In this document: positions 1-64,000 of the stretch, in pieces
Numbering within the stretch: the stretch's first letter is position 1
Layout: each line of letters begins with the position of its first letter
NCBI RefSeq assembly: GCF_003002875.1
Contig: NZ_PVTH01000008.1
Span: 62,001-126,000, forward strand
DNA length: 64,000 nucleotides
Source of the DNA: Arcticibacter pallidicorallinus
Lineage (GTDB): Bacteria > Bacteroidota > Bacteroidia > Sphingobacteriales > Sphingobacteriaceae
Direction of reading: 5' to 3'
Notes under the pieces: generated by a model
Told to the model about the DNA's origin: nothing
What the model saw: the letters and a program-made list of their open reading frames with translations, nothing else
Database searches by the model: none
Translations under genes and position numbers: made by a program

Positions 1-2072
1 CGGTTTACGGACTCAACTCCATGAAGGATGGAAAGAGCTTCGCCTCTATCCAGCGTGATCCGCAAACGGGGAAGATATTTGTAGCTAAAAGTAACTTTAG
101 TGACGGAACGCTCAACAAGGCTCTCTATTTCCAGGATAACCTGATCTATAATGGCGATACGCTGGAGCTAAGCACCGATTTTAGTGGCGACGAAAAGAAG
201 GCACTTATTGCACAAGATGAGGAACCGATCTATCGCCATTCCACAAAAGCGAATTACTACGTTTACGAGCTTGAATCTAAAAAAATCATCAAGGTATCAT
301 CAAAAGGTAAGCAGTCTTTCGCCAGTTTTTCTCCTGATGGCAGCAAGATTGCTTTCGTGAGAGACAATAACCTGTTTGTTAAAGACCTTGAAAACGATCT
401 GCGTGAAATACAAATCACCAATGACGGATCTTTCAATCGAATCATCAACGGACAGAGCGACTGGGTGTATGAAGAGGAGTTTGCTTTTGCAAAAGCGTTC
501 TTCTGGAGTCCCGATGGACAGAACATTGCCTACTACAAGTTTGACGAATCCCTTGTTCCTGAATACTCGATGACGGTTTTCGATAAGCTGTACCCTACCG
601 AGTATAAATACAAATATCCGAAAGCTGGTGAAAAAAATTCTGTCGTAAGCATTCATGTATATAGTCTGGCACAGCAGACAACGGTAAAAGTGGATATTGG
701 CGCGGAGACAGACCAATACATCCCGAGGATAAGGTGGACGAATAGTTCTTCTGTATTATGTGTATTGCGGATGAACAGGCATCAGAATAAACTGGAGTAC
801 TTACTAGCGGATGCTGCTAGCGGAAAGTCGAGGGTCATCTTGACAGAAACCGACAAGTATTACATTGACATTGAAAAAGAACAGCTTACTTTTTTACAAA
901 ACGGGAAGCAGTTCATTAATGTCAGCGAACGTGATGGATTTAATCATATCTACCTGTACGATCTGAACGGTAAAGTGGTTAAGCAAATCACAAAAGGAAA
1001 TTGGGAAGTAACGGAACTCTACGGGGTTGATGAGCAAACTCAGACTGTTTTCTTCCAATCGGCAGAAAGCTCCCCTTCACAGCGGGACATTTTCTCCATC
1101 AAACTAAACGGTACAGGAAAAAAGCGGCTTAACGATCAGGCGGGAACCAACAATGCAACCTTTAGCGCCGACTTTTCGTACTTTATACTCAACCATTCGA
1201 CAGCTAATCAGCCAGCTTATATAACGCTAAATGATCGTTCGGGAAAGACCGTCAGATTACTTGAAGACAACGCTACGCTAAAAACACGTCTGGCTGGCTT
1301 TAAGACTACGCCAACGGAGTTCTTTAGCTTCAAAACATCAACGGGTGTGAGTTTAAATGGCTGGATGATCAAACCGGCAAACTTCGATCCTCAGAAAAAA
1401 TATCCTGTGCTGATGTTCGTGTATGGCGGTCCCGGCAGCCAGAGTGTTGCAGACGCATGGGGTGGTACAAGAAACAAGTGGTATAATATGCTGGCGCAGC
1501 AAGGTTATATCGTTGCCTGCGTGGATAACCGTGGTACGGGTTTCAGGGGAGCTGAATTTAAAAAGATGACCTACAAGAACCTGGGCAAATACGAAACGGA
1601 AGATCAGATTGAAGCAGCGAAATGGCTGGGTAGGCAATCATTTGTAGATCCCGGGCGAATTGGTATGTTCGGGTGGAGCTATGGAGGTTATATGTCGTCT
1701 TTATGTATCACTAAGGGTGCAGATGTATTTAAGATGGCCATAGCCGTTGCGCCGGTTACCAACTGGAGATTCTACGATACGATCTATACCGAACGCTATC
1801 TTCAAACACCCCAGGAAAACGCGGCTGGCTACGATGATAACTCACCCGTCAACTTTGCGCATCTCCTGAAAGGAAAGTTTCTCCTGATCCACGGAACAGG
1901 TGATGATAATGTGCACTTTCAGAACAGTGTCGTCCTCTCAGAGGCCCTGATACAAGCGAATAAGCCGTTTGAGCAGGCTTACTACCCCGATAAAAACCAC
2001 GGGATATACGGTGGAGAAACGTCAATGCACCTTTATTCTAAAATGACAGATTTTATAATAGATAATTTATAA
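1..2072 (+). CDS. Dipeptidyl peptidase IV-type serine peptidase (S9), 5' end cut by window
   Basis: Exopeptidase of the prolyl oligopeptidase clan. Family members release X-Pro or X-Ala dipeptides in the periplasm. The frame is open from base 3 and reads VYGLNSMKDG, a typical internal DPP IV stretch, so the Met at base 21 is not the real start and the signal peptide lies outside. Counting from that Met, residues 1-430 form the beta-propeller half and 430-683 the alpha/beta-hydrolase half. The triad is visible: Ser553 in GWSYGG, Asp628/629 in GTGDDNVHFQ, and His660 in DKNHGIYGG. The stop overlaps the next start (TAATG) and two di/tripeptide transporters follow, so released dipeptides are probably imported by the co-transcribed carriers. 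Family assignment is firm; exact specificity is inferred. Confidence 0.95.
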   Translation, partial: VYGLNSMKDGKSFASIQRDPQTGKIFVAKSNFSDGTLNKALYFQDNLIYNGDTLELSTDFSGDEKKALIAQDEEPIYRHSTKANYYVYELESKKIIKVSSKGKQSFASFSPDGSKIAFVRDNNLFVKDLENDLREIQITNDGSFNRIINGQSDWVYEEEFAFAKAFFWSPDGQNIAYYKFDESLVPEYSMTVFDKLYPTEYKYKYPKAGEKNSVVSIHVYSLAQQTTVKVDIGAETDQYIPRIRWTNSSSVLCVLRMNRHQNKLEYLLADAASGKSRVILTETDKYYIDIEKEQLTFLQNGKQFINVSERDGFNHIYLYDLNGKVVKQITKGNWEVTELYGVDEQTQTVFFQSAESSPSQRDIFSIKLNGTGKKRLNDQAGTNNATFSADFSYFILNHSTANQPAYITLNDRSGKTVRLLEDNATLKTRLAGFKTTPTEFFSFKTSTGVSLNGWMIKPANFDPQKKYPVLMFVYGGPGSQSVADAWGGTRNKWYNMLAQQGYIVACVDNRGTGFRGAEFKKMTYKNLGKYETEDQIEAAKWLGRQSFVDPGRIGMFGWSYGGYMSSLCITKGADVFKMAIAVAPVTNWRFYDTIYTERYLQTPQENAAGYDDNSPVNFAHLLKGKFLLIHGTGDDNVHFQNSVVLSEALIQANKPFEQAYYPDKNHGIYGGETSMHLYSKMTDFIIDNL

Positions 2073-3646
2073 TGGCCGGACTAGCAGCATCCAACCAACC
2101 TACGTTGGAGGAAATCCAGAACTTTGAGGGTAAATACCCTAAACAATTGTGGTATCTATTCTTCTCAGAAATGTGGGAACGGTTCTGTTTCTACGGAATG
2201 AGGGGAATGCTCACCTATTTCATGGTGACTGAACTCTTGATGAAAGACGAAATGGCGAACCTGCAATACGGAGCCACACAAGCTTTCGTATACGCATTTA
2301 CCTTTATCGGCGGACTTTTTGCCGACAAAATACTGGGATTCAGAAGGTCACTGTTTTGGGGTGGTTTGCTGATGATTGTGGGGAGTGCGATCTTAGCGTA
2401 TGATCCACACGCGTTATTTTTTCCTGGAATTGCCTTCACTATTGTAGGTACCGGATTTTTTAAACCCAATATCTCTACGATGGTTGGTGCGCTATATAAA
2501 AAAGACGATTCACGAAGAGACGCGGGGTTTTCGCTTTTTTACTCGGGTATCAACATCGGCGCTTTGATGGGTGGTTATGCCTGCGTGGCAATTGGAAAGG
2601 AATATTCGTGGCACCTGGCTTTCGCACTTGCGGGGATAGTTATGACCATTAGTTTAATTACTTTCGTTTTTACACAGAAAAGTCTCGGCCCTATCGGTTT
2701 GCCGCCGTCGGCGAGAGTTCCGCAGCCACCTACAACCGACAAAGATCTATCGGTAAGTACTGCGGGTGATCAGGTTGTGGAGACGAAGACTCAGTATACT
2801 CAGCCCGCGGCATGGAAAAGCTACGCGGTATACCTCGGCTCTCTGGCTGTTATTCCGCTGATCGTGATCATGGTTTCGCAAACGCAGTATACTGACTGGT
2901 TTATGTATACCATCGGACCGGCCACACTTATTTATCTTTTTTATGAGATGACCAAGCATACAGTTGAAGAGCGCAAAAAGCTGTTTGCTGCTCTGTTCTT
3001 CATCTTGTTCTCTATTCTCTTCTGGGCGTTCTTCGAACAAAGCGGAGGTTCGTTAGCTCTATTCTCGGCACGTAACCTCGACAACCAGTTGTTAGGTACC
3101 TTTACGTTAGATCCAAATGGAGTAAACAACTCCGTTAACTCCCTTTTTGTCATCATCTTCGCCCCTATCTTAGGCTTGGTCTGGCTCGCTATGGCGAAAA
3201 GAAAGATTGAACCGAATACAGTTGTTAAATTTGGTCTGGGCTTCCTGTTTCTTGCCGGGGCGTTCTTTACATTCTACGCTACCCGCTTCTTTGCTGATGA
3301 AAATGGCATCACTTCACTGGATGTTTTCACGATAGCTTATCTGATCATTACGTTTGGGGAGCTTTGCTTATCCCCTATCGGCCTTTCCATCATGACTAAA
3401 CTTTCACCTGCTCGACTGCAGGGTGTTATGATGGGTATGTGGTTTTTGGCGAGTGCATACGGACAGTATGTTGCGGGAATATTGGGAGCCGGATTGTCCA
3501 AAGCAGGTGAGAATGATTCTATTCAGCAAAAGCTGATCACCTTTACAGATGGATACAAACAATTGGCTGTATATGCATTAATTGCTGGTATTGTAATGAT
3601 TGTCAGTGCGCCCGCGATCAGAAAGCTCATGGGAGAAGTAAAATAG
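2072..3646 (+). CDS. POT/PTR2 family proton-coupled di/tripeptide transporter (first of two)
   Basis: Inner-membrane proton:oligopeptide symporter, 524 residues, with the usual 12-14 hydrophobic helices. The POT signature EMWERFCFYGMRG is at about residues 28-40, giving the ExxERF-type proton-coupling motif, and a second signature, GFFKPNISTMVGALY, is at about 127-141. A charged cytoplasmic linker rich in Pro/Thr/Gln (about 210-245) separates the two halves, and a conserved FFEQSGGS stretch is near 320. Its ATG overlaps the stop of the dipeptidyl peptidase gene, so translational coupling is likely. It differs clearly from the paralogue that follows (587 residues), so the pair is not a recent duplication; they may differ in substrate range, which the sequence cannot settle. 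Confidence 0.93.
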   Translation: MAGLAASNQPTLEEIQNFEGKYPKQLWYLFFSEMWERFCFYGMRGMLTYFMVTELLMKDEMANLQYGATQAFVYAFTFIGGLFADKILGFRRSLFWGGLLMIVGSAILAYDPHALFFPGIAFTIVGTGFFKPNISTMVGALYKKDDSRRDAGFSLFYSGINIGALMGGYACVAIGKEYSWHLAFALAGIVMTISLITFVFTQKSLGPIGLPPSARVPQPPTTDKDLSVSTAGDQVVETKTQYTQPAAWKSYAVYLGSLAVIPLIVIMVSQTQYTDWFMYTIGPATLIYLFYEMTKHTVEERKKLFAALFFILFSILFWAFFEQSGGSLALFSARNLDNQLLGTFTLDPNGVNNSVNSLFVIIFAPILGLVWLAMAKRKIEPNTVVKFGLGFLFLAGAFFTFYATRFFADENGITSLDVFTIAYLIITFGELCLSPIGLSIMTKLSPARLQGVMMGMWFLASAYGQYVAGILGAGLSKAGENDSIQQKLITFTDGYKQLAVYALIAGIVMIVSAPAIRKLMGEVK

Positions 3647-3666
3647 ACTGCTTTATTTATTTGAAT

Positions 3667-5424
3667 ATGTCGTATCAATCAAATGATTTATTTAATTCGA
3701 AGGTATTAGGACATCCTGAAGGATTATTCGTGTTGTTCTTTACCGAAATGTGGGAGCGCTTCTCTTATTATGGTATGCGCGCTCTTCTTGTACTGTTCTT
3801 AACATCTTCTGTGCTGGGATCTAACCCGGGATGGGGTTGGCCAAGAGAAAGCGCACTTGCTATTTATGGCTCTTATACTTCTCTTGCCTACCTGACACCG
3901 ATCGTGGGTGGCTATGTTGCCGACAGGATAATCGGTTACAGATGGGCGATCGTGCTGGGTGCTTTGCTGATGACCATCGGACATTTGTCAATGGCTATAG
4001 AAGTGGATCCTATCTTCATGTATATAGGTCTGTGCTTTCTGGTCGTTGGTAATGGTTTTTTTAAGCCGAATATGACATCTATTCTTTCCAAGATGTATAA
4101 GGATCATCCACAAAAGAAAGACGGCGCCTATACCATATTCTACATGGGCGTTAATTCGGGTGCCTTTCTTGGTATGCTTCTTTGCGGATACATTGGTGAG
4201 AGTCCGGATTGGGGCTGGAGCTATGGATTCGGTCTGGCAGGAATCTTTATGTTTATCGGGATGCTGCAGTTCTATTTTACGCAGAATATCTTTGGGAATA
4301 TTGGACTGAAGCCAGTTGAAGATGAGATTTCGAAAGAAGTGGAACACCCTGATGAGGCGACTAAGAATCCTTTCTCTGCATTTGATCTGGCAACGATCGG
4401 TATTATTGCGATCGTAGGTCTGGTATGGGTAATCAACGACCCTGTGTCTAAAATTACATCATTTGATATTTTCAACTTTTCCATAGGCGGCCTTTCAGGA
4501 AGCAACTTTGCAATCATGACAGCGCTTATCCTGTTCCTTCTGGTCATCGTAAAAAGAATATCACAGTACACGCCGATTCTAAGGAACAAGATGATTGCAG
4601 TGGTTATTCTGGCATTCATCACGATATTCTTCTGGGCGTCTTTTGAGCAGGCAGGTGGATCCATGACCATCTTTGCAAGAGATTACACCGCCCGTGTGTT
4701 GGAGGGGAACTATAAAGTGATTTTCAATGTGGTGAACACGTTAATTACTGTCATCCCGCTAAGCATTATTACCTACGTTCTTTATAAGCTGATCAAGCAG
4801 ACTTTCAAAAGATTCGCGGTAGGAAACATTGTGCTGAGCAGCGGCTTTGTGATCATCTGGGGCATCGTTATCTATATGCTGAAAAGTCAATATAACGATG
4901 TGAAGGCTGAAGTGCCTGCCACTTGGTTTATGGTGCTAAACTCATTGTTCATCATCACTCTTGCTCCGCTGTTCTCAAAAATATGGGAGAGTAAATTCAA
5001 CCCGCCGGCAACTATTAAAAACGGATTGGGAATGATCTTCCTTGGTATCGGCTTTGCTACACTGGCATATGGCGCAAGTGGAATTCCGCAGGGTGCCCGG
5101 GAGGCTTCAGTAAGCATGTTATGGCTCGTTGCTGCGTATTTCTTCCATACCTCCGGAGAGCTTTGCATTTCGCCGGTAGGGCTTTCGTATGTCAGCAAGC
5201 TCGTTCCCGGACGAATGATCGCTATCATGTTTGGTATATGGTACCTCGCTATTGCTATTGGAAATAAAATAGCAGGAACCATGGGCGGAATGATTGATGA
5301 GATTACAGCGCAATATTCTATGTCGACGTTTTTCCTGATCTTCACGTTAATCCCCATCGGGCTGGGCGTGCTTATCATGCTCTTAACGCCGCTCATGAAG
5401 AGACTTATGCACAATGTACACTAG
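3667..5424 (+). CDS. POT/PTR2 family proton-coupled di/tripeptide transporter (second of two)
   Basis: Second POT symporter of the run, 585 residues from the chosen ATG. A TTG two codons upstream (3661) is possible, but ATG is preferred because the product then begins MSYQSNDLFNSK. Signatures are EMWERFSYYGMRALL near residue 28 and GFFKPNMTSILSKMY near 135, with a FFWASFEQAGGSM motif around 320. It is longer than its upstream neighbour because of an extra hydrophobic segment in the C-terminal half. It starts only 20 bases after the first transporter stops, consistent with one transcript. Role inferred: import of dipeptides made by the upstream peptidase. Confidence 0.92.
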   Translation: MSYQSNDLFNSKVLGHPEGLFVLFFTEMWERFSYYGMRALLVLFLTSSVLGSNPGWGWPRESALAIYGSYTSLAYLTPIVGGYVADRIIGYRWAIVLGALLMTIGHLSMAIEVDPIFMYIGLCFLVVGNGFFKPNMTSILSKMYKDHPQKKDGAYTIFYMGVNSGAFLGMLLCGYIGESPDWGWSYGFGLAGIFMFIGMLQFYFTQNIFGNIGLKPVEDEISKEVEHPDEATKNPFSAFDLATIGIIAIVGLVWVINDPVSKITSFDIFNFSIGGLSGSNFAIMTALILFLLVIVKRISQYTPILRNKMIAVVILAFITIFFWASFEQAGGSMTIFARDYTARVLEGNYKVIFNVVNTLITVIPLSIITYVLYKLIKQTFKRFAVGNIVLSSGFVIIWGIVIYMLKSQYNDVKAEVPATWFMVLNSLFIITLAPLFSKIWESKFNPPATIKNGLGMIFLGIGFATLAYGASGIPQGAREASVSMLWLVAAYFFHTSGELCISPVGLSYVSKLVPGRMIAIMFGIWYLAIAIGNKIAGTMGGMIDEITAQYSMSTFFLIFTLIPIGLGVLIMLLTPLMKRLMHNVH

Positions 5425-5460
5425 AATAACAGACTTGTTTCATATTCATAATTCAAAGCC

Positions 5461-6189
5461 GTGTTAGCTGATAGCTTAGTCATAATTCCTACTTATAACG
5501 AAAAGGAAAATATTGAAAAAATTATCCGGACGGTCTTTGCTTTGGCTACTCCATTCCATGTACTCATTATTGACGATGGCTCGCCCGACGGTACAGCTGA
5601 TATAGTAAAACAGCTGCAGGGAGAATACTCGGGGAAACTGTTTATTGAGGAGCGGAAAGGAAAGCTGGGTTTAGGGACGGCATACATCCACGGCTTTAAA
5701 TGGGCGCTTAGGCATACATACGAATTCATTTTCGAGATGGATGCTGATTTTTCGCATAACCCTTCAGACCTTCCGCGGCTTAGACAGGCGTGTCTTGACG
5801 GCGCCGATCTTTCGATCGGCTCTCGATACGTTACAGGAGTTAATGTGGTAAACTGGCCTATGAGCAGGGTTTTAATGTCGTATTTCGCGTCGGTGTATGT
5901 CCGCTTCGTAACGGGGATCGATATACATGATGCAACAGCCGGGTTCAAATGCTATAGAAGGCGGGTATTGGAAAAAATAGAGTTGGATAAGATCAGGTTT
6001 GTCGGCTACGCGTTTCAGATCGAGATGAAGTTTACAGCTATCAACTATGGATTTACGGTTGTTGAAGTGCCCATCATCTTTACTGACAGAACGGAGGGGA
6101 CATCGAAGATGAGTACGCGAATCTTCAGGGAGGCTTTTTTAGGTGTGATTCAAATGAAGCTGAGCAGTTTGTTCAGAAACTATAAATAA
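5461..6189 (+). CDS. Polyprenol monophosphomannose synthase-type glycosyltransferase (GT2)
   Basis: GT-A fold glycosyltransferase of the dolichol-phosphate mannose synthase (DPM1) type. Members transfer a sugar from a nucleotide donor to polyprenyl phosphate at the cytoplasmic membrane face. The N-terminus shows the nucleotide-binding VIIPTYNEKENIEKII, then DDGSPDGT, and the catalytic DADFSHNP region near residues 95-102. It has 242 residues and no C-terminal membrane helices, which matches the soluble DPM1 form rather than the DPM-GtrA fusion. The start is GTG at 5461; no in-frame ATG lies nearby. It follows the second transporter by 36 bases and is closed by a strong terminator, so it is likely the last gene of this transcript. 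Donor and acceptor are inferred from the family. Confidence 0.9.
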   Translation: MLADSLVIIPTYNEKENIEKIIRTVFALATPFHVLIIDDGSPDGTADIVKQLQGEYSGKLFIEERKGKLGLGTAYIHGFKWALRHTYEFIFEMDADFSHNPSDLPRLRQACLDGADLSIGSRYVTGVNVVNWPMSRVLMSYFASVYVRFVTGIDIHDATAGFKCYRRRVLEKIELDKIRFVGYAFQIEMKFTAINYGFTVVEVPIIFTDRTEGTSKMSTRIFREAFLGVIQMKLSSLFRNYK

Positions 6190-6192
6190 AAG

Positions 6193-6221
6193 AAAAAGCT
6201 GGACGAAACGTCCAGCTTTTT
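6193..6221 (+). terminator. Rho-independent terminator after the glycosyltransferase gene
   Basis: Perfect 13-bp stem (AAAAAGCTGGACG with CGTCCAGCTTTTT) closing a three-base AAA loop, with the T run in and after the right arm. It starts four bases after the glycosyltransferase stop. The A-rich left arm means it could also serve the convergent sod transcript. Confidence 0.9.
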
Positions 6222-6278
6222 TCATATAGGCCATCATCTTACACCAGAGTTCGATGAGCTTTCAGTTGATAGCTTGCG

Positions 6279-6947
6279 CTATTTCTTTGCCTGATGATAC
6301 AATTCTTCAACAGCCTGCCAGTTTACAACTTTCCACCATGATGAGATGTAATCTGCCCGCTTATTTTGATATTTCAGATAGTAAGCATGCTCCCAGACAT
6401 CCAAAGCCAATATAGGGCTCCCCTTTTCTGTAACCACGTCCATCAGTGGATTATCTTGATTTGGGGTGCTTGATATTTTTAGATTCCCATTTTGCACAAT
6501 TAACCAAGCCCATCCTGAACCGAAACGTTTAGCTGCAGAATCGGCGAAAGCAGACTTGAATATGTCCAGTGAACCGAAGTCTTTATTGATTGCTTTAACA
6601 AGCGCTGCTGAAGGTTCGGTGCTTTTAGGCGACATTATTTTCCAGAACAAAGAATGGTTGTAATGTCCGCCGGCATTATTGCGAACTGCAGGAGATGCAG
6701 CCTTTAATGATCCCAGGATTTGCTCTAGCGACTTTGATTCCATCCCCGTACCCTTGAGAGCCATATTCAGGTTGGATACATAACCTGCATGATGTTTGCC
6801 ATGATGCAAGGCCATGGTTTCCTTGTCTATTGCCGGTTCGAGAGCGCCATAACCGTAAGGTAGTTCGGGCAGGGTAAACTGCGCCTTCAATTGGTCTGAA
6901 ACCGCGACAAATAGTAGTCCGGTGATTAAGAGCGTTTTGAGCTTCAT
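6279..6947 (-). CDS. Exported superoxide dismutase, Mn-type by sequence
   Basis: Converts superoxide to oxygen and hydrogen peroxide. The 222-residue product starts with a clear signal peptide ending LKAQ (about residues 1-23), so it acts in the periplasm or outside, unlike the usual cytoplasmic Sod. Metal ligands are visible: His in [11 protein letters not shown], His in [10 protein letters not shown], and Asp/His in [18 protein letters not shown] rather than AAQ before the second ligand, and STPNQD in the C-terminal half, place the outer-sphere Gln as in Mn enzymes rather than Fe enzymes. It begins 17 bases after the stop of a cation diffusion facilitator gene on the same strand, so the two probably form an operon. 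Metal preference is inferred from these motifs and could be cambialistic. Confidence 0.93.
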
Positions 6948-6964
6948 ATATATTTACTGTTGGA

Positions 6965-7861
6965 TTAATTTGCGTTTGACACGTAAGGCTCTACGTGTAT
7001 TATGGCTCCTTTTATCTGACTATTACTCTTCATAAGTTTATCTTTAACCATGTGGGCGATGGTATGCCCCGCTGAAACGGTCAGATTAGCATCCACCAGG
7101 ATATGAAGATCAATGAAATAATCGAGGCCCATTTTTCTGACATAGCACTTTTCAACCTCAACAACATCCTGTACACTTCTTGCACTATCCTTTACTCTAT
7201 TTACTATTTCGCCGGATGGCGCACTATCCATTATTTCGTCGAAAGCAGGCTTTAGTATGTTAAATGCATTATATACAATAAGTGCCGCCGCTATAATAGC
7301 TGCCCAGTCATCGGCTCCCTCGTAACCGCTTCCACCAATAACCGCGATTAAAATACCAATAAATGCTGCGGCCGAGGTAATAGCATCGCTTCTATGGTGA
7401 AAAGCATCCGCTTTTACAGCCTGACTATTCAACTCCTTCCCCACTTTCATTACGTATCGATACAAGAATTCTTTGATAGCTATAACGGCAATTAAGATCC
7501 AAAGGGTAAAGACTTCGGGACCCTGATGTGGTGTATTTATAAAAGAAATCGCATTATAGGCTATCCATACAGCGGCTGCGATAAGAAACAAGGAGATGAC
7601 AACAGCTGCAAGTGGCTCGGCTTTACCGTGCCCATAGGGATGACGCGCATCGGCAGGTTTAAGCGAATACCTTAAGCCCAACCATAAAAGAAATGAACTG
7701 ACAATATCTGCCGCGGTCTCAGTTGCATCGGCTATCAGCGCGTAAGAATGTCCGAAATGCCCAGCCAGCGCTTTCACCACGACAAGCACTATACTCACTG
7801 CTATGCCAAGCTGTGTTGTACGTATGGCTTTAATAGATGGATCCAGATCGATATCCTTCAT
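6965..7861 (-). CDS. Cation diffusion facilitator (CDF) family metal transporter
   Basis: Inner-membrane antiporter that exports divalent metal from the cytoplasm. It has 298 residues with six hydrophobic helices and a C-terminal cytoplasmic domain (about 215-298) that carries His and Asp residues. Transport-site residues appear in helix 2 (IADATETAAD) and helix 5 (KADAFHHRSDAITS); the HPYGHGKAE loop between helices 2 and 3 is typical of the family. Helix 2 has D-x-x-E rather than the D-x-x-x-D of zinc exporters such as YiiP, so the metal may not be zinc. It lies directly upstream of the exported Mn-type superoxide dismutase, which suggests a metal or oxidative-stress link but does not prove manganese as substrate. 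Confidence 0.92.
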   Translation of the reverse strand: MKDIDLDPSIKAIRTTQLGIAVSIVLVVVKALAGHFGHSYALIADATETAADIVSSFLLWLGLRYSLKPADARHPYGHGKAEPLAAVVISLFLIAAAVWIAYNAISFINTPHQGPEVFTLWILIAVIAIKEFLYRYVMKVGKELNSQAVKADAFHHRSDAITSAAAFIGILIAVIGGSGYEGADDWAAIIAAALIVYNAFNILKPAFDEIMDSAPSGEIVNRVKDSARSVQDVVEVEKCYVRKMGLDYFIDLHILVDANLTVSAGHTIAHMVKDKLMKSNSQIKGAIIHVEPYVSNAN

Positions 7862-8074
7862 TTATGAGGTGTTGATTCCGACAAAAGTAAGTGTTAATAC
7901 ATGCATTACCGGTATCTGTGGAAAATTACTAGGCTGGGTGGACGAGAACTTGTTTGTTTGCGGTTTTATAGGAACTGAAGGTTACGTATTTAACTCACGA
8001 TAATACGTATTTGTTCGATAAACTTATCGTCAGATTCGATGTTGTTAACTTATCTTACCTCTACCTGTGAAAAC

Positions 8075-8104
8075 ATACAAGAGCCGGTACGCCGGCTCTT
8101 GTAT
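8075..8104 (-). terminator. Hairpin terminator after the BamE-like lipoprotein gene
   Basis: Perfect 13-bp inverted repeat (ATACAAGAGCCGG / CCGGCTCTTGTAT) with a four-base loop, 18 bases beyond the stop of the minus-strand lipoprotein gene. On the minus strand it is followed by GTTTTC, a weak U tract. Confidence 0.75.
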
Positions 8105-8122
8105 CCTAAACCTTATCTTATT

Positions 8123-8497
8123 TTAATTTCGCGTTGTATCTCGCCTGAATTTATCTTTAATCTGCTGGCCGGTCCTTTCGAGGCTGTCCCCGAGTCTGTT
8201 CAAACTGCTTCCGACCTTATCGCCAGTGCGTTCTATCGAAGTCTCGATAGAATCGATCCGGGCTTCAGACGATGTTACGATATTATAAACCGTGTCCTTG
8301 CGAAAGATAACGCTTCTGTCTGCGTCGGGATAAACCCAAATGTCAACTACCGCAAGTTCATTTTTCTTCGTAGGTTCACCAACTGCTGAGGTAACCTCAT
8401 CCTTCGTCATTCCAATAGAGACTGAGCTAAAATCTTTTGGTGCTTCACGGCATGAAAGGAGGCTTAGAGGTAGTAAGAATGTGAATAGTCTTTTCAT
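8123..8497 (-). CDS. Small lipoprotein with a BamE/SmpA-like segment
   Basis: Predicted 124-residue lipoprotein. ATG at 8497 is preferred over a codon five residues upstream because the product then begins MKRLFTFLLPLSLLSCREAP, a textbook signal with lipobox LLSC. Residues about 27-70 (IGMTKDEVTSAVGEPTKKN) carry the GMT-x5-v-GEP pattern seen in BamE/OmlA-like small outer-membrane lipoproteins and related structural-domain proteins. The C-terminal 55 residues are charged and helical, with repeated units (SIETSIERTGDKVGSSL, RLGDSLERTGQQI) that could form a coiled coil. No catalytic residues were seen. It stands alone on the minus strand with its own hairpin downstream. Function is unknown beyond an envelope location. 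Confidence 0.8.
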   Translation of the reverse strand: MKRLFTFLLPLSLLSCREAPKDFSSVSIGMTKDEVTSAVGEPTKKNELAVVDIWVYPDADRSVIFRKDTVYNIVTSSEARIDSIETSIERTGDKVGSSLNRLGDSLERTGQQIKDKFRRDTTRN

Positions 8498-8609
8498 AAT
8501 ATTAGCTAACAAAGGTCAATAAAGGATGTTTGCGAAGTACGAACTTCAAATAATGATAAAGAGTTCATGCAGATTTATCATTAATTTGATGTCTCTATCG
8601 TTACTGACC

Positions 8610-8891
8610 TTAGTCTGGTTTTTGGCCTTGTACCTCGTGCTGGTCAATTAATTCGCCGATCCTGGATGCAGAATCTGGATACAAATTCACCCCTCCATGA
8701 TTAGGGCCTTCTTTGCCTCCAGATTCCCAAGCCCATGAGCTGTTGTCATGCTTGACCAACACCCCAAGACTAACTTCATCGATAACGATAGTATATCGCC
8801 ACTTCGATTCTTGATTTTCCAGGGAACGATATACGGCAAGTACAAAGGATGTATCGCCGCTGCTGTAAGTTATTTCGAATGGCTCTTCCAT
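8610..8891 (-). CDS. Small conserved-looking protein of unknown function
   Basis: A 93-residue soluble protein with no signal peptide, no membrane segment and no motif that I recognise. The composition is mixed and globular (EEPFEITYSSGDTSFVLAVY at the start, a SWAWESGGKEGPNHGG turn in the middle). It has a normal ATG (8889-8891) and no competing frame, and the intergenic spaces on both sides support a free-standing gene. No operon partner is evident: the upstream minus-strand tRNA has its own terminator. Function cannot be assigned from sequence. Confidence 0.6.
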   Translation of the reverse strand: MEEPFEITYSSGDTSFVLAVYRSLENQESKWRYTIVIDEVSLGVLVKHDNSSWAWESGGKEGPNHGGVNLYPDSASRIGELIDQHEVQGQKPD

Positions 8892-9102
8892 AATTTAACA
8901 AGTTGACAGTTAATATTTTAGGCTTTCATGAAACTTCTTTTAACATAGAAACTCTGCATCGCCCACTTATTGAATGAACGAAAGAAAGGGCTCTTTGGTT
9001 TGACATGTTAGCTGAACGTGTATAATCACGTTAGAAACAATGATAATAGCTACATACTGTAAGGGGTGGCCAGGAAAGAGCGGGAACGCTTTGGATAATA
9101 AA

Positions 9103-9136
9103 AAAACCTCTTCAGAACAATGTCTGAAGAGGTTTT
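9103..9136 (-). terminator. Terminator of tRNA-Arg
   Basis: Perfect 14-bp stem (AAAACCTCTTCAGA / TCTGAAGAGGTTTT) with a six-base loop, immediately 3' of the minus-strand tRNA. On that strand it runs into six T residues (bases 9106-9101). Confidence 0.9.
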
Positions 9137-9139
9137 ATG

Positions 9140-9213
9140 TACACCCATCAGGATTCGAACCTGAGACCGACGGTTTAGAAAACCGTTGCTCTATCCAGCT
9201 GAGCTATGGGTGC
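9140..9213 (-). tRNA. tRNA-Arg (anticodon UCU)
   Basis: The minus strand folds as a complete cloverleaf. The acceptor starts GCACCCA and pairs with TGGGTGT (one G-U pair), the D-arm contains AGCTCAGCTGGATAGAGC, the anticodon stem-loop is ACGGT-TTTCTAA-ACCGT, and the T-arm contains GGTTCGAATCC. The anticodon UCU reads AGA/AGG. The discriminator base is A and CCA is not encoded, as is common in Bacteroidota. A terminator follows directly. Confidence 0.97.
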
Positions 9214-9298
9214 CTTTGGTGGCTGCAAATATAGAAAATCTTTAAATTAACTCGCAAGCTAATTTAAAGATTCTACTAAAAAACTAAGATCCAGCAAA

Positions 9299-10678
9299 TT
9301 AATTTTGTTCCAGACTTAGTTCAGCGAAATATTTATGAAATAAAGGTATCGTTTCGATGCCCTTATAGTAGTTAGCAATGTCATATTTCTCATTTGGAGA
9401 ATGTAGATTATCACTATCGAGACCAAAGCCCATGAGTACTGTTTTAATTCCAAGCTCAGCCTCAAAGAGCGCCACAATAGGAATACTTCCTCCGCCCCTT
9501 GTAGGAATGGGCTTTTTACCGAAAGACTCTTCTATAGCCTTCTCTGCGGCTTTATATGCAACGCTATCTGTAGGCGTTACGACAGGCTCTCCTCCATGGT
9601 GAGGGGTGACCTTTACATTTACATATTCAGGAGCGATACTCTCAAAGTGTTCTTTGAATAGCTGTGTGATTTTGTCTGATTGTTGATTTGGTACCAAACG
9701 CATGGATATTTTAGCGCTGGCCTTTGAAGGAAGAACCGTTTTAGCACCTTCGCCAATATAGCCGCCCCATATTCCGTTTACTTCCAGGGTCGGTCTTATG
9801 CCAGTACGCTCTATAGTTGAGTACCCTTGCTCCCCCCATAGAGCTTTGACTCCAAGGTCGTTCTTAAACTCATCTTCATTATATGGCGCTTCGTTGAGGC
9901 TATTTCTCTCTTCCTCAGAAAGGCTCAAAACGTCATCATAAAAACCAGGAATGGTGATATGGTTATTCGTATCGTGTAATGAGGCTATCAACTGGCATAA
10001 AACAGTAGCTGGATTGGCAACTGCACCGCCATATACGCCTGAGTGAAGATCCCTGTTTGGTCCAGTGACTTCTACTTCTAGGTAAGATAGTCCGCGAAGT
10101 CCTGTTTCGAGTGACGGGTTTTCCAAACTGATCATCGAAGTGTCTGATATCAATACGACATCAGATTTAAGGCGTTCTTTGTTTGCCTTTACAAAAAGGC
10201 CCAAATTGCTTGATCCGACTTCCTCCTCTCCCTCGATCATAAACTTGATATTGCAGGGGAGTGAATCGGACTTTATCATCAGTTCAAATGCTTTAATATG
10301 CATATAGAACTGGCCCTTGTCATCACAAGCACCACGTGCAAATATTTTTTCATCTCTTATTGTAGGCTCGAAAGGAGGCGTTTTCCACAACTCCAGTGGG
10401 TCGGCAGGCTGCACGTCGTAATGCCCGTAAACCAATACCGTCGGTTTTGAGGGATCTATTATCTTTTCACCGAAAACGATCGGATAGCCCGCTGTAGGGC
10501 AAATTTCCACGTTCTCCGCACCTGCTTCTCTGAGCTTATTTGCTACGTAGTCTGCTGTATTTAAAACATCTTCTTTATATGAAGGGTCGGCGCTTACCGA
10601 AGGAAACCTGAGCAGCTCAAGTAGTTCGTCCAAAAAACGTTGCTTATTTTCTTCAACATACTGTTTTATAGTCTGCAT
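9299..10678 (-). CDS. M20 family metallo-dipeptidase (carnosinase/CNDP-like)
   Basis: Di-zinc peptidase of the M20/ArgE/DapE clan, 459 residues, no signal peptide, so cytoplasmic. The first metal ligand motif is VLVYGHYDVQPADP (about residues 80-93), then the bridging Asp in ARGACDDKGQ, and the catalytic Glu pair in IEGEEEVGS (about 148-156). A dimerisation/lid domain follows (about 205-360) with the DLHSGVYGG motif near 215, and the C-terminal metal-ligand His is in GLDSDNLHSPNEKY. Length and motifs match the dipeptidase branch rather than DapE or ArgE. It may finish degradation of dipeptides brought in by carriers such as the two POT transporters, but it is not linked to them in an operon. 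Exact substrates are unknown. Confidence 0.93.
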   Translation of the reverse strand: MQTIKQYVEENKQRFLDELLELLRFPSVSADPSYKEDVLNTADYVANKLREAGAENVEICPTAGYPIVFGEKIIDPSKPTVLVYGHYDVQPADPLELWKTPPFEPTIRDEKIFARGACDDKGQFYMHIKAFELMIKSDSLPCNIKFMIEGEEEVGSSNLGLFVKANKERLKSDVVLISDTSMISLENPSLETGLRGLSYLEVEVTGPNRDLHSGVYGGAVANPATVLCQLIASLHDTNNHITIPGFYDDVLSLSEEERNSLNEAPYNEDEFKNDLGVKALWGEQGYSTIERTGIRPTLEVNGIWGGYIGEGAKTVLPSKASAKISMRLVPNQQSDKITQLFKEHFESIAPEYVNVKVTPHHGGEPVVTPTDSVAYKAAEKAIEESFGKKPIPTRGGGSIPIVALFEAELGIKTVLMGFGLDSDNLHSPNEKYDIANYYKGIETIPLFHKYFAELSLEQN

Positions 10679-10767
10679 AATCTGTAAAGTTTACGCAAAT
10701 ATACTTTAGTGAAGACGAACTATAGGGGATTCAGGTGATTTTCGAAAGATTTATCATGATACTTGGA

Positions 10768-10908
10768 TTAATCCCAACCGCTCATATCTTTCTTCTCTCC
10801 ACCCATTACCGTCTTTTCTGCTTTTGCGGATGGTGTGGCACCTTCTTCTTTCTTGCATGATGCAAACGTTATTGCTACTAATGCTAATACTGCTACGATC
10901 TTTTTCAT
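10768..10908 (-). CDS. 46-residue lipoprotein, tandem copy 1
   Basis: Short minus-strand reading frame of 46 codons plus stop. It begins MKKIVAVLALVAITFASC, a lysine start, hydrophobic core and lipobox ending at Cys18. The mature part is only about 29 residues, highly charged (KKEEG after the Cys), and ends KKDMSGWD. The KKEE after the lipid-bearing Cys resembles the acidic export signals of Bacteroidota surface lipoproteins. It is identical in protein to copies 2 and 3; the single base difference (10794, GGT instead of GGC for a Gly codon) is silent. Function unknown. It would be the last gene of a three-gene run. Confidence 0.8.
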   Translation of the reverse strand: MKKIVAVLALVAITFASCKKEEGATPSAKAEKTVMGGEKKDMSGWD

Positions 10909-10960
10909 TTGTTCTGGCTTTTTGATTTATTCTGTTTGTATTTTCCTGTTCCTTATTCGC

Positions 10961-11101
10961 TTAATCCCAACCGCTCATATCTTTCTTCTCTCCGCCCATT
11001 ACCGTCTTTTCTGCTTTTGCGGATGGTGTGGCACCTTCTTCTTTCTTGCATGATGCAAACGTTATTGCTACTAATGCTAATACTGCTACGATCTTTTTCA
11101 T
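10961..11101 (-). CDS. 46-residue lipoprotein, tandem copy 2
   Basis: The same 46-residue lipoprotein as its neighbours: signal with lipobox ending at Cys18, then a charged tail ending SGWD. The coding sequence is identical to copy 3 in every base and to copy 1 except for one silent third-position base. It is separated from copy 1 by 52 bases and from copy 3 by 53 bases, with no hairpin between them, so co-transcription is likely. Confidence 0.8.
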   Translation of the reverse strand: MKKIVAVLALVAITFASCKKEEGATPSAKAEKTVMGGEKKDMSGWD

Positions 11102-11154
11102 TTGTTCTGGCTTTTTTGATTTATTCTGTTTGTATTTTCCTGTTCCTTATTCGC

Positions 11155-11295
11155 TTAATCCCAACCGCTCATATCTTTCTTCTCTCCGCCCATTACCGTC
11201 TTTTCTGCTTTTGCGGATGGTGTGGCACCTTCTTCTTTCTTGCATGATGCAAACGTTATTGCTACTAATGCTAATACTGCTACGATCTTTTTCAT
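11155..11295 (-). CDS. 46-residue lipoprotein, tandem copy 3 (promoter-proximal)
   Basis: First copy of the array in the direction of transcription and identical to copy 2. Only the first 23 bases of its leader are shared with the internal spacers; further upstream the sequence is unique and A+T-rich, so the promoter of the run should lie in 11319-11420, though I found no exact TAnnTTTG match there. The plus-strand frames across the array are its mirror images and are not believed. Confidence 0.8.
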   Translation of the reverse strand: MKKIVAVLALVAITFASCKKEEGATPSAKAEKTVMGGEKKDMSGWD

Positions 11296-11318
11296 TTGTT
11301 CTGGCTTTTTGATTTATT

Positions 11319-11792
11319 ATTATATACTTCTATTTTAAATTAATCTCTTCGCTATATCTCAGACACTATTTCGAGGTCAGCTTTATTTCGCTGCGCTACA
11401 AGTAACCGCAAATAGTAGGTGACTATCATGTCAGCTTATTAAATCGACTGATATAATATTAACTTAAATGTGCTACAATTGCGAATAGTCAAGGAGGAAA
11501 CATCTGTCAAGTATGCAATGTTTATTTCTATTAACGAAACTTTTTTAACATTTACTCATAGGCCCAAACCTAGGAATAAATTCTGCTTTTCTAAAAGGTC
11601 AATCGTAACAGTATTTGATACATTTAAATGCAGATTTACACAGGCGATGCTCATGTTCTACACAATGCTACTCAGCAAGAACACCTTCCTAATCAGGACG
11701 ATTAAACGCTAGACATTGAATGAAATAGTCACTTTAGCCTGATGTGCCACGTAAATCAAAAAATATTATATATCTTTCCTTCAAGATTAGAA
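11319..11792. other. Intergenic stretch without a convincing gene
   Basis: About 470 A+T-rich bases between divergently oriented units: the lipoprotein array to the left and the TPR sensor gene to the right. A plus-strand frame of 80 codons (11470-11712) has no recognisable motif or coding-like composition and is not called. The stretch probably holds the promoters of both flanking units, but no exact -7 box was found. Confidence 0.5.
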
Positions 11793-13226
11793 ATGAAAGT
11801 TAGCCTTCTCATAACATCCTTGCTTTTATCGTGTATTTTCAACTGCTATTCCAAGGTAGAGTCTTTTGAAAACGATAGCTTATCGGTTGACAAACTTAAT
11901 GAACTCGGTTATAATATTCGCTTAACAGATCCAGAACAAACCATAAAGCACGCCGAGAAGGCTTTAAGTCTTGCAAATAAGATCAGTTATGGCAATGGCA
12001 TTGCGGAAGCCCAACGGGTCATGGGTATCGGATATTTCTATATATGGAAAAACGAAAAGGCCCTAAGCTATTATTTAAGATCTCTGTCAGGGTTCAAAAA
12101 TAGCAATTATAAGCCCGGACTTGCGAAGGTTTACAATAACATTGGCAATCTTTATCGGGAAATCGACCTCGAAAAGGGTCTCATGTATTTTAATCAGTCA
12201 CTTGTGCTGGCAAACCAGCTTAAGATGGCTGATTTGATTGCAGGCACAAACCTGAATATTGGCATAATATACTTTAGACAGAAAAAATACAGCCTGGCGC
12301 TGTCGTGTTTTGAGAAAGCCCACAAAATATTTACCGATTTAAACAACCCGATTGGAACGACTCAATCACTACACAATCAAGGCGTTATATACTTTAATCT
12401 AAAAAGAACAGATTTAGCGGAAAAGATTTTACTCGAGTCTATTGTTAATGCGAAAAAGAACGAACTGAATAATACCGTCGCGAGCATCAATCTTACACTA
12501 ACTGCCATATATATCAACCAATCTAAGTTCGACAAGGCAGAGGAAGCTCTAAATGAAGGAAAAGCATATACCGAACTCGTTAAAGACCCCAAACTTCAGC
12601 AAGATTATACTTTTACATCTTATCAGCTTGAATACAAGAGAAAAAATTACAAACAAGCTCTTGATTACTTGAGAGAGGTATACACACAAGACAGTATTCA
12701 GTTTAACAACATCGAATCACAAAAAATAGGACTTCTCCAGGAGCAGCAGCGACATATGGAGCGGGAAAAGCAAACCCTGATCCTCATTGAAAGGCAGAAG
12801 ACAAACCGGGTCATGCTTTGGGCCTCGGTGATCGTTTTTATACTTCTGGCAGCAGTCATTATGCTTTTATACATCAACAACAAGAAGAAAGCAAAGACCA
12901 ATAAACAACTGCAGACACTTAATGACGAAGTTTCATTGCAAAAAGAAAACCTCGATCGAATCAACCATAATCTGGAAGAAATCATCACAGAGCGAACCCT
13001 TGATCTGCAAATCAAAAACAAAAAGCTGTCTGAATACTCTGCTCATCTCTCCCACCAGATCAGGAGTCCAATAGCAACCATGAAGGGACTCATGATGCTT
13101 GAAGAAGATGACCTCATTGAGAATGAAGAATTTGTAAAAGAAATCAGCAAGTGCATTAATGACATTGACGACAAGATTAGGAACATCAATGCAAACCTCC
13201 ATAGCCTTGAGAACAAGGAGCTTTGA
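11793..13226 (+). CDS. Membrane sensor with periplasmic TPRs and a histidine-kinase dimerisation segment, no ATPase domain
   Basis: A 477-residue protein. ATG at 11793 is preferred because it begins a signal peptide (MKVSLLITSLLLSCIFNCYS). Residues about 30-320 are tetratricopeptide repeats (for example AKVYNNIGNLYREI and GTTQSLHNQGVIYFNL). A single membrane helix lies at about 340-362, then a coiled coil at 365-410. The C-terminal piece has the phospho-acceptor box LSHQIRSPIATMKGL with His421 (codon 13053-13055) and a second helix, then stops. There is no N, G1 or G2 box. Known relatives (TPR histidine kinases of Bacteroidota) carry a full HATPase_c domain, so this product cannot autophosphorylate alone. 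It could be a truncated gene, or a phosphotransfer or dimerisation partner of another kinase. Confidence 0.85.
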   Translation: MKVSLLITSLLLSCIFNCYSKVESFENDSLSVDKLNELGYNIRLTDPEQTIKHAEKALSLANKISYGNGIAEAQRVMGIGYFYIWKNEKALSYYLRSLSGFKNSNYKPGLAKVYNNIGNLYREIDLEKGLMYFNQSLVLANQLKMADLIAGTNLNIGIIYFRQKKYSLALSCFEKAHKIFTDLNNPIGTTQSLHNQGVIYFNLKRTDLAEKILLESIVNAKKNELNNTVASINLTLTAIYINQSKFDKAEEALNEGKAYTELVKDPKLQQDYTFTSYQLEYKRKNYKQALDYLREVYTQDSIQFNNIESQKIGLLQEQQRHMEREKQTLILIERQKTNRVMLWASVIVFILLAAVIMLLYINNKKKAKTNKQLQTLNDEVSLQKENLDRINHNLEEIITERTLDLQIKNKKLSEYSAHLSHQIRSPIATMKGLMMLEEDDLIENEEFVKEISKCINDIDDKIRNINANLHSLENKEL

Positions 13227-13277
13227 TGACCCGTTAATAAAGAAATGATATAATCGATAGATTTGCCCTCAATTTTT

Positions 13278-13285
13278 TAATTTTG
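13278..13285 (+). promoter_or_regulatory. Candidate -7 box for the helicase gene
   Basis: TAATTTTG is an exact match to the Bacteroidota -7 consensus TAnnTTTG. It lies 22 bases upstream of the TTG start, leaving room for a short leader that contains AAAAAGGGGA. A TTG at 13263-13265 is closer than the usual -33 spacing, so the upstream element is uncertain. Confidence 0.5.
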
Positions 13286-13307
13286 GCAATCAAAAAGGGG
13301 ATTAGAT

Positions 13308-15581
13308 TTGGAATATTTAAAGGGGTTAAATCCATCGCAACGAGCAGCAGTAGAACAGACAAAGGGACCGGTAATGATCGTTGCTGGAGCCGGCTCAGGA
13401 AAGACAAGGGTAATTACTTATAGAGTCGCTCATTTGATCAGGACAGGAGTCGATCCTTTTAATCTGCTGGTGCTGACATTTACCAACAAGGCCGCGAAAG
13501 AAATGCGTAACCGAATCATGGATGTAGTCGGATCGGAAGCGAAGAATATTTGGATGGGAACATTCCACTCCGTATTTGCCAAAATTTTGCGTTTCGAAGC
13601 AAATAAGATTGGCTACCCTACCAATTTTACAATTTACGACACAGACGACAGCAAAAGCCTGATCAGATCAATTCTTAAAGAACAGCAACTCGACGACAAG
13701 TTATATAATGCAAACTTTGTTTATAACCGCATTTCGTCTGCTAAAAACAATCTGATATCTGCAGCAGAATATCAAAAGAATGCACAGATCCAATCTGAAG
13801 ACTTTTCGAGCGGTCGCGGGCGCTTAGGTGAGATCTACCACACTTACACTCAACGTTGCTTCAAAGCTGGAGCAATGGATTTCGACGATATCCTTTTTAA
13901 AACAAATGTCTTACTCCGGGAGCATCCAGACGTACTTTATAAGTATCAGAATAAGTTTAAGTATCTTATGGTCGACGAGTATCAGGATACCAACTACTCT
14001 CAGTACCTGATTGTCAAGAAACTTGCGGCCATCAATGAAAACCTTTGCGTTGTTGGAGATGATGCGCAAAGCATCTACGCTTTTCGCGGAGCGAACATCC
14101 AGAATATATTAAACTTCGAGAAGGATTACCCGGATCTCAAAGTGTTTAAACTGGAACAGAACTATCGCTCCACACAAAACATAGTCAACGTCGCTAATAG
14201 TATAATCGCAAATAACAAAAATCAGCTAAAAAAGAATGTTTTCTCTGAAAATGAAGATGGCGATAAAATCAAAATTGCCAGGGCATTCAGCGATAATGAA
14301 GAAGGAAAGATTGTAGCAGAAAGTATCATTCAGGAACGCAGTTTGAAGGGCTTGAAATACCAGGATTTTGCCATTCTATACCGCACAAATGCACAGTCCC
14401 GTGCGATGGAGGAAGCCTTACGTAAACTAAACGTTCCATACAAGATATACGGCGGGATGTCCTTCTATCAAAGGAAAGAGATCAAAGATCTGATCGCATA
14501 TTTCAGACTTACGTTTAATCCTAATGATGAGGAAGCACTGAAACGCGTTATTAATTATCCAAAACGAGGAATCGGAGATACTTCCATGGAGCGTATCATT
14601 ATAGCGGCGGATAAAAACAACACTACACCTTGGGAGATAATAAAAGACGCGCCCAGCTATCTGGAATCACGCACTGCAGCTCCGGCAGGCGGATTTGCTA
14701 CGATGATTCAAAGTTTCCAGGCTGTAGCTAAACACCAATCTGCTTATGATGCAGCCTTACATATAGCTCAACATTCGGGCCTCTTAAAAGATCTTTATTC
14801 AGATAAATCCATAGAAGGTCTTAGTCGCTACGAAAACATCCAGGAGCTGCTGAACGGAATAAAAGAATTCTCTGAAAGGGAGGATCTGGAAGAGAGAGGA
14901 CTGGATATTTTTATGCAGGATGTTGCTCTTCTTACTAACGACGATAATGACAAAAACCCTGATGCAGATACTGTCTCATTAATGACTATTCACTCTGCTA
15001 AAGGCCTTGAATTCCCGCACGTATACATTGTTGGACTGGAGGAGAACCTTTTCCCTTCCCAAATGTCTGTCAACTCAAGATCAGATCTGGAAGAGGAAAG
15101 ACGTCTCTTCTATGTCGCCATAACCCGTGCAGAAAAGAAATTAACGATTTCGTACGCCACGTCACGATATAGGTGGGGAACATTAACGAGCTGTGAACCC
15201 AGCCGCTTTATCGATGAAATAGATGCGCGCTATCTCGAGCTGGCCTATGGCGAACAGCAGAAATCCATCGAGCGGAATCCGTTTTTTGCCGACCGCTTAG
15301 AATCTCCCGGAGTTGATAGTTTCTCCAAACCTAAGCCCAAAACCGGTGCTTTGAAGACTACCTCCATGCTGCCGAAAGCACACGTACCCAGCGCTGGGTT
15401 CGCACCATCTGATACCTCGGGGCTTCAAGTTGGCATGGAAGTTGAACATGAACGCTTCGGTTACGGCAAAGTAATTAATATTGAGGGAAGTAAATCGGAT
15501 ATAAAGGCAACAATTTTCTTTAAAGAGTTAGGACAGAAGCAACTTTTGCTTAAATTTGCTAAACTTCGTATCGTCACGTAA
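13308..15581 (+). CDS. UvrD/PcrA-type superfamily I DNA helicase
   Basis: ATP-driven 3'-5' DNA helicase acting in excision repair and removal of proteins from DNA; 757 residues, the usual family length. Motifs in order: Q-motif LNPSQRAAV, Walker A GAGSGKTRV (about 27-35), TFTNKAA (Ia), motif II LMVDEYQDTN, motif III GDDAQSIYAFRGA, motif IV near YRSTQNIV, motif V TIHSAKGLEFPHVY and motif VI VAITRAEKKL. The C-terminal GMEVEHERFGYGKV is the small Tudor-like domain of PcrA/UvrD. The start is TTG at 13308; no in-frame ATG is close, and an unusual purine run (AAAAAGGGGA) sits at ribosome-binding distance. It is followed by DUF4290 and murA on the same strand at short spacing. Confidence 0.95.
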   Translation: MEYLKGLNPSQRAAVEQTKGPVMIVAGAGSGKTRVITYRVAHLIRTGVDPFNLLVLTFTNKAAKEMRNRIMDVVGSEAKNIWMGTFHSVFAKILRFEANKIGYPTNFTIYDTDDSKSLIRSILKEQQLDDKLYNANFVYNRISSAKNNLISAAEYQKNAQIQSEDFSSGRGRLGEIYHTYTQRCFKAGAMDFDDILFKTNVLLREHPDVLYKYQNKFKYLMVDEYQDTNYSQYLIVKKLAAINENLCVVGDDAQSIYAFRGANIQNILNFEKDYPDLKVFKLEQNYRSTQNIVNVANSIIANNKNQLKKNVFSENEDGDKIKIARAFSDNEEGKIVAESIIQERSLKGLKYQDFAILYRTNAQSRAMEEALRKLNVPYKIYGGMSFYQRKEIKDLIAYFRLTFNPNDEEALKRVINYPKRGIGDTSMERIIIAADKNNTTPWEIIKDAPSYLESRTAAPAGGFATMIQSFQAVAKHQSAYDAALHIAQHSGLLKDLYSDKSIEGLSRYENIQELLNGIKEFSEREDLEERGLDIFMQDVALLTNDDNDKNPDADTVSLMTIHSAKGLEFPHVYIVGLEENLFPSQMSVNSRSDLEEERRLFYVAITRAEKKLTISYATSRYRWGTLTSCEPSRFIDEIDARYLELAYGEQQKSIERNPFFADRLESPGVDSFSKPKPKTGALKTTSMLPKAHVPSAGFAPSDTSGLQVGMEVEHERFGYGKVINIEGSKSDIKATIFFKELGQKQLLLKFAKLRIVT

Positions 15582-15635
15582 TCTATACGGATAGAGATCC
15601 GACCGGGAACCTTCCCCTCCAAACAAAACAAAAGA

Positions 15636-16316
15636 ATGACATTTGACTATAATAGCACAAGGAATAAACTGATCCTTGCAGAGTATGGGAGAAATGTACA
15701 AAATATGGTTGCCTATATTTGTACCCTTCCGACTAAAGAAGAAAGAAATCGCCATGCTCAAGTCGTAATCGATCTGATGGGGTTTCTCAACCCACATTTG
15801 AGAGATGTTGCAGACTTTAAACACAAATTGTGGGATCACTTGCATATCATCTCGGATTTCAAGATAGATGTTGACTGCCCCTATCCTATCCCTACCTCGG
15901 ATGTTCTCAACGTCAAGCCTGACGCGCTTCCTTACCCACAGCAACGCATTCGCTATAAACATTATGGCAAAACCGTTGAGGTGCTAATCAAACAGGCCAG
16001 AGCTCTTGAAGATCCTCAACGCAAGCAGCTGATGGTCCAGTCTATCGCCAATTTTATGAAAATGGCCTATGTTACCTGGAACAAAGACTCCGTTACTGAT
16101 GAGACAATCATCTCAGACCTAAAAGAGCTTTCTAATGGGGAGCTGGTCCTGGAAGATAACGTCAATTTGAACAAAGTTGAGGTTGCCCGCCTTGCTCCAA
16201 CCAACATGAGGCCTAAGAACATCCAAAAGGGTGGCGTCCAGAACAATAAAAACAGACAAAACTCGAATAACAGAAACAGTAGTAACCGCCCGAAAAATGC
16301 TGGGAAGCGTTACTAG
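15636..16316 (+). CDS. DUF4290 family protein
   Basis: A 226-residue cytoplasmic protein with the opening FDYNSTRNKLILAEYGRNVQ typical of DUF4290, a family confined to Bacteroidota and of unknown function. Residues about 1-185 form the helical conserved domain. The last 40 residues are a low-complexity tail rich in Asn, Lys and Arg (NNKNRQNSNNRNSSNRPKN), which looks disordered and possibly nucleic-acid binding. It lies 54 bases after the helicase gene and 18 bases before murA, an arrangement I recall as common in the phylum. It may therefore relate to envelope growth or chromosome maintenance, but nothing in the sequence proves either. Confidence 0.9.
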   Translation: MTFDYNSTRNKLILAEYGRNVQNMVAYICTLPTKEERNRHAQVVIDLMGFLNPHLRDVADFKHKLWDHLHIISDFKIDVDCPYPIPTSDVLNVKPDALPYPQQRIRYKHYGKTVEVLIKQARALEDPQRKQLMVQSIANFMKMAYVTWNKDSVTDETIISDLKELSNGELVLEDNVNLNKVEVARLAPTNMRPKNIQKGGVQNNKNRQNSNNRNSSNRPKNAGKRY

Positions 16317-16334
16317 ATTCAATCATACGAAGCA

Positions 16335-17660
16335 ATGAATGCATTTGAAATTAACGGAGGGAAACCTCTGAAAGGAGAAATTATTCCTCAAGGCGCCAAA
16401 AATGAGGCTCTTCAGGTAATCTCTGCTGTACTATTGACAAGCGAAAAGGTTACCATCAGCAATATTCCCGACATTGTGGATGTGAACAAGCTTATTGAAC
16501 TTTTGGGTGATCTAGGTGTAAAAATTGAAAGATTAAACAAAGACACTTATACCTTTGAAGCTGCTGATATTAACCTTGATTTTTTCCAGTCAGCACAATT
16601 CAAGGCCAAAGGCGGCAGCCTCAGAGGATCAATAATGATCGTGGGGCCACTACTTGCTCGTTTTGGCAAAGCAGCTATTCCTAAGCCAGGAGGCGATAAG
16701 ATCGGCAGACGTCGCTTGGATACGCACTTTTTGGGCTTTGAAAAGTTGGGCGCAAAATTTATCTATAATGCTGAAACCGGCTTCTTCAATGTAGATGCCA
16801 CTAACCTGAAGGGAGCTTATGTCCTACTAGACGAGGCCTCAGTTACGGGAACGGCTAACGTAGTGATGGCTGCAGTTCTTGCCAAAGGCACTACCACAAT
16901 ATATAACGCCGCTTGTGAACCTTACCTACAGCAGCTCTGCAAGATGCTGAATAGGATGGGAGCCAATATCTCCGGCATAGGGTCTAACTTGATCTCGATC
17001 GAGGGTGTTCAAAAGCTCGGCGGTACAGAACACCGTTTGCTTCCTGACATGATTGAGATCGGCTCTTTCATAGGCCTTGCTGCCATGACGGGCTCGGAAA
17101 TTACGATCAAAGACGTTCAGTACAAGGAACTTGGCATAATCCCCGAGGTTTTCAGACGCCTGGGAATCAAACTTGAGCTTAGAGGCGACGATCTTTACAT
17201 TCCCGCTCAGGAAAACTATGAAATAGAAACGTTTATCGACGGATCAATACTTACTGTCGCTGATGCCCCCTGGCCGGGCTTTACACCCGACCTGCTGAGC
17301 ATTGTACTTGTTATTGCAACCCAGGCCAAAGGAAATGTTCTTATACACCAGAAGATGTTTGAAAGCCGGCTGTTTTTTGTCGATAAATTAATAGACATGG
17401 GCGCGCAAATCATTTTATGTGATCCGCACCGTGCTACTATAATTGGTCTTAACAAACAGGTACAACTGAAAGGTATCGAGATGACATCCCCGGATATCCG
17501 CGCGGGAGTTGCTCTTTTAATTGCAGCGCTATCAGCCAGTGGAAGATCTATCATTCACAATATCGAACAGATCGAACGGGGATATCAGGATATTGACATC
17601 AGACTAAGAGCTTTAGGTGCGGACATTAAGCGCATTAACGCAATGCCAAAATCACACTAA
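16335..17660 (+). CDS. murA: UDP-N-acetylglucosamine 1-carboxyvinyltransferase (MurA), Asp variant
   Basis: First committed step of peptidoglycan synthesis: transfers enolpyruvate from PEP to UDP-GlcNAc in the cytoplasm. At 441 residues it is full-length. Active-site landmarks are KNEAL (Lys22/Asn23), the GPLLARFGKA stretch, and ADAPWPGFTPD with the catalytic Asp. The loop that normally reads PGGCAIG reads PGGDKIGRRRLDTH here, so the Cys115 equivalent is Asp121 (codon GAT at 16695-16697). Cys-to-Asp MurA enzymes stay active and are known to resist fosfomycin, which alkylates that Cys. Low fosfomycin sensitivity is therefore predicted. It is the last gene of the helicase/DUF4290/murA run and is closed by a terminator one base after the stop. 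Confidence 0.97.
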   Translation: MNAFEINGGKPLKGEIIPQGAKNEALQVISAVLLTSEKVTISNIPDIVDVNKLIELLGDLGVKIERLNKDTYTFEAADINLDFFQSAQFKAKGGSLRGSIMIVGPLLARFGKAAIPKPGGDKIGRRRLDTHFLGFEKLGAKFIYNAETGFFNVDATNLKGAYVLLDEASVTGTANVVMAAVLAKGTTTIYNAACEPYLQQLCKMLNRMGANISGIGSNLISIEGVQKLGGTEHRLLPDMIEIGSFIGLAAMTGSEITIKDVQYKELGIIPEVFRRLGIKLELRGDDLYIPAQENYEIETFIDGSILTVADAPWPGFTPDLLSIVLVIATQAKGNVLIHQKMFESRLFFVDKLIDMGAQIILCDPHRATIIGLNKQVQLKGIEMTSPDIRAGVALLIAALSASGRSIIHNIEQIERGYQDIDIRLRALGADIKRINAMPKSH

Positions 17661-17700
17661 ACAAAAAGAGTCAGCTTCTCATGGAGCTGACTCTTTTTGT
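17661..17700. terminator. Bidirectional terminator between murA and the CBS gene
   Basis: Perfect 16-bp inverted repeat (ACAAAAAGAGTCAGCT / AGCTGACTCTTTTTGT) with an eight-base loop between two convergent genes. T runs on both strands let it stop transcription from either side. Confidence 0.9.
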
Positions 17701-17720
17701 TACTAAACTATCTTGCTTTA

Positions 17721-19082
17721 TCAAGCAGACATGGCGCTTATAATGTCAAACTGAGTAATAATCTCCAGCTTTCCAGTTTTGTCTTCAACCAGCACTGCTG
17801 TATTTTCCTTATTGATTAGACTAGATATCTTATCTATAGAAGTATTTAAATCTACAAAAGGAAAAGGTTTGGTCATCACATCGAGAACCTTAAACGACTT
17901 TGCTGATGGATACTCGAGCAGGGCATTTAGAATATCAGTCTCTGTGACCTTCCCCACGACCATGTCATGCTGCGTAACAGGAAGCTGAGAAATATTCAAC
18001 ATTTTGATCGTATTGATCGCTTCCAGCACAGACTGACCTGCATCGATTGTCACTATCTCCTGACTCTCTTTACTATCAAGAATGGAACCTGCAGTAAGCT
18101 TCTCATCCTTCATAAAGCCACGTTCCTTTAACCAATCATCGTTAAACATTTTGCCTAAGTAACGCGTTCCGTGGTCATGGACGATAACAACTACGAGATC
18201 GCCCGCTTTTAGATGATCCTTCATCTGCAAAAGCCCTGCAATGGCCGCTCCCGTTGAGTTACCGGCAAATATCCCTTCTTTCCTGGTGATCTCCCTGGTC
18301 ATCAGTGCGGCATCCTTATCAGTAACCTTTTCAAAATGATCAATCACAGAGAAATCCACATTCTCTGGTAGGAAGTCTTCTCCTATGCCCTCTGTTATAT
18401 AAGGATATATCTCATCCTTGTCAAACTCCCCTGTTTCCTTGTACTTCTTAAATACCGAGCCGTACGTATCGATGCCCCATATTTTGATATCGGGATTTCT
18501 CTCTTTAAGATATCTCCCCGCACCTGATATAGTACCACCGGTGCCCACCCCTACAACAAGGTGCGTGATCTTACCTTCAGTTTGCTCCCATATTTCCGGA
18601 CCGGTCTGCTCGTAGTTTGCCTTGCTATTTGACAGATTATCATACTGATTCGCTTTCCACGAGTTAGGAACTTCTTTCTGCAATCGGGATGAAACGGAAT
18701 AGTAAGACCTTGGATCCTCGGGCTCAACGTTGGTCGGACATACAATTACTTCCGCTCCAAAAGCCCGTAAAGCATCCACCTTCTCCTTAGATTGCTTGTC
18801 GGTTGTGGTGAAAATACACTTGTAACCTTTTATGATTGCAGCCATAGCCAAACCCATACCGGTATTGCCCGATGTACCCTCTATAATTGTTCCGCCCGGT
18901 TTCAAGAAGCCAGACTCCTCTGCGTCCTCAATCATCTTAAGGGCCATACGATCTTTTATCGAGTTACCGGGATTCCGCGTCTCAATTTTCGCGAGCACGG
19001 TGGCCTTGACATCAGAAGTAACCTTGTTCAGCTTAACAAGGGGGGTATTCCCTATAGTCTCCAAAATATTATTGTACCACAT
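17721..19082 (-). CDS. Cystathionine beta-synthase (PLP enzyme with CBS-domain pair)
   Basis: Condenses serine (or O-acetylserine/cysteine) with homocysteine in transsulfuration. It has 453 residues. The N-terminal fold-type II PLP domain (1-325) has the lysine motif NPGNSIKDRMALKM (about 34-47), the substrate loop EGTSGNTGMG (about 68-77), and the phosphate-binding GVGTGGTISG. Residues about 330-453 form two CBS domains (Bateman module), which bind adenosyl ligands in many relatives and here probably regulate activity. Domain order and length match bacterial CBS rather than plain cysteine synthase, which lacks the C-terminal pair. It is convergent with murA and stands alone upstream, with about 60 A+T-rich bases before the ATG. 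Confidence 0.92.
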   Translation of the reverse strand: MWYNNILETIGNTPLVKLNKVTSDVKATVLAKIETRNPGNSIKDRMALKMIEDAEESGFLKPGGTIIEGTSGNTGMGLAMAAIIKGYKCIFTTTDKQSKEKVDALRAFGAEVIVCPTNVEPEDPRSYYSVSSRLQKEVPNSWKANQYDNLSNSKANYEQTGPEIWEQTEGKITHLVVGVGTGGTISGAGRYLKERNPDIKIWGIDTYGSVFKKYKETGEFDKDEIYPYITEGIGEDFLPENVDFSVIDHFEKVTDKDAALMTREITRKEGIFAGNSTGAAIAGLLQMKDHLKAGDLVVVIVHDHGTRYLGKMFNDDWLKERGFMKDEKLTAGSILDSKESQEIVTIDAGQSVLEAINTIKMLNISQLPVTQHDMVVGKVTETDILNALLEYPSAKSFKVLDVMTKPFPFVDLNTSIDKISSLINKENTAVLVEDKTGKLEIITQFDIISAMSA

Positions 19083-19143
19083 ATAGTAAAGGTAGTAATT
19101 ACTGTTTTAACTATTAAACGTCGGCGCAGTTTAGCATCTTATC

Positions 19144-20007
19144 TTAGAACTTCAAATGCTTAACTGTTAAGCCATTATTGATCAATTGCATAAGAGAATC
19201 AATCCCGATCTTTAGATGAGACTCCACGAATCTCTCAGTTACCTTTGAGTCACTTTCCGAGGTCTTTACACCCTCTGGTATCATCGGCTGATCTGATACC
19301 AAGAGCAAAGCTCCGGTTGGGATTTTATTCGCAAACCCGGTTGTAAAAACGGTAGCAGTCTCCATATCAACGGCCATAGCACGTAGTGTCTTCAAATATT
19401 TCTTGAAATTTTTATCATGCTCCCACACTCTCCTGTTCGTTGTGTAAACAGTCCCAGTGTAATAATCCCTGGAATGATCTCTTATGGTAGTAGATATGGC
19501 CTTTTGCAATGCAAACGAAGGAAGAGCGGGGACTTCAGCCGGCAAATAATCATTTGATGTACCCTCACCCCGAATTGCAGCAATTGGCAGAATAAGATCG
19601 CCTATACTATTCTTATTTTTCAAGCCACCACATTTTCCAAGAAATAGCACCGCCTTTGGTTTAATCGCACTCAGCAGATCCATCATTGTCGCAGCAAGGG
19701 GGCTTCCCATACCAAAGTTGATAATAGTAATACCGTTCGCAGAAACACTTTGCATCGGCTTATCCAATCCCATAATGGGCGCATTATCATGCCACTCTGA
19801 AAAGAGCTGAAGATACTTTGAAAAGTTCGTCAGCAGAATGAATTGGGAAAAGTCCTGCAAAGGTCGTCCTGTATATCTTGGCAGCCAGTTATTAACAATG
19901 TCCTCTTTGGTCTTCAACCCCTTTTTCACTGGGCTCTCCACTTCCTTAACCTTTTGAGCCTTTTGAACAATTTCTGAATCTTTCTTTACATCTTTTTCTT
20001 CGTTCAT
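19144..20007 (-). CDS. amn: AMP nucleosidase
   Basis: Hydrolyses AMP to adenine and ribose 5-phosphate, part of purine-pool control; 287 residues. The catalytic PNP/UDP-phosphorylase-type domain is recognised from NFGMGSPLAA, LFLGKCGGL, and the purine-site AVDMETATVF (about 215-224), followed by LLVSDQPMIPEG. The first 40 residues are a Lys/Glu-rich helix, and the Gram-negative N-terminal regulatory domain is absent, as in the short Bacteroidota form. The start is set at ATG 20007. A longer frame to 20052 would run through the clpX terminator hairpin and is rejected. It follows clpX on the same strand with that terminator between, so it is probably transcribed separately or by read-through. 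Confidence 0.9.
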   Translation of the reverse strand: MNEEKDVKKDSEIVQKAQKVKEVESPVKKGLKTKEDIVNNWLPRYTGRPLQDFSQFILLTNFSKYLQLFSEWHDNAPIMGLDKPMQSVSANGITIINFGMGSPLAATMMDLLSAIKPKAVLFLGKCGGLKNKNSIGDLILPIAAIRGEGTSNDYLPAEVPALPSFALQKAISTTIRDHSRDYYTGTVYTTNRRVWEHDKNFKKYLKTLRAMAVDMETATVFTTGFANKIPTGALLLVSDQPMIPEGVKTSESDSKVTERFVESHLKIGIDSLMQLINNGLTVKHLKF

Positions 20008-20023
20008 AACTTTAAGTTTAAAA

Positions 20024-20049
20024 AAAACCCCGAATCTCTTCGGGGTTTT
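20024..20049 (-). terminator. Terminator after clpX
   Basis: Perfect 11-bp stem (AAAACCCCGAA / TTCGGGGTTTT) with a four-base loop, starting three bases past the clpX stop. On the minus strand it runs into a tract of seven T (complement of 20021-20027). Confidence 0.92.
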
Positions 20050-20051
20050 CA

Positions 20052-21293
20052 TTATGCAACTTTTAATTTCTTTATGTCTGACTTGGCAAACTTCTCAAGC
20101 GCGTAGCTCAACGTTATAAAAAGCTCCTTATTTTTTCCCTTTTGGGAAGGAACTTCAAACATTGCATCGATCATGATGGCCTCACAGATAGACCTTAAAC
20201 CTCTGGCTCCTAATTTGAACTCCATCGCCTTATCGACGATAAATTCCAAGACCTCCTTGTCAAAATCTAATTTAATATCTTCGTATTCGAAAAGCTTCTG
20301 ATACTGCTTGACAAGTGAATTTTTGGGCTCTGTAAGGATACTAATCAGTGCATCTCTGTCTAACGGATTTAAATGCGTTACAACCGGAAGGCGTCCTATT
20401 AGCTCAGGAATCAATCCGAACGAGCGAAGATCTTGCGGAGTAATGTACTTATAGAGATTTTTAAGATCGATATTTGCATCGTCATCATTAATCCTATACC
20501 CTACAGTCTGCGTTTTTAAACGATTCGCAATCTTTCTGTCAATACCGTCAAAAGCACCGCCGCAGATAAACAAAATATTATTCGTATTAACCGCGATCAT
20601 TTTCTGATCCGGATGCTTACGACCGCCCTGAGGAGGAACGTTTACTATAGTACCTTCAAGTATCTTCAGCAAAGCTTGCTGAACACCTTCACCGGATACG
20701 TCCCTTGTAATAGACGGGTTATCACTTTTACGCGCTATCTTGTCTACCTCATCAATGTAAACGATTCCACGTTCTGCAGACGCTACGTCATAATCTGCGG
20801 CCTGAAGCAACCTTGTCAGTATACTTTCCACATCCTCCCCAACGTATCCGGCCTCTGTTAAAACAGTGGCATCACAAATACAAAAAGGAACATGCAGGAT
20901 CTTGGCAATGGTTTTCGCCAAAAGCGTTTTTCCAGTTCCCGTTTCTGCCACCATAATGATATTGGATTTCTCAATCTCAATTTCATCCTTCTCCACTTTC
21001 TGGTTAAGGCGCTTATAGTGGTTGTACACAGCGACAGAAAGTACCTTCTTCGCCTCATCCTGACCAATCACATACTGATCAAGATGTTTCTTTATCTCCA
21101 AAGGCTTCATTAAGGTTAGCGAAGAACCTGTGCTCTTCGTTTTCCTCACTGATAACTCTTCTGCTAAAATCTGATTTGCCTGAGCAACGCACTTATCACA
21201 TATATGAGCATCAAGGCCTGCAATGAGCATTAGTGTATCCTGTTTTCCAGAACCACAAAATGAACACTTAATATCTTTCGAGCTTTTACTCAT
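20052..21293 (-). CDS. clpX: ClpX, ATPase subunit of the ClpXP protease
   Basis: AAA+ unfoldase that feeds tagged substrates to ClpP; 413 residues. The N-terminal C4 zinc-binding domain is CSFCGSGK...CDKC (residues 10-36). The AAA+ core shows Walker B with [10 protein letters not shown], sensor and pore-associated [19 protein letters not shown], and [11 protein letters not shown], whose IGR tripeptide is in the ClpP-docking region. The Walker A motif reads AETGTGKT: Ala116 (GCA, complement of 20946-20948) replaces the nearly invariant first Gly of GxxxxGKT. All other motifs look intact, so the gene is assumed functional. Its start overlaps the clpP stop by eight bases. Confidence 0.97.
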
Positions 21294-21990
21294 TGTTTAA
21301 TTTGTTTTCGCCAAGCACCTCGTCAATCATTCCGAATTCTTTGGCCTCACTCGCAATCATCCAGTAATCCCTGTCAGACGCATCATGAACTTTCTGATAG
21401 TCCTGACCTGAGTGGTTGGAAATGATCTCATACAACTCTCTTTTCAGCTTCAATATTTCGCGTGCTGTGATTTCAATATCAGATGCCTGACCCTGAACAC
21501 CACCTAGCGGCTGATGGATCATCACACGTGAATGAGCCAAAGCAGCACGTTTACCGGCAGCTCCCGCACAAAGTAGAACAGCACCCATGGAAGCAGCCAT
21601 ACCTGTACAGATGGTTGCTACGTCCGGAGTGATATATTGCATCGTGTCATATATCCCGAGTCCTGCATAAACAGAACCTCCTGGAGAATTAATATAAATC
21701 TGGATGTCCCTTTTTGCGTCCGTTGACTGTAAGAAAAGTAATTGCGCCTGAATTATATTTGCGTTGCTGTCATAAATCGCATCCCCAAGAAAGATAATGC
21801 GGTCCATCATCAGTCTTGAAAACACATCCATCTGAGCAACGTTCAACTGACGTTCCTCAATGATATATGGAGTCATAGACATCGGGATAGCACTTTTCTC
21901 TACCCTGCCAATGAAACTGTCTACATGTTGACTGCCAATGCGATGATGTTTTACAGCGTATTTACGAAATTCATTTTTGTCGATATTCAT
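21286..21990 (-). CDS. clpP: ClpP, proteolytic subunit of the Clp protease
   Basis: Serine peptidase that forms the tetradecameric chamber; 234 residues, slightly longer at the N-terminus than the E. coli form. The catalytic Ser is in [11 protein letters not shown], the His in [10 protein letters not shown], and the Asp in the DASDRDYW region. The N-terminal part (about 1-35) probably contains a short propeptide before YIIEERQ. It sits between tig and clpX in the conserved proteostasis order, about 100 bases downstream of tig, and its 3' end overlaps clpX by eight bases, indicating a shared message. Confidence 0.97.
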
Positions 21991-22024
21991 TGGATTAAAA
22001 GTTTAAAGTCTGATATATAAATAA

Positions 22025-22075
22025 GTAATTATGCTAATAATAGTTTGAACGAATCAGAATTAATAGCATAATTAC
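22025..22075. other. Inverted repeat between tig and clpP
   Basis: Perfect 12-bp arms (GTAATTATGCTA / TAGCATAATTAC) around a 27-base A+T-rich loop in the 101-base tig-clpP gap. There is no strong T run, so it is more likely an mRNA processing or weak attenuation point, or an operator, than a full terminator. Confidence 0.5.
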
Positions 22076-22091
22076 CATTATACCGTAGCTC

Positions 22092-23438
22092 TTAATTCAA
22101 TTCAAGAAATTTGTTGTATTCAATCTCCTGACGATCTAATGTAACAACACTTTTCAGGTAATCAAACACTTTCTGTGCTTTTACTTCTTCAAAAATTTTA
22201 TTCGCGTTTTCCTTGTTTTGAAGGAATTGCACGGTGTACTCTGCCAGCTGCTCTTCAGGAAGAGGTTGAGGGCTGTACATTTTAAACTGCGCATCAAGTC
22301 TGCTTTTCGCAGTCTGAAATACATCTTCGTATTTCAGCTCGATACTATTTTCTTTGATAATCTTGTTCTCAACCAATGTCCATCTCAGGTTGTTCGCAAA
22401 ATCCTCATATCCTTTCTGAAGATCTTCCTCAGTCAGGTTCTGATTTGTCGCCTTTAACCAACGTTTCAAGAACTCATCAGGCAGTTGCATTTCATATTTA
22501 GCAACACCGTATTTCACGATATCATTCTGAAGCTTTTGCTCAGCGTTCTGAACCATCATAGACTCCAGTTCAGCAGTGATCTTTTCGCGGAATCCCTCCT
22601 CTGTAGTAACAGTACCGGGGCCGAATAATTTATCAAAGAACTCCTGATCCAAATCTGATTCTTCCAAACGGTTAACATTTTTAACAGTTAACTGAAATTT
22701 GGAAGCCAGATCCTTAGCGTCTTCTTCAGAGATGTTCAAAACTTTTGAAACTTGAAAAGCATCATTTTCAAAAGCTTTTTGAATATCAAATTCAACAACA
22801 TCACCCTTCTTCAAGCCAACAAGAGACTTCTTAATCTCTGCATCCTTTATAAGATCAAGTCTTACAGATCCAGTGCTGCTTATACCACCTTCAAAAACAG
22901 AGCCATCAGGAGAAAGTTGCACCAACTCGGCAAAAAGAACGTCTTCTTCTGACGAAACTTCAGGGTTTGTCATTTTGCCATAGCTTCTTCTGATGTTTTT
23001 GATTCTTGACTCCAGTGTTTCGCTGTCAATTTTGATCTGGTAGTAAGGAATAGAATCCTTGTCAGAGAAATCAAGATTGAATTCCGGAGCAAGACCAAGT
23101 TCGTACTTAAACTCGAACTCGTCTGTGTAATCCCAGTTAAACTCCTTTGACTCATCAACCTTTGGAAGAGGCTGACCAAGGATTTCAATTTTATTATCGG
23201 CTATATATTTATTAATCGAATCACTTAAAAGAGAGTTAACCTCCTCAACAAGAATACTCTTTCCATACATCTTTTTGATATGAGAAGGAGGAACCATTCC
23301 TGCTCTGAATCCCGGAAGTTTCGCCTTTTTTGCCTGAGTTTTTATGGCCTTTTCTACACGTTCCAGATAGTCTTCAGGCTTAATGCTCACATTAACTAAG
23401 GAGTTCAGGCTATCAATTTTCTCTTGTGTGATATTCAT
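22092..23438 (-). CDS. tig: Trigger factor (ribosome-associated chaperone)
   Basis: Binds nascent chains at the ribosome exit tunnel; 448 residues. The N-terminal ribosome-binding domain contains the divergent signature KLPGFRAGMVPPSHIKKMYG (about 39-58), matching GFRxGKxP. The middle part (about 160-245) corresponds to the FKBP-like domain but lacks most peptidyl-prolyl isomerase active-site residues, as is usual in Bacteroidota trigger factors. The C-terminal helical arms (260-440) make up the chaperone cradle. The position upstream of clpP and clpX is the conserved bacterial order and supports the call despite low sequence conservation. Confidence 0.93.
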   Translation of the reverse strand: MNITQEKIDSLNSLVNVSIKPEDYLERVEKAIKTQAKKAKLPGFRAGMVPPSHIKKMYGKSILVEEVNSLLSDSINKYIADNKIEILGQPLPKVDESKEFNWDYTDEFEFKYELGLAPEFNLDFSDKDSIPYYQIKIDSETLESRIKNIRRSYGKMTNPEVSSEEDVLFAELVQLSPDGSVFEGGISSTGSVRLDLIKDAEIKKSLVGLKKGDVVEFDIQKAFENDAFQVSKVLNISEEDAKDLASKFQLTVKNVNRLEESDLDQEFFDKLFGPGTVTTEEGFREKITAELESMMVQNAEQKLQNDIVKYGVAKYEMQLPDEFLKRWLKATNQNLTEEDLQKGYEDFANNLRWTLVENKIIKENSIELKYEDVFQTAKSRLDAQFKMYSPQPLPEEQLAEYTVQFLQNKENANKIFEEVKAQKVFDYLKSVVTLDRQEIEYNKFLELN

Positions 23439-23471
23439 GTTCTAATTATTTACCGTTAGTATTATACAAAA

Positions 23472-23497
23472 ATTCCCCCCGTTATAGCGGGGGGAAT
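23472..23497 (-). terminator. Terminator of tRNA-Leu
   Basis: Nine-bp G+C-rich stem (ATTCCCCCC / GGGGGGAAT), extendable by one G-C pair, with a loop of about eight bases, five bases past the tRNA 3' end. On the minus strand it ends in TTTTTG. It separates the tRNA from tig downstream. Confidence 0.88.
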
Positions 23498-23501
23498 CAT
23501 G

Positions 23502-23583
23502 TGCGGAAGAAGGGACTCGAACCCCCACGCCTCTCAGCGCCAGATCCTAAGTCTGGTGCGGCTACCAATTACGCCACTTCCGC
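23502..23583 (-). tRNA. tRNA-Leu (anticodon UAG)
   Basis: Minus-strand cloverleaf. The acceptor is GCGGAAG/CTTCCGC, the anticodon stem-loop CCAGA-CTTAGGA-TCTGG gives anticodon UAG (reads CUA/CUN), and the long variable arm (CGCTGAGAGGCG) is typical of class II Leu tRNAs. The T-arm is GGGGGTTCGAGTCCC. The discriminator is A and CCA is not encoded. Confidence 0.96.
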
Positions 23584-23669
23584 GCTTGGGTTTCATTAAA
23601 TTTGGAATGCAAAAGTAGCTTTTATTTTCAGTATTCCAAATGAATTTGAAAGAAATTATATCTTTTTTT

Positions 23670-25259
23670 TCAAGAACATCCTGCCCACTTGGTGATCTTA
23701 TAATGCAACACACTAAGATCGAACGGCTTAGATACTACATCATTCGCCCCGGCCTCCATTGCTTTTTTTTGATCTTCTTCCAACACAGCTGCCGAAAGGG
23801 TAATAACCGGAATATCCTTAACGTTCGCCGGCAATTCTTCCCGGATTCTCTTTATCGCTTCGAACCCGCCCATCACGGGCATATTCGTATCCATCAGAAC
23901 CAGATCATAATGGCCCTTCTTTAATTTCTCCAGGGCAAGTTCTCCATTTTCGACAATATCTACATCAACAGACCAGCGTTGCAGTACTTTCTGGATCATA
24001 AACTGATTAATTGCATTGTCTTCTGCCACAAGTACTCTCGTGCCGGGAAGCTTAGGCAGTTCTCCGATGTTTTTAACAGGCTTCTCACTTGCAGTTCCCA
24101 CTACCTGGAACCAGTTCGTAAAAACAAACGTTGTCCCCTTGTTGGGTTCACTTTGCAGACTTATTTCCCCTCCTTTTAACTCTGCCAGTTTCTTAACGAT
24201 CGCCAGCCCAAGTCCCGTTCCACCATACTGATGTGCCGTATCACTCGCCGCCTGCTCAAACGTTTCAAAGATTTTTTCAAACCTCTCAGGCTCGATCCCG
24301 ATGCCCGTATCCTGCACACTGAACCCTATTTGCACCAAATTTCCTTTTGCCTGCAGTTGGGTGACACTCAGCTTTACAGATCCTTCATCTGTAAACTTAA
24401 TCGCATTAGCCACCAGGTTCAACAGAATCTGATTCAATCTCAATCCATCAACAAGCACAACAGCCGGCAAAACCGGGTCGATATCGACGATAAGCTCGAT
24501 CCCCCTCTCCTGTGCTTTAAACTGCATTAAACCGATAACTGAAGATACCAGATTTCTTATACTTCCTTCGGTGCGGACGATCTTGAATTTGCCCGATTCT
24601 ATTTTAGAGATATCCAGAACATCGTTAATGATTCCTAGCAGAGACTCACTTGATATCTTCAGCAAGTTCACCATTTTAGTTTGCTCAGCATCAAGGTCGG
24701 TATTCTCCAGCAAATGGACGATCCCCTGCATTCCATTTATGGGGGTACGTATTTCATGGCTCATGTTTGCCAGGAAAGTCTCTTTTACTCTTCTTCCCTG
24801 CTCAGCCTCTTCCTTTGCCGCTATCAGCTCCTGTTGAAAACTTTTTAGTTCTTCATTCTTGCGCTTAACCTCACGCTGCGAGCGAACGATCTGAATAAAC
24901 GAATCTACTTTCGCAGCCGTCACATACGGATCTAAGGGTTTAAATAAATAATCTACCGCACCGACAGACAAACCCTTCACCGCATATTTCATCTCCATAG
25001 AGATGGCCGTCACGAAAATAACAAGGATCTCCCGGGTTCGCGGGTTCCCCTTCAATATCTCCACCAGCTCAAAGCCGTCCATCTCCGGCATCTGAACGTC
25101 GATCAACGCAACCGAAATATCCTGTTCCCAGCAAATCTTGAGCGCTTCGTTAGGAGATGTCGTGGTGACGATTTCTATATCGTTACGATCAAGAAGTGCT
25201 TCCAAAGCCACTATATTTTCCCGTCTGTCGTCTACGATTAAAAGCTTCAGATGATCCAT
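23670..25259 (-). CDS. Soluble hybrid histidine kinase: REC-HisKA-HATPase-REC
   Basis: A 529-residue cytoplasmic hybrid kinase. An N-terminal receiver (about 1-120) has DDRRENIVAL and the phospho-Asp in LIDVQMPEMDG. A short coiled coil (130-160) leads to HisKA with FLANMSHEIRTPING (His at about 170), then HATPase_c with the N box NLVANAIKFT, G1 DTGIGI and G2 GGTGLGLAIVKKL. A C-terminal receiver (about 405-525) has VAEDNAINQ and the acceptor Asp in LMDTNMPVMGG. No membrane helix or sensor domain is present, so input probably comes through the N-terminal receiver. It is last in a minus-strand run after the big hybrid kinase, CheR and CheB genes (13-base gap to CheB), suggesting one phosphorelay module. 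Confidence 0.93.
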   Translation of the reverse strand: MDHLKLLIVDDRRENIVALEALLDRNDIEIVTTTSPNEALKICWEQDISVALIDVQMPEMDGFELVEILKGNPRTREILVIFVTAISMEMKYAVKGLSVGAVDYLFKPLDPYVTAAKVDSFIQIVRSQREVKRKNEELKSFQQELIAAKEEAEQGRRVKETFLANMSHEIRTPINGMQGIVHLLENTDLDAEQTKMVNLLKISSESLLGIINDVLDISKIESGKFKIVRTEGSIRNLVSSVIGLMQFKAQERGIELIVDIDPVLPAVVLVDGLRLNQILLNLVANAIKFTDEGSVKLSVTQLQAKGNLVQIGFSVQDTGIGIEPERFEKIFETFEQAASDTAHQYGGTGLGLAIVKKLAELKGGEISLQSEPNKGTTFVFTNWFQVVGTASEKPVKNIGELPKLPGTRVLVAEDNAINQFMIQKVLQRWSVDVDIVENGELALEKLKKGHYDLVLMDTNMPVMGGFEAIKRIREELPANVKDIPVITLSAAVLEEDQKKAMEAGANDVVSKPFDLSVLHYKITKWAGCS

Positions 25260-25271
25260 TTCTTAAAAATA

Positions 25272-25895
25272 CTATTCTTTTGTAATGCTCTTTATAAAAG
25301 CAAAGATACTTTCATCAGTCAATATCAAAGCATCTTTACACAATGATATTGCAGATTCAGGCATCGTCCTTACTTCCGCATCCGCCGGATCTTGTATGAT
25401 AACAATACCGTTCCGTGCTTGAATATAAGAAAGTCCTTCCGCCCCGTCAGCGTTTGCTCCCGATAAAAGTACCGCAACAACTCTGTCCTGATATACGTCC
25501 GACACACTAACAAAGGTAGAATCGATCGATGGCCTCGAAAAAAACACCGGCTCTGAATAATCCAGTGTAAACGTTTCATCTGGCTCCAAAAGCAGATGAT
25601 AGTCTGGAGGTGCAAAATAAACATTTCCCTGCCTCAGCTTTGTCTTGTCCTCCGCAAGACTTACAGAAAGTGCTGATTTACTATCCAGCAGTTTTTCTAT
25701 TTCCGACTTAAATTTCCGGCTCCGGTGGATAATAACAATTACAGGCAGCGGAAAATCTCCGGGAAGCTGTTCGATCAAATCGAAGATCAGCCTCGAACTT
25801 CCCGCGGAACCTCCCAGCAACAGAACCCTGGCCTTCGCTGCCTTCTCTAATATCGTGTTATCCCAGTTAGCCAATTTTTTGATACAAGTTTTCAT
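25272..25895 (-). CDS. CheB-type methylesterase domain protein (no receiver)
   Basis: Catalytic CheB domain only; the family hydrolyses glutamyl methyl esters on chemoreceptors. It has 207 residues from ATG 25895; a TTG three codons upstream is less likely. The triad is readable: Ser in LLGGSAGSS (about 30-38), His in VIIHRSRKF, and Asp in LLSGANADGAEGL. The APPDYHLLL motif is also typical. The N-terminal receiver and linker of chemotaxis CheB are missing, so regulation must come from a partner. It overlaps the CheR gene by 29 bases and precedes a hybrid kinase. No chemoreceptor, CheA or CheW gene is in the window, so a non-chemotactic signalling role is inferred. Confidence 0.9.
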   Translation of the reverse strand: MKTCIKKLANWDNTILEKAAKARVLLLGGSAGSSRLIFDLIEQLPGDFPLPVIVIIHRSRKFKSEIEKLLDSKSALSVSLAEDKTKLRQGNVYFAPPDYHLLLEPDETFTLDYSEPVFFSRPSIDSTFVSVSDVYQDRVVAVLLSGANADGAEGLSYIQARNGIVIIQDPADAEVRTMPESAISLCKDALILTDESIFAFIKSITKE

Positions 25896-26694
25896 ATTTA
25901 TCAACCGACCTGAACTTCCCAGTCACGTCGAAAGCCCTCAAAGATTCTTTTGCACCCAGGCAAAGAAAGCCAAAGGGACATAAACTGTCATAAAACAACT
26001 GAATTACCCGCTTTTGCAAGTCGGTGTTGAAATAGATCAGAACATTTCGACACGAAACGATTTGAAACTCGTTGAACGCCCGGTCTGACACAAGATTGTG
26101 CACCGAGAATAGCGTATTTTTTTTCAGCTCGTTGTTTATCGTAGCAGCATCATACTGGGCTACGTAGAAATCTGCTAACGAGCCTGAATAGCCGGTATGC
26201 AAATAGTTTTCTGAATACTGCTTCATATTTGAAAGCGGATAAACTCCTGCTTTCGCCTTTTCTAAAACCCTTGGGTTGATATCCGTACCATACAAGAACG
26301 AACGATCCAACAAGCCCTCCAGTTTTAGCAATATAGCGAAGGAGTAAAGCTCCTCTCCGGTCGAGCAGCCCGCGTTCCAAACCTTCACACGGGGGAAAGA
26401 ACTAAGATATGGCATCACCTTTTCTTTGACCGACCTGAAAAAAGATGGGTCCCGGAACATTTCCGTCACATTTACCGTAACCTGAACAAGAAATTCTTCG
26501 AAAAAAACATAATCATTTACCAGTATCCCTTTCAGATCAACCAGATCAAGGTGATGCAGGTCCATGATCCTGGTAACACGTCGTTTCAGAGAAGCTCTCG
26601 AGTAACCACTAAAATCAAATCCGTGGATGTGGTTAATCCAGGAAATCAGCTCTTCAAGTTCATCGTACGAAATTCGTTCCTCCACAAGTGACAT
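25867..26694 (-). CDS. CheR-type methyltransferase
   Basis: S-adenosylmethionine-dependent glutamate methyltransferase of the CheR family, 275 residues. ATG 26694 is preferred over a TTG five codons upstream: it lies just after the stop of the upstream kinase. The N-terminal helical domain (1-75) contains SLKRRVTRIM. The AdoMet site is VWNAGCSTGEELYSFAILL (about 105-123), followed by ATDIN-like YGTDINPRVLEKA and the late motif SCRNVLIYFNTDLQ. The beta-subdomain needed to dock on receptor tails is short. It sits between the 1162-residue hybrid kinase and the CheB-like gene and is almost certainly translationally linked to both. Confidence 0.92.
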   Translation of the reverse strand: MSLVEERISYDELEELISWINHIHGFDFSGYSRASLKRRVTRIMDLHHLDLVDLKGILVNDYVFFEEFLVQVTVNVTEMFRDPSFFRSVKEKVMPYLSSFPRVKVWNAGCSTGEELYSFAILLKLEGLLDRSFLYGTDINPRVLEKAKAGVYPLSNMKQYSENYLHTGYSGSLADFYVAQYDAATINNELKKNTLFSVHNLVSDRAFNEFQIVSCRNVLIYFNTDLQKRVIQLFYDSLCPFGFLCLGAKESLRAFDVTGKFRSVDKYENLYQKIG

Positions 26695-26696
26695 GT

Positions 26697-29600
26697 CTAG
26701 CTTAACCAAACACGCATCATAGACAAAAGTTTGTCTACTTCAACGGGTTTGGAAATATAGTCATTGGCTCCTGCCTCGAGACATTTTTCCCGGTCATTCT
26801 TCATCGCCTTCGCCGTAAGCGCAATAATGGGCAAACTCTGATACTGCCGCTGTTTTCGTATCTCCCGCATTGCCTCATAACCATCCATTTGAGGCATCAT
26901 GATGTCCATTAGAACAATATCAATATCCGGCATTTCATCCAGCTTTCTCAAAACCTCTACTCCATTCGACGCAATTTCCACCCGCATGTCATAAGATTGT
27001 ATGGCCGTAGACAGCGCAAATACGTTTCGCATATCATCATCCGCAACTAGCACGCATTTACCCGACAGCGCCTTCTCCAGCGTAGAATTATCTTTTAACA
27101 AGTCCCCCGCAAAATTCGCTGTCACGGCCGAATTCCCTTTGGTTCTTATCTTATGCATGAACAGGTTTACCTCATCCAGGATACGGTCATTTGACTTTGC
27201 ACTTTTAAGAACCATCGCATTCGTATGCTTCATAATTATGCCCATCGTTTTCTCGTCAAGCTCCATGGCTGTATTGATAACCACCGGCACCTCCGCAAGT
27301 CGCTCGTCGGTCTTTATTTTTTCCAGAAGCTCCACACCTGACATATCTGGCAGATGCAGATCAAGGATCAGACAATCAAACTCCCCGTCACTTTCCAATA
27401 TATCAATCGCCTGCTGTCCGTTGTAAGCCTGCTTTACCTCGATACCCTTATCCACCAATACCGCCGTTAACGCGTCGCTCTGCACCTGCACATCCTCCAC
27501 AAGCAGCACCCGCTTTAGCTTCAACTGTCCGCTGCTGCTTAACAAAACGTCAAACGCTTCGTCCAACTGGTCTTTATCGATCGGTTTTCGAAGGAACCCA
27601 ATTGCACCCTCCTGTCGGGCTCTGAGAGTTGACTCATCGCGGGCAGACATCAGATGTACTGGAATCCAGTTCGTAGCCTTATCATTTTTCAATTCTTTTA
27701 AGACTGTCCAGCCGTCCATACCCGGCAGCATGATGTCCAGAACAATGGCGTCCGGCTGATACCCACGGGCCATACTCAGGCCATTAGTTCCGCTATAAGC
27801 CACCATCGGTACAAATCCGCGTTCTCTGGCGTAATCTTCCAAAATCTCCGAAAATGACACGTCATCTTCGATAATCAGCAACCTGGGTGTCTGGCCGGCA
27901 TGGGCGGTCGTAATATCTTCCGCTCTTGGAAATTGCAAAGCCTCTACTGAACTTTCAACAGGACTTGTCTCTGCTGCGGGCGAGGGCGAAGGTTGATGTC
28001 CATTTCCGGAAACCGGAAGATAAAGCGTGAAAGTGCTACCCTGGTTAAGTTCGCTTTCCACCCTGATCTCTCCTCCCAGCAAGTTGCAAAGCTCCCGGCA
28101 GATGGACAGGCCCAAACCGGTACCCCCATGCTTCCTGCTGATCGACCCGTCTGCCTGTTGAAAGGCCTCAAATACTATCTTCTGCTGCTCCCTGCTCATA
28201 CCAATACCCGTATCCCGAACATCAAATCGTATCGCACCCGATTCGTCCTGACGAAGCACCTCATTTTCAAAATCCTGCCCTTTTAAAATATGCGACACCT
28301 TCACACTAACCTGGCCTCCTTCAGATGTAAACTTAAAAGCATTTGACAGGAGATTCTTCACGATTTGTTCTACCCTCTGTTTATCAGAAACAAACTGTAT
28401 GGGCGTATTCGGATCAATATCGAAAACAAAGGCGATCTTTTTTGAAGCTGCAACATGGTTAAACAGCTGCTGCAAGTCATACCTCAGATCCTCAGTCTTC
28501 ACCTCTTCCCACTGAATATCCAGTTTGCCCGACTCAATTTTAGATAAGTCCAGAATATCATTGATCAGATTTAAAAGGTCGGTTCCGGCATTGTGTATAA
28601 CGCTGGCATAACGAACCTGATCAGATGTCAGCGTCTTTTGTTTGTCCTCACTCAATATCTTAGCCAGGATGAGAATACTGTTCAGCGGCGTCCGCAGTTC
28701 ATGGCTCATGTTCGCCAGAAACTCCGATTTATATTTGCTGCTTTGCTCGAGTTCCTTAGCCTTTACCCTTATCCCCTCGTTAGCCAGCTCAACAGCAGCG
28801 TTTCTTTCTTTAAGCATCGCCGCCTTTTCTTCGAGCTCTGTATTTGTCTGCCTCAGCTCCTCCTGCTGCACACGCAGCTCTTCCTCCGAAACCTGCAGTT
28901 GCTGAGTTTTTGCCGTGAGCTCCTCATTTGCAGCCATCAACTCTTCTGTCTGAACTTCGAGCTGCTCCGACTGGTAACTGGTCTGCTCATAAAGAGCTTT
29001 AAGCTGGGCCCGGGATTGCGCAGATTTCACAGCCACAGCTATCCCATCCACTATTTGTTGGATAAACTCCAGTTTCAAATCTGTAACTCCTTCGCTGTAG
29101 CCAATTTCGATCACTCCGATCAGTTCATCCTCGAACAACACGGGCTGAAGAATAATCGACCGGAGCTTGACATCACCGATCCCAATACGGACAGACAGTT
29201 GATCCTCCTTAATCTCACTGATTACTACACCCTTCTTTGACAAAGCTACCTGACCCAGCATACCTTCACCGATCTGATAGGTAGCCTGCTTCATGGGATA
29301 AGCGTAGGCACCAGCCAGATACAAACTACCTCCCTGAAGGAGATAAAATGAGCCAAGCTGAGCACCGCTATATTCGGCCAACTCTCCTATTACGCTCCCA
29401 GCCAGTTCATCAACATTTTGCATCCCGCGCATACACACCTCGATGCGTTCAGAGCCGCTTAACATCCAGTGTTTCTTACTGTTCTCCTCTCCAATTCTGT
29501 TCAACTTTGCGTTGGCTTCCCTTACGTTAGCCTCTATCTGCTTCTGCCGTCTGAAAGTCGTCTTAATGTAGCGGAACAAGATCAACAAGAGACCCAGCAC

Positions 29601-30185
29601 AACGAAGCAGCCGCCAAGCACGATAACCACCGTTCGCCGCATACTGTTCGCTGTAGCGTCCTCCCGCTCACGCATCAGGTTTTCCTCTATCGCCGATATC
29701 CTTTTGGTAAAATCCCTTACAGCATCCATATGAGTTTTAGCCGACAGAAACTGCTCACGCATGTCACGCTCTTTGCCGCCCTCGACTGAATCGTATGCAG
29801 CTATTATCGCGTCCATATCGGCTATTTTAAGCGAGGCATAGTAATACAGGGAATCGACATTTTTCACCTGTTCAGGATTATCAGCAACCAGGTCCCTCAA
29901 ATGTTCAATCGAGGGAATAATCAGCACTGAACTGCGCTTGTACTGCGTGCCCAGGCTCTCGATCCCCGTTAATGCATACCCACGCTGAGCACTCTCAGCG
30001 GTAGTAACCTGAGACACTATCAGCTCGTTCACCTGAAACACCTCGCTGGAATGACGCAGCCACTCGGCATCTTCTTTCTGATCTTCCATGCTCACATAAG
30101 AAAGAATGGCTACGATAAACAGGATAATAAGCGTTGATATAAAGCCGGTAAGGACTTGCTGTTGGAACGAAAATTTCTTAAACAT
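26697..30185 (-). CDS. Large membrane hybrid histidine kinase: CHASE3-GAF-HisKA-HATPase-REC-REC-REC
   Basis: A 1162-residue sensor kinase. Helix 1 at about 12-31 and helix 2 at about 186-207 bracket a helical periplasmic CHASE3 domain. A GAF domain (about 245-395, with GQVALSKKGVVIS) follows, then a long Glu/Gln-rich coiled coil (395-480). HisKA has FLANMSHELRTPLNS (His near 497), and HATPase_c has NLLSNAFKFTSEGG, DTGIGM and GGTGLGLSICREL. Three receivers follow: LLIIEDD (acceptor in VLDIMLPGMDG), LLVEDVQVQS (LILDLHLPDMSG) and LVADDDMRNV (LMDIMMPQMDG). Multiple receivers on one kinase suggest branched phosphotransfer. It heads the minus-strand run with the CheR, CheB and REC-kinase genes and is divergent from the PA2169-type gene. 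Confidence 0.93.
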   Translation of the reverse strand: MFKKFSFQQQVLTGFISTLIILFIVAILSYVSMEDQKEDAEWLRHSSEVFQVNELIVSQVTTAESAQRGYALTGIESLGTQYKRSSVLIIPSIEHLRDLVADNPEQVKNVDSLYYYASLKIADMDAIIAAYDSVEGGKERDMREQFLSAKTHMDAVRDFTKRISAIEENLMREREDATANSMRRTVVIVLGGCFVVLGLLLILFRYIKTTFRRQKQIEANVREANAKLNRIGEENSKKHWMLSGSERIEVCMRGMQNVDELAGSVIGELAEYSGAQLGSFYLLQGGSLYLAGAYAYPMKQATYQIGEGMLGQVALSKKGVVISEIKEDQLSVRIGIGDVKLRSIILQPVLFEDELIGVIEIGYSEGVTDLKLEFIQQIVDGIAVAVKSAQSRAQLKALYEQTSYQSEQLEVQTEELMAANEELTAKTQQLQVSEEELRVQQEELRQTNTELEEKAAMLKERNAAVELANEGIRVKAKELEQSSKYKSEFLANMSHELRTPLNSILILAKILSEDKQKTLTSDQVRYASVIHNAGTDLLNLINDILDLSKIESGKLDIQWEEVKTEDLRYDLQQLFNHVAASKKIAFVFDIDPNTPIQFVSDKQRVEQIVKNLLSNAFKFTSEGGQVSVKVSHILKGQDFENEVLRQDESGAIRFDVRDTGIGMSREQQKIVFEAFQQADGSISRKHGGTGLGLSICRELCNLLGGEIRVESELNQGSTFTLYLPVSGNGHQPSPSPAAETSPVESSVEALQFPRAEDITTAHAGQTPRLLIIEDDVSFSEILEDYARERGFVPMVAYSGTNGLSMARGYQPDAIVLDIMLPGMDGWTVLKELKNDKATNWIPVHLMSARDESTLRARQEGAIGFLRKPIDKDQLDEAFDVLLSSSGQLKLKRVLLVEDVQVQSDALTAVLVDKGIEVKQAYNGQQAIDILESDGEFDCLILDLHLPDMSGVELLEKIKTDERLAEVPVVINTAMELDEKTMGIIMKHTNAMVLKSAKSNDRILDEVNLFMHKIRTKGNSAVTANFAGDLLKDNSTLEKALSGKCVLVADDDMRNVFALSTAIQSYDMRVEIASNGVEVLRKLDEMPDIDIVLMDIMMPQMDGYEAMREIRKQRQYQSLPIIALTAKAMKNDREKCLEAGANDYISKPVEVDKLLSMMRVWLS

Positions 30186-30291
30186 GAGCTAATGGATACA
30201 ATGAATAAAGATAGTATTTCAATTTCCAAACCAAAACTCTTTGTCCGCTGTACTGTTATTCGATGAAACCTTTACGACTCAAAATAATACG

Positions 30292-30750
30292 ATGGAAAAC
30301 CAAAATGAAAAATCAATAGCAAACCTTAAACATCTGCTGTCGATCTGTAACGACGGTAAAGAAGGCTATAAAACAGCAGCTGAAGATGCAGACTCTCCTG
30401 AACTGAAGACACTCTTTTCGATGTATTCCATACAGCGGGCCGAGTATGAAATGCAGCTGAAGAAAGCCATACATCAGCTGGGCGGTGACCCTGATAATGA
30501 AACAGGAGGACCGGTTGGTGCATTGCACCGGGTCTGGATGGACATCAAGACCGCATTTACCAAGAACGACGACAAAGCTATTTTGAGCGCATGTCTGACA
30601 GGAGAGCACTCTGCGCTCGAAGCTTACGACAAAGAATTGCAAGACACGGGCATCAGTCCCGAAATCATCGAAATCATCGCTGAACAACGCAATGGAATTT
30701 CTGACTGTATAAAAAATGTCGAATCACTTAAAACCCAGTACTCTTCCTGA
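30292..30750 (+). CDS. PA2169/DUF2383-type four-helix-bundle protein
   Basis: A 152-residue soluble protein, all helical, of the ferritin-like PA2169 (DUF2383) type. The pattern SIANLKHLLSICNDGKEGY at the N-terminus and MYSIQRAEYEMQLKKAIHQLGG in the second helix are characteristic; the GG(D/P) turns after helix 2 fit too. ATG 30292 is chosen over a TTG 17 codons upstream because the conserved domain begins directly after it. Family members are often found with stress-response or membrane genes, but their role is not established. It is divergent from the large hybrid kinase and ends in a strong terminator. Confidence 0.88.
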   Translation: MENQNEKSIANLKHLLSICNDGKEGYKTAAEDADSPELKTLFSMYSIQRAEYEMQLKKAIHQLGGDPDNETGGPVGALHRVWMDIKTAFTKNDDKAILSACLTGEHSALEAYDKELQDTGISPEIIEIIAEQRNGISDCIKNVESLKTQYSS

Positions 30751-30772
30751 TCTGCTTTTACCGATTCGACTG

Positions 30773-30811
30773 ATAAAAGGGTACAGAATGTCTCATTCTG
30801 TGCCCTTTTAT
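30773..30811 (+). terminator. Terminator after the PA2169-type gene
   Basis: Eighteen-bp stem with one G-U pair (30773-30790 with 30794-30811) and a three-base TCT loop, ending CCCTTTTATTA. It lies 22 bases past the stop and isolates the next regulator gene. Confidence 0.9.
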
Positions 30812-30844
30812 TAACAATTTCATAGCAGTAACCCCCACTTTTGT

Positions 30845-30852
30845 TATTTTTG
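30845..30852 (+). promoter_or_regulatory. Candidate -7 box for the NtrC-type regulator
   Basis: TATTTTTG is an exact TAnnTTTG match 31 bases upstream of the ATG at 30883, just after the preceding terminator. It argues against a start at the upstream TTG (30841), which would lie in the promoter. No clear -33 TTG at the standard spacing. Confidence 0.55.
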
Positions 30853-30882
30853 CCCAACAGCACATCAATCGACGCTCACATT

Positions 30883-32214
30883 ATGGCAAACATACTATTA
30901 GTGGAGGACGATACCACATTCTCTCTCATTCTCGAAAACTTTTTGAAAAAAAAAGGCCATACCGTCCAGATATGCCATACACTAAAAACAGGCCTAAAAT
31001 CACTGGAGCAGAATACTTATGACCTTCTTCTGCTCGACTACCGTCTTCCCGACGGCAATGGCCTGGAGGTCATGAGCACCGCCCGCGAGAAAACTCCGAA
31101 CATACCCTCTATCATCATGACCAGCTTCCATGATGTGAGAACCGCAGTACGGGCGATACGCTCGGGTGCATATGATTTCATTACCAAGCCAGTCAATCCA
31201 GACGAGCTGGAGATGGTGCTAAACGAAGCTTTAAACCGCAAGCAAAGCGCCCCCGAAATACAGAAAAAAGCAGAAGTCTCTACCTTCATACAAGGAAGCA
31301 GTCTCGAATCCAAAAAGCTGCAAAATTACATTGAACTGGTGGGGCCCACAGACATGTCGGTCATCATCCAGGGAGAAAGCGGCACCGGAAAGGAGTACGT
31401 TGCAAACTCCATCCATAAAGCCAGCAAAAGGGCTGAGCGCCCCTTCGTGGCCATTGACTGCGGATCTCTATCCAGAGAACTGTCCGCAAGCGAATTATTC
31501 GGACATGTTAAGGGTGCTTTTACCGGCGCTTTGCTCGACAAAAAAGGCCAGTTCGAAGCTGCCGACGGCGGTACGCTCTTTCTTGATGAGATCGGAAACT
31601 TAAGCTACGAAGTGCAAATCCAATTGCTGCGTGCTATTCAGGAACGCGTAATCCAGCCTATCGGAAGCAATAAGCAGATAAAAGTCGACGTGCGCATCAT
31701 TGCAGCTACCAACGACGATCTTCTCAACAGCGTATCCCGTGGAGAGTTCCGGGAAGATCTCTATCACAGGCTGAACGAATTTAAAATTCATGTGCCCGCA
31801 CTTCGAAATCGTGAACACGACCTTCAGGTATTTTTATACCACTTTATCAATCTGGCAAACGCAGAGCTCGACAGAAACGTAAAGACGCTTTCCACAGAGG
31901 TGGCAACTATCTTTCAAACCTACGACTGGCCCGGTAACCTCCGCGAACTTAAGAACGTGATTAAGCGAATGGTCCTCCTGACACGCGGCGAAGAAGCCGG
32001 CATTGAGTCGCTACCAGATGAAATGATCGCCTCACTGAATCAGGTTCCCAAACCATCAGGCACTGATCTCAAAGCGTTGAATGAAGCCAATGAAAAAGAG
32101 CTGATAAAAGAAACACTCAGAAAAGTTCGCTACAACAAAACCCAGGCCGCTAAGCTGCTGAATATCGACAGAACTACCCTTTACAATAAAATGGAGAAGT
32201 ATCAGATCGAATAG
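30883..32214 (+). CDS. NtrC-family sigma-54-dependent response regulator
   Basis: A 443-residue activator. The receiver (about 1-120) has LLVEDDTTFS and the acceptor Asp in LLLDYRLPDGNG. The AAA+ central domain (about 140-370) has Walker A GESGTGKEYV, the sigma-54 contact loop GAFTGA, Walker B GGTLFLDEIGN, and RLNEF with WPGNLRELKNVI. The C-terminal Fis-type helix-turn-helix is at about 405-440 (TQAAKLLNIDRTTLYNKM). It therefore activates RNA polymerase with RpoN, the alternative sigma factor. The partner kinase is probably the convergent hybrid kinase next to it, whose 3' end overlaps by 13 bases, or another kinase of the island. Its targets are unknown. Confidence 0.95.
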   Translation: MANILLVEDDTTFSLILENFLKKKGHTVQICHTLKTGLKSLEQNTYDLLLLDYRLPDGNGLEVMSTAREKTPNIPSIIMTSFHDVRTAVRAIRSGAYDFITKPVNPDELEMVLNEALNRKQSAPEIQKKAEVSTFIQGSSLESKKLQNYIELVGPTDMSVIIQGESGTGKEYVANSIHKASKRAERPFVAIDCGSLSRELSASELFGHVKGAFTGALLDKKGQFEAADGGTLFLDEIGNLSYEVQIQLLRAIQERVIQPIGSNKQIKVDVRIIAATNDDLLNSVSRGEFREDLYHRLNEFKIHVPALRNREHDLQVFLYHFINLANAELDRNVKTLSTEVATIFQTYDWPGNLRELKNVIKRMVLLTRGEEAGIESLPDEMIASLNQVPKPSGTDLKALNEANEKELIKETLRKVRYNKTQAAKLLNIDRTTLYNKMEKYQIE

Positions 32215-34685
32215 ATCTCCTGCGTAAGCGACTCCAGCTGTTCCAACAGCTTGTGCACCCGCTGTTCCTGCGTCCTGTCAATTGGCTCACCCTGGTGCAA
32301 GAGCAGTTCTTCTGCGCGGAATGCGGCACCCAATGATCTCGCGCCAAGCTGAGACGTTCTTCCCGCCAGCCTGTGGAGAAGGAGCGTAAGCTCATCCCTG
32401 TTCTGCGCCTTCAGTGCTTCGGTTATGATACCCGCGTCCTTACGGTTATCCTCGCAAAAGCGCTCCAGAATCTGCTTCAGCATTTCTTCATCACCGAATG
32501 CCATCTTTTCAATCATAGAGAGATCAATAACATCCTGAGGGGCTTGTTCTGTGGTGTCGACTTCCGCCGACAACTGGCCTCTGAGCAATCCGGTGAGGTC
32601 AGTTTCTCTGAATGGTTTCATCAGAAGAGCATCAAATCCCTGCTCCAGTATGGAAGCGCGCTCTTCCGGAAGTGCCTGTGCCGTCAGAGCCACGATCCTG
32701 ACATGATCAGACAATCTCTGCCTCATACGGCGGCATAGCTCCGTACCGTTCATTTCCGGCATACGGATATCCATCATAATAAGAGACAGATCTTCCGCAA
32801 TAGGCTCTTCCAAAAGTTGAGATGGCAAACTAAAAGCCTTATATCTAACATGATGCTTGTCCAGTAAGTTACAACACAATTGCAGGATGAAAGGGTCATC
32901 ATCAACCAGCCAAACAAGTCCTCTGAAATTCTCACTCTTCCCAATCTGCTGTTCTGTAAGCTTTTTGTTCTCTTTCGGAACAGTATAACGCAGATTCAAT
33001 GTAAAGCTGGTACCCTCGCCCAGTACGCTCTTCACATCAATTGTTCCCCCCTGGCCTTCAACCAGCGTCTTCACGATACTCAAGCCCAAACCTGTTCCAT
33101 TTTCATTAGTAGGGACATAGTTACCAGCCTGCTCAAATTCAGTAAAAATCCGTTTAATATCTTCTTCGGAGATGCCCATTCCGGTATCCGTCACTTCGAT
33201 GGTAAGGTAGGCCTTTCTCTTCACAATCCGATTGGTCACTGTCAAAGTCACCTCCCCCTGGCTAGTAAACTTCACGGCATTACCCACCACGTTTATTAAG
33301 ATTTGCTTGAGACGGAAGGGATCTCCTATCAGTAAATCTGATCCGATGATACTATTATTCATCCGTATGTTCAAACCCTTACGCTCTGCCTGGGGCGTTA
33401 TGATCGTCACCACTTCATCCATCACCTCGCTGATATTGAAAATACTCCGGTGAAATTTGAATTTTCCGGATACTATCCTGCTGTAATCAAGCACCTCATT
33501 GACTATATGAAGCAAGTGAATGGCCGAATTGTATATCGCTTTAAGGTTCTTTTTGTCAACTTTTTCCTGATCCTGAAGTTGCTCCGCATAGCCGATGATG
33601 GATTGCAGTGGCGTCCTGATCTCATGACTCATGCTCGACAAAAACCGCTGCTTCGCCTGACCATGGTATTCCGCTTCATCTCTGGCCAACTCCAGTTCCT
33701 GCCGATAGCGGTTACTTTTCCCTATATCGGTCAGGATCATGTAAGCAAAAACCGCTGTGATGAACAGAAAGATCAACATGATCATCTCTATACGGTTCGC
33801 ACTGTGATTCACAACTTCCTGAGCCCTCAGATTACTCAGCTCGACCTGGCTGATTACGTCCTTCTCCACCTGTTGTAAAACATCCAGGATCTGATTGATC
33901 AGGATGTTTCCGGCATTAGCAAGCTCAATTTCCTGACTGATAAAGAGGTCACTCCTCTGGCGCTGCCGGAGAGCGAGCGTTTTTACCGCATTCTCCATTT
34001 CCTGAACAACGCTGTCCGTATTTACTCTGGCAAGCGTATCGATGGTAATGTTAATCTCTTCCTGAACAACCGCCGCCGCAGTGTCCGCTTTTTTCTTGCC
34101 AAACAGACGGTTAAAGAAGCCTCGGTCCCTCTCCTCCTTCTGCGCAGGAATCGTTGTCGTAGAATGTGTCTGCTCCGTCTTCACAATGGTACTATCCATC
34201 TCCGAGGAACTGCGACTGATCAATCCTGTTAGCGAATTGATTTGTGAAGAAAAAGCCTTCCCATTTACCAGACCCTCCCTTACACGCAGATAAGTCGTAA
34301 AAAGACTGTCGCGTTTCTTCAACAGGTCCTTCATTTTATTGATCTGTTCAATCTGCAGCTTATCTCCGCTATACAACCGCTTAAGCGTGTCCATTTTCGA
34401 GCGAAGAGAATCCGACTCTTTGAAAAATGACTTATATGATCCCGGATTTTGGAAACTCTGACTGCGCTGAAACTGGTCCAGCTTAGTAATATCCCGAAAC
34501 AATTGATTGACAACAAGAAGCTTTTCATCCGGGGCAGAAACAGATTGTACCGTCGTCAGCATTTCCCTGAACGCTACCTTACTAACCGTCCAGGCAAGAA
34601 CCAGCGCCACGAAGCCCAGCAGGAAGGCAATGATCACCTTTCCCTTCAGCGATTTAGTAAAGGAACTTTGCCGTAGATAGCTCAT
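32202..34685 (-). CDS. Membrane hybrid histidine kinase: sensor-HisKA-HATPase-REC-Hpt
   Basis: An 827-residue kinase. Helix 1 is at about 15-35 and helix 2 at about 302-323, enclosing a helical periplasmic domain (about 36-300) that I cannot assign to a named sensor family. HisKA contains FLSSMSHEIRTPLQS (His near 355). HATPase_c has NVVGNAVKFTSQG, DTGMGI and GTGLGLSIVKTL. The receiver (about 590-705) has WLVDDDPF and the acceptor in MMDIRMPEMNG. The C-terminal Hpt domain (about 735-825) has the phospho-His in LLHRLAGRTSQLG. With its own Hpt it can run a full His-Asp-His relay and would need only a separate receiver, for which the convergent NtrC-type protein is the nearest candidate. Confidence 0.92.
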   Translation of the reverse strand: MSYLRQSSFTKSLKGKVIIAFLLGFVALVLAWTVSKVAFREMLTTVQSVSAPDEKLLVVNQLFRDITKLDQFQRSQSFQNPGSYKSFFKESDSLRSKMDTLKRLYSGDKLQIEQINKMKDLLKKRDSLFTTYLRVREGLVNGKAFSSQINSLTGLISRSSSEMDSTIVKTEQTHSTTTIPAQKEERDRGFFNRLFGKKKADTAAAVVQEEINITIDTLARVNTDSVVQEMENAVKTLALRQRQRSDLFISQEIELANAGNILINQILDVLQQVEKDVISQVELSNLRAQEVVNHSANRIEMIMLIFLFITAVFAYMILTDIGKSNRYRQELELARDEAEYHGQAKQRFLSSMSHEIRTPLQSIIGYAEQLQDQEKVDKKNLKAIYNSAIHLLHIVNEVLDYSRIVSGKFKFHRSIFNISEVMDEVVTIITPQAERKGLNIRMNNSIIGSDLLIGDPFRLKQILINVVGNAVKFTSQGEVTLTVTNRIVKRKAYLTIEVTDTGMGISEEDIKRIFTEFEQAGNYVPTNENGTGLGLSIVKTLVEGQGGTIDVKSVLGEGTSFTLNLRYTVPKENKKLTEQQIGKSENFRGLVWLVDDDPFILQLCCNLLDKHHVRYKAFSLPSQLLEEPIAEDLSLIMMDIRMPEMNGTELCRRMRQRLSDHVRIVALTAQALPEERASILEQGFDALLMKPFRETDLTGLLRGQLSAEVDTTEQAPQDVIDLSMIEKMAFGDEEMLKQILERFCEDNRKDAGIITEALKAQNRDELTLLLHRLAGRTSQLGARSLGAAFRAEELLLHQGEPIDRTQEQRVHKLLEQLESLTQEIYSI

Positions 34686-34694
34686 GCGTTTATG

Positions 34695-36062
34695 TTAACT
34701 CCTGTTTACCCGCTCCGGATGTTTCGCAGCGTAGTCCATGATGATATTTCGAATATAATCATTAGAAGGATACAGTTCCAAAAAAGGCGCGACTGCGTCC
34801 GCATCAGAAAGATCCATATCACTGGAAACGTAACCCATTCCATGAAGGTGCCCCGCGTTCATTCTGATGACACCCTTTTCCCCATCAGTACGACCATTGT
34901 CAACCAGAAGGAAAGAAGGAAGCATGACTTTGATCTCGCTGATGGCCCCTTTAGCACGCAAATTGTAATCTGATGAAGGTTCAGCTCCACGGCAGGCTCC
35001 GCGACAAGCTGCATCCTCCGCAAGCTCCGGACATATTCCCTTACGGGATACAAAACACAGATGCGGACAAAGCTCAAACTGATGGATCAGCTTTTGCAAT
35101 AAACTGTAACCTTCCGATACTCTATTAAAGCTGTACAAAGGCGCAGAATTTTTGCGTTTCTTATCAATAACCAGGCGCAGGTATCCCAGCTGATCCTCAT
35201 AAGCATAAAGACCGAAAGCAGGCTCATAACGCTTCATAGCCCGGTTATTAGCAGGCCAGAGACGCTTAATTTCCGAAGCTTCCAGAATCAGCGCCATCAG
35301 CTCCGTACCACAGGCGCGGTAGCTCACCGAGAAAATATTTCTAAGAAACTCCTGTCTTTGCCTGCCAAATTTATTCCCGGTAAAATGCGACCAGACTCGC
35401 TTCTTCAGATTCACTGCCTTTCCCACATAAATTACGGTTCCTTTACTGTCTTTGAAATAATAAACTCCCGGCGTCTTAGGCAAAGAATCAATATCGGCTT
35501 TACGTAAATTTGGAGGCAGCTGCTGTTCACTGGTCCGCCCGTTCAGAAAACCAGCGACATGTCCTTCCTGATCATTCATCAGCAACATCCGGAATAACTC
35601 AGCGGTCGCTTCCGCATCGCCAGACGCTCTATGCCGGTCCGTCGCAGCAATCTGAAGGCTATGACAAAGTTTACCAAGACTGTAGGACGGCATTCCCGGA
35701 AAAATTTTCCTTCCAAGGCGGATCGTACAGAGCTTTTTGCACTGGAGATCATACCCGGCACGGGATAGATGGTATTTTATAAAAGAATAATCGAAATTGA
35801 CGTTATGCGCAACGAAGATATTAGCGCTGAGGATTTCATAAACTTCTGGCGCGATCACATGAAAAGGCGGAGCTTCCTGCACCATTTCATTGCTTATTCC
35901 CGTCAGCGTCTGAATAAAGTAGGGTATTGGAACCCCTGGATTCACAAGAGAATGAAACCTTTTAAATATTGTATGGCCATCATACACGACAATGGCTATG
36001 TCTGTAATGCCATTTGCTGAAGCATGCCCCCCCGTCGTCTCAATATCCACAATCGCGTACAT
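34695..36062 (-). CDS. DnaQ-like 3'-5' exonuclease fused to a GIY-YIG (UvrC/Cho-type) endonuclease
   Basis: A 455-residue DNA-processing protein. ATG 36062 gives MYAIVDIETTGG, the first exonuclease motif (DIET); a TTG two codons upstream is disregarded. The DEDDh domain covers about 1-170: DIETTGG, HNVNFDYSFIKYHL, and HRASGDAEATAELF. The GIY-YIG domain starts near 190 (TPGVYYFKDSKGTVIYVGKAVNLKKRV) and runs to about 280. The rest (280-455) is uncharacterised, with a Cys-rich piece CPHLCFVSRKGICPE. The exonuclease plus UvrC-N-terminal arrangement exists in other bacteria and suggests damage repair, possibly backup incision. Its 3' end is nine bases from the start of the upstream-oriented hybrid kinase. 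Confidence 0.92.
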   Translation of the reverse strand: MYAIVDIETTGGHASANGITDIAIVVYDGHTIFKRFHSLVNPGVPIPYFIQTLTGISNEMVQEAPPFHVIAPEVYEILSANIFVAHNVNFDYSFIKYHLSRAGYDLQCKKLCTIRLGRKIFPGMPSYSLGKLCHSLQIAATDRHRASGDAEATAELFRMLLMNDQEGHVAGFLNGRTSEQQLPPNLRKADIDSLPKTPGVYYFKDSKGTVIYVGKAVNLKKRVWSHFTGNKFGRQRQEFLRNIFSVSYRACGTELMALILEASEIKRLWPANNRAMKRYEPAFGLYAYEDQLGYLRLVIDKKRKNSAPLYSFNRVSEGYSLLQKLIHQFELCPHLCFVSRKGICPELAEDAACRGACRGAEPSSDYNLRAKGAISEIKVMLPSFLLVDNGRTDGEKGVIRMNAGHLHGMGYVSSDMDLSDADAVAPFLELYPSNDYIRNIIMDYAAKHPERVNRS

Positions 36063-36111
36063 GCACAAAAATACTAAATACTAACATATTTAGTGAATGG
36101 CAAATCATCAA

Positions 36112-36144
36112 TTAACAGTTTATGCAAGGCGCATAAACTGTTAA
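36112..36144. terminator. Hairpin between the RRM and exonuclease genes
   Basis: Perfect 14-bp stem (TTAACAGTTTATGC / GCATAAACTGTTAA) with a five-base loop, ten bases past the minus-strand RRM stop. The T-run is weak in the minus direction, so termination there is likely but not certain. Confidence 0.65.
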
Positions 36145-36154
36145 AAAAATATTT

Positions 36155-36496
36155 TTAGTAGGATCCGGCGTCGCGTCCACCTTTCTGGTAGCCACCTTTG
36201 CTGAATGAACCGCCACGGTCTCCGCCAAAGCCACCAGGTCTGCGTCCACCATTTGGTTTCTCTTCAGCCTGTGTCACTGCGATCGCTCGTCCAAAGATTT
36301 CCAATCCATTTAAATCTTCAATGGCTTTTTTCGCCTGCTCATCATCGGGCATTTCAACAAATCCAAAGCCTTTCTTTCTTCCTGTCTCTTTGTCCAGAAC
36401 AAGTTTTACTGAAGATACTTCGCCGTATTCTTCAAAAGTCTCCCTGATATCGTTTTCTTCCAATTTAAAGGGCAGACTAGCAACAAAAATTTTCAT
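36155..36496 (-). CDS. RRM-type RNA-binding protein with glycine-rich tail
   Basis: A single RNA-recognition motif of 113 residues. RNP2 is KIFVASLPF near the start and RNP1 is KKGFGFVEM (about 41-49), with the aromatic residues that stack on RNA. The tail from about 80 is Gly/Arg-rich (GGRRPGGFGGDRGG), as in the cold-inducible RNA-binding proteins of Bacteroidota and cyanobacteria. It acts in the cytoplasm, probably as an RNA chaperone or stability factor. The 212-base upstream spacer is A+T-rich and may hold an extended leader, a feature of cold-regulated genes, but this is inference. Confidence 0.93.
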   Translation of the reverse strand: MKIFVASLPFKLEENDIRETFEEYGEVSSVKLVLDKETGRKKGFGFVEMPDDEQAKKAIEDLNGLEIFGRAIAVTQAEEKPNGGRRPGGFGGDRGGSFSKGGYQKGGRDAGSY

Positions 36497-36708
36497 CGTA
36501 ATTAAGTATTTGAGTTAACCGGTATAGGTAAATAGTTATTTAAAGCTGGAGGTATTTTTGATAATTTATTGTTCTTCAGATATGTTTAAATTCTGTTACA
36601 ATATAGGAAGAATTTCAGTGAAAAGAATTTTTTTTTAAAAACACAAAAAAATGCGATAATTAGTGACAATATGCACAATAGCAATCCCTTACGCTAGTCA
36701 AAATTTCG

Positions 36709-37413
36709 CTAAAAGTTCGGTTTGAGAACATATTTTTCATAGAATCTGACGATGTGTTCTGCTGCTTCTTCTGCGGTATCCACCAGTCGGTACAGATTTA
36801 AGTCATCTGCGCTGATATTTTTTTCTTCCAGCATTTGATTCTTGACCCAGTCCATCAAGGGTTCCCAATAATCTTTCCCAACCAGAACGATAGGAAAGCG
36901 TGCTATCTTGCCGGTCTGGATCAGTGTTATAGCCTCAAACAGTTCGTCCATTGTTCCAAACCCACCGGGCAAAACGATATATCCCTGAGAGTATTTCATA
37001 AACATGACCTTACGCACGAAGAAATAATCAAATTCCAGAAGCTTATCCCGGTCTATGTATTTATTATGAAATTGCTCAAACGGAAGTTCTATATTCAAAC
37101 CCACAGACTTACCACCAGCCTCATAGGCACCCTTATTAGCTGCTTCCATGATACCAGGCCCTCCGCCCGAGATAACACCGTATCCGCTCTCGGTTAGCAG
37201 GCGGGCAGTGTCTTCTGCCAGCTTATAGTATTTGCTTCCCTGTGGCGTCCTGGCCGATCCAAAGATAGATACACAGGGCCCAATTTTAGCCAGCTTCTCG
37301 AAGCCGTCTACAAACTCTGCCATTATCTTAAATATCTGCCAGGAGTCTGTAACCTTTATTTCCTGCCAGTTCTTATTTTCAAAAGCGTTCCTTATTTTGT
37401 CGTCTCCAATCAT
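36709..37413 (-). CDS. LOG-family (TIGR00730-type) Rossmann-fold protein
   Basis: A 234-residue protein of the LOG/YgdH type, often mis-named lysine decarboxylase. The nucleotide-binding signature is GGGPGIMEAANKGAYEAG (about 88-105) and the active-site motif PGGFGTMDELFE (about 158-169), equal to the PGGxGTxxE hallmark. Members act as phosphoribohydrolases on cytokinin-type nucleotides (LOG) or as nucleotide pyrophosphate phosphatases (YgdH/PpnN). Substrate here is not determinable. It is monocistronic by spacing and divergent from recR (72-base gap). Confidence 0.9.
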   Translation of the reverse strand: MIGDDKIRNAFENKNWQEIKVTDSWQIFKIMAEFVDGFEKLAKIGPCVSIFGSARTPQGSKYYKLAEDTARLLTESGYGVISGGGPGIMEAANKGAYEAGGKSVGLNIELPFEQFHNKYIDRDKLLEFDYFFVRKVMFMKYSQGYIVLPGGFGTMDELFEAITLIQTGKIARFPIVLVGKDYWEPLMDWVKNQMLEEKNISADDLNLYRLVDTAEEAAEHIVRFYEKYVLKPNF

Positions 37414-37485
37414 CTTCTTAGTACATATTAAAACCTAAATATACACGCATTCTTAATATTTCAACTCCATCCGTAACTTAGCAAC

Positions 37486-38091
37486 ATGAATTTCTCATCA
37501 CGTCTGCTCGAAAATGCGGTTAACGAATTTTCAAAGCTTCCCGGCATAGGTCAAAAAACTGCGCTCAGGCTCGTTCTTCATTTGCTCAACCAACAAGCAG
37601 ACGACGTGAATCGTTTTAGTGAATCGATCCTAAAGCTGAAAAAAGAAATACAGTATTGTAAAATATGTGGTAACATCTCAGATGCCGATACTTGTTCAGT
37701 ATGTCAGGCGCCGAAGCGCGACAAGTCGCTGATCTGTCTCGTCGAGGATACCCGCGATGTCATGGCCATTGAAAACACGAATCAATATAATGGTGTGTAC
37801 CACGTGCTGGGCGGATTAATATCCCCCATGGATGGCATAGGCCCTTCGCAGCTAAACATCGGGGCACTGGTTGACCGGGTACGGGAAGGTACGGTTCAGG
37901 AAGTGATCCTGGCGCTTAGTGCCACTATGGAAGGCGACACCACCATTTTTTATATTTACAAAAAGTTAAAGGACTTCCCTATCAAAGTAAGTACCATTGC
38001 CCGCGGAATAGCCTTCGGTGGAGAAATTGAGTACGCAGATGAAATTACGCTTGCACGATCCATCGCTACCCGGGTACCTTACGGAGTTTAA
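37486..38091 (+). CDS. recR: Recombination mediator RecR
   Basis: Ring-forming protein that, with RecO (and RecF), loads RecA at gaps; 201 residues, normal length. The N-terminal helix-hairpin-helix region has [18 protein letters not shown] (about 17-34). The C4 zinc motif is [16 protein letters not shown] (about 58-73), and the Toprim domain shows [15 protein letters not shown] and its C-terminal GG(E)IEYADEITL. The divergent start gap to the LOG-family gene is short, so their promoters face each other. The following SDR gene starts 25 bases after the stop. Confidence 0.96.
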
Positions 38092-38116
38092 TAATCATCC
38101 ATTAAAGCAGAACACC

Positions 38117-38932
38117 TTGAACCTGAAAAATAAAACGGTTATTATCACAGGCGCCTCTTCCGGCATCGGCAAATCCTGTGCAGAAGAATTCGCGCGACAG
38201 GGCGCTAACCTCGTACTGGGAGCCCGCAAGTATGTCGACCTTTGCAAAATCGCTAGCGAAATAGAACAACAATACGGCGTTAAAGCTGTCGCCGTCCAAT
38301 GCGACGTATCGATTGAAGCTGACTGCAAACACCTCAGCGACCAGGCTTTGCTCACCTTCGGACGCATCGACATCCTGATCAATAATGCCGGAATAAGCAT
38401 GCGGGCACTTTTCAAGGATCTCGACCTGGTCGTCATTCGTAATCTAATGGACGTTAATTTCTGGGGGACCGTCTACTGCACGAAATATGCATTGCCCGAA
38501 CTGCTGAAATCGAAAGGCTCTGTTGTAGGTATCTCGTCCATTGCAGGATACCGCGGACTACCCGGCCGCACCGGATATTCAGCCTCCAAGTTCGCCATGA
38601 ATGGATTCCTGGAGGCTCTGAGAGTAGAGAACCTGAAAACCGGACTACACGTTATGATCGCAGCTCCAGGCTTCACGGCATCCAATATCCGCAACACTGC
38701 ACTGTCTAAAGACGGCGAGCAGCATGGCGAAACCAGTATGGATGAAGGAAAAATGATGAGTGCAGAAGAAGTAGCCAGAACGATCGTCGATGGCGTAATT
38801 AAACGTAAACGGACACTAATCATGACGGGCCAGGGCAAACTTGCCGTCCTAATGAATAAGCTCATACCCGCTTGGGTTGATAAAAAGGTGTACGAGCTTT
38901 TCACCAAAGAGAAGAACGCCCTGATCAAATAA
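38117..38932 (+). CDS. Short-chain dehydrogenase/reductase (SDR)
   Basis: NAD(P)-dependent oxidoreductase, 271 residues from TTG 38117 (product MNLKNKTVIITGASSGIG). A longer frame from ATG 38018 would overlap recR by 74 bases and add a poorly coding N-terminus, so TTG is preferred. Motifs are the cofactor TGASSGIG (about 11-18), NNAG (about 90), the Ser of SSIAGYRG, and the catalytic YSASK (about 154-158). The ending is basic and hydrophobic (LAVLMNKLIPAWVDKKVYELF), reminiscent of the membrane-attached DltE/SDR type. The substrate is unknown. The adjoining hairpin ends the transcript. Confidence 0.92.
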   Translation: MNLKNKTVIITGASSGIGKSCAEEFARQGANLVLGARKYVDLCKIASEIEQQYGVKAVAVQCDVSIEADCKHLSDQALLTFGRIDILINNAGISMRALFKDLDLVVIRNLMDVNFWGTVYCTKYALPELLKSKGSVVGISSIAGYRGLPGRTGYSASKFAMNGFLEALRVENLKTGLHVMIAAPGFTASNIRNTALSKDGEQHGETSMDEGKMMSAEEVARTIVDGVIKRKRTLIMTGQGKLAVLMNKLIPAWVDKKVYELFTKEKNALIK

Positions 38933-38934
38933 AA

Positions 38935-38990
38935 CTTAAGGGTTATCGTACTGATCTGTCGAATCCAGATCAGATACTATAACCCTTAAG
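38935..38990. terminator. Long bidirectional hairpin, overlaps the end of the unknown gene
   Basis: Outer arms CTTAAGGGTTAT / ATAACCCTTAAG (12 bp) and inner arms CTGATCTG / CAGATCAG (8 bp), separated by a bulged GTA/TAC, with a seven-base loop. It lies between convergent genes. The right half also encodes the last residues (LKGYSI) of the minus-strand gene. Confidence 0.8.
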
Positions 38991-39314
38991 CTCCTCTTTA
39001 TCGTAACCCCCTGTACAGTCCATACAAGCGTCGGCATAAGCGTTATACTCATCATAAGCTGCTCCGGGTTGACCGAACAACGTAATGATACGGTCGATCC
39101 TGATCCGAACACCGCTATCAAGAAAAAGATATAACCCTTCCCCCGGAAGATCCTTCATATCTACGATCGTACCCTGCCGTTCACAAAGTCCCTGCCGACA
39201 GAAATAGATGATCTTTCCAGTCCTGCCGTCGTTAATTCGTTCCTCAACTATCTCCCGGTATTCCCATGGAACCGGTAAATAGTCAGGTGCCAATGATTCT
39301 TGTTTGATATTCAT
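38970..39314 (-). CDS. Small protein of unknown function (CxxC, C-terminal acidic)
   Basis: A 114-residue soluble protein from ATG 39314 (MNIKQESLAPDYLPVPWEYR); an 18-codon extension to a TTG at 39368 is less likely. The core suggests a small beta-rich fold (GKIIYFCRQGLCERQGTIVDM, then GVRIRIDRIITLFGQPGAAY), with a CMDC pair near the end and two further Cys in FCRQGLC, which could bind metal. I do not recognise a named family. The final codons form the right half of the long terminator hairpin. It is convergent with the SDR gene and has no operon partner. Confidence 0.72.
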   Translation of the reverse strand: MNIKQESLAPDYLPVPWEYREIVEERINDGRTGKIIYFCRQGLCERQGTIVDMKDLPGEGLYLFLDSGVRIRIDRIITLFGQPGAAYDEYNAYADACMDCTGGYDKEELKGYSI

Positions 39315-39433
39315 GACATGCCTTTCAGTTAGTTGATCTCGCTCCTGTCTTTGAAGCTCCTGACTCAAAGTTACAAAAAGAAATCTTACAACCTATCAGC
39401 GTTTTGAGCGTCAAACTTCTCAAATGAAGCTCA

Positions 39434-40993
39434 CTAAATCAGCTTCGCAGTCGTCTTCTTAAGATCGCGGCTTCTCCCAATTTCCTTTCCGTCAGCATAG
39501 ATTCTCAATCCCTTGCCTTTCCCATATTTGGTTCCGGTCTTGTCCCATAATATAGTCAGGATCTTACCATGATATGATACCTTATCCAGACAGAACCAAT
39601 CCCATTGACCGGCAGGAATTAGCGGACTAATCTCCACAACATTATCAGCCCTTGGTTTCAGGCCAACCAGGTCATTGATCACCAGATCAGCAAATCCCGA
39701 GTGATTGTAAAATTCGCTGCGAGGATCATCGCCTTTTAACCATTCCCCTGTCTTCTCATCCTGATACTCGCCCAGATAGATCTTTCCGCCCAGAGATGGA
39801 AACTTATGAGACATAGCATATTTGCGAAACTGATCATAAAACACTTGCTTAGTCATCCTACCATGATGCTTATAGTTGTTCAGCAAATTGGATAGACCCT
39901 TCAACGTTTGAGTTGTGGCATAAGGCCATATCGCTCCGTCCCACTCGCAGCTACTACCGGTTCCATGAGTACGGAAAAGCGGGTGGCGTCTTTCAGCAGT
40001 CGTAAGTCCCCATGGAGCATCAAATCCGGCGGTATCAATCAGCTGATTCCACTGCTCAGCATATTTCGCTTCATCGCGTGGCAAGTTAAAATACCATGGA
40101 ATAAAGCCGATCGCTTCCCGCGCATCACAGAAACCTCCCTTTTCGTACTGAACCTTAAAGAACTTGGCATCATCGTCCCATAGCTGTTCGTGCACAAGTT
40201 TCTCCAATTCCGTAGCTTTCTTATTGTAGATTTTTTTCAAAGTATCGTTCTTTGCTATAGCCGACATAGCAACCAGCGCCTTTGCATTCCCATACATATA
40301 GCTATTGATGGTAGGTCTTATATTCTTCACCTTGCGTCCACCACTAATCGACTCCTCCATAGCATCCCTCACGTCATATTGCCAGAACATTTGATTGGGC
40401 AGTTGCTTCGCTTGCTCCCAGCGGATATAGTCCTTGTGAAGATCAGGCAGGAGTTTCTGAATAAATGACTTATCCTGATTAACGAGGTAGCGATTGTAGA
40501 CAGCATCATCTATCCAGCTACTGAAAGCATGAAACCGCGATTTAGTATGCACCGGATCTACATAAAACCAAAACGATATATAATCCTCCATATAGGCGGG
40601 ATTTAGCAACCAGCGCCCCTCGTTGATATGATGGCCTAGTCCGCTGCTTATAGTATTATGCTTTCCGGCGTGGTTGGCGGGTGTAATAAACTCCGTAAAC
40701 ACATAACCGTCCTCCGTTTTCTTCAGGTGCTTCCGGTAAGCCCACCAACGGAAATAATACACCTTTTGAATGGCCGAATCCGGACAATCAAACAAAGGAA
40801 TATTGCGGGACAACCATTCAAAAGACTCCGCATTAGGAACAAAGTTCTTAACACCTTCCTTATCCTCGGCGTTAAAGCTCTTAACATATTTGTTTAGCTT
40901 TTCCGTGTTAAGCACATAACTCTTTTGAGCAAATAAACGCTGAACAAAACACGAACAGAAAACAACAATGGCAACTGATATTTTTAAATTCAT
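39434..40993 (-). CDS. Exported glycoside hydrolase with (alpha/alpha)6 barrel (GH63/MGH1-like)
   Basis: A 519-residue secreted protein with signal peptide MNLKISVAIVVFCSCFVQ...FAQ; ATG 40993 is preferred over GTG 41014. Dense Trp/Tyr motifs of the alpha/alpha-toroid are present: YYFRWWAYRKHL, HHINEGRWL, FWQYDVRDAMEESISGGRK (conserved D-x-x-E-x-S), YGNAKALVAM, GFIPWYFNLP, FDAPWGLTTAERRHP, CEWDGAIWPYATTQ, and SEFYNHSGFADLV. These fit the GH63/mannosylglycerate-hydrolase-like clan; putative acids are Asp in DVRDAME and Glu/Asp in SCEWDG. The sugar substrate cannot be read from sequence. It follows the FGE/sialidase-like gene by 21 bases, so both are probably co-expressed under the LacI-type operator upstream. 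Confidence 0.85.
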   Translation of the reverse strand: MNLKISVAIVVFCSCFVQRLFAQKSYVLNTEKLNKYVKSFNAEDKEGVKNFVPNAESFEWLSRNIPLFDCPDSAIQKVYYFRWWAYRKHLKKTEDGYVFTEFITPANHAGKHNTISSGLGHHINEGRWLLNPAYMEDYISFWFYVDPVHTKSRFHAFSSWIDDAVYNRYLVNQDKSFIQKLLPDLHKDYIRWEQAKQLPNQMFWQYDVRDAMEESISGGRKVKNIRPTINSYMYGNAKALVAMSAIAKNDTLKKIYNKKATELEKLVHEQLWDDDAKFFKVQYEKGGFCDAREAIGFIPWYFNLPRDEAKYAEQWNQLIDTAGFDAPWGLTTAERRHPLFRTHGTGSSCEWDGAIWPYATTQTLKGLSNLLNNYKHHGRMTKQVFYDQFRKYAMSHKFPSLGGKIYLGEYQDEKTGEWLKGDDPRSEFYNHSGFADLVINDLVGLKPRADNVVEISPLIPAGQWDWFCLDKVSYHGKILTILWDKTGTKYGKGKGLRIYADGKEIGRSRDLKKTTAKLI

Positions 40994-41014
40994 TCTATAA
41001 CTTTTATATTTCAC

Positions 41015-43498
41015 TTATTCATCTATCTCTGATTTCGTTTCCACGGATGTTCTTTTGCCCTTATCGAACATCAACTCCCGTACAATCTTACCCTCAACAT
41101 CCCATTCCGTTGCCGGACCGTGCGCAGATAAGCCCCACCATACAGACTCTGTTCTTTTCTTTCCGTTAGACCAGTAGTTGGTCCATACATCCGTTCCGAA
41201 AGGCGTGTGCTCAAGTGTCCATTTTATTTTTCCGTTGCGATCCCAGTAGCTTTCAGTGCCTTTGATCGCTCCATTATGGAACGTCGCTTCATATTGCTTA
41301 GTGCCATCTTCGTAGAACCAGGACTCCTTACCATGCAACACAAAGCCAGTTTTGCCCAGCCAGCCACCGGAGGTGATTCTGGTTTTTCCATTCGGATATT
41401 TCTCAGTAATCGTTTGAATCTCCCCGGTTCTCTGGCCCGGCAGGTGATTGACTTCTGCGGTATAATCTGAAAGGATCCAGGCTTCGTTCAGTGCAAAATG
41501 CATAGACGGCTTTCCTTTGGAAGTCATCAAATGAATAACACCATTCTCCGATTGTGTAATGGCAGAATACCCTACAGTCCCAAAACCGTGCTGAGGCTTC
41601 GTTCCACCTTTCACTACTCCACGCCAATCGTTGTGCTCAGGCGCCATCACGAGATTCTTGATCTTCCAGGTCTGCCCCTCATCATCAGATAAAGCCACAT
41701 ACGATCCGCGCTCTTCAATAGCTGCCGGCGGAGGAGTTTTCATCATTCTGATGTCCTGATAATCGCCTGTAAAAAACAGCCTGCCGCTCTTCAATCGCAT
41801 AATCGAAGGGCGCTGATTACTTCCCAGGGCAGCAAAAGGAGTCTTGACGCCTTCAGTCCAGGTCTTTCCGTTATCCGAGGAATAGTTCTTAGGCATATAG
41901 CCGTCAATATCCGAGTTCTTCCCGCCCATCGATAAAATCCGATTGTCTTTCAAAAGAACAAATGTGGAGTGCCTTCCACTGGTCCTTCCCCGTGTGTCAT
42001 ACCAGGTCTTTCCATTATCTGAACTAGCCCATAAGAACGATTCCGCTTCTACGCCATCGCTACCAAAATAGATAGTACCATCAGGTCCCCGGAAAGCACT
42101 GTTGATAGGTTGAGCAGTAAATGTCCCCACCTCTCCTTTAATAAGAGGTGTCTTCAACTCACTCCAGGTAACGCCGTTATCCTTTGACGTCGCAAACACG
42201 AAGGGAAGATCGCCTAAACCCCGGCCACCGCCGAAGAACCACAACGTTCCGTTATCATTCCAGAGTAAAGCAGCCTGGTCATTCAAGGTTGCTCTATCAT
42301 AAAACAACTCCGTCATATCCCACTGCTCGGCGCCATTACGTAGTCGTGTAACAACCATACTCGTGTTAGTGGCGGCTTCACTTTTCAAGCGAGATGATGA
42401 AAATCCAATAAGCAAGACGTCGCCGTTCGGACAAGCCACAAACCCACTGCTGTGAACTTTCCCCTGTATAGCATGATGAAGTCCGCTTGCCCTGATATCC
42501 ACTGGCATAGTCAAATCAGGAGGACTCGCAACCACCTGCCGCGCCTTAAAATACGGTTTAGACATATCCGGTCCCTTGCCGGCTAACGCAGTGCTTTGCT
42601 TAACACCCTGAAGAGGGAAGCTAGCTGTGTAGATCAGCGGTTTACTCTTAGGCAACGCAGCCTGCACCACGCGGAATCCGACAAAATGCGGACTCAAGCC
42701 TGTGCTCCCCGCAGCCGGGCAATCCGGTTGCATAGATGCCCTATTCGATGCACGGTAGTAAACAGCGTCCTTTTCCGGATGAAACTCCACAGAAGTGCCT
42801 TCCAGTTCACTCGTATGAGCAGCGCCACCTCTTATCACCTTTGAGAATCCCTTATCATAACCAACAGGGTTCATTTGAGGAGATTCCGGATAATCACCAT
42901 GCCAGTCATAACACCACTCCGCTACCCCAGAATGCATGTTCTTGATTCCCCAGGGATTGGTATCGTTTGCCGGAACCTGATCACCAGACCAGAAAACGGT
43001 CTGACTGCCGCTACGACAAACAAACTCCCATTCTGCCTCTGTTGGCAAGCGGTAGGGTTTTCCCTCTTTTTTACTTAACCATTCACAAAAAGCCGTCGCC
43101 TCATTCCAGCTTATCCCCGAAACATAAGGATTGAACAATCCCCTGTCTTTATATTCCTTTCTGAACTGACGAAACTGCTCCACCGTAACCTCCGTTTCCG
43201 AGATATAAAAAGGATAGTTAATGGAAACCTGATGAACAGGAAGCTCGTCATAATACGGCGCATCTTTCGAATAATCCGTTTTCTTCCCGAGATCAAATTT
43301 CGTGTTGATAGCACCCATTTTAAACGTGCCGGGCTGAACAGACACCATTTTCATTCCAAGGCTGTTAGAAACAACGCGGGATTTATTCTTAGTGGATTTA
43401 GTAGCCTGATTCTTCTGCTCTGTAGTTTGAGCATTCAGACTAACGGAGGTCTGTAGAGCCAGTAGCATCAAAGAGGCATAACCTAGTAATGGGTTCAT
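41015..43498 (-). CDS. Exported fusion: FGE/SUMF1 domain + Asp-box sialidase-like propeller + YwqK-type repeats
   Basis: An 827-residue exported protein with signal peptide (about 1-24, ending LNAQ). Residues about 45-275 form a formylglycine-generating-enzyme (SUMF1) domain: VQPGTFKMGAI, NEATAFCEWLSKKEGKPYRLPTEAEWEFVCR, GVAEWCYDWHGDY, SPHFVGFRVV. Residues about 330-690 are a sialidase-type propeller with four Asp-boxes (SKDNGVTW, SSDNGKTW twice, SDDEGQTW). The last 130 residues hold repeats such as YPNGKTR, YEDGTKQYEA and YWSNGKKRTE, typical of YwqK-like antitoxin-type repeats. The three-module order is unusual. The FGE metal-site cysteines are not all obvious, so it may be a binding rather than an oxidising domain. 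Probably co-transcribed with the downstream glycoside hydrolase. Confidence 0.85.
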   Translation of the reverse strand: MNPLLGYASLMLLALQTSVSLNAQTTEQKNQATKSTKNKSRVVSNSLGMKMVSVQPGTFKMGAINTKFDLGKKTDYSKDAPYYDELPVHQVSINYPFYISETEVTVEQFRQFRKEYKDRGLFNPYVSGISWNEATAFCEWLSKKEGKPYRLPTEAEWEFVCRSGSQTVFWSGDQVPANDTNPWGIKNMHSGVAEWCYDWHGDYPESPQMNPVGYDKGFSKVIRGGAAHTSELEGTSVEFHPEKDAVYYRASNRASMQPDCPAAGSTGLSPHFVGFRVVQAALPKSKPLIYTASFPLQGVKQSTALAGKGPDMSKPYFKARQVVASPPDLTMPVDIRASGLHHAIQGKVHSSGFVACPNGDVLLIGFSSSRLKSEAATNTSMVVTRLRNGAEQWDMTELFYDRATLNDQAALLWNDNGTLWFFGGGRGLGDLPFVFATSKDNGVTWSELKTPLIKGEVGTFTAQPINSAFRGPDGTIYFGSDGVEAESFLWASSDNGKTWYDTRGRTSGRHSTFVLLKDNRILSMGGKNSDIDGYMPKNYSSDNGKTWTEGVKTPFAALGSNQRPSIMRLKSGRLFFTGDYQDIRMMKTPPPAAIEERGSYVALSDDEGQTWKIKNLVMAPEHNDWRGVVKGGTKPQHGFGTVGYSAITQSENGVIHLMTSKGKPSMHFALNEAWILSDYTAEVNHLPGQRTGEIQTITEKYPNGKTRITSGGWLGKTGFVLHGKESWFYEDGTKQYEATFHNGAIKGTESYWDRNGKIKWTLEHTPFGTDVWTNYWSNGKKRTESVWWGLSAHGPATEWDVEGKIVRELMFDKGKRTSVETKSEIDE

Positions 43499-43549
43499 TT
43501 AATTAAGTGTTAGTTGGTTAATGGTAATGGTGTAAGAGGAATAATTCTT

Positions 43550-43563
43550 TGTAATCGTTTACA
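43550..43563. promoter_or_regulatory. LacI-type operator upstream of the FGE/sialidase gene
   Basis: TGTAATCGTTTACA is a 14-base near-perfect palindrome with a central CG, one mismatched pair (T6/T9). It matches the TGTAA-n-CG-n-TTACA shape of LacI/GalR-family operators. It lies 52 bases upstream of the minus-strand ATG (43498), where it could control a carbohydrate-use operon. No LacI-family gene is in the window. Confidence 0.55.
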
Positions 43564-43687
43564 TTCAAAGCTAAGAACATTTTTCAAAGCGACAAGACCG
43601 AAACTATTATGTTACACGTGGGTACTTTCAAACAGCCTCTACCGTTGCACGGCTTTTTGCAATTTGGCCAACTTAAATCCAGGACAC

Positions 43688-44243
43688 ATGCTTGTAAGTC
43701 AATCTGTAATAACAGACATCAAGGCTATCATTGCTACCGCTAAGAAAAAGCTATTCGTTCAGTAGACCACATGATGTATTGGCAGATCGGGCAGCGTATT
43801 TTTGAAGAAGAACCGCAAGGAAAGACCGTGCCGATTATGGTAAATATCTAACGGAATTTCTATCCGAACAGTTGGAACCTGAGTATGGAAGCAGTTTTTC
43901 TAAACGTCAGATAGAACTCTTTCGCCAATTTTACAGAACATTCACAATTGCGAACCCAGTGCGTTCGCAATTGGGCTGGACACACTACCAAATGCTTATA
44001 CGCCTTGATAGTCAAGATCAAAGAGATTTTTATATTGCTGAGGCCATCAAGAATAATTGGACTACCCGGCAGCTAGAGCGGCAAATTCACAGTAGCTTAT
44101 GGGAACGTCCACTGATGAGCAATGATCGGGCGAGTGTATTGTCTGTTGCCCGAAATGAAAAGCAGCCATCAGATGCGAAGGAAATCATCAAAGGCACAAA
44201 TGATCTTACTCAAGAGAATGAGATCAAAGGTGTTCTTTTATGA
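43688..44243 (+). pseudogene. Broken YhcG/DUF1016-type nuclease fragment (two frameshifts, 3' part missing)
   Basis: Remnant of a YhcG-like (DUF1016 N-terminal, PDDEXK) nuclease. The pieces lie in three frames. ITDIKAIIATAKKK (from ATG 43688) continues as AIRSVDHMMYWQIGQRIFEEE after a one-base loss in the A run near 43745-43750. A second one-base loss near 43825 shifts to RADYGKYLTEFLSEQLEPEYGSSFSKRQIELFRQFYRTF, which stays open to 44243. The conserved middle (TNWTTRQLERQI-like, SNDRASVLSVARNEKQPSDAKEIIK) is there, but the usual PDDEXK C-terminal half does not follow; the frame ends GTNDLTQENEIKGVLL. The product would be non-functional. Short decayed remnant in an accessory-looking stretch. 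Confidence 0.8.
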
Positions 44244-44316
44244 GCTCATTTAAGGTAAATTTGAGCCTATTAAAGCATATATTTGAGCTTAAACATGCCG
44301 CAAAATCCTATTTCGT

Positions 44317-44613
44317 TCAGACATATATCAGGGAACGCTCTACGTACGGTAAATAACTTGGTTTTATTCCTCTTCGCGAAACCATATCAATTTTATGATT
44401 GAAAAGGTCCTCAAACTCCTGAGCCAGGCGGATGTAGTCAAACCCATCTATCCTGCCTTTGAAATCGACAAGAATGTCAATATCGCTATTCTCATTGTTA
44501 TCTCCTCGCGCAAAAGAGCCGAAAAGGCCGAGTTCCGATAGCGGATATTTGGCATACAAAGCCGATTTGTGTTCTTTCAGAATAGCTATAATTTCGTTCT
44601 TTGTATACGACAT
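44317..44613 (-). CDS. Small MNT-type nucleotidyltransferase (MntA-like)
   Basis: Minimal nucleotidyltransferase, 98 residues from ATG 44613. The hallmark GLFGSFARGDNNENSDIDILVDF (about 30-52) gives the GSxARG and DxD metal motif. Known relatives are the antitoxin half of HEPN/MNT toxin-antitoxin pairs, where the MNT protein AMPylates or blocks the HEPN ribonuclease. No HEPN frame was found on either side, so this looks like an orphan or a pair whose partner was lost. The reading frame is intact. It lies beside the broken nuclease and the dyad-rich spacer. Confidence 0.85.
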   Translation of the reverse strand: MSYTKNEIIAILKEHKSALYAKYPLSELGLFGSFARGDNNENSDIDILVDFKGRIDGFDYIRLAQEFEDLFNHKIDMVSRRGIKPSYLPYVERSLIYV

Positions 44614-44693
44614 AATTATTTTCAATTACAACTGTATGCGTTACAAAGTTAGCTAAAGGAACAAACAATTAAAAGGGCCTCCCCTTCTACCCC

Positions 44694-44801
44694 TCAACAG
44701 GCTGTTGACTTATTACTTTACCTTCGTTTTTCAAAAAGTCAAGAGCCTGTTGACTTTTATTGTCTCAATACTTCTTAATCTGCAACAGGTTGTTGCAGAT
44801 T
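44694..44801. repeat. Cluster of three dyad symmetries with shared core
   Basis: Three imperfect palindromes within 108 bases: TCAACA-n3-TGTTGA (44694-44708), AAAAGTCAA-n7-TTGACTTTT (44734-44758) and AATCTGCAACA-n3-TGTTGCAGATT (44777-44801). The first two share CTGTTGACTT and all contain a CTGTTG or GTTGTTG core. The third also stands 19 bases past the stop of the minus-strand gene at 44820 and could be its terminator. The role of the others is unknown. Confidence 0.7.
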
Positions 44802-44819
44802 TGCCGCAGATCGTAGCGA

Positions 44820-45788
44820 TCAACGCGATGAAAACAGAACCCGCTTCCCTATTGGTATGACTGCTTTATCAACACGCTGTTTAACCCCTCTTTCCGGCAC
44901 TTTAGCATTTACCCCCATTCTTCGTTCCTGATCCCGTAGCAGCCTGTTACCTTCGTAACACATGTTGCATATAGACTCTCCCCTTAGTTCCTGCGCCTCT
45001 GTGAGTGTCATATTCACCGGACCCGCAGGATATTCTCCCGGTTCTTCCGCGTGGAAAGCAGCGATAATCGAACATGGACTGAACTCCTTGCTGTTTAGCA
45101 ATACATAGCCTTCTTCCATCCGGGTTTCGCTATAAGCCAGCAGCGACACACTGAGCATCAGCAGCTGATCGGGTTCCGGCAGGGTTTCAAAGCGGATTTC
45201 CCGGGCCTCCAGCTGAGCCTGCCAACGAAACTCCACATCTTTCACTTCCAGATATTCATAGTACTCCTTCCTGAAATTGAAGCCGATCAGGCTGAAACGG
45301 ATCTTGTATTTACTCACCGGTTTACTGATGCTTAGCGGTACCCTCAGGTCGGTTTTGGCGTTCAAAGCTCCCATGAAAACGCTTAGGCGACCCTCTTCAT
45401 CCCGCTCTACCCGCTGACTGACCTGCAGTACTTCGCTCAGCCGGCTCTTCATATTGAAGTCCATCCCGATGAGGCTCTCCAGGTCCGCATCATGCAAGTC
45501 GCGCTGACCAACGCTTCCGCGTAAGCTATTGCGAAGACCCCGGTACACCAGCTGTGTGCTGCGGCTGACCGCCTCGCCATCCCGGTGCACATAGGCCGGC
45601 TCAAAGGCCTGCCTTATCACTGCCGCCGTGGTACTGGAAAGACCGAACTCGGTGGAGGCCTGGATGCTTGCGCTGGTCTGTTCGAATTTGCGGGGTTTCC
45701 CCTGGATGATGTTCAATTCGCGGTAGCCGCGATAGATGACGGAACCTGCCTTGCCGCGAACGATTCCTTTCTTGTCTACTTTTGCCAT
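44820..45788 (-). CDS. Unrecognised 322-residue protein
   Basis: Soluble-looking protein with no signal peptide or membrane segment. The start is ATG 45788 (MAKVDKKGIVRGKAGSVIYR); a 24-codon extension upstream looks non-coding. The N-terminal 50 residues (VRGKAGSVIYRGYRELNIIQ, then GKPRK and a Gln/Ser/Thr-rich stretch) recall the opening of small unclassified Bacteroidota proteins, but I cannot name a family. The middle (about 165-260) is beta-rich with paired charged residues, and a CNMCYEGNRLLRDQERR stretch is near the end. Its codon use looks more G+C-rich than its neighbours, hinting at transfer. It is monocistronic and lies among accessory remnants. Function unknown. Confidence 0.75.
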   Translation of the reverse strand: MAKVDKKGIVRGKAGSVIYRGYRELNIIQGKPRKFEQTSASIQASTEFGLSSTTAAVIRQAFEPAYVHRDGEAVSRSTQLVYRGLRNSLRGSVGQRDLHDADLESLIGMDFNMKSRLSEVLQVSQRVERDEEGRLSVFMGALNAKTDLRVPLSISKPVSKYKIRFSLIGFNFRKEYYEYLEVKDVEFRWQAQLEAREIRFETLPEPDQLLMLSVSLLAYSETRMEEGYVLLNSKEFSPCSIIAAFHAEEPGEYPAGPVNMTLTEAQELRGESICNMCYEGNRLLRDQERRMGVNAKVPERGVKQRVDKAVIPIGKRVLFSSR

Positions 45789-45967
45789 AACCTTGTTTGA
45801 TTTAGAGAACAAGGTAGCGCGGCAGAAAACCTGTGACGATTTTTTTGCCAAAATCGACAAAATTTTATGGAATTTTTAAAAAAACGTACCTCAAAAGCAG
45901 TCAAGCCTCGCTTAGGCTGAGCTTAGTACTTCTTTATATGAAGAGCTATATGTACTGATGAAAGCCA

Positions 45968-46009
45968 GTGATAAGTCCGACCTTAAGTTCATCAGGTCGG
46001 ACTTATCAC
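45968..46009. other. Perfect 16-bp inverted repeat
   Basis: GTGATAAGTCCGACCT pairs exactly with AGGTCGGACTTATCAC around a ten-base loop. It has no U tract on either side. It lies between two divergent units, so it is not an obvious terminator of a known gene; an operator or a structured non-coding transcript is possible. Confidence 0.7.
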
Positions 46010-46119
46010 GGCACAAAGTCTGCACATTATCGCCCGAATACAACCGTGGTTAAAAACCGCCACCTAACAAGGTCCGAAATAAATTGCCCTACCATCTTTT
46101 TATATCTGAAACATTTTAC

Positions 46120-46127
46120 CATATTTG
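46120..46127 (+). promoter_or_regulatory. Candidate -7 box of the trp operon
   Basis: CATATTTG matches TAnnTTTG at seven of eight positions, 10 bases before the leader ATG, giving a nearly leaderless leader-peptide message. An alternative is TATATCTG at 46101-46108, also seven of eight. Neither has a clear -33 TTG at ordinary spacing. Confidence 0.35.
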
Positions 46128-46137
46128 TAATACAGGT

Positions 46138-46191
46138 ATGAAGACAAATACTATACATAAGCTTTGGTGGTGGCAAATCGGTCAATCGTAA
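46138..46191 (+). CDS. trpL: trp operon leader peptide with three consecutive Trp codons
   Basis: An 18-codon frame (ATG 46138, TAA 46189-46191) reads MKTNTIHKLWWWQIGQS. Three tandem UGG codons (46165-46173) are extremely unlikely by chance directly ahead of trpDFBA. It is the classical sensing element of ribosome-mediated attenuation: with scarce charged tRNA-Trp the ribosome stalls at these codons, and with enough it reaches the stop, one base before the antiterminator's left arm. No Shine-Dalgarno is visible, as is normal for the phylum. Confidence 0.9.
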   Translation: MKTNTIHKLWWWQIGQS

Positions 46192-46273
46192 GGGCAAACT
46201 GTATATGTATATTTTTATAAAAAGAAAATAAACAGGGTTGCCCGGCAGGCAACCTTTTTTTTGTCCTGCCGGG
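46192..46273 (+). promoter_or_regulatory. trp attenuator: antiterminator, terminator and downstream pairing segment
   Basis: The terminator is GGTTGCC (46236-46242) pairing with GGCAACC (46248-46254), loop CGGCA, followed by eight T (46255-46262). The antiterminator is GGGCAA (46192-46197) pairing with TTGCCC (46238-46243), with extra ACTG/CAG-type pairs; it uses the same left arm as the terminator, so the two are exclusive. A third segment, CCTGCCGGG (46265-46273), can pair with CCCGGCAGG (46241-46249) and competes with the terminator after read-through. A ribosome at the leader stop would cover the antiterminator's left arm and allow termination; a ribosome stalled at the Trp codons would leave it free. 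The mechanism is inferred from base pairing. Confidence 0.85.
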
Positions 46274-46291
46274 GGACAGAAAAGACAATAA

Positions 46292-47284
46292 ATGAAACAG
46301 ATACTCAACCGCTTATTCGAGCACAAAACGTTTAATTCCCGGGAGGCCAAAGAAATTCTTACCAATATCACCACAGGGAAATATAATTCATCACAAATGG
46401 CTGCCTTTATGACGGCGTATTGTATGAGAAGCATGACTGTCGAGGAGCTGCAAGGCTTCAGAGATGCGATGCTCGACCTCTGCCTGGATCCCCAGCTGGG
46501 GCAATACAAACTGGTTGACCTCTGTGGCACCGGTGGTGATGGTAAAGATACCTTCAACATCTCGACACTGGCATCTTTCGTCGTGGCGGGAGCTGGTTAT
46601 CAAGTCGCCAAACACGGCAATTATGGAGTATCTTCAGGCTGTGGGTCGTCCAACGTCATGGAGTACCTGGGTTGCAAATTCAGCAATGACCCGTCTTTCC
46701 TGCAAAAAAGCGTAGAACAGGCAGGCATCTGTTTCCTCCATGCGCCCCTTTTCCATTCGGCAATGAAGAATGTGGCCCCTATCCGCAAGGAGTTGGGCGT
46801 GAAAACGTTCTTCAATATGCTGGGACCCATGGTTAATCCGGCGAATCCGGCTTATCAGGTGGTAGGTGTATTTAGCCTGGAAATAGCTCGTCTTTATGCA
46901 TACCTGTACCAGAAATCGGATAAACAATATACCATCATTCATGCCCTTGACGGATATGATGAGATCTCGCTGACCGGCAGTTTTAAGACCTTCAGCAACA
47001 GTGGTGAACAAATATATACGCTCGAAAAGATCGGGTTTGAGAAGATTGATGCTGCTGCCATCGGTGGCGGAAGCACGGTTGAAGACTCAGCAAAAATATT
47101 CACAGAAGTGATTAACGGTCGTGGCACGAGGGAACAAAACAATGTGGTGTTGGCGAACGCTGCTCTTGCTATTAAAACCATCTGTCCGGAGAAGTCGTTT
47201 GCCGACAGTTTCTACGAAGCGGAGGAAGCGCTCCTGTCTAAAAAGGCACTCAAAAGCTTTAATACTTTAATTAGCCTGAACTAA
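46292..47284 (+). CDS. trpD: Anthranilate phosphoribosyltransferase
   Basis: Second step of tryptophan synthesis: anthranilate plus PRPP gives phosphoribosylanthranilate. It has 330 residues. The PRPP/metal-binding glycine loop is VDLCGTGGDGKDTFNIST (about 74-91), followed by KHGNYGVSSGCGSSNVMEYLG (about 106-126), which contains the anthranilate site, and the LGPMVNPANP motif. It starts 18 bases after the attenuator's third segment. Its stop overlaps the trpF start (TAATG). It is the first structural gene of a four-gene cluster; trpE and trpG are absent upstream. Confidence 0.97.
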   Translation: MKQILNRLFEHKTFNSREAKEILTNITTGKYNSSQMAAFMTAYCMRSMTVEELQGFRDAMLDLCLDPQLGQYKLVDLCGTGGDGKDTFNISTLASFVVAGAGYQVAKHGNYGVSSGCGSSNVMEYLGCKFSNDPSFLQKSVEQAGICFLHAPLFHSAMKNVAPIRKELGVKTFFNMLGPMVNPANPAYQVVGVFSLEIARLYAYLYQKSDKQYTIIHALDGYDEISLTGSFKTFSNSGEQIYTLEKIGFEKIDAAAIGGGSTVEDSAKIFTEVINGRGTREQNNVVLANAALAIKTICPEKSFADSFYEAEEALLSKKALKSFNTLISLN

Positions 47285-47925
47285 TGGCGGAAAGCGACAA
47301 CATAGCTGCTCGTCCGTTTAAGATTAAAGTCTGCGGAATGAAAGATGCTCACAACATCCCGGAGGTGGCTTCTTTGTCGCCGGATTACCTGGGCTTCATC
47401 TTTTACGCGCCATCGGCAAGGTACGCTGCTGAGGTTGATCCTCAAATCTTGCGGAATCTTCCGGCCGGCATCAAAAAGACGGGGGTGTTTGTAAATGAGG
47501 TAGCTGAACAGATCAAATACTGGGTCGACAAAATGGGCTTGGATGCTGTGCAGCTGCATGGAGCCGAATCGCCTGCCTTTTGCAGGGAGATAGGCCTTCT
47601 GAATGTCGAAACAATTAAAGCTTTCGGAGTAGACGAGCATTTTGACTTCAAGACACTCGACGAATACACCGACAGCGTAGACTATTTCCTTTTTGACACC
47701 AAAACCCCGGCACATGGCGGATCGGGAAAGTTATTCGACTGGAAACTTCTGCAGCAAAACAAAACGACCAAACCGTTCTTCTTAAGCGGGGGGATCGATA
47801 TTCAACATCTGGATGAAATACGGCAGATCGACGACAGCCGTTTATATGCTATAGATGTGAACAGCCGGTTTGAAATATCCCCCGGAATGAAGGACTACAA
47901 AAAATTAGAAGCGATATTTAAATAG
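47284..47925 (+). CDS. trpF: Phosphoribosylanthranilate isomerase
   Basis: Third step of the pathway: Amadori rearrangement of phosphoribosylanthranilate to the carboxyphenylaminodeoxyribulose phosphate (CdRP). It is a TIM-barrel enzyme of 213 residues. The catalytic Cys is in [13 protein letters not shown] (about 12-24) and the catalytic Asp in [17 protein letters not shown]. The phosphate-binding end has FFLSGGID and VNSRFE. It overlaps trpD by one base and is followed by trpB after five bases. The trpC gene, needed for the next step, is not in this cluster. Confidence 0.95.
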
Positions 47926-47930
47926 ACATT

Positions 47931-49112
47931 ATGAGCTATCAAGTAAATGAAAAAGGTTATTACGGCGTATTTGGCGGAGCTTACATCCCCGAAATGCTGT
48001 ATCCGAATGTCAAGGAACTGAGAGAAAAATATCTGGAATATATTCAGGACCCTAAATTTCAGGAGGAATATCTGCAGTTGTTGAAAGACTATGTAGGACG
48101 CCCTTCTCCGCTTTATCTGGCAGAGCGTCTGTCGGCTAAATACGGTGCGAAAATATACCTGAAACGCGAAGACCTGAACCATACCGGTGCCCATAAGATC
48201 AATAATACGGTAGGTCAGATCCTTTTGGCGGAACGCCTGGGTAAAAAGCGTATCATTGCTGAAACCGGGGCGGGCCAGCATGGTGTGGCGACGGCTACGG
48301 TATGTGCGCTGAAAGGTCTGGAGTGCATCGTTTACATGGGTGCGGTCGACATCGAGCGTCAGGCTCCTAACGTGGCACGTATGAAGATGATGGGTGCTAC
48401 GGTGATCCCGGCAACTTCGGGAAGCCAGACATTGAAAGATGCTACGAATGAGGCTTTGCGCGACTGGATCAACAATCCTACGGATACGCACTATATCATC
48501 GGATCTGTGGTAGGTCCTCATCCTTACCCGGATATGGTGGCTCGTTTTCAGTCGATCATCTCCGAAGAAACGAAATGGCAGCTGCTGGAGAAGACGGGAA
48601 CATCGAGTCCGGATTACGTTCTGGCCTGCGTAGGCGGAGGCAGCAATGCGATGGGGATGTTCTACCATTTTCTGGACGATGAGCACGCCAAGCTGATCGC
48701 TATAGAAGCTGCCGGAAAGGGAGTTAACACCGGTGAGTCTGCTGCAACGACTTTGCTTGGAAAAGAAGGGGTGCTTCACGGAAGCCGCTCTATCGTGATG
48801 CAGACAGAAGACGGACAAGTAGTTGAGCCTTACTCGATTTCTGCCGGCCTGGATTATCCGGGTATCGGGCCTCAGCATGCTCACCTTCACACGTCTAAGC
48901 GTGCGCTTTATGTGAGCATCACGGATGATGAGGCTATGCAGGCTGGTTTGGAACTGGCTAAGCTGGAAGGCATTATTCCGGCTATCGAAAGCTCGCATGC
49001 GCTGGCCTACCTTTCTAAAATGGAATTTAAAGGCGATGAGACGGTTGTGGTTTGCCTGTCGGGCAGAGGCGACAAGGATCTGAGTACATATATGACCTAT
49101 TTCGGACTATAA
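47931..49112 (+). CDS. trpB: Tryptophan synthase beta subunit
   Basis: Last catalytic step: indole plus serine gives tryptophan. PLP enzyme of 393 residues. The Schiff-base Lys is in [15 protein letters not shown] (about 82-96), the phosphate loop is [12 protein letters not shown], and the ligand loop [11 protein letters not shown] is intact. The C-terminal SGRGDKD motif is present. The stop overlaps the trpA start (TAATG), consistent with assembly of the alpha2-beta2 complex from one message. Confidence 0.98.
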
Positions 49113-49888
49113 TGAATAGAATAAACAAGCTTTTTGAACAAAAGAACAAATCGGTACTATCTATATATTTCACGGCGGGTTATCCTGCCTTAAATGACAC
49201 GCTTGATATTGCTGAGGCTTTGGAAAAGGCGGGAGCTGACTTCCTCGAGATAGGTATCCCCTACTCAGATCCTCTGGCAGACGGCCCGGTGATTCAAAAC
49301 AGTTCGTTAACTTCCATCAGTAACGGAATGACCATTAAGGTATTGCTGGAGCAGCTTAAAGATCTGCGCAAGCGGGTAAGCATTCCGGTGTTTCTGATGG
49401 GTTATTTTAACCCGGTGTTACAATACGGGGTCGAGCGTTTCTGTGAAGCCTGCTCCGAGGTGGGTGTTGACGGAATGATCATCCCCGATCTGCCGATGTA
49501 TGAATACGAAGAGCTTTATCAGGACTGCTTTAAGAAGCATAACTTGAGCAACGTCTTCCTGATAACCCCGCAAACTTCTGACGAGCGGATTCGCCATATT
49601 GATGAGCTGACCAATGGGTTTATTTACTTACTGTCATCTGCTTCAACAACGGGCAAGAACCTCGATCTGTCTTTAAAGACAGATGAATACTTCAGCAGGA
49701 TCAAAAATATGAACCTGAAGAATCCGGCCATTGTTGGCTTCGGTATCTCGGATCATGCGAGCTTTAGCAAAGCGAGTGAGTACGCTCACGGTGCAATTGT
49801 TGGGACAGCGTTTGTAAAGCTCCTTGCCACAGAAAATTACCAGGAAAAAATCCCGGCATTCATTCAGTCACTGAAGAACCCTGCCTGA
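49112..49888 (+). CDS. trpA: Tryptophan synthase alpha subunit
   Basis: Splits indole-3-glycerol phosphate into indole and glyceraldehyde 3-phosphate and passes indole to TrpB. TIM barrel of 258 residues. The start is ATG 49112 ([20 protein letters not shown]), which overlaps the trpB stop; an upstream in-frame ATG at 49052 would lie inside trpB and is rejected. The catalytic Glu is in FLEIGIPYSDPLADGP and the catalytic Asp in DGMIIPDLP; the phosphate-binding part contains GFGISDHASF. Last gene of the operon, followed by a hairpin. Confidence 0.97.
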   Translation: MNRINKLFEQKNKSVLSIYFTAGYPALNDTLDIAEALEKAGADFLEIGIPYSDPLADGPVIQNSSLTSISNGMTIKVLLEQLKDLRKRVSIPVFLMGYFNPVLQYGVERFCEACSEVGVDGMIIPDLPMYEYEELYQDCFKKHNLSNVFLITPQTSDERIRHIDELTNGFIYLLSSASTTGKNLDLSLKTDEYFSRIKNMNLKNPAIVGFGISDHASFSKASEYAHGAIVGTAFVKLLATENYQEKIPAFIQSLKNPA

Positions 49889-49894
49889 TAAATC

Positions 49895-49937
49895 CAAGCG
49901 GTTTTACACGGGCAAATAACCCTTGTAAAACCGCTTG
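49895..49937 (+). terminator. Hairpin at the end of the trp operon
   Basis: Fourteen-bp perfect stem (CAAGCGGTTTTACA / TGTAAAACCGCTTG), extended inward by GGG/CCC across one mismatch, seven bases after trpA. No T run follows, so it may act as a 3' stabiliser or a factor-dependent terminator. Confidence 0.7.
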
Positions 49938-50026
49938 ATATACTGAAGCCAAATTTCGCAGATCCTCCAAAACAAATCGACGCTTTATTGATTAACTTTT
50001 TGACAGTTAGTCATTAAACATCGTTC

Positions 50027-52582
50027 ATGAAAGTTTGGTATCAGCTCAGCAAAGAAGAGGTCTTAAAAGAACTCCATACCGGCAGCTCCGGCCTTAGCAA
50101 CTCCTCCATTCCTGCTCTTCAGGAAAAGTTTGGCAAAAACACCCTTAAGGAAGCTCAGCAAAAAAGCAAACTCAGCATACTTCTATCCCAGTTTAAAGAT
50201 GTAATGATCATCATCCTGATCGTTGCGGCTGTTATATCGTTCCTGGTTGGCGAACATACCGACGCTTATGTGATTCTGGCTATCATCATCGGAAATGCCT
50301 GGATCGGGTATACGCAGGAATATAACGCCGAAGAGTCGGTTCGTATGCTGCAGAAAATGTCGGCCCAGTCGGCCCTGGTTTTGCGCGACGGTCATCCAAC
50401 CGAACTGGAAGCTTCAGAAGTTGTCCCCGGTGACATTATCTTACTGGAAGCGGGTGACATTGTACCGGCTGATGGCAGGCTTCTGGAGTCGAGCTCGCTC
50501 AAAACCGAGGAAGCTGCCCTTACGGGGGAAAGTCATTCGGTCGAGAAGATCACCGAAAGTATCTCCGAGGATGACCTTCTTCCGGGCGACCAGCACAATA
50601 TGGTATTCAAGGGTACAACCGTTAGCAACGGAACGGGGAAGGTTGTGATAACAGGCACCGGAATGGATACGGAGATAGGCAAGATAGCGGGATTGCTGGA
50701 GGTAAAAGACCAGCAGACTCCGCTGCAGAAAAGACTTGCGGTTTTCAGCAAACAGCTTGCGGTTATCGTGGTGGTGATTTGTCTGATTGTCTTCGGTTTT
50801 GGCCTCTGGCGCGGTGAGCCTGCATTTGCGATGTTCCTGACGGCCTTGTCACTTGCTGTTGCTGCACTCCCGGAGGCGCTTCCGGCGGTCATTACCATAG
50901 GCTTAGCTGGTGGTGCGCGCAGGATGGTAAAACAGAATGCGCTGGTGCGGATGCTGCCGGCGGTGGAGACGCTGGGTTCTGTAACCTATATCTGCAGTGA
51001 CAAAACCGGGACGCTGACACAGAACGTGATGACAGTGGAGATGTTTCAGGCAGTCGATGAGCAGGAAGATTTGCTGCTCCATGCGATGATACTGAACAAT
51101 GAGGTACGCTATTCTGCTGAGGGCGAACTGCTCGGCGACTCGACTGAAACAGCCCTGGTTAGCTATGCGAACGAACGTGGCAATACCAGGGAAGATTCCG
51201 AAGGGCGGTATCCCCTGGTTGGAAAGACTCCTTTTGATTCTGTGCGTATGCGCATGAGCACGCTGCATGAGCATGATGGGAAATGGATCCTGTTTGTGAA
51301 AGGCGCTCCGGCAAAAGTCGCCGAGGTGCTCAGCAACCAGTATGACTCGCAGAAGGATGAATGGCTGGACCTTAACCGGGAATGGGCTGCAGAGGGCTTG
51401 AGGGTGTTGTTTTTTGCTTACCGGAAATTTGATGAGAAGCCGGAACTTCAGGAGAAACTGGAAAGCGAACTCGATTTTCTGGGTATGGTTGCGATGATCG
51501 ATCCACCAAGAGAGGAGGTGATTGACGCCGTACGGGAATGCCAGACGGCGGGAATCAGGTCGGTTATGATCACGGGCGACCAGCCATTAACCGCTCTGGC
51601 GATTGCTTCACGGCTAAACATTGTCAGCGAGGGCAATGCCGCAAGCAGAACCGGCGTTGAACTTTCGCAAATGTCTGAAGAGGAACTGAGGCGCGACATT
51701 AAAGATATTGCGGTCTTCGCCCGGGTGTCTCCGGAACAGAAGCTGAACATTGTGAAAGCGCTGCAGGCGAATGGTGAGTTTGTGGCCATGACGGGTGATG
51801 GTGTGAATGACGCGCCTTCGCTGAAGCAGGCGAATATAGGCGTAGCGATGGGGATCACGGGCACCGATGTTACGAAGGAAGCTTCGGACATGATCCTTCT
51901 TGACGATAACTTCGCCACGATAGTGAAGGCGGTCAAGGAAGGCCGGAGGATTTACGACAACATCAGAAAGTTTGTTCTGTATGTGCTCTCCTGCAATCTG
52001 GGGGAGATCCTGGTGATCTTTCTGGCGCCTTTTCTGGGTTTCCCGATTCCGCTCCTTCCCATCCATATCTTGTGGATAAACCTGGTAACGGACGGGCTTC
52101 CCGGCCTTGCACTTGCGGCGGAGCCTGCGGAGAAAGATATTATGAACCGCCCTCCCCGGCCGCCACAGGAAAACCTGTTTGCGGGTGGACTGGTTAAAAA
52201 GATCCTGGCAACGGGAATTGTATTGGCCGCGGCAGCACTGTTTACGCAGTACTATGCCATCAGTCACGGCTATGATACCGCTACTCAGCAAACGATGGTA
52301 TTCACCGTGCTTTGTTTCACTCAGCTAGTGAATGCGCTTTCTGTTCGGTCATCAGGCAGCAGTATGTTTTCCAAATCAATTTTCTCTAATGCAGGGATGT
52401 GGGGAGCGATTGCGCTTACCGTGGTGTTGCAGCTGCTGATCATCTATGTACCGGCAATCGATTTTATTTTCAAAACGAAGCCTTTGGATCTGAAAGCCTT
52501 TGAAATCATCATGAGCATTACGGCAGCCTCGGCAATTGCGATAGAGCTGATCAAATACCTGACAAGGCCTAAGCGGACTTAG
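50027..52582 (+). CDS. P-type cation-transporting ATPase, Ca2+-type (P2A-like)
   Basis: An 851-residue ATP-driven cation pump with about ten membrane helices. The phosphorylation motif is CSDKTGTLTQN (about 324-334), the actuator motif LTGESHSVEK (about 166-175), and the hinge motif MTGDGVNDAPSLKQA (about 590-604). Helix 4 has ALPEALPAVITIGLAGGARRM: PEALP is close to the PEGLP of SERCA-like pumps, one residue different. Helix 6 has NLVTDGLPGLALAAEPAE. These place it with calcium-type pumps rather than copper, zinc or potassium types, but the altered M4 motif leaves the ion uncertain. It is monocistronic, and its stop overlaps the convergent recQ stop by four bases. Confidence 0.92.
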   Translation: MKVWYQLSKEEVLKELHTGSSGLSNSSIPALQEKFGKNTLKEAQQKSKLSILLSQFKDVMIIILIVAAVISFLVGEHTDAYVILAIIIGNAWIGYTQEYNAEESVRMLQKMSAQSALVLRDGHPTELEASEVVPGDIILLEAGDIVPADGRLLESSSLKTEEAALTGESHSVEKITESISEDDLLPGDQHNMVFKGTTVSNGTGKVVITGTGMDTEIGKIAGLLEVKDQQTPLQKRLAVFSKQLAVIVVVICLIVFGFGLWRGEPAFAMFLTALSLAVAALPEALPAVITIGLAGGARRMVKQNALVRMLPAVETLGSVTYICSDKTGTLTQNVMTVEMFQAVDEQEDLLLHAMILNNEVRYSAEGELLGDSTETALVSYANERGNTREDSEGRYPLVGKTPFDSVRMRMSTLHEHDGKWILFVKGAPAKVAEVLSNQYDSQKDEWLDLNREWAAEGLRVLFFAYRKFDEKPELQEKLESELDFLGMVAMIDPPREEVIDAVRECQTAGIRSVMITGDQPLTALAIASRLNIVSEGNAASRTGVELSQMSEEELRRDIKDIAVFARVSPEQKLNIVKALQANGEFVAMTGDGVNDAPSLKQANIGVAMGITGTDVTKEASDMILLDDNFATIVKAVKEGRRIYDNIRKFVLYVLSCNLGEILVIFLAPFLGFPIPLLPIHILWINLVTDGLPGLALAAEPAEKDIMNRPPRPPQENLFAGGLVKKILATGIVLAAAALFTQYYAISHGYDTATQQTMVFTVLCFTQLVNALSVRSSGSSMFSKSIFSNAGMWGAIALTVVLQLLIIYVPAIDFIFKTKPLDLKAFEIIMSITAASAIAIELIKYLTRPKRT

Positions 52583-54483
52583 ATATAGTATTTTTCTCCG
52601 TCGGTTTTTATCTTCCCGGCGTCCAACAGGTTACGCAGGACGGCGACGCGCTCCTTTTCGGTGCCTGAATGCAAGGCGCTGATCAGCTCCTCGAGGTTGA
52701 GGTGATGACCGGAGAGGGTATCGACCAGTTCATAGGTAATCTGTTCGTTCAGGCCTGCAGTAGCGGCATTTCTTTTTTCTTCCAGGCAGACATCGCAGGT
52801 ACCGCACTTCTCGGCGTTGGGCTCATTAAAGTAGCGAAGGAGCGTCACGCTTCTGCATGTTTTCGTTTCCGCGTAATGCAGCATCGCATGGATTTGCGCG
52901 GTCATGGTTTCCTTACGCTCTTTCATGTATCTGGTATCCAGGAACATGCTTCCGGCTTCCATTCGTGCTCTTAAATATTGCAGCTGAGGCTTATCTGTTT
53001 GTGGCAGGTAACTCAATAGTTTGTAATCCTGAAGCTTGTTGAGCATAGACACCACTTCATCGAGGCTTTTGCCGGTCTTTTTGGCGATCTCGAATTCCTG
53101 AATAGCCGTGTACGTCTCAAACATCCCGCCGTAGGAACGTAACATGACTTTAATGAAGGAGTCATAGAACGCATTTTCGATCTGGAAGCGGTAAAGCTCC
53201 TCTGAAGATACTTCTATCTGTACTCTGGCAGGCAGATAAACGCTCTCGCTGAGCATCAGATAGCCGTCATGCTCGAGAAACTTCAGGGCGTTGATGGTCT
53301 TTACGGCGTCGAGTTTGAAGCGGGAGCAGAAATCGCCGATGTCAAAATCAAGGATCAGCCCTTCACCCGCACAGTGAGCGACCTGATAATAGTTACCCAG
53401 ACATTGGTACACGTGCCGGATCTCCTGTACTGGCGGAAATTTAAGTTCCAGCCTTTTTTCGAGCAACTCGCGGTCGCCGGGATTATAAAGCAGAACGGCA
53501 TAGGCCTTCTTCTCGTCGCGTCCTCCGCGTCCTGCTTCCTGGTAGTAGGCTTCGAGACTCTCGGGAACATCCATGTGCACAACAAAGCGAACGTCTGGTT
53601 TATCGATACCCATTCCGAAAGCGTTGGTGGCAACGATGACGCGCAGCTGTCCTTTCATCCAGGCGAGCTGCTTTTGAGTTCTCTGCGGAGTATCAAGTCC
53701 CGCATGATAGAAATCGGCCTTTATACCGGCGCTGTTGAGGAGCCGGGAGATCTCCTGAGTTTCCCGTCGGTTTCTGACGTAAACAATACCTGTTCCCTGA
53801 ACATTATGGGCGACGGAAAGCAACTTCCGAACCTTATTTTCTTCCTGCGAAACGACATAGCTCAAGTTTGCACGACTAAAACTTTTAGAGAGCACGTTAG
53901 TGGCTTTGAAGGCCAGCTTTTCCTGAATATCGGCAATGACGCGCACGGTGGCAGTGGCTGTAAGGGCCAGGATGGGCACCTTCGGCTGAAGTTGTCGCAG
54001 CTCGGCCAGCTGCAGGTAGGGAGGTCTGAAATCATAACCCCACTGGGAAATGCAATGTGCCTCGTCGATAGCGATCAGGTTCACTTTCATATAGCTGATC
54101 CGCTCGCGGACAAGGGACGACAGCAGGCGTTCGGGAGAGACGTAGAGAAACTTGATATTGCCGTACACGCAATTGTCGAGAAGAATATCCACTTCACGTT
54201 TGGACATTCCGGAGACGAGGGAGACAGCTTCGATTCCCTTATCCTTGAGCGCTTCTACCTGGTCCTTCATCAGGGCTATCAGCGGCGATACGACGATGCA
54301 AATTCCGGGCTGTACGAGCGCCGGGACCTGGAAACAGACGGACTTCCCTCCTCCCGTCGGCATAAGGGCAAGCGTATCCCTTCCTTCTAACACGGATCGG
54401 ATGATGTCTTCCTGCAGGGGCCTGAAGGAGTCAAAGTTCCAGTATGCCTTAAGTGCCTCGTATATGGTCATGGCTTCAAACAT
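52579..54483 (-). CDS. RecQ-family ATP-dependent DNA helicase
   Basis: 3'-5' helicase for recombination and fork repair; 634 residues from ATG 54483 (an alternative is ATG 54471). Helicase core motifs: FRPLQEDII, Walker A MPTGGGKSVCFQ, DEAH box AIDEAHCISQWGYDFRPPY, VSPLIALMKDQV, ALTATAT, and motif VI YYQEAGRGGRDEKKAYAVL. The zinc-binding part shows CRSVTLLRYFNEPNAEKCGTCDVC with four Cys. The C-terminal 60 residues are a winged-helix-like end; a full HRDC domain is absent, as in short RecQ paralogues. It is convergent with the P-ATPase gene (four-base overlap) and divergent from the amidohydrolase fusion. Confidence 0.94.
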   Translation of the reverse strand: MFEAMTIYEALKAYWNFDSFRPLQEDIIRSVLEGRDTLALMPTGGGKSVCFQVPALVQPGICIVVSPLIALMKDQVEALKDKGIEAVSLVSGMSKREVDILLDNCVYGNIKFLYVSPERLLSSLVRERISYMKVNLIAIDEAHCISQWGYDFRPPYLQLAELRQLQPKVPILALTATATVRVIADIQEKLAFKATNVLSKSFSRANLSYVVSQEENKVRKLLSVAHNVQGTGIVYVRNRRETQEISRLLNSAGIKADFYHAGLDTPQRTQKQLAWMKGQLRVIVATNAFGMGIDKPDVRFVVHMDVPESLEAYYQEAGRGGRDEKKAYAVLLYNPGDRELLEKRLELKFPPVQEIRHVYQCLGNYYQVAHCAGEGLILDFDIGDFCSRFKLDAVKTINALKFLEHDGYLMLSESVYLPARVQIEVSSEELYRFQIENAFYDSFIKVMLRSYGGMFETYTAIQEFEIAKKTGKSLDEVVSMLNKLQDYKLLSYLPQTDKPQLQYLRARMEAGSMFLDTRYMKERKETMTAQIHAMLHYAETKTCRSVTLLRYFNEPNAEKCGTCDVCLEEKRNAATAGLNEQITYELVDTLSGHHLNLEELISALHSGTEKERVAVLRNLLDAGKIKTDGEKYYI

Positions 54484-54568
54484 ACATATTTTTTGTGCGT
54501 TGATATGAACACGGCAATCGGCAGGGGTCAAACTTTAATGACAATCCCTGCCTTGTGGGATAAGAGCG

Positions 54569-54576
54569 TATATTTG
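54569..54576 (+). promoter_or_regulatory. Candidate -7 box of the WD40/amidohydrolase gene
   Basis: TATATTTG is an exact TAnnTTTG match 22 bases upstream of ATG 54598. A TTG at 54553-54555 is only 13 bases upstream, shorter than usual, so the -33 part is unclear. It supports ATG 54598 over longer upstream frames. Confidence 0.55.
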
Positions 54577-54597
54577 CACAGCTTAGGGACATACATA

Positions 54598-57500
54598 ATG
54601 AAAAGATACACACTGATATTGTTTACACTGCTTTTTCAATACGCATCTGCACAGGTTAAGTCGAATTGGAACGTAGAAAAACCGGGAGGACCAACCAAAG
54701 CAGTTTCTTTTAGCACTGATGAAGGGACATGGATGAATCTGGACGTCAGTCCGGATGGTAAAGAAATTGTGTTTGACCTGCTGGGTGATATTTATAAGAT
54801 GCCTATATCTGGGGGCAGGGCGACCTTACTTTCGGGCGGCAATGCGTTTGATGTACAGCCCCGCTTCAGTCCGAACGGCAAACAAATCTCCTATACCAGC
54901 GACCGTGAGGGCGGCGACAATATCTGGGTGATGAACAGCAACGGATCAGGTAAGCGTGCTGTATCGAAGGAAACCTTCAGGCTGCTGAATAATGCAGTAT
55001 GGACGCCCGATAATCAGTTCCTTATCGCCAGGAAGCACTTTACCAATACCCGTTCTCTTGGAGCAGGCGAAATGTGGATGTACCATATTTCGGGGGGCGA
55101 AGGTGTGCAGCTGACGAAACGCAAAAATGATCAGCAGGATGCCGGCGAACCGGAAGTGTCCCACGACGGGAAATATATCTATTACAGTGAAGATGTGAGT
55201 CCGGGCCCCTACTTTCAGTACAATAAAGATCCGAACGGGGAAATCTATGCTATCAAACGGTTGAACCGCGAAACCGGAGAGACAGAAAAAGTAACAGGTG
55301 GGCCGGGAGGCGCAGTACGTCCACGCGTATCGCCGGATGGGAAGTTGCTTGCTTTTGTAAGAAGGGCAAGGCTTAAATCGGTGCTCTATCTGCATGATCT
55401 GAACACTGGAGAAGAGTGGCCTGTTTATGATGACCTGTCCCGCGATCAGCAGGAGACATGGGCGATCTTTGGCGTTTATCCGAACTTTGCCTTTACTCCC
55501 GACAGCAAGAACATCATCTTTTATGCCAAGGGAAAGATCAGGAATCTGGATATCCTTACGCAGACGGTAAGTATTATTCCTTTTGAAGTCAACTCTTCAC
55601 ATGTTATTGCCGAAGTCCTTCATTTTGAACACCAGGTCTTTAATGAGGAATTTGATTCGAGGATGATCAGGCAGCTGGCTACCTCTCCTGATGGAAAGAT
55701 GATTGCTTTCAATTCAGGGGGATTCGTCTACCTGAAGGAACTGCCTAACGGTCAGCCTAAGCGTATCTCTACGGGCACAGCGTTTGAGTTTGATCCTAAT
55801 TTCAGTCCGGACGGCAAGTCAATGGTTTATGTTGCCTGGACAGACGAAGACAAGGCTTCTATCAGGAAACTTGACCTCCAGACGCTCGAGTCACAACCTC
55901 TGACCTCTGAAAAAGGGTTTTATTATACGCCTCGCTACTCCAACAAAGGAGACAAAATTATATATGCAAAGGGGGGAGGCAACCATATGTTGGGATATAC
56001 CCATGGAAAGAATCCGGGGATCTATATCATTTCTGCTAATGGAGGAACGCCTCAGAAAGTTGTCGGCAAAGGGGTCGATCCGTATTTCAACGGAAACGAC
56101 TCGCGTGTATTTTTCCAGAGCACACATGAAGGCAAAAAAGCTTTTATGAGTGTGGACCTGAGCGGCGGCAGTGAGCGTGTGCACTACCATTCCCAGTACG
56201 CCAGTCAGTTTGCGCCTAGTCCGGATGGCAAATGGCTTGCTTTCACTGAGTTGTTCAACGCTTATATCACCCCTCTGCTGAACACGGCCAACGGCATTGA
56301 GCTGTCGGCAACCAACAAGTCGCTGCCGGTAACCAAGGTGACGCGTGACGCGGGGATTTATCTTCATTGGAGCCACGACAGCAAGAACCTGAACTGGACA
56401 CTCGGTTCGCAGTATTTTAGCAGACAGGTAAAGAATACCTTCAGTTTTGCTGAGGGTGCACCCAATAACCTTCCTCCTATCGACACCTCGGGCGTTGAAA
56501 TCGGTCTGAAGATCAAAAGCGACCTTCCGGAAGGCAAGATCGCTTTTACAAACGCACGGATCATTACGATGAAGGGTAAAGAAGTAATTAAAAAAGGAAC
56601 GATCGTGATAGAGGGTAACCGTATCACGGCCGTCGGTCCGGCGGATCAGGTGAAGGTTCCGGATGATGCGAAAGTGATCAGCGCGGACAACCAGACCATT
56701 ATGCCTGGGCTGGTAGATGTGCATGCTCATCTGCCTACCAGTCCGGACGGAATCTCTCCTCAACAAGACTGGAGTTACTATGCCAACCTCGCTTATGGCG
56801 TAACAACGGCACATGACCCTTCCAGCAACACGGAGATGGTCTTAAGTCAGGCTGAAATGGTGAGGGCAGGAACAATAAAAGGACCGCGGATATATTCTAC
56901 CGGCACTATTTTGTATGGTGCGGATGGCGACTTCAAGGCGGTGATCAATAGTGCTGACGATGCACGCTCGCACCTGAGAAGATTAAAGATGTCGGGCGCC
57001 TTTTCAGTAAAATCGTACAACCAGCCCAGAAGAGAGCAGCGCCAGCAGATCATACAAGCGGCCAGGGAGCTGAAGATGGAGGTATTCCCGGAAGGCGGCT
57101 CTACGTTCTTTACCAATATGTCGATGATCCTGGACGGGCATAGCGGCATTGAGCACAATATACCGGTTATACCGGTTTATAAAGACGTTAAATCGCTATG
57201 GAACGCCAGCAAATCGGGGTACACTCCTACACTGATCGTTAGTTATGGCTCACAGTCGGGAGAAAACTTCTGGTACGACCGCACAAACGTCTGGGAGAAC
57301 GACAAACTGCTAAGCTTCACTCCCAGAGGCATTATTGACAGCCGTTCAAGACGGAGGACGACCTCTGAATTTGGCGACTACGGGCATATCGAAGTGTCGA
57401 AAGCCGTGAAATATATAGCCGACGGAGGCACGAAGATTAACTTAGGTTCTCACGGACAGATTCAGGGTCTCGGAGCACATTGGGAGCTCTGGATGCTGGC

Positions 57501-57834
57501 TCAGGGCGGCATGGCTGCGCATGACATCCTCCGTGCGAGTACGATCAACGGCGCATCCTACCTCGGAATGTCGAAAGAGATAGGATCCCTTGAACCGGGT
57601 AAACTTGCGGATCTGATCGTCCTGGACGCCAATCCACTGGATGATATCAGAAATACAGATAAGATCAGGTCGGTAATGGTAAATGGTCGGCTGTTTGACG
57701 CACAGACCATGAACGAGGAAGGAAATCATCCGATGCAACATGCAAAATTCTGGTGGCAACAAATTAAGGGTGACACCATGGGACCTGAAGGAGCGTCAGA
57801 TACCTTTATTTTTACACATCCGAAGTGCGATTAA
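54598..57834 (+). CDS. Exported TolB/WD40-like propeller fused to an amidohydrolase
   Basis: A 1078-residue exported protein; signal peptide MKRYTLILFTLLFQYASA (about 1-18) from ATG 54598. Residues about 45-650 are WD40-like PD40 (TolB) repeats with motifs such as FSPNGKQISYTSDREG, FTPDSKNIIFY, ATSPDGKMIAFNSGG and PSPDGKWLAFTE. The C-terminal amidohydrolase (about 655-1060) opens with NARIITMKGKEVI, has the metal-binding VDVHAHLP (His-x-His, about 703-708), and ends GSLEPGKLADLIVLDANPL. This architecture occurs widely in Bacteroidota, where it is an exported metal-dependent hydrolase of unknown substrate. Both propeller and barrel look complete. It is probably monocistronic, under the -7 box at 54569. 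Confidence 0.9.
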   Translation: MKRYTLILFTLLFQYASAQVKSNWNVEKPGGPTKAVSFSTDEGTWMNLDVSPDGKEIVFDLLGDIYKMPISGGRATLLSGGNAFDVQPRFSPNGKQISYTSDREGGDNIWVMNSNGSGKRAVSKETFRLLNNAVWTPDNQFLIARKHFTNTRSLGAGEMWMYHISGGEGVQLTKRKNDQQDAGEPEVSHDGKYIYYSEDVSPGPYFQYNKDPNGEIYAIKRLNRETGETEKVTGGPGGAVRPRVSPDGKLLAFVRRARLKSVLYLHDLNTGEEWPVYDDLSRDQQETWAIFGVYPNFAFTPDSKNIIFYAKGKIRNLDILTQTVSIIPFEVNSSHVIAEVLHFEHQVFNEEFDSRMIRQLATSPDGKMIAFNSGGFVYLKELPNGQPKRISTGTAFEFDPNFSPDGKSMVYVAWTDEDKASIRKLDLQTLESQPLTSEKGFYYTPRYSNKGDKIIYAKGGGNHMLGYTHGKNPGIYIISANGGTPQKVVGKGVDPYFNGNDSRVFFQSTHEGKKAFMSVDLSGGSERVHYHSQYASQFAPSPDGKWLAFTELFNAYITPLLNTANGIELSATNKSLPVTKVTRDAGIYLHWSHDSKNLNWTLGSQYFSRQVKNTFSFAEGAPNNLPPIDTSGVEIGLKIKSDLPEGKIAFTNARIITMKGKEVIKKGTIVIEGNRITAVGPADQVKVPDDAKVISADNQTIMPGLVDVHAHLPTSPDGISPQQDWSYYANLAYGVTTAHDPSSNTEMVLSQAEMVRAGTIKGPRIYSTGTILYGADGDFKAVINSADDARSHLRRLKMSGAFSVKSYNQPRREQRQQIIQAARELKMEVFPEGGSTFFTNMSMILDGHSGIEHNIPVIPVYKDVKSLWNASKSGYTPTLIVSYGSQSGENFWYDRTNVWENDKLLSFTPRGIIDSRSRRRTTSEFGDYGHIEVSKAVKYIADGGTKINLGSHGQIQGLGAHWELWMLAQGGMAAHDILRASTINGASYLGMSKEIGSLEPGKLADLIVLDANPLDDIRNTDKIRSVMVNGRLFDAQTMNEEGNHPMQHAKFWWQQIKGDTMGPEGASDTFIFTHPKCD

Positions 57835-57869
57835 GGCTTCTTAAGTTTTTAATTTAGCCAAATTGCTCG

Positions 57870-57877
57870 TATTTTTG
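57870..57877 (+). promoter_or_regulatory. Candidate -7 box of the C1 peptidase gene
   Basis: TATTTTTG is an exact TAnnTTTG match, 79 bases before ATG 57956. Initiation near 57884 would place the hairpin at 57891-57937 in the 5' leader. Confidence 0.5.
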
Positions 57878-57890
57878 ATTTATCAAAGAG

Positions 57891-57937
57891 AAATGCTCCT
57901 GTAAATTAGTGATCATCGCTTATTTGCAGGAGCATTT
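57891..57937. other. Hairpin in the leader of the C1 peptidase gene
   Basis: Arms AAATGCTCCTGTAAAT (57891-57906) and ATTTGCAGGAGCATTT (57922-57937) pair over 16 bp with one G-U pair, closing a 15-base loop. There is no T run, so a leader structure is more likely than a terminator, though it could mark the 3' end of the upstream transcript. Confidence 0.6.
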
Positions 57938-57955
57938 GTAATCATTAACTAAAGA

Positions 57956-59143
57956 ATGAAGTTCAGACCATCCATTTTAGCTGCTGTATTCGTTTCAGCA
58001 GCCAGCATTTCCTTCGCGCAAGACAATCTTGTTAAATCATTAGACGCCAATCAAAGCAATAACAGCAAGGCAGGCTTCAAATTTAGTGAAGTCATCAATC
58101 TGGAAACGACATCCATCAAAAATCAGGGATCGTCAGGAACCTGCTGGGCTTATTCAACCAATTCATTTCTGGAGTCAGAAATGATTAAACAGGGACGTAA
58201 GCCTGTTGAGCTCTCTCAGATCTACCCTGCACGTTGTGCTTATATTGAAAAAGGCAGAAACTATGTCCGTATGCAGGGTGCAGTAAGCCTTGGCGATGGT
58301 GGTGCTTTTCATGACGTGATCAATATGTATCGTAAATATGGTGCGTTACCTCAGAGTGTTTACACCGGTTTGAACTACGGCACATCAAAGAATAAATTCG
58401 CGGAGATGGCGGCGGTTTCTCAGAGCGTTCTTCAGGCGGTGGTTAAAAACCCAAATGGGGTACTGACACCAAACTGGCTGGAAGCTTACACAGCGACTAT
58501 CGACGCTTATCTTGGAAAAGTTCCTCAGTCGTTTACTTATGAAGGTAAAAGCTATACTCCACAAAGCTTCGCCAAGGAGGTTGTAGGCCTGAATGCCGAC
58601 GATTATGTGGAGATCTCATCTTTCAAGGAATATCCAGTATACAAGAAGTTTACCTTGCTTGTACCGGATAACTGGTCCTTTGATCAGGTGTATAATGTAA
58701 AAATGGACGAGCTGACCAGCACCATCGACAATGCATTGAAAAACGGCTATACGGTTGCCTGGGCAACAGATGTGAGCGAGAAAGGCTTTAGCTGGAAGAA
58801 CGGGGTTGCTTATATCCCAGAGAAGAAATACGAAGATATGAACCAGGGGGAAATCAACGAGATGTTCAACGGACCAAAGGCTGAGATGAACATCACGGAA
58901 GATTTGAGACAGCTGGAGTATGATAATTACAGCACAACTGATGACCACGGTATGCATATCGTTGGCCTGGCGAAAGATCAGAACGGTAAGGAGTATTACA
59001 TTGTTAAAAATTCGTGGGGATTATCTAATGATTACAAAGGGTTCTTGTATGTAACCAAGAACTTTGTTAAGTTGAAGACGACCACCCTTCTTCTCAATAA
59101 AAAGGCTATTCCTTCTGATGTAAGAAAGAAACTAGGCGTATAG
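57956..59143 (+). CDS. Exported C1B-type cysteine aminopeptidase (bleomycin hydrolase-like)
   Basis: Papain-clan aminopeptidase of the bleomycin hydrolase/aminopeptidase C type, 395 residues, with signal peptide (about 1-21, SISFAQ), so periplasmic, unlike the usual cytoplasmic PepC. The catalytic Cys is in NQGSSGTCWAYSTNSFLE (about 56-73), with the oxyanion Gln in the same stretch, the His in DDHGMHIVGL (about 325-334), and the Asn in YIVKNSWG. The YVRMQGAVSLGDGGAFHD segment is characteristic. It may act with the dipeptidyl peptidase to degrade peptides, but the genes are far apart. A 57891 leader hairpin precedes it and a terminator-like hairpin follows. Confidence 0.93.
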   Translation: MKFRPSILAAVFVSAASISFAQDNLVKSLDANQSNNSKAGFKFSEVINLETTSIKNQGSSGTCWAYSTNSFLESEMIKQGRKPVELSQIYPARCAYIEKGRNYVRMQGAVSLGDGGAFHDVINMYRKYGALPQSVYTGLNYGTSKNKFAEMAAVSQSVLQAVVKNPNGVLTPNWLEAYTATIDAYLGKVPQSFTYEGKSYTPQSFAKEVVGLNADDYVEISSFKEYPVYKKFTLLVPDNWSFDQVYNVKMDELTSTIDNALKNGYTVAWATDVSEKGFSWKNGVAYIPEKKYEDMNQGEINEMFNGPKAEMNITEDLRQLEYDNYSTTDDHGMHIVGLAKDQNGKEYYIVKNSWGLSNDYKGFLYVTKNFVKLKTTTLLLNKKAIPSDVRKKLGV

Positions 59144-59159
59144 CGCGAGTCACATTATC

Positions 59160-59204
59160 AACAAGAACGGCTGCCAGTACTTTGTACTTGCAGCCGTTCT
59201 TGTT
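59160..59204 (+). terminator. Long hairpin after the C1 peptidase gene
   Basis: Fifteen-bp perfect arms (AACAAGAACGGCTGC / GCAGCCGTTCTTGTT), with further AGTAC/GTACT pairing inside around a TTT loop. It lies 16 bases past the stop with no long T run, so termination may be partial. Confidence 0.75.
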
Positions 59205-59246
59205 ACGGGGGTTCCTTTATGCCTTCTCCGGCTATGAGAATTTCTC

Positions 59247-59254
59247 TATTTTTG
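59247..59254 (+). promoter_or_regulatory. Candidate -7 box of mazG
   Basis: TATTTTTG is an exact TAnnTTTG match 17 bases before ATG 59271, giving a short leader. No clear -33 TTG. Confidence 0.5.
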
Positions 59255-59270
59255 TTTAAAATAAATCTAT

Positions 59271-60077
59271 ATGCCTCAAAATATTATTCCCTCGACGGGC
59301 AATACACCGGCTTCTGCATTTGAAAGACTCTTGACGGTAATGAACACGCTCAGAGAGCAGTGTCCATGGGATAAGAAACAGACCATGGAAAGCCTGAGAC
59401 ATCTGACGATTGAAGAAACTTATGAGCTGTCTGACGCGATCCTGGAGGCTGACCCCGATGAGATCAAGAAGGAAATAGGTGATATCATGCTACACCTGGT
59501 TTTTTACGCAAGGATAGCTTCGGAAACCGGGCAGTTTGATATCGTCGATGTGCTGAATGGCATCTGTGAAAAGCTCATCATCAGACATCCACATATATAC
59601 GGCGACACGGTTGTTCAGAGTGAGGACGACGTGAAACGGAACTGGGAGAAGCTCAAACTCAAGGAAGGCAATAAATCTGTTCTGGGAGGCGTCCCCCCTT
59701 CCCTTCCGGCCCTGGTAAAAGCTTCGCGGATACAGGAGAAGGCCAGAGGAGTGGGCTTTGACTGGGAGGATAAATCACAGGTTTGGGAAAAGGTGGAGGA
59801 AGAGATGCAGGAATTTAAGGAGGAGTTCAATACCGTTTCCGGAGTTCCTGTTGATATAGAAAAGGCTGAAGCGGAGTTCGGGGATTTGCTGTTCTCGCTG
59901 ATCAATTACGCCCGCTTTATTAAGATCAATCCGGAAAATGCTTTGGAAAAAACCAATAAGAAATTCATCAAGCGTTTTCAGTATCTGGAGTCCAAGGCGG
60001 CCGAAAATGGCAAGGCTTTGCAGGATATGACCCTGGCAGAAATGGATATATTCTGGAACGAGGCAAAGACCATTTAA
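59271..60077 (+). CDS. mazG: MazG nucleoside triphosphate pyrophosphohydrolase
   Basis: House-cleaning hydrolase of NTPs/dNTPs to monophosphates; 268 residues, typical of the two-domain enzyme. First MazG domain: CPWDKKQTMESLRHLTIEETYELSDAI (about 35-61) with the EExxE-type metal motif and EIGDIMLHLVFYARIA. The second domain has KARGVGFDWEDK, VWEKVEEEMQEFKEEF and EAEFGDLLFSLINYARF. It is followed by the ECF sigma gene after a 114-base gap, without clear functional linkage. Confidence 0.96.
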   Translation: MPQNIIPSTGNTPASAFERLLTVMNTLREQCPWDKKQTMESLRHLTIEETYELSDAILEADPDEIKKEIGDIMLHLVFYARIASETGQFDIVDVLNGICEKLIIRHPHIYGDTVVQSEDDVKRNWEKLKLKEGNKSVLGGVPPSLPALVKASRIQEKARGVGFDWEDKSQVWEKVEEEMQEFKEEFNTVSGVPVDIEKAEAEFGDLLFSLINYARFIKINPENALEKTNKKFIKRFQYLESKAAENGKALQDMTLAEMDIFWNEAKTI

Positions 60078-60191
60078 AACTTCAGCTTTATTGTAGCGAA
60101 ACGATCCGGATCAGCGTATTTATATCATTATGATAGCAGATCGTTTTAAGTCAAAAAAACAGTAGAATTGATTAAGAACGATTCCAAGTCC

Positions 60192-60749
60192 ATGCATAAA
60201 CCTCAGAGTTTTTCTGAAAACGAGTTGATTTCAAGGTGCAAGTCGGGAGAGATAAAGTTTCAGGAAAAACTTTACAAGCATTTCTATGGATATGCTATGG
60301 GCGTTGGGATGAGGTATTTACAAAACAAAGATGACGTATTGGAAGTGGTGAATGATTCTTTTATTAAGGTTTTTAAGGCGATAAGTTTTTACGATGAAAA
60401 CCAACCTTTTAAGGCCTGGCTACGTAGAATTATTGTAAATACGTCTATCGATCATAGAAGACGAAACCTGAAGCACATGAATCAGGAAGATATAGACGAG
60501 GCAATATATATCGGCAAAGCGCCGGAGGCAGTGGAGAATATTAATGCGAAAGATATACTTAAGCTGCTGAACTACCTTCCGGAGATCCAAAAAACGGTAT
60601 TCAACCTATATGAAATTGATGGTTACAGTCATGACGAAATAGGCAATATGTTATCTATACCGGTCAGCTCCTCCCGCGTTTACCTGAGTCGGGCTAAAGA
60701 AAAATTAAGAAAGCACTGGAATCATCAGGAGGGTAGCTATGCAAGATAG
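60192..60749 (+). CDS. ECF-type RNA polymerase sigma factor
   Basis: A sigma-70-family ECF factor, 185 residues from ATG 60192 (MHKPQSFSENELISRCKSGE); a TTG eight codons upstream is possible. Sigma region 2 covers about 20-90, with YLQNKDDVLEVVNDSFIKVFKAI and FKAWLRRIIVNTSIDHRRR. Region 4 (about 118-178) contains LPEIQKTVFNLYEIDGYSHDEIGNML and the recognition helix SSRVYLSRAKEKLRKHW. It overlaps the membrane protein gene downstream by 11 bases, so the neighbour is the likely anti-sigma partner. Target promoters are unknown. Confidence 0.95.
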   Translation: MHKPQSFSENELISRCKSGEIKFQEKLYKHFYGYAMGVGMRYLQNKDDVLEVVNDSFIKVFKAISFYDENQPFKAWLRRIIVNTSIDHRRRNLKHMNQEDIDEAIYIGKAPEAVENINAKDILKLLNYLPEIQKTVFNLYEIDGYSHDEIGNMLSIPVSSSRVYLSRAKEKLRKHWNHQEGSYAR

Positions 60750-62058
60750 TTTTGACAAAAAGTTGGTTGAACGAATTGTTCAGGTCTTTGATGAGTATGA
60801 GGATGACTCTGCTGATCATGGATGGGAACAACTGCGTCTGAAACACCAGCCTGCCAAGCGCCGCTCTCCTGTCATTTACTGGCTTGGATCTGCCGCTGCA
60901 GTATTATTGTTGATAGCCGGTGTCTGGATGTTCTATCCGAAAGACGCCAAGATCCAACTGGCATCGCAGGAAAAACCTCGGGAGGCTACTTTATCTCATG
61001 ACGGAGGCTTATCCCGGCAAGGCGCCGAAGAAGCAACTGCGAGCGCCGGAGAGCCCATGGACAGAGAAAGCGGAGAGGAAACCAGATTGTACGTTGCAAG
61101 ATCGGGCAAACGAAATAATGAGCCAGGGCTAGCGGCAGAAGAACAGCCTATGTCTGTGTCGTTGGCCGTTTCTGCAGCGAGAGACACTTTGGCGGCGAAT
61201 AGTTTGGAACAAACTCCGGTCATTGCCTCTATAGAGACCGGGGAACAAGTTCAGGAGCATGCACCTGCGGTAGCTAGCGAAGTCAGGAGACCTGCTGCAA
61301 CGGCTGTTCCGGAAAGCTATGATCAACTGCAGCAGGCTAAGCGTGAGCTGCTAGCAGAAGAAGGTTCCAATCATAAAGAAAAAAGCAAGGATGCGAAGCT
61401 ATCGTTCAGTTTGTATGCGGGTAGTCACGTCTCTTATGCGGAAGGAAGTAAATCGCGGGTCAATACCGGTGTAGGAATTAGTTCTGAATTGGATCTGACA
61501 TCGAAACTGAAGTTGACAACAGGTGTTTCTATAGCGCAAAACTCATTGCGATATGACTCTCGCATTCCTGAACAGGCAGCTGCGTCTTTCTTAAGCTCAA
61601 CCATGTCCAAAAGCCAGAATCTCATGGTTGCGGGTCCGGATGCTAAAGTTTCGGCTATCAATTACTCTATTCATGGCTATGACGCCTCTTTGATGGGTTT
61701 GGATATTCCGGTTAACCTGAAGTATACCTTCTTCGAGAAAAAAGAGGAATTGTATGTGGTTGCCGGGCTGAGTTCCAATTTCTTCTTCGACGAAACCTAT
61801 ACCTACGACTACGGATATAATTCCATTTATGACAGTTCAGTGGAATCGTTCCCTAACGAAAAGACCACTACCAATACCAGCAGCTTTGACTTTGCCAGGA
61901 TGCTGAACCTGTCAGTGGGCTATGGTTACCCAATTGGCAAGCAAAGCAAGTTATCCCTTGAGCCTTTTCTAAAATACCCGCTTGGGGGACTTGGTTCACA
62001 GGATATCCGCTTCAGTTCCGCAGGGCTTAATCTAAAATGGAACTTTAATTCGCGCTAG
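60739..62058 (+). CDS. Membrane-anchored partner of the sigma factor with C-terminal beta-barrel-like domain
   Basis: A 439-residue protein. Residues 1-44 are a short cytoplasmic part (VERIVQVFDEYEDDSADHGWEQL), followed by one membrane helix (about 45-66, VIYWLGSAAAVLLLIAGVWMF) and a low-complexity periplasmic stretch rich in Ala/Glu (70-215). The last 220 residues are beta-rich with aromatic periodicity (SFSLYAGSHVSYAEGSKSR, GLNLKWNFNSR), resembling an outer-membrane beta-barrel of the kind found downstream of ECF genes in Bacteroidota. One chain carrying both an inner-membrane helix and a barrel is topologically odd. An anti-sigma role is inferred from the 11-base overlap; no named anti-sigma domain was seen. 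Confidence 0.8.
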   Translation: MQDSFDKKLVERIVQVFDEYEDDSADHGWEQLRLKHQPAKRRSPVIYWLGSAAAVLLLIAGVWMFYPKDAKIQLASQEKPREATLSHDGGLSRQGAEEATASAGEPMDRESGEETRLYVARSGKRNNEPGLAAEEQPMSVSLAVSAARDTLAANSLEQTPVIASIETGEQVQEHAPAVASEVRRPAATAVPESYDQLQQAKRELLAEEGSNHKEKSKDAKLSFSLYAGSHVSYAEGSKSRVNTGVGISSELDLTSKLKLTTGVSIAQNSLRYDSRIPEQAAASFLSSTMSKSQNLMVAGPDAKVSAINYSIHGYDASLMGLDIPVNLKYTFFEKKEELYVVAGLSSNFFFDETYTYDYGYNSIYDSSVESFPNEKTTTNTSSFDFARMLNLSVGYGYPIGKQSKLSLEPFLKYPLGGLGSQDIRFSSAGLNLKWNFNSR

Positions 62059-62059
62059 C

Positions 62060-63280
62060 CTACTTGAAGGTAATGGCCTTGACGGGCGAGATTCTGCTGA
62101 CCAGCGTTGAAGGAATGATAAGCACCAGGAGGCAGATGACGAGCGTTCCGGCGTTAAGTAAGAGGATATCGGCGACTTCGAGTTCCACCGGCACAAAAGA
62201 CATGTAATAGGATGCCTGATCGAGCTCGAAGAAGTGAGTATGCACCTGAAACAGGCCGAGGCCAATGCCTAACACATTTCCGAGTAAGAGTCCGAAACCA
62301 ATCAGATAGGCGGCATTTTGGAGGAAGATCTTCTGGATGCCCCAGTTAGTGGCGCCAAGAGCCTTTAATACCCCGATCATGTTCGTTCTTTCCAGAATAA
62401 TGATAAGCAGCGCGGAGATCATGTTGATGATCGCTACAGCAAGCATCAGAATCAGGATTACCTCTGTATTGACATCTAAAAGGGAGAGCCACTGAAAAAT
62501 GGTTGGATAATACTCCGTGATAGAATAGGCACGCAGACCCATGCCAATGTTATCATTGACACTGAGGGCGGAATGGTCGACGGCGTCGAAATGTTTGACC
62601 TGTACTTCATAACCTCCAACGGTGCCCGGCGCCCAGTTGTTCAGACGCTGTACTACGGAGATGTCCCCGATAACATAGGCTTTGTCTACTTCCTCAATCC
62701 CCAGATCGTATATTCCGACGATATCAAACTTCCTTCTCCGGAGAGGCTCCTGCACAAAGTACATAAGAAAGTCATCCCCCACTTTCAGTCGCATTCGATC
62801 TGCTATAACCTTGGAAATCAGGATCTGTCTCTTGGCTTTGACGCTGTCTGTGAAGTCGATGACATCCCCCGAAACAAGTACCTTTTTGAAATAGTCCCAG
62901 TTAAAGTTCTTGTCTACCCCCTTAAGGATCACGCCCTCCATTTCATCATTGGCATTGATTATCCCTTGCTTTACGGCATAAGGATACATGTGGGAGATGT
63001 TGGGGAGTTTGGAGAGCAGTGCAAGGGTGTCGGGATGGATACTAAAAGGCGAGGCCTCATTAGATGCGTTTAAGTCATATTTCATGACGATAATGTCGCC
63101 CGAGAAACCCCTTACTTTCTCGCGGATTTCAGACTTGAAGCCTTTAACAACGGCAACAGACAGAATCATCACGGCAAGACCGAGCATGATCCCTACAATA
63201 GCGATCCGCACACTGAGCCTGGAAAAAGTGCGCTTCGAGCGGAAAGTTATTCGGTTTGCAATGAAGGAGGCGAAAGTCAC
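62060..63280 (-). CDS. LolC/LolE-type (FtsX-like) ABC transporter permease
   Basis: A 406-residue inner-membrane permease of the lipoprotein-releasing type. Helix 1 at about 22-45 (VRIAIVGIMLGLAVMILSVAVV) is followed by a large periplasmic domain (about 50-265) and three C-terminal helices (about 270-390). LALIxxxLxERTxxIGVLKALGA-like IISALLIIILERTNMIGVLKALGATN is the FtsX-like cytoplasmic loop. It normally pairs with the ATPase LolD, but no lolD is nearby. It is convergent with the sigma-partner gene (one-base gap). In many Bacteroidota this gene precedes or follows rbfA; not visible here. Confidence 0.9.
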   Translation of the reverse strand: MTFASFIANRITFRSKRTFSRLSVRIAIVGIMLGLAVMILSVAVVKGFKSEIREKVRGFSGDIIVMKYDLNASNEASPFSIHPDTLALLSKLPNISHMYPYAVKQGIINANDEMEGVILKGVDKNFNWDYFKKVLVSGDVIDFTDSVKAKRQILISKVIADRMRLKVGDDFLMYFVQEPLRRRKFDIVGIYDLGIEEVDKAYVIGDISVVQRLNNWAPGTVGGYEVQVKHFDAVDHSALSVNDNIGMGLRAYSITEYYPTIFQWLSLLDVNTEVILILMLAVAIINMISALLIIILERTNMIGVLKALGATNWGIQKIFLQNAAYLIGFGLLLGNVLGIGLGLFQVHTHFFELDQASYYMSFVPVELEVADILLLNAGTLVICLLVLIIPSTLVSRISPVKAITFK

Positions 63281-63358
63281 GCTATAAAGTTTTTTTGTAA
63301 TTTAGCAAAGATGCACATTTTTCTGCCTTGACAAATGTGCAGATATATCTTTACATAC

Positions 63359-64000
63359 ATGATAAAACATCTCACACCTCTTCTGCTTAGCGGAATTTTA
63401 CTCAGCCAGCCGGTTATTTCCTGCGGCAATGTTAAACAAGCAGGCAGCGTACAACAGACTTCTGAAACTGGCTCTGAAGCCAATAGCGCGACAGTGAATC
63501 CAAGTGCGACAAGCGGACTTCTGACTGGTGCAGACCAAACGTCGCAATACCTGACTGACCTAAAAGGTAAGAAAGTGGGTATGGTTGTCAATCCGACTTC
63601 CATAATCGGCAAAACACACAGCGTAGATAGCCTAAGGTCTTTAGGAATCAACATCGTGAAGGTTTTCGGACCTGAACACGGCTTCCGTGGCGAGGCAAGT
63701 GCCGGAGCCAAAGTGAGCAGCAACATCGATGCGAAGACAGGACTTCCGGTAATCTCCCTGTACGGCAGTCATTACAAACCTACTGTTCAGGACCTTAAGG
63801 GAATTGACATTATGGTGTTTGATATACAAGATGTTGGAGTACGCTTTTATACCTATATCTCGACCCTACATTATATCATGGAAGCTTGTGCGGAAAACAA
63901 GATCAAGCTTATCGTGCTTGACAGGCCTAATCCCAACGGTTTTTATATTGACGGACCCGTTCTGGAAGAGAAATTCAAATCCTTCATTGGCATGCACCCC
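63359..64000 (+). CDS. DUF1343/NamZ-type exo-beta-N-acetylmuramidase lipoprotein, 3' end cut by window
   Basis: Reading frame from ATG 63359 stays open to the window edge (214 residues seen). It starts MIKHLTPLLLSGILLSQPVI and is followed by SCGNV, giving a lipoprotein signal with Cys22. After a Ser/Thr/Gly-rich linker, the NamZ/DUF1343 domain begins: GKKVGMVVNPTSIIGKTHS, FGPEHGFRGEASAGAKVSS, SLYGSHYKPT, DIMVFDIQDVGVRFYTYIST, LVLDRPNPNGF. Characterised NamZ enzymes release MurNAc from peptidoglycan fragments (cell-wall recycling). The Glu in FGPEHGFRGE is a likely catalytic candidate. The minus-strand frames in this stretch are its shadows. Family call is firm; the C-terminal half is unseen. 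Confidence 0.93.
   Translation, partial: MIKHLTPLLLSGILLSQPVISCGNVKQAGSVQQTSETGSEANSATVNPSATSGLLTGADQTSQYLTDLKGKKVGMVVNPTSIIGKTHSVDSLRSLGINIVKVFGPEHGFRGEASAGAKVSSNIDAKTGLPVISLYGSHYKPTVQDLKGIDIMVFDIQDVGVRFYTYISTLHYIMEACAENKIKLIVLDRPNPNGFYIDGPVLEEKFKSFIGMHP

Follow-up and report, generated by a model that had tools for sequence, protein, structure and literature searches.

What controls the four tryptophan biosynthesis genes found in this stretch of the Arcticibacter pallidicorallinus genome? The window, that is, the whole stretch of 64,000 nucleotides analysed here, belongs to a 4.1-Mb genome assembled in 23 contigs (100% complete according to the tool's estimate), in which the plasmid search gave no match. 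The genes located 3′ of the region under study participate in the synthesis of tryptophan and have the order trpD-trpF-trpB-trpA (Table 1; the start codon of trpA is our choice). Judged by TrpD, the closest named relatives are a Sphingobacteriales MAG, Pararcticibacter, Pelobium, Mucilaginibacter, and Pedobacter, and Sphingobacteriaceae was accordingly taken as the family for comparison. The initial annotation, made from the sequence alone, proposed a complete ribosome-mediated trp attenuator in front of trpD. Our analysis indicates that trpD is very probably preceded by a tryptophan transcription attenuator of this type.

Table 1. Features of the trpD leader region and of the genes behind it; positions are those of the window.
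Feature	Position	Strand	Basis
Bacteroidota-type -7 promoter element CATATTTG	46120..46127	+	TTTG near leader ATG across the family
Leader peptide frame MKTNTIHKLWWWQIGQS, 17 codons and TAA	46138..46191	+	Read from sequence (ATG 46138-46140, TAA 46189-46191)
Three tandem UGG (Trp) codons, putative sensing site	46165..46173	+	Sequence and alignment of trpD leaders
Predicted leader hairpin, segments 1:2	46137..46219	+	Minimum-energy fold
Candidate antiterminator left arm (segment 2), GGGCAAACU	46192..46200	+	Sequence, swap test, shuffles, column counts
Segment 3, antiterminator right arm and terminator left arm, AGGGUUGCCC	46234..46243	+	Sequence, swap test, covariation
Intrinsic terminator (segments 3:4) with T8 tail	46234..46262	+	Sequence, covariation
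trpD, anthranilate phosphoribosyltransferase	46292..47284	+	TIGR01245, 301 bits (cut-off 199)
trpF, phosphoribosylanthranilate isomerase	47284..47925	+	NCBIfam PRK01222-type models, best 161.5 bits, under their curated cut-offs
trpB, tryptophan synthase beta	47931..49112	+	TIGR00263, 593.6 bits
trpA, tryptophan synthase alpha	49106..49888	+	TIGR00262, 233.9 bits

The region contains the features by which the trpL-type class is defined in sequence, namely a leader frame with tandem Trp codons, an intrinsic terminator, and an antiterminator that is exclusive with the terminator. The 1:2 hairpin that hides the antiterminator arm was found as well, in silico. The 17-residue leader, its three UGG codons, the complementary segments GGGCAA (46192-46197) and TTGCCC (46238-46243), the 7-bp terminator and its eight T (46255-46262) were all located as first described. 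The single base placed between the leader stop and the left arm of the antiterminator has to be removed from that description, as the stop directly adjoins GGGCAA. The terminator stem GGTTGCC/GGCAACC pairs 46236-46242 with 46248-46254 and can reach up to nine pairs (46234-46256). A longer antiterminator can also be drawn, in which GGGC-A-AACU (46192-46200) pairs with GGUU-GCCC (46236-46243).

The minimum-energy fold of 46133-46262 consists of the terminator and the long leader hairpin. With -32.1 kcal/mol, it is more stable than 199 out of 200 shuffles (z -2.92). Within the leader hairpin GCUUU (46161-46165) pairs with AGGGC (46191-46195), which sequesters the antiterminator arm. For the window alone, the antiterminator pairing has an energy of -12.4, while its shuffles average -9.1, and the difference is not significant (p 0.13); the significance of the antiterminator therefore comes from the comparison within the family, and not from the window sequence alone. 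Similarly, TGGTGGTGG at 46165-46173 is the sole occurrence in the 64-kb window, with a chance expectation of 0.31, so it is not rare by itself. These two values would also suit an ordinary terminator next to a Trp-rich frame, combined by chance or left as a relic that no longer regulates in this strain, and in the genomes of the related strains G002 and G044 trpD is still preceded by a terminator-like hairpin, but not by a Trp frame. Against this stands that all parts are intact here and that the same set, at nearly fixed spacing, is present in 94 out of 105 loci of the family. We therefore consider a chance or relic origin highly improbable, and a functional attenuator is the reading followed below.

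The family comparison was based on 121 Sphingobacteriaceae genomes, with a trpD match in 106 and a trpE match in 106. Stretches upstream of 105 trpD and 106 trpE loci were used; genome G032 was omitted from the trpD count, since its match covers 53 residues only, and G015, with a contig end 183 nt upstream of trpD, was counted as a miss. As Trp leader we counted frames of ≤45 codons starting with ATG, with at least two consecutive TGG, within 600 nt of the gene. Such frames were found upstream of trpD in 94 out of 105 loci, from 18 genera, and upstream of trpE in 84 out of 106 loci. Both leaders are present in 78 of the 105 genomes having both loci examined. The reverse-strand control gave one frame for 105 trpD loci and none for 106 trpE loci, and mononucleotide shuffles gave 55 out of 4220. 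Some trpE loci possess a second, probably chance, TGGTGG frame, and there the frame closest to trpE was used.

A looser reading, for which no control was run, accepts W-x-W leaders and adds five trpD loci and 14 trpE loci, 13 of the latter corresponding to one whole genus. The misses before trpD are mostly variant or incomplete leaders, including these five W-x-W frames, the TTG start of the leader in G074 and the contig end in G015. No Trp leader was found in G002, G027, G044, and G008, whose sequence upstream of trpD is usable. The terminator-like hairpins of G002 (L169) and G044 (L168) lie just 5′ of trpD and are perhaps attenuators without their former leader. The genus of these two strains also has frames before trpE that resemble leaders and contain one or two Trp codons in scattered positions. 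In genus g14, the trpE leaders carry W-x-W (WLW, WQW, WHW) in 13 out of 13 genomes, and the trpD leaders there keep WWW.

Alignments were built from 41 of the 94 trpD leaders and 33 of the 84 trpE leaders, taking at most three per genus, with a terminator under -8 kcal/mol and a span of ≤185 nt. The UGG run belongs to the most conserved columns of the trpD alignment. The leader of the window had been called unusually compact, which the lengths do not bear out; its aligned span of 142 nt falls inside the range of 131-154 nt of the 41 rows, which include the window itself and leave out rows above 185 nt.

TRAP, TrpR, and T-box elements control trp operons in other bacteria, and by analogy a tryptophan-binding protein acting in trans, possibly an unknown one, or a T-box could set the fold here, the leader frame being incidental. 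The host genome contains no match to TrpR (PF01371) or TRAP (PF02081) at E 0.1, and neither a T-box nor Trp_leader is among the 13 Rfam matches (E≤10) in 46000-46400. The conservation of the UGG run is also at odds with an incidental frame. The chance that such a factor decides the fold is accordingly very small, and the absence of both protein matches agrees with the earlier proposal of a regulation without TRAP or TrpR. Ribosome-mediated attenuation remains the preferred reading.

A terminator was found in 90 out of 94 trpD leaders and in 75 out of 84 trpE leaders. The swap, shuffle, spacing and folding tests used leaders that have a terminator under -4 kcal/mol and a sufficiently long spacer, and the swap test was further limited to distinct leaders. 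Terminator stems show compensatory changes, with 23 cells altered on both sides against 5.9 in shuffled alignments for trpD, and 27 against 5.2 for trpE. The arms of the antiterminator prefer their own partner in both sets: the mean centred advantage is 0.48 kcal/mol for trpD (p 0.0048, 89 distinct leaders) and 2.1 kcal/mol for trpE (0 out of 5000 permutations, 73 distinct leaders). When the swap test was restricted to one leader per genus (18 and 14 genera), the median p was 0 out of 200 permutations for trpD as well as for trpE. Compared with dinucleotide shuffles of the region that holds the left arm, the antiterminator reached p≤0.05 in 54 out of 90 trpD leaders and 50 out of 75 trpE leaders.

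The columns of the trpD antiterminator are paired in 80.7% of the cells, against 79.6% in shuffled and at most 56.0% in slid controls. Covariation is weak in these columns, with six both-side changes against 2.6 shuffled (8 out of 500 shuffles reach this value) and 5 to 14 in slid controls. It is stronger in the trpE antiterminator, with 16 both-side changes against 6.5 shuffled (0 out of 500) and 3 to 10 in slid controls. The initial annotation had named conservation of the Trp codons and compensatory changes in relatives as a check. UGG runs and terminators are kept in 18 genera and the terminators change in a compensatory way, whereas column covariation of the trpD antiterminator is weak. 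Taken together, the UGG runs, the terminators, the arm preference and the fixed spacing described below support the attenuation reading.

The family also provides evidence for the leader hairpin. Without their terminator, trpD leaders have a mean z of -2.49 against shuffles, and 70 out of 90 are at z≤-1.645. The signal is modest for trpE leaders (mean z -1.43; 27 out of 75 at ≤-1.645). In minimum-energy folds, for which no shuffle control was made, 84 out of 90 trpD and 72 out of 75 trpE leaders have their left arm paired with upstream sequence. RNAalifold on the trpD alignment recovered the terminator and no other helix, so that the 1:2 hairpin is predicted from single-sequence folds.

The distance between the first Trp codon and the left arm is nearly fixed. 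In trpD leaders, the median is 25 nt (IQR 23-27, sd 2.9, n=90; 23 nt in the window), and in trpE leaders it is 21 nt (IQR 20-22, sd 2.4, n=75). After base-wise shuffling of the stretch from the Trp run to the terminator, the sd increased to 14.8 and 18.4, respectively. The same holds for genus medians, with an sd of 2.4 (trpD) and 1.9 (trpE) observed against 11.1 and 11.9 shuffled. The distance of the left arm to the leader stop is looser (sd 8.2 in trpD and 12.2 in trpE leaders). In toeprinting, the edge of the ribosome lies about 12 nt beyond the first base of the A-site codon. With this footprint, a ribosome stalled on any of the three UGG codons would spare the left arm, and one at the stop codon (46189) would cover it. 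The geometry between Trp codon and arm thus matches the needs of the mechanism, and we regard it as the strongest evidence for it.

The spacing also bears on a different use of the leader peptide. TnaC is a leader peptide that senses free tryptophan inside the ribosome tunnel, and the leader described here is likewise short and rich in Trp, with last residues partly conserved within genera (NNNWWWLNE in genus g15). If it worked as TnaC does and not by codon-paced stalling, free tryptophan would induce genes that make tryptophan, which is the wrong sign. Furthermore, the residues flanking the Trp run vary between genera, W-x-W variants exist, and what is constrained is how far an RNA arm lies from the first Trp codon. 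Sensing in the tunnel is therefore very unlikely, if marginally less so than the two alternatives discussed above, and codon-paced stalling is retained.

Upstream of the leader frame, the position of the promoter box is conserved. TTTG is found at ≤20 nt from the leader ATG in 87 out of 94 trpD leaders and 81 out of 84 trpE leaders, against 13 out of 94 and 15 out of 84 in control windows further upstream, and before trpD it is usually preceded by CATA. In Flavobacterium johnsoniae, promoters with 4 or 5 nt from the -7 element to the start were deemed probable (PMC6847099, in part), and the promoter box of F. psychrophilum spans -12 to -5 (PMC9723704, in part). From the -7 element and the spacing of F. 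johnsoniae, transcription of the trpD leader would start at about 46132. This predicts a 5′ UTR of about 5-6 nt for the trpD leader of the window, and of about 0 nt for the trpE leader of the same genome. A predicted 5′ UTR of at most about 10 nt was obtained for 81 out of 94 trpD leaders and 79 out of 84 trpE leaders (160 out of 178). Most published 5′ UTRs of the phylum are longer than this. They have a median of 24 nt in F. psychrophilum (PMC9723704, in part) and of 32 nt in Bacteroides thetaiotaomicron, with about 3.7% under 10 nt (PMC7366714, in part), and 87% of the predicted transcripts of F. johnsoniae have a 5′ UTR of more than 10 nt (PMC6847099, in part). Outside the family, some loci have 4-12 nt from TTTG to ATG, and others have 15-30 nt. 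Given these wide gaps, the near-leaderless arrangement is not universal in the phylum.

The proposed mechanism can be described as follows. The polymerase would start at about 46132, and a ribosome would load almost at the 5′ end and read the 17-codon leader. With ample charged tRNA-Trp, the ribosome would pass the three UGG codons and reach the stop, where it would cover the left arm of the antiterminator. Once the ribosome has left, the 1:2 hairpin would take over the masking of this arm. As long as the arm is masked, the terminator would form and transcription would end before trpD. With scarce charged tRNA-Trp, the ribosome would stall at the UGG codons and open the 1:2 hairpin, which would free the left arm for pairing with 46236-46243. 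This pairing would block the terminator, and trpD-F-B-A would be transcribed.

The enterobacterial trpL attenuator (Rfam Trp_leader) combines Trp codons with mutually exclusive 1:2, 2:3, and 3:4 hairpins, and the window leader follows the same logic. Unlike trpL, it has three Trp codons, a very short predicted 5′ UTR (about 5-6 nt), a Bacteroidota-type promoter and a genome without TrpR match. It had been presented as an example outside the Proteobacteria, but it is not a lone exotic case, since Rfam already holds this kind of element for Bacteroidetes. RF01692 (Bacteroid-trp) is the Bacteroidete tryptophan peptide leader RNA, listed as a likely cis-regulatory RNA in Table 1 of Weinberg et al. 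2010 (PMC2864571, in part). A 2019 paper places an RF01692 element 5′ of the F. psychrophilum trp operon (PMC6414381, in part), and a 2021 paper speaks of strong clues of leader-peptide attenuation before amino-acid operons of this species. The 2010 attenuation survey of Lopatovskaya et al., cited in PMC4833913 (in part), may cover such cases.

The window matches RF01692 at 46118-46242 with 37.9 bits (E 0.0059 in 401 bases), which is under the cut-off of 49. In the whole genome, the trpD leader site is the best match of the RF01692 model (E 0.014). The second to fourth matches (31.9, 23.0, and 22.3 bits) have no Trp run in the 160 nt read. None out of 20 sources scanned from the family reached the RF01692 cut-off, and 15 out of 198 sampled genomes of the phylum passed it. 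We fetched the 20 best RF01692 loci. Nineteen of them lie outside the family and all of these precede trpE (15 above and four below the cut-off); the remaining one is the trpD leader of a member of Sphingobacteriaceae. STnc70 and isrD also matched at the site with 24 bits, and were rejected, as they are under their cut-offs and align mostly on the terminator hairpin.

A covariance model (R1) was built from the 41 aligned trpD leaders. As its 3′ third also matches bare terminators on both strands, only full-length matches were counted. R1 matched 19 out of 19 RF01692-type trpE leaders in full length, with 42.9-74.0 bits and rough E values of 2.3e-7 to 1.6e-14. It also matched 23 out of 23 tested trpE loci of the family, including the copy of this genome, with 18.0-55.8 bits. 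In 38 of the 198 phylum genomes the best full-length match had E ≤ 3.3e-6; these matches were not checked singly. Judged by these matches, the trpD leaders are homologous to RF01692 yet outside its current threshold. Both share the same anatomy and the position 5′ of trp genes. However, the window leader precedes trpD of a split operon, whereas RF01692-type loci in other families precede trpE, and the terminator arms of Sphingobacteriaceae differ from the AGGCUUGUC type in most genera.

In this genome, trpEGC and trpDFBA are separate halves of a split trp operon, and each of them has a Trp leader. The trpE gene is located on another contig (TIGR00564, 426.6 bits, under the curated cut-off of 517.7). 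It is followed by trpG and trpC, which were assigned by inspection and from where they match in other trp operons, at the expected places. Before trpE-trpG-trpC, a second Trp leader MLNNKYTQNWWWHESVHRSVVCL with its own terminator was found (G000:C3:309926-310076; about 1927-2077 of L193). This diverged attenuator would exert the same control on trpE-trpG-trpC, so that both operon halves would answer one signal. For the 105 trpD genes of the family, a search with tblastn (E 1e-5) in the 700 nt upstream (183 nt in G015) found no trpG, trpC or trpE.

Similar to the trpD leader of the window, the trpE leaders of the family comprise a Trp leader frame, a terminator, an antiterminator, and a -7 box beside the ATG. 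They differ in the arm sequences, which in most genera are CCCGRCG before trpE and GGGUUGC before trpD. The antiterminator arm of trpE leaders is also placed inside the leader frame, at a median of 22 nt before the end of the stop codon. With the trpD-leader model, the trpE leader of this genome scores 32.8 bits and ranks second in the genome. One of the 28 extra matches of this model (E≤10) corresponds to the other strand of the terminator of the window. Six of the 28, from four loci, were read for a further Trp leader, and showed terminator-like hairpins without Trp frame. A loose pattern search in 31 genomes gave dozens of matches per genome, and the reversed-pattern control was of similar order in most.

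Outside the family, a Trp leader precedes trpE in 21 out of 21 named loci examined that have trpE, trpG, and trpD together. These loci belong to Algoriphagus, Flavobacteriaceae, Dyadobacter and others; they are 21 of 23 named loci, of which the other two were left out for a contig end at trpE or close to it. Compared with the trpE copy, the trpD copy looks closer to the leaders of intact operons. This suggests that trpE, trpG, and trpC departed from an ancestral operon and that trpDFBA retained the leader. For a wider reading, the chances are evenly balanced: Sphingobacteriaceae would have split an ancestral operon and kept its halves joined by two separately evolving attenuators with leader frames at or near the 5′ end. 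Tryptophan would be sensed via near-leaderless, coupled translation in a phylum without Shine-Dalgarno sequences, and the trpD copy would be the closer heir of the intact-operon leader.

The kind of switch is already known, and the leader of the window is a clear and widely conserved example of it. Beyond the initial annotation, the analysis adds the split operon with its second Trp leader, the predicted hairpin that hides the arm, and the promoter box close to the ATG. Three points are new with respect to the literature searched: the occurrence of twin attenuators on a split operon throughout the family, the rule measured for the spacing, and the leader frames predicted to be near-leaderless. 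That literature, which includes few subscription papers, contained no study of Sphingobacteriaceae that deals with trp attenuation, and none that describes a split trp operon with paired attenuators. The twin leaders illustrate how a split operon can remain under one signal. Moreover, the present RF01692 model of Rfam misses the leaders of Sphingobacteriaceae.

Ribosome-mediated attenuation requires a ribosome close behind the polymerase. The family-wide spacing of about 21-25 nt between Trp codon and arm can be taken as genomic evidence for coupling of transcription and translation in Bacteroidota, and no direct test of such coupling in this phylum was found in the literature searched. The predicted near-leaderless leader frames are unusual and may serve as a simple system in which to test how translation begins when Shine-Dalgarno sequences are lacking.

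The neighbourhood of the operon shows some further features. The divergent neighbour of trpDFBA (44820-45860, minus strand) encodes a protein (about 320-346 residues) that matched neither NCBIfam nor Pfam models at E 0.001. A small nucleotidyltransferase (Pfam NTP_transf_2) is encoded at 44317-44625 on the minus strand and has a weak likeness to MntA-type antitoxins (44.7 bits, under the NCBIfam cut-off of 60). Between the divergent gene and the trp promoter lies a perfect inverted repeat (45968-46009; arms of 16 bp, loop of 10 nt), which is not followed by a T run and occurs once in the window.
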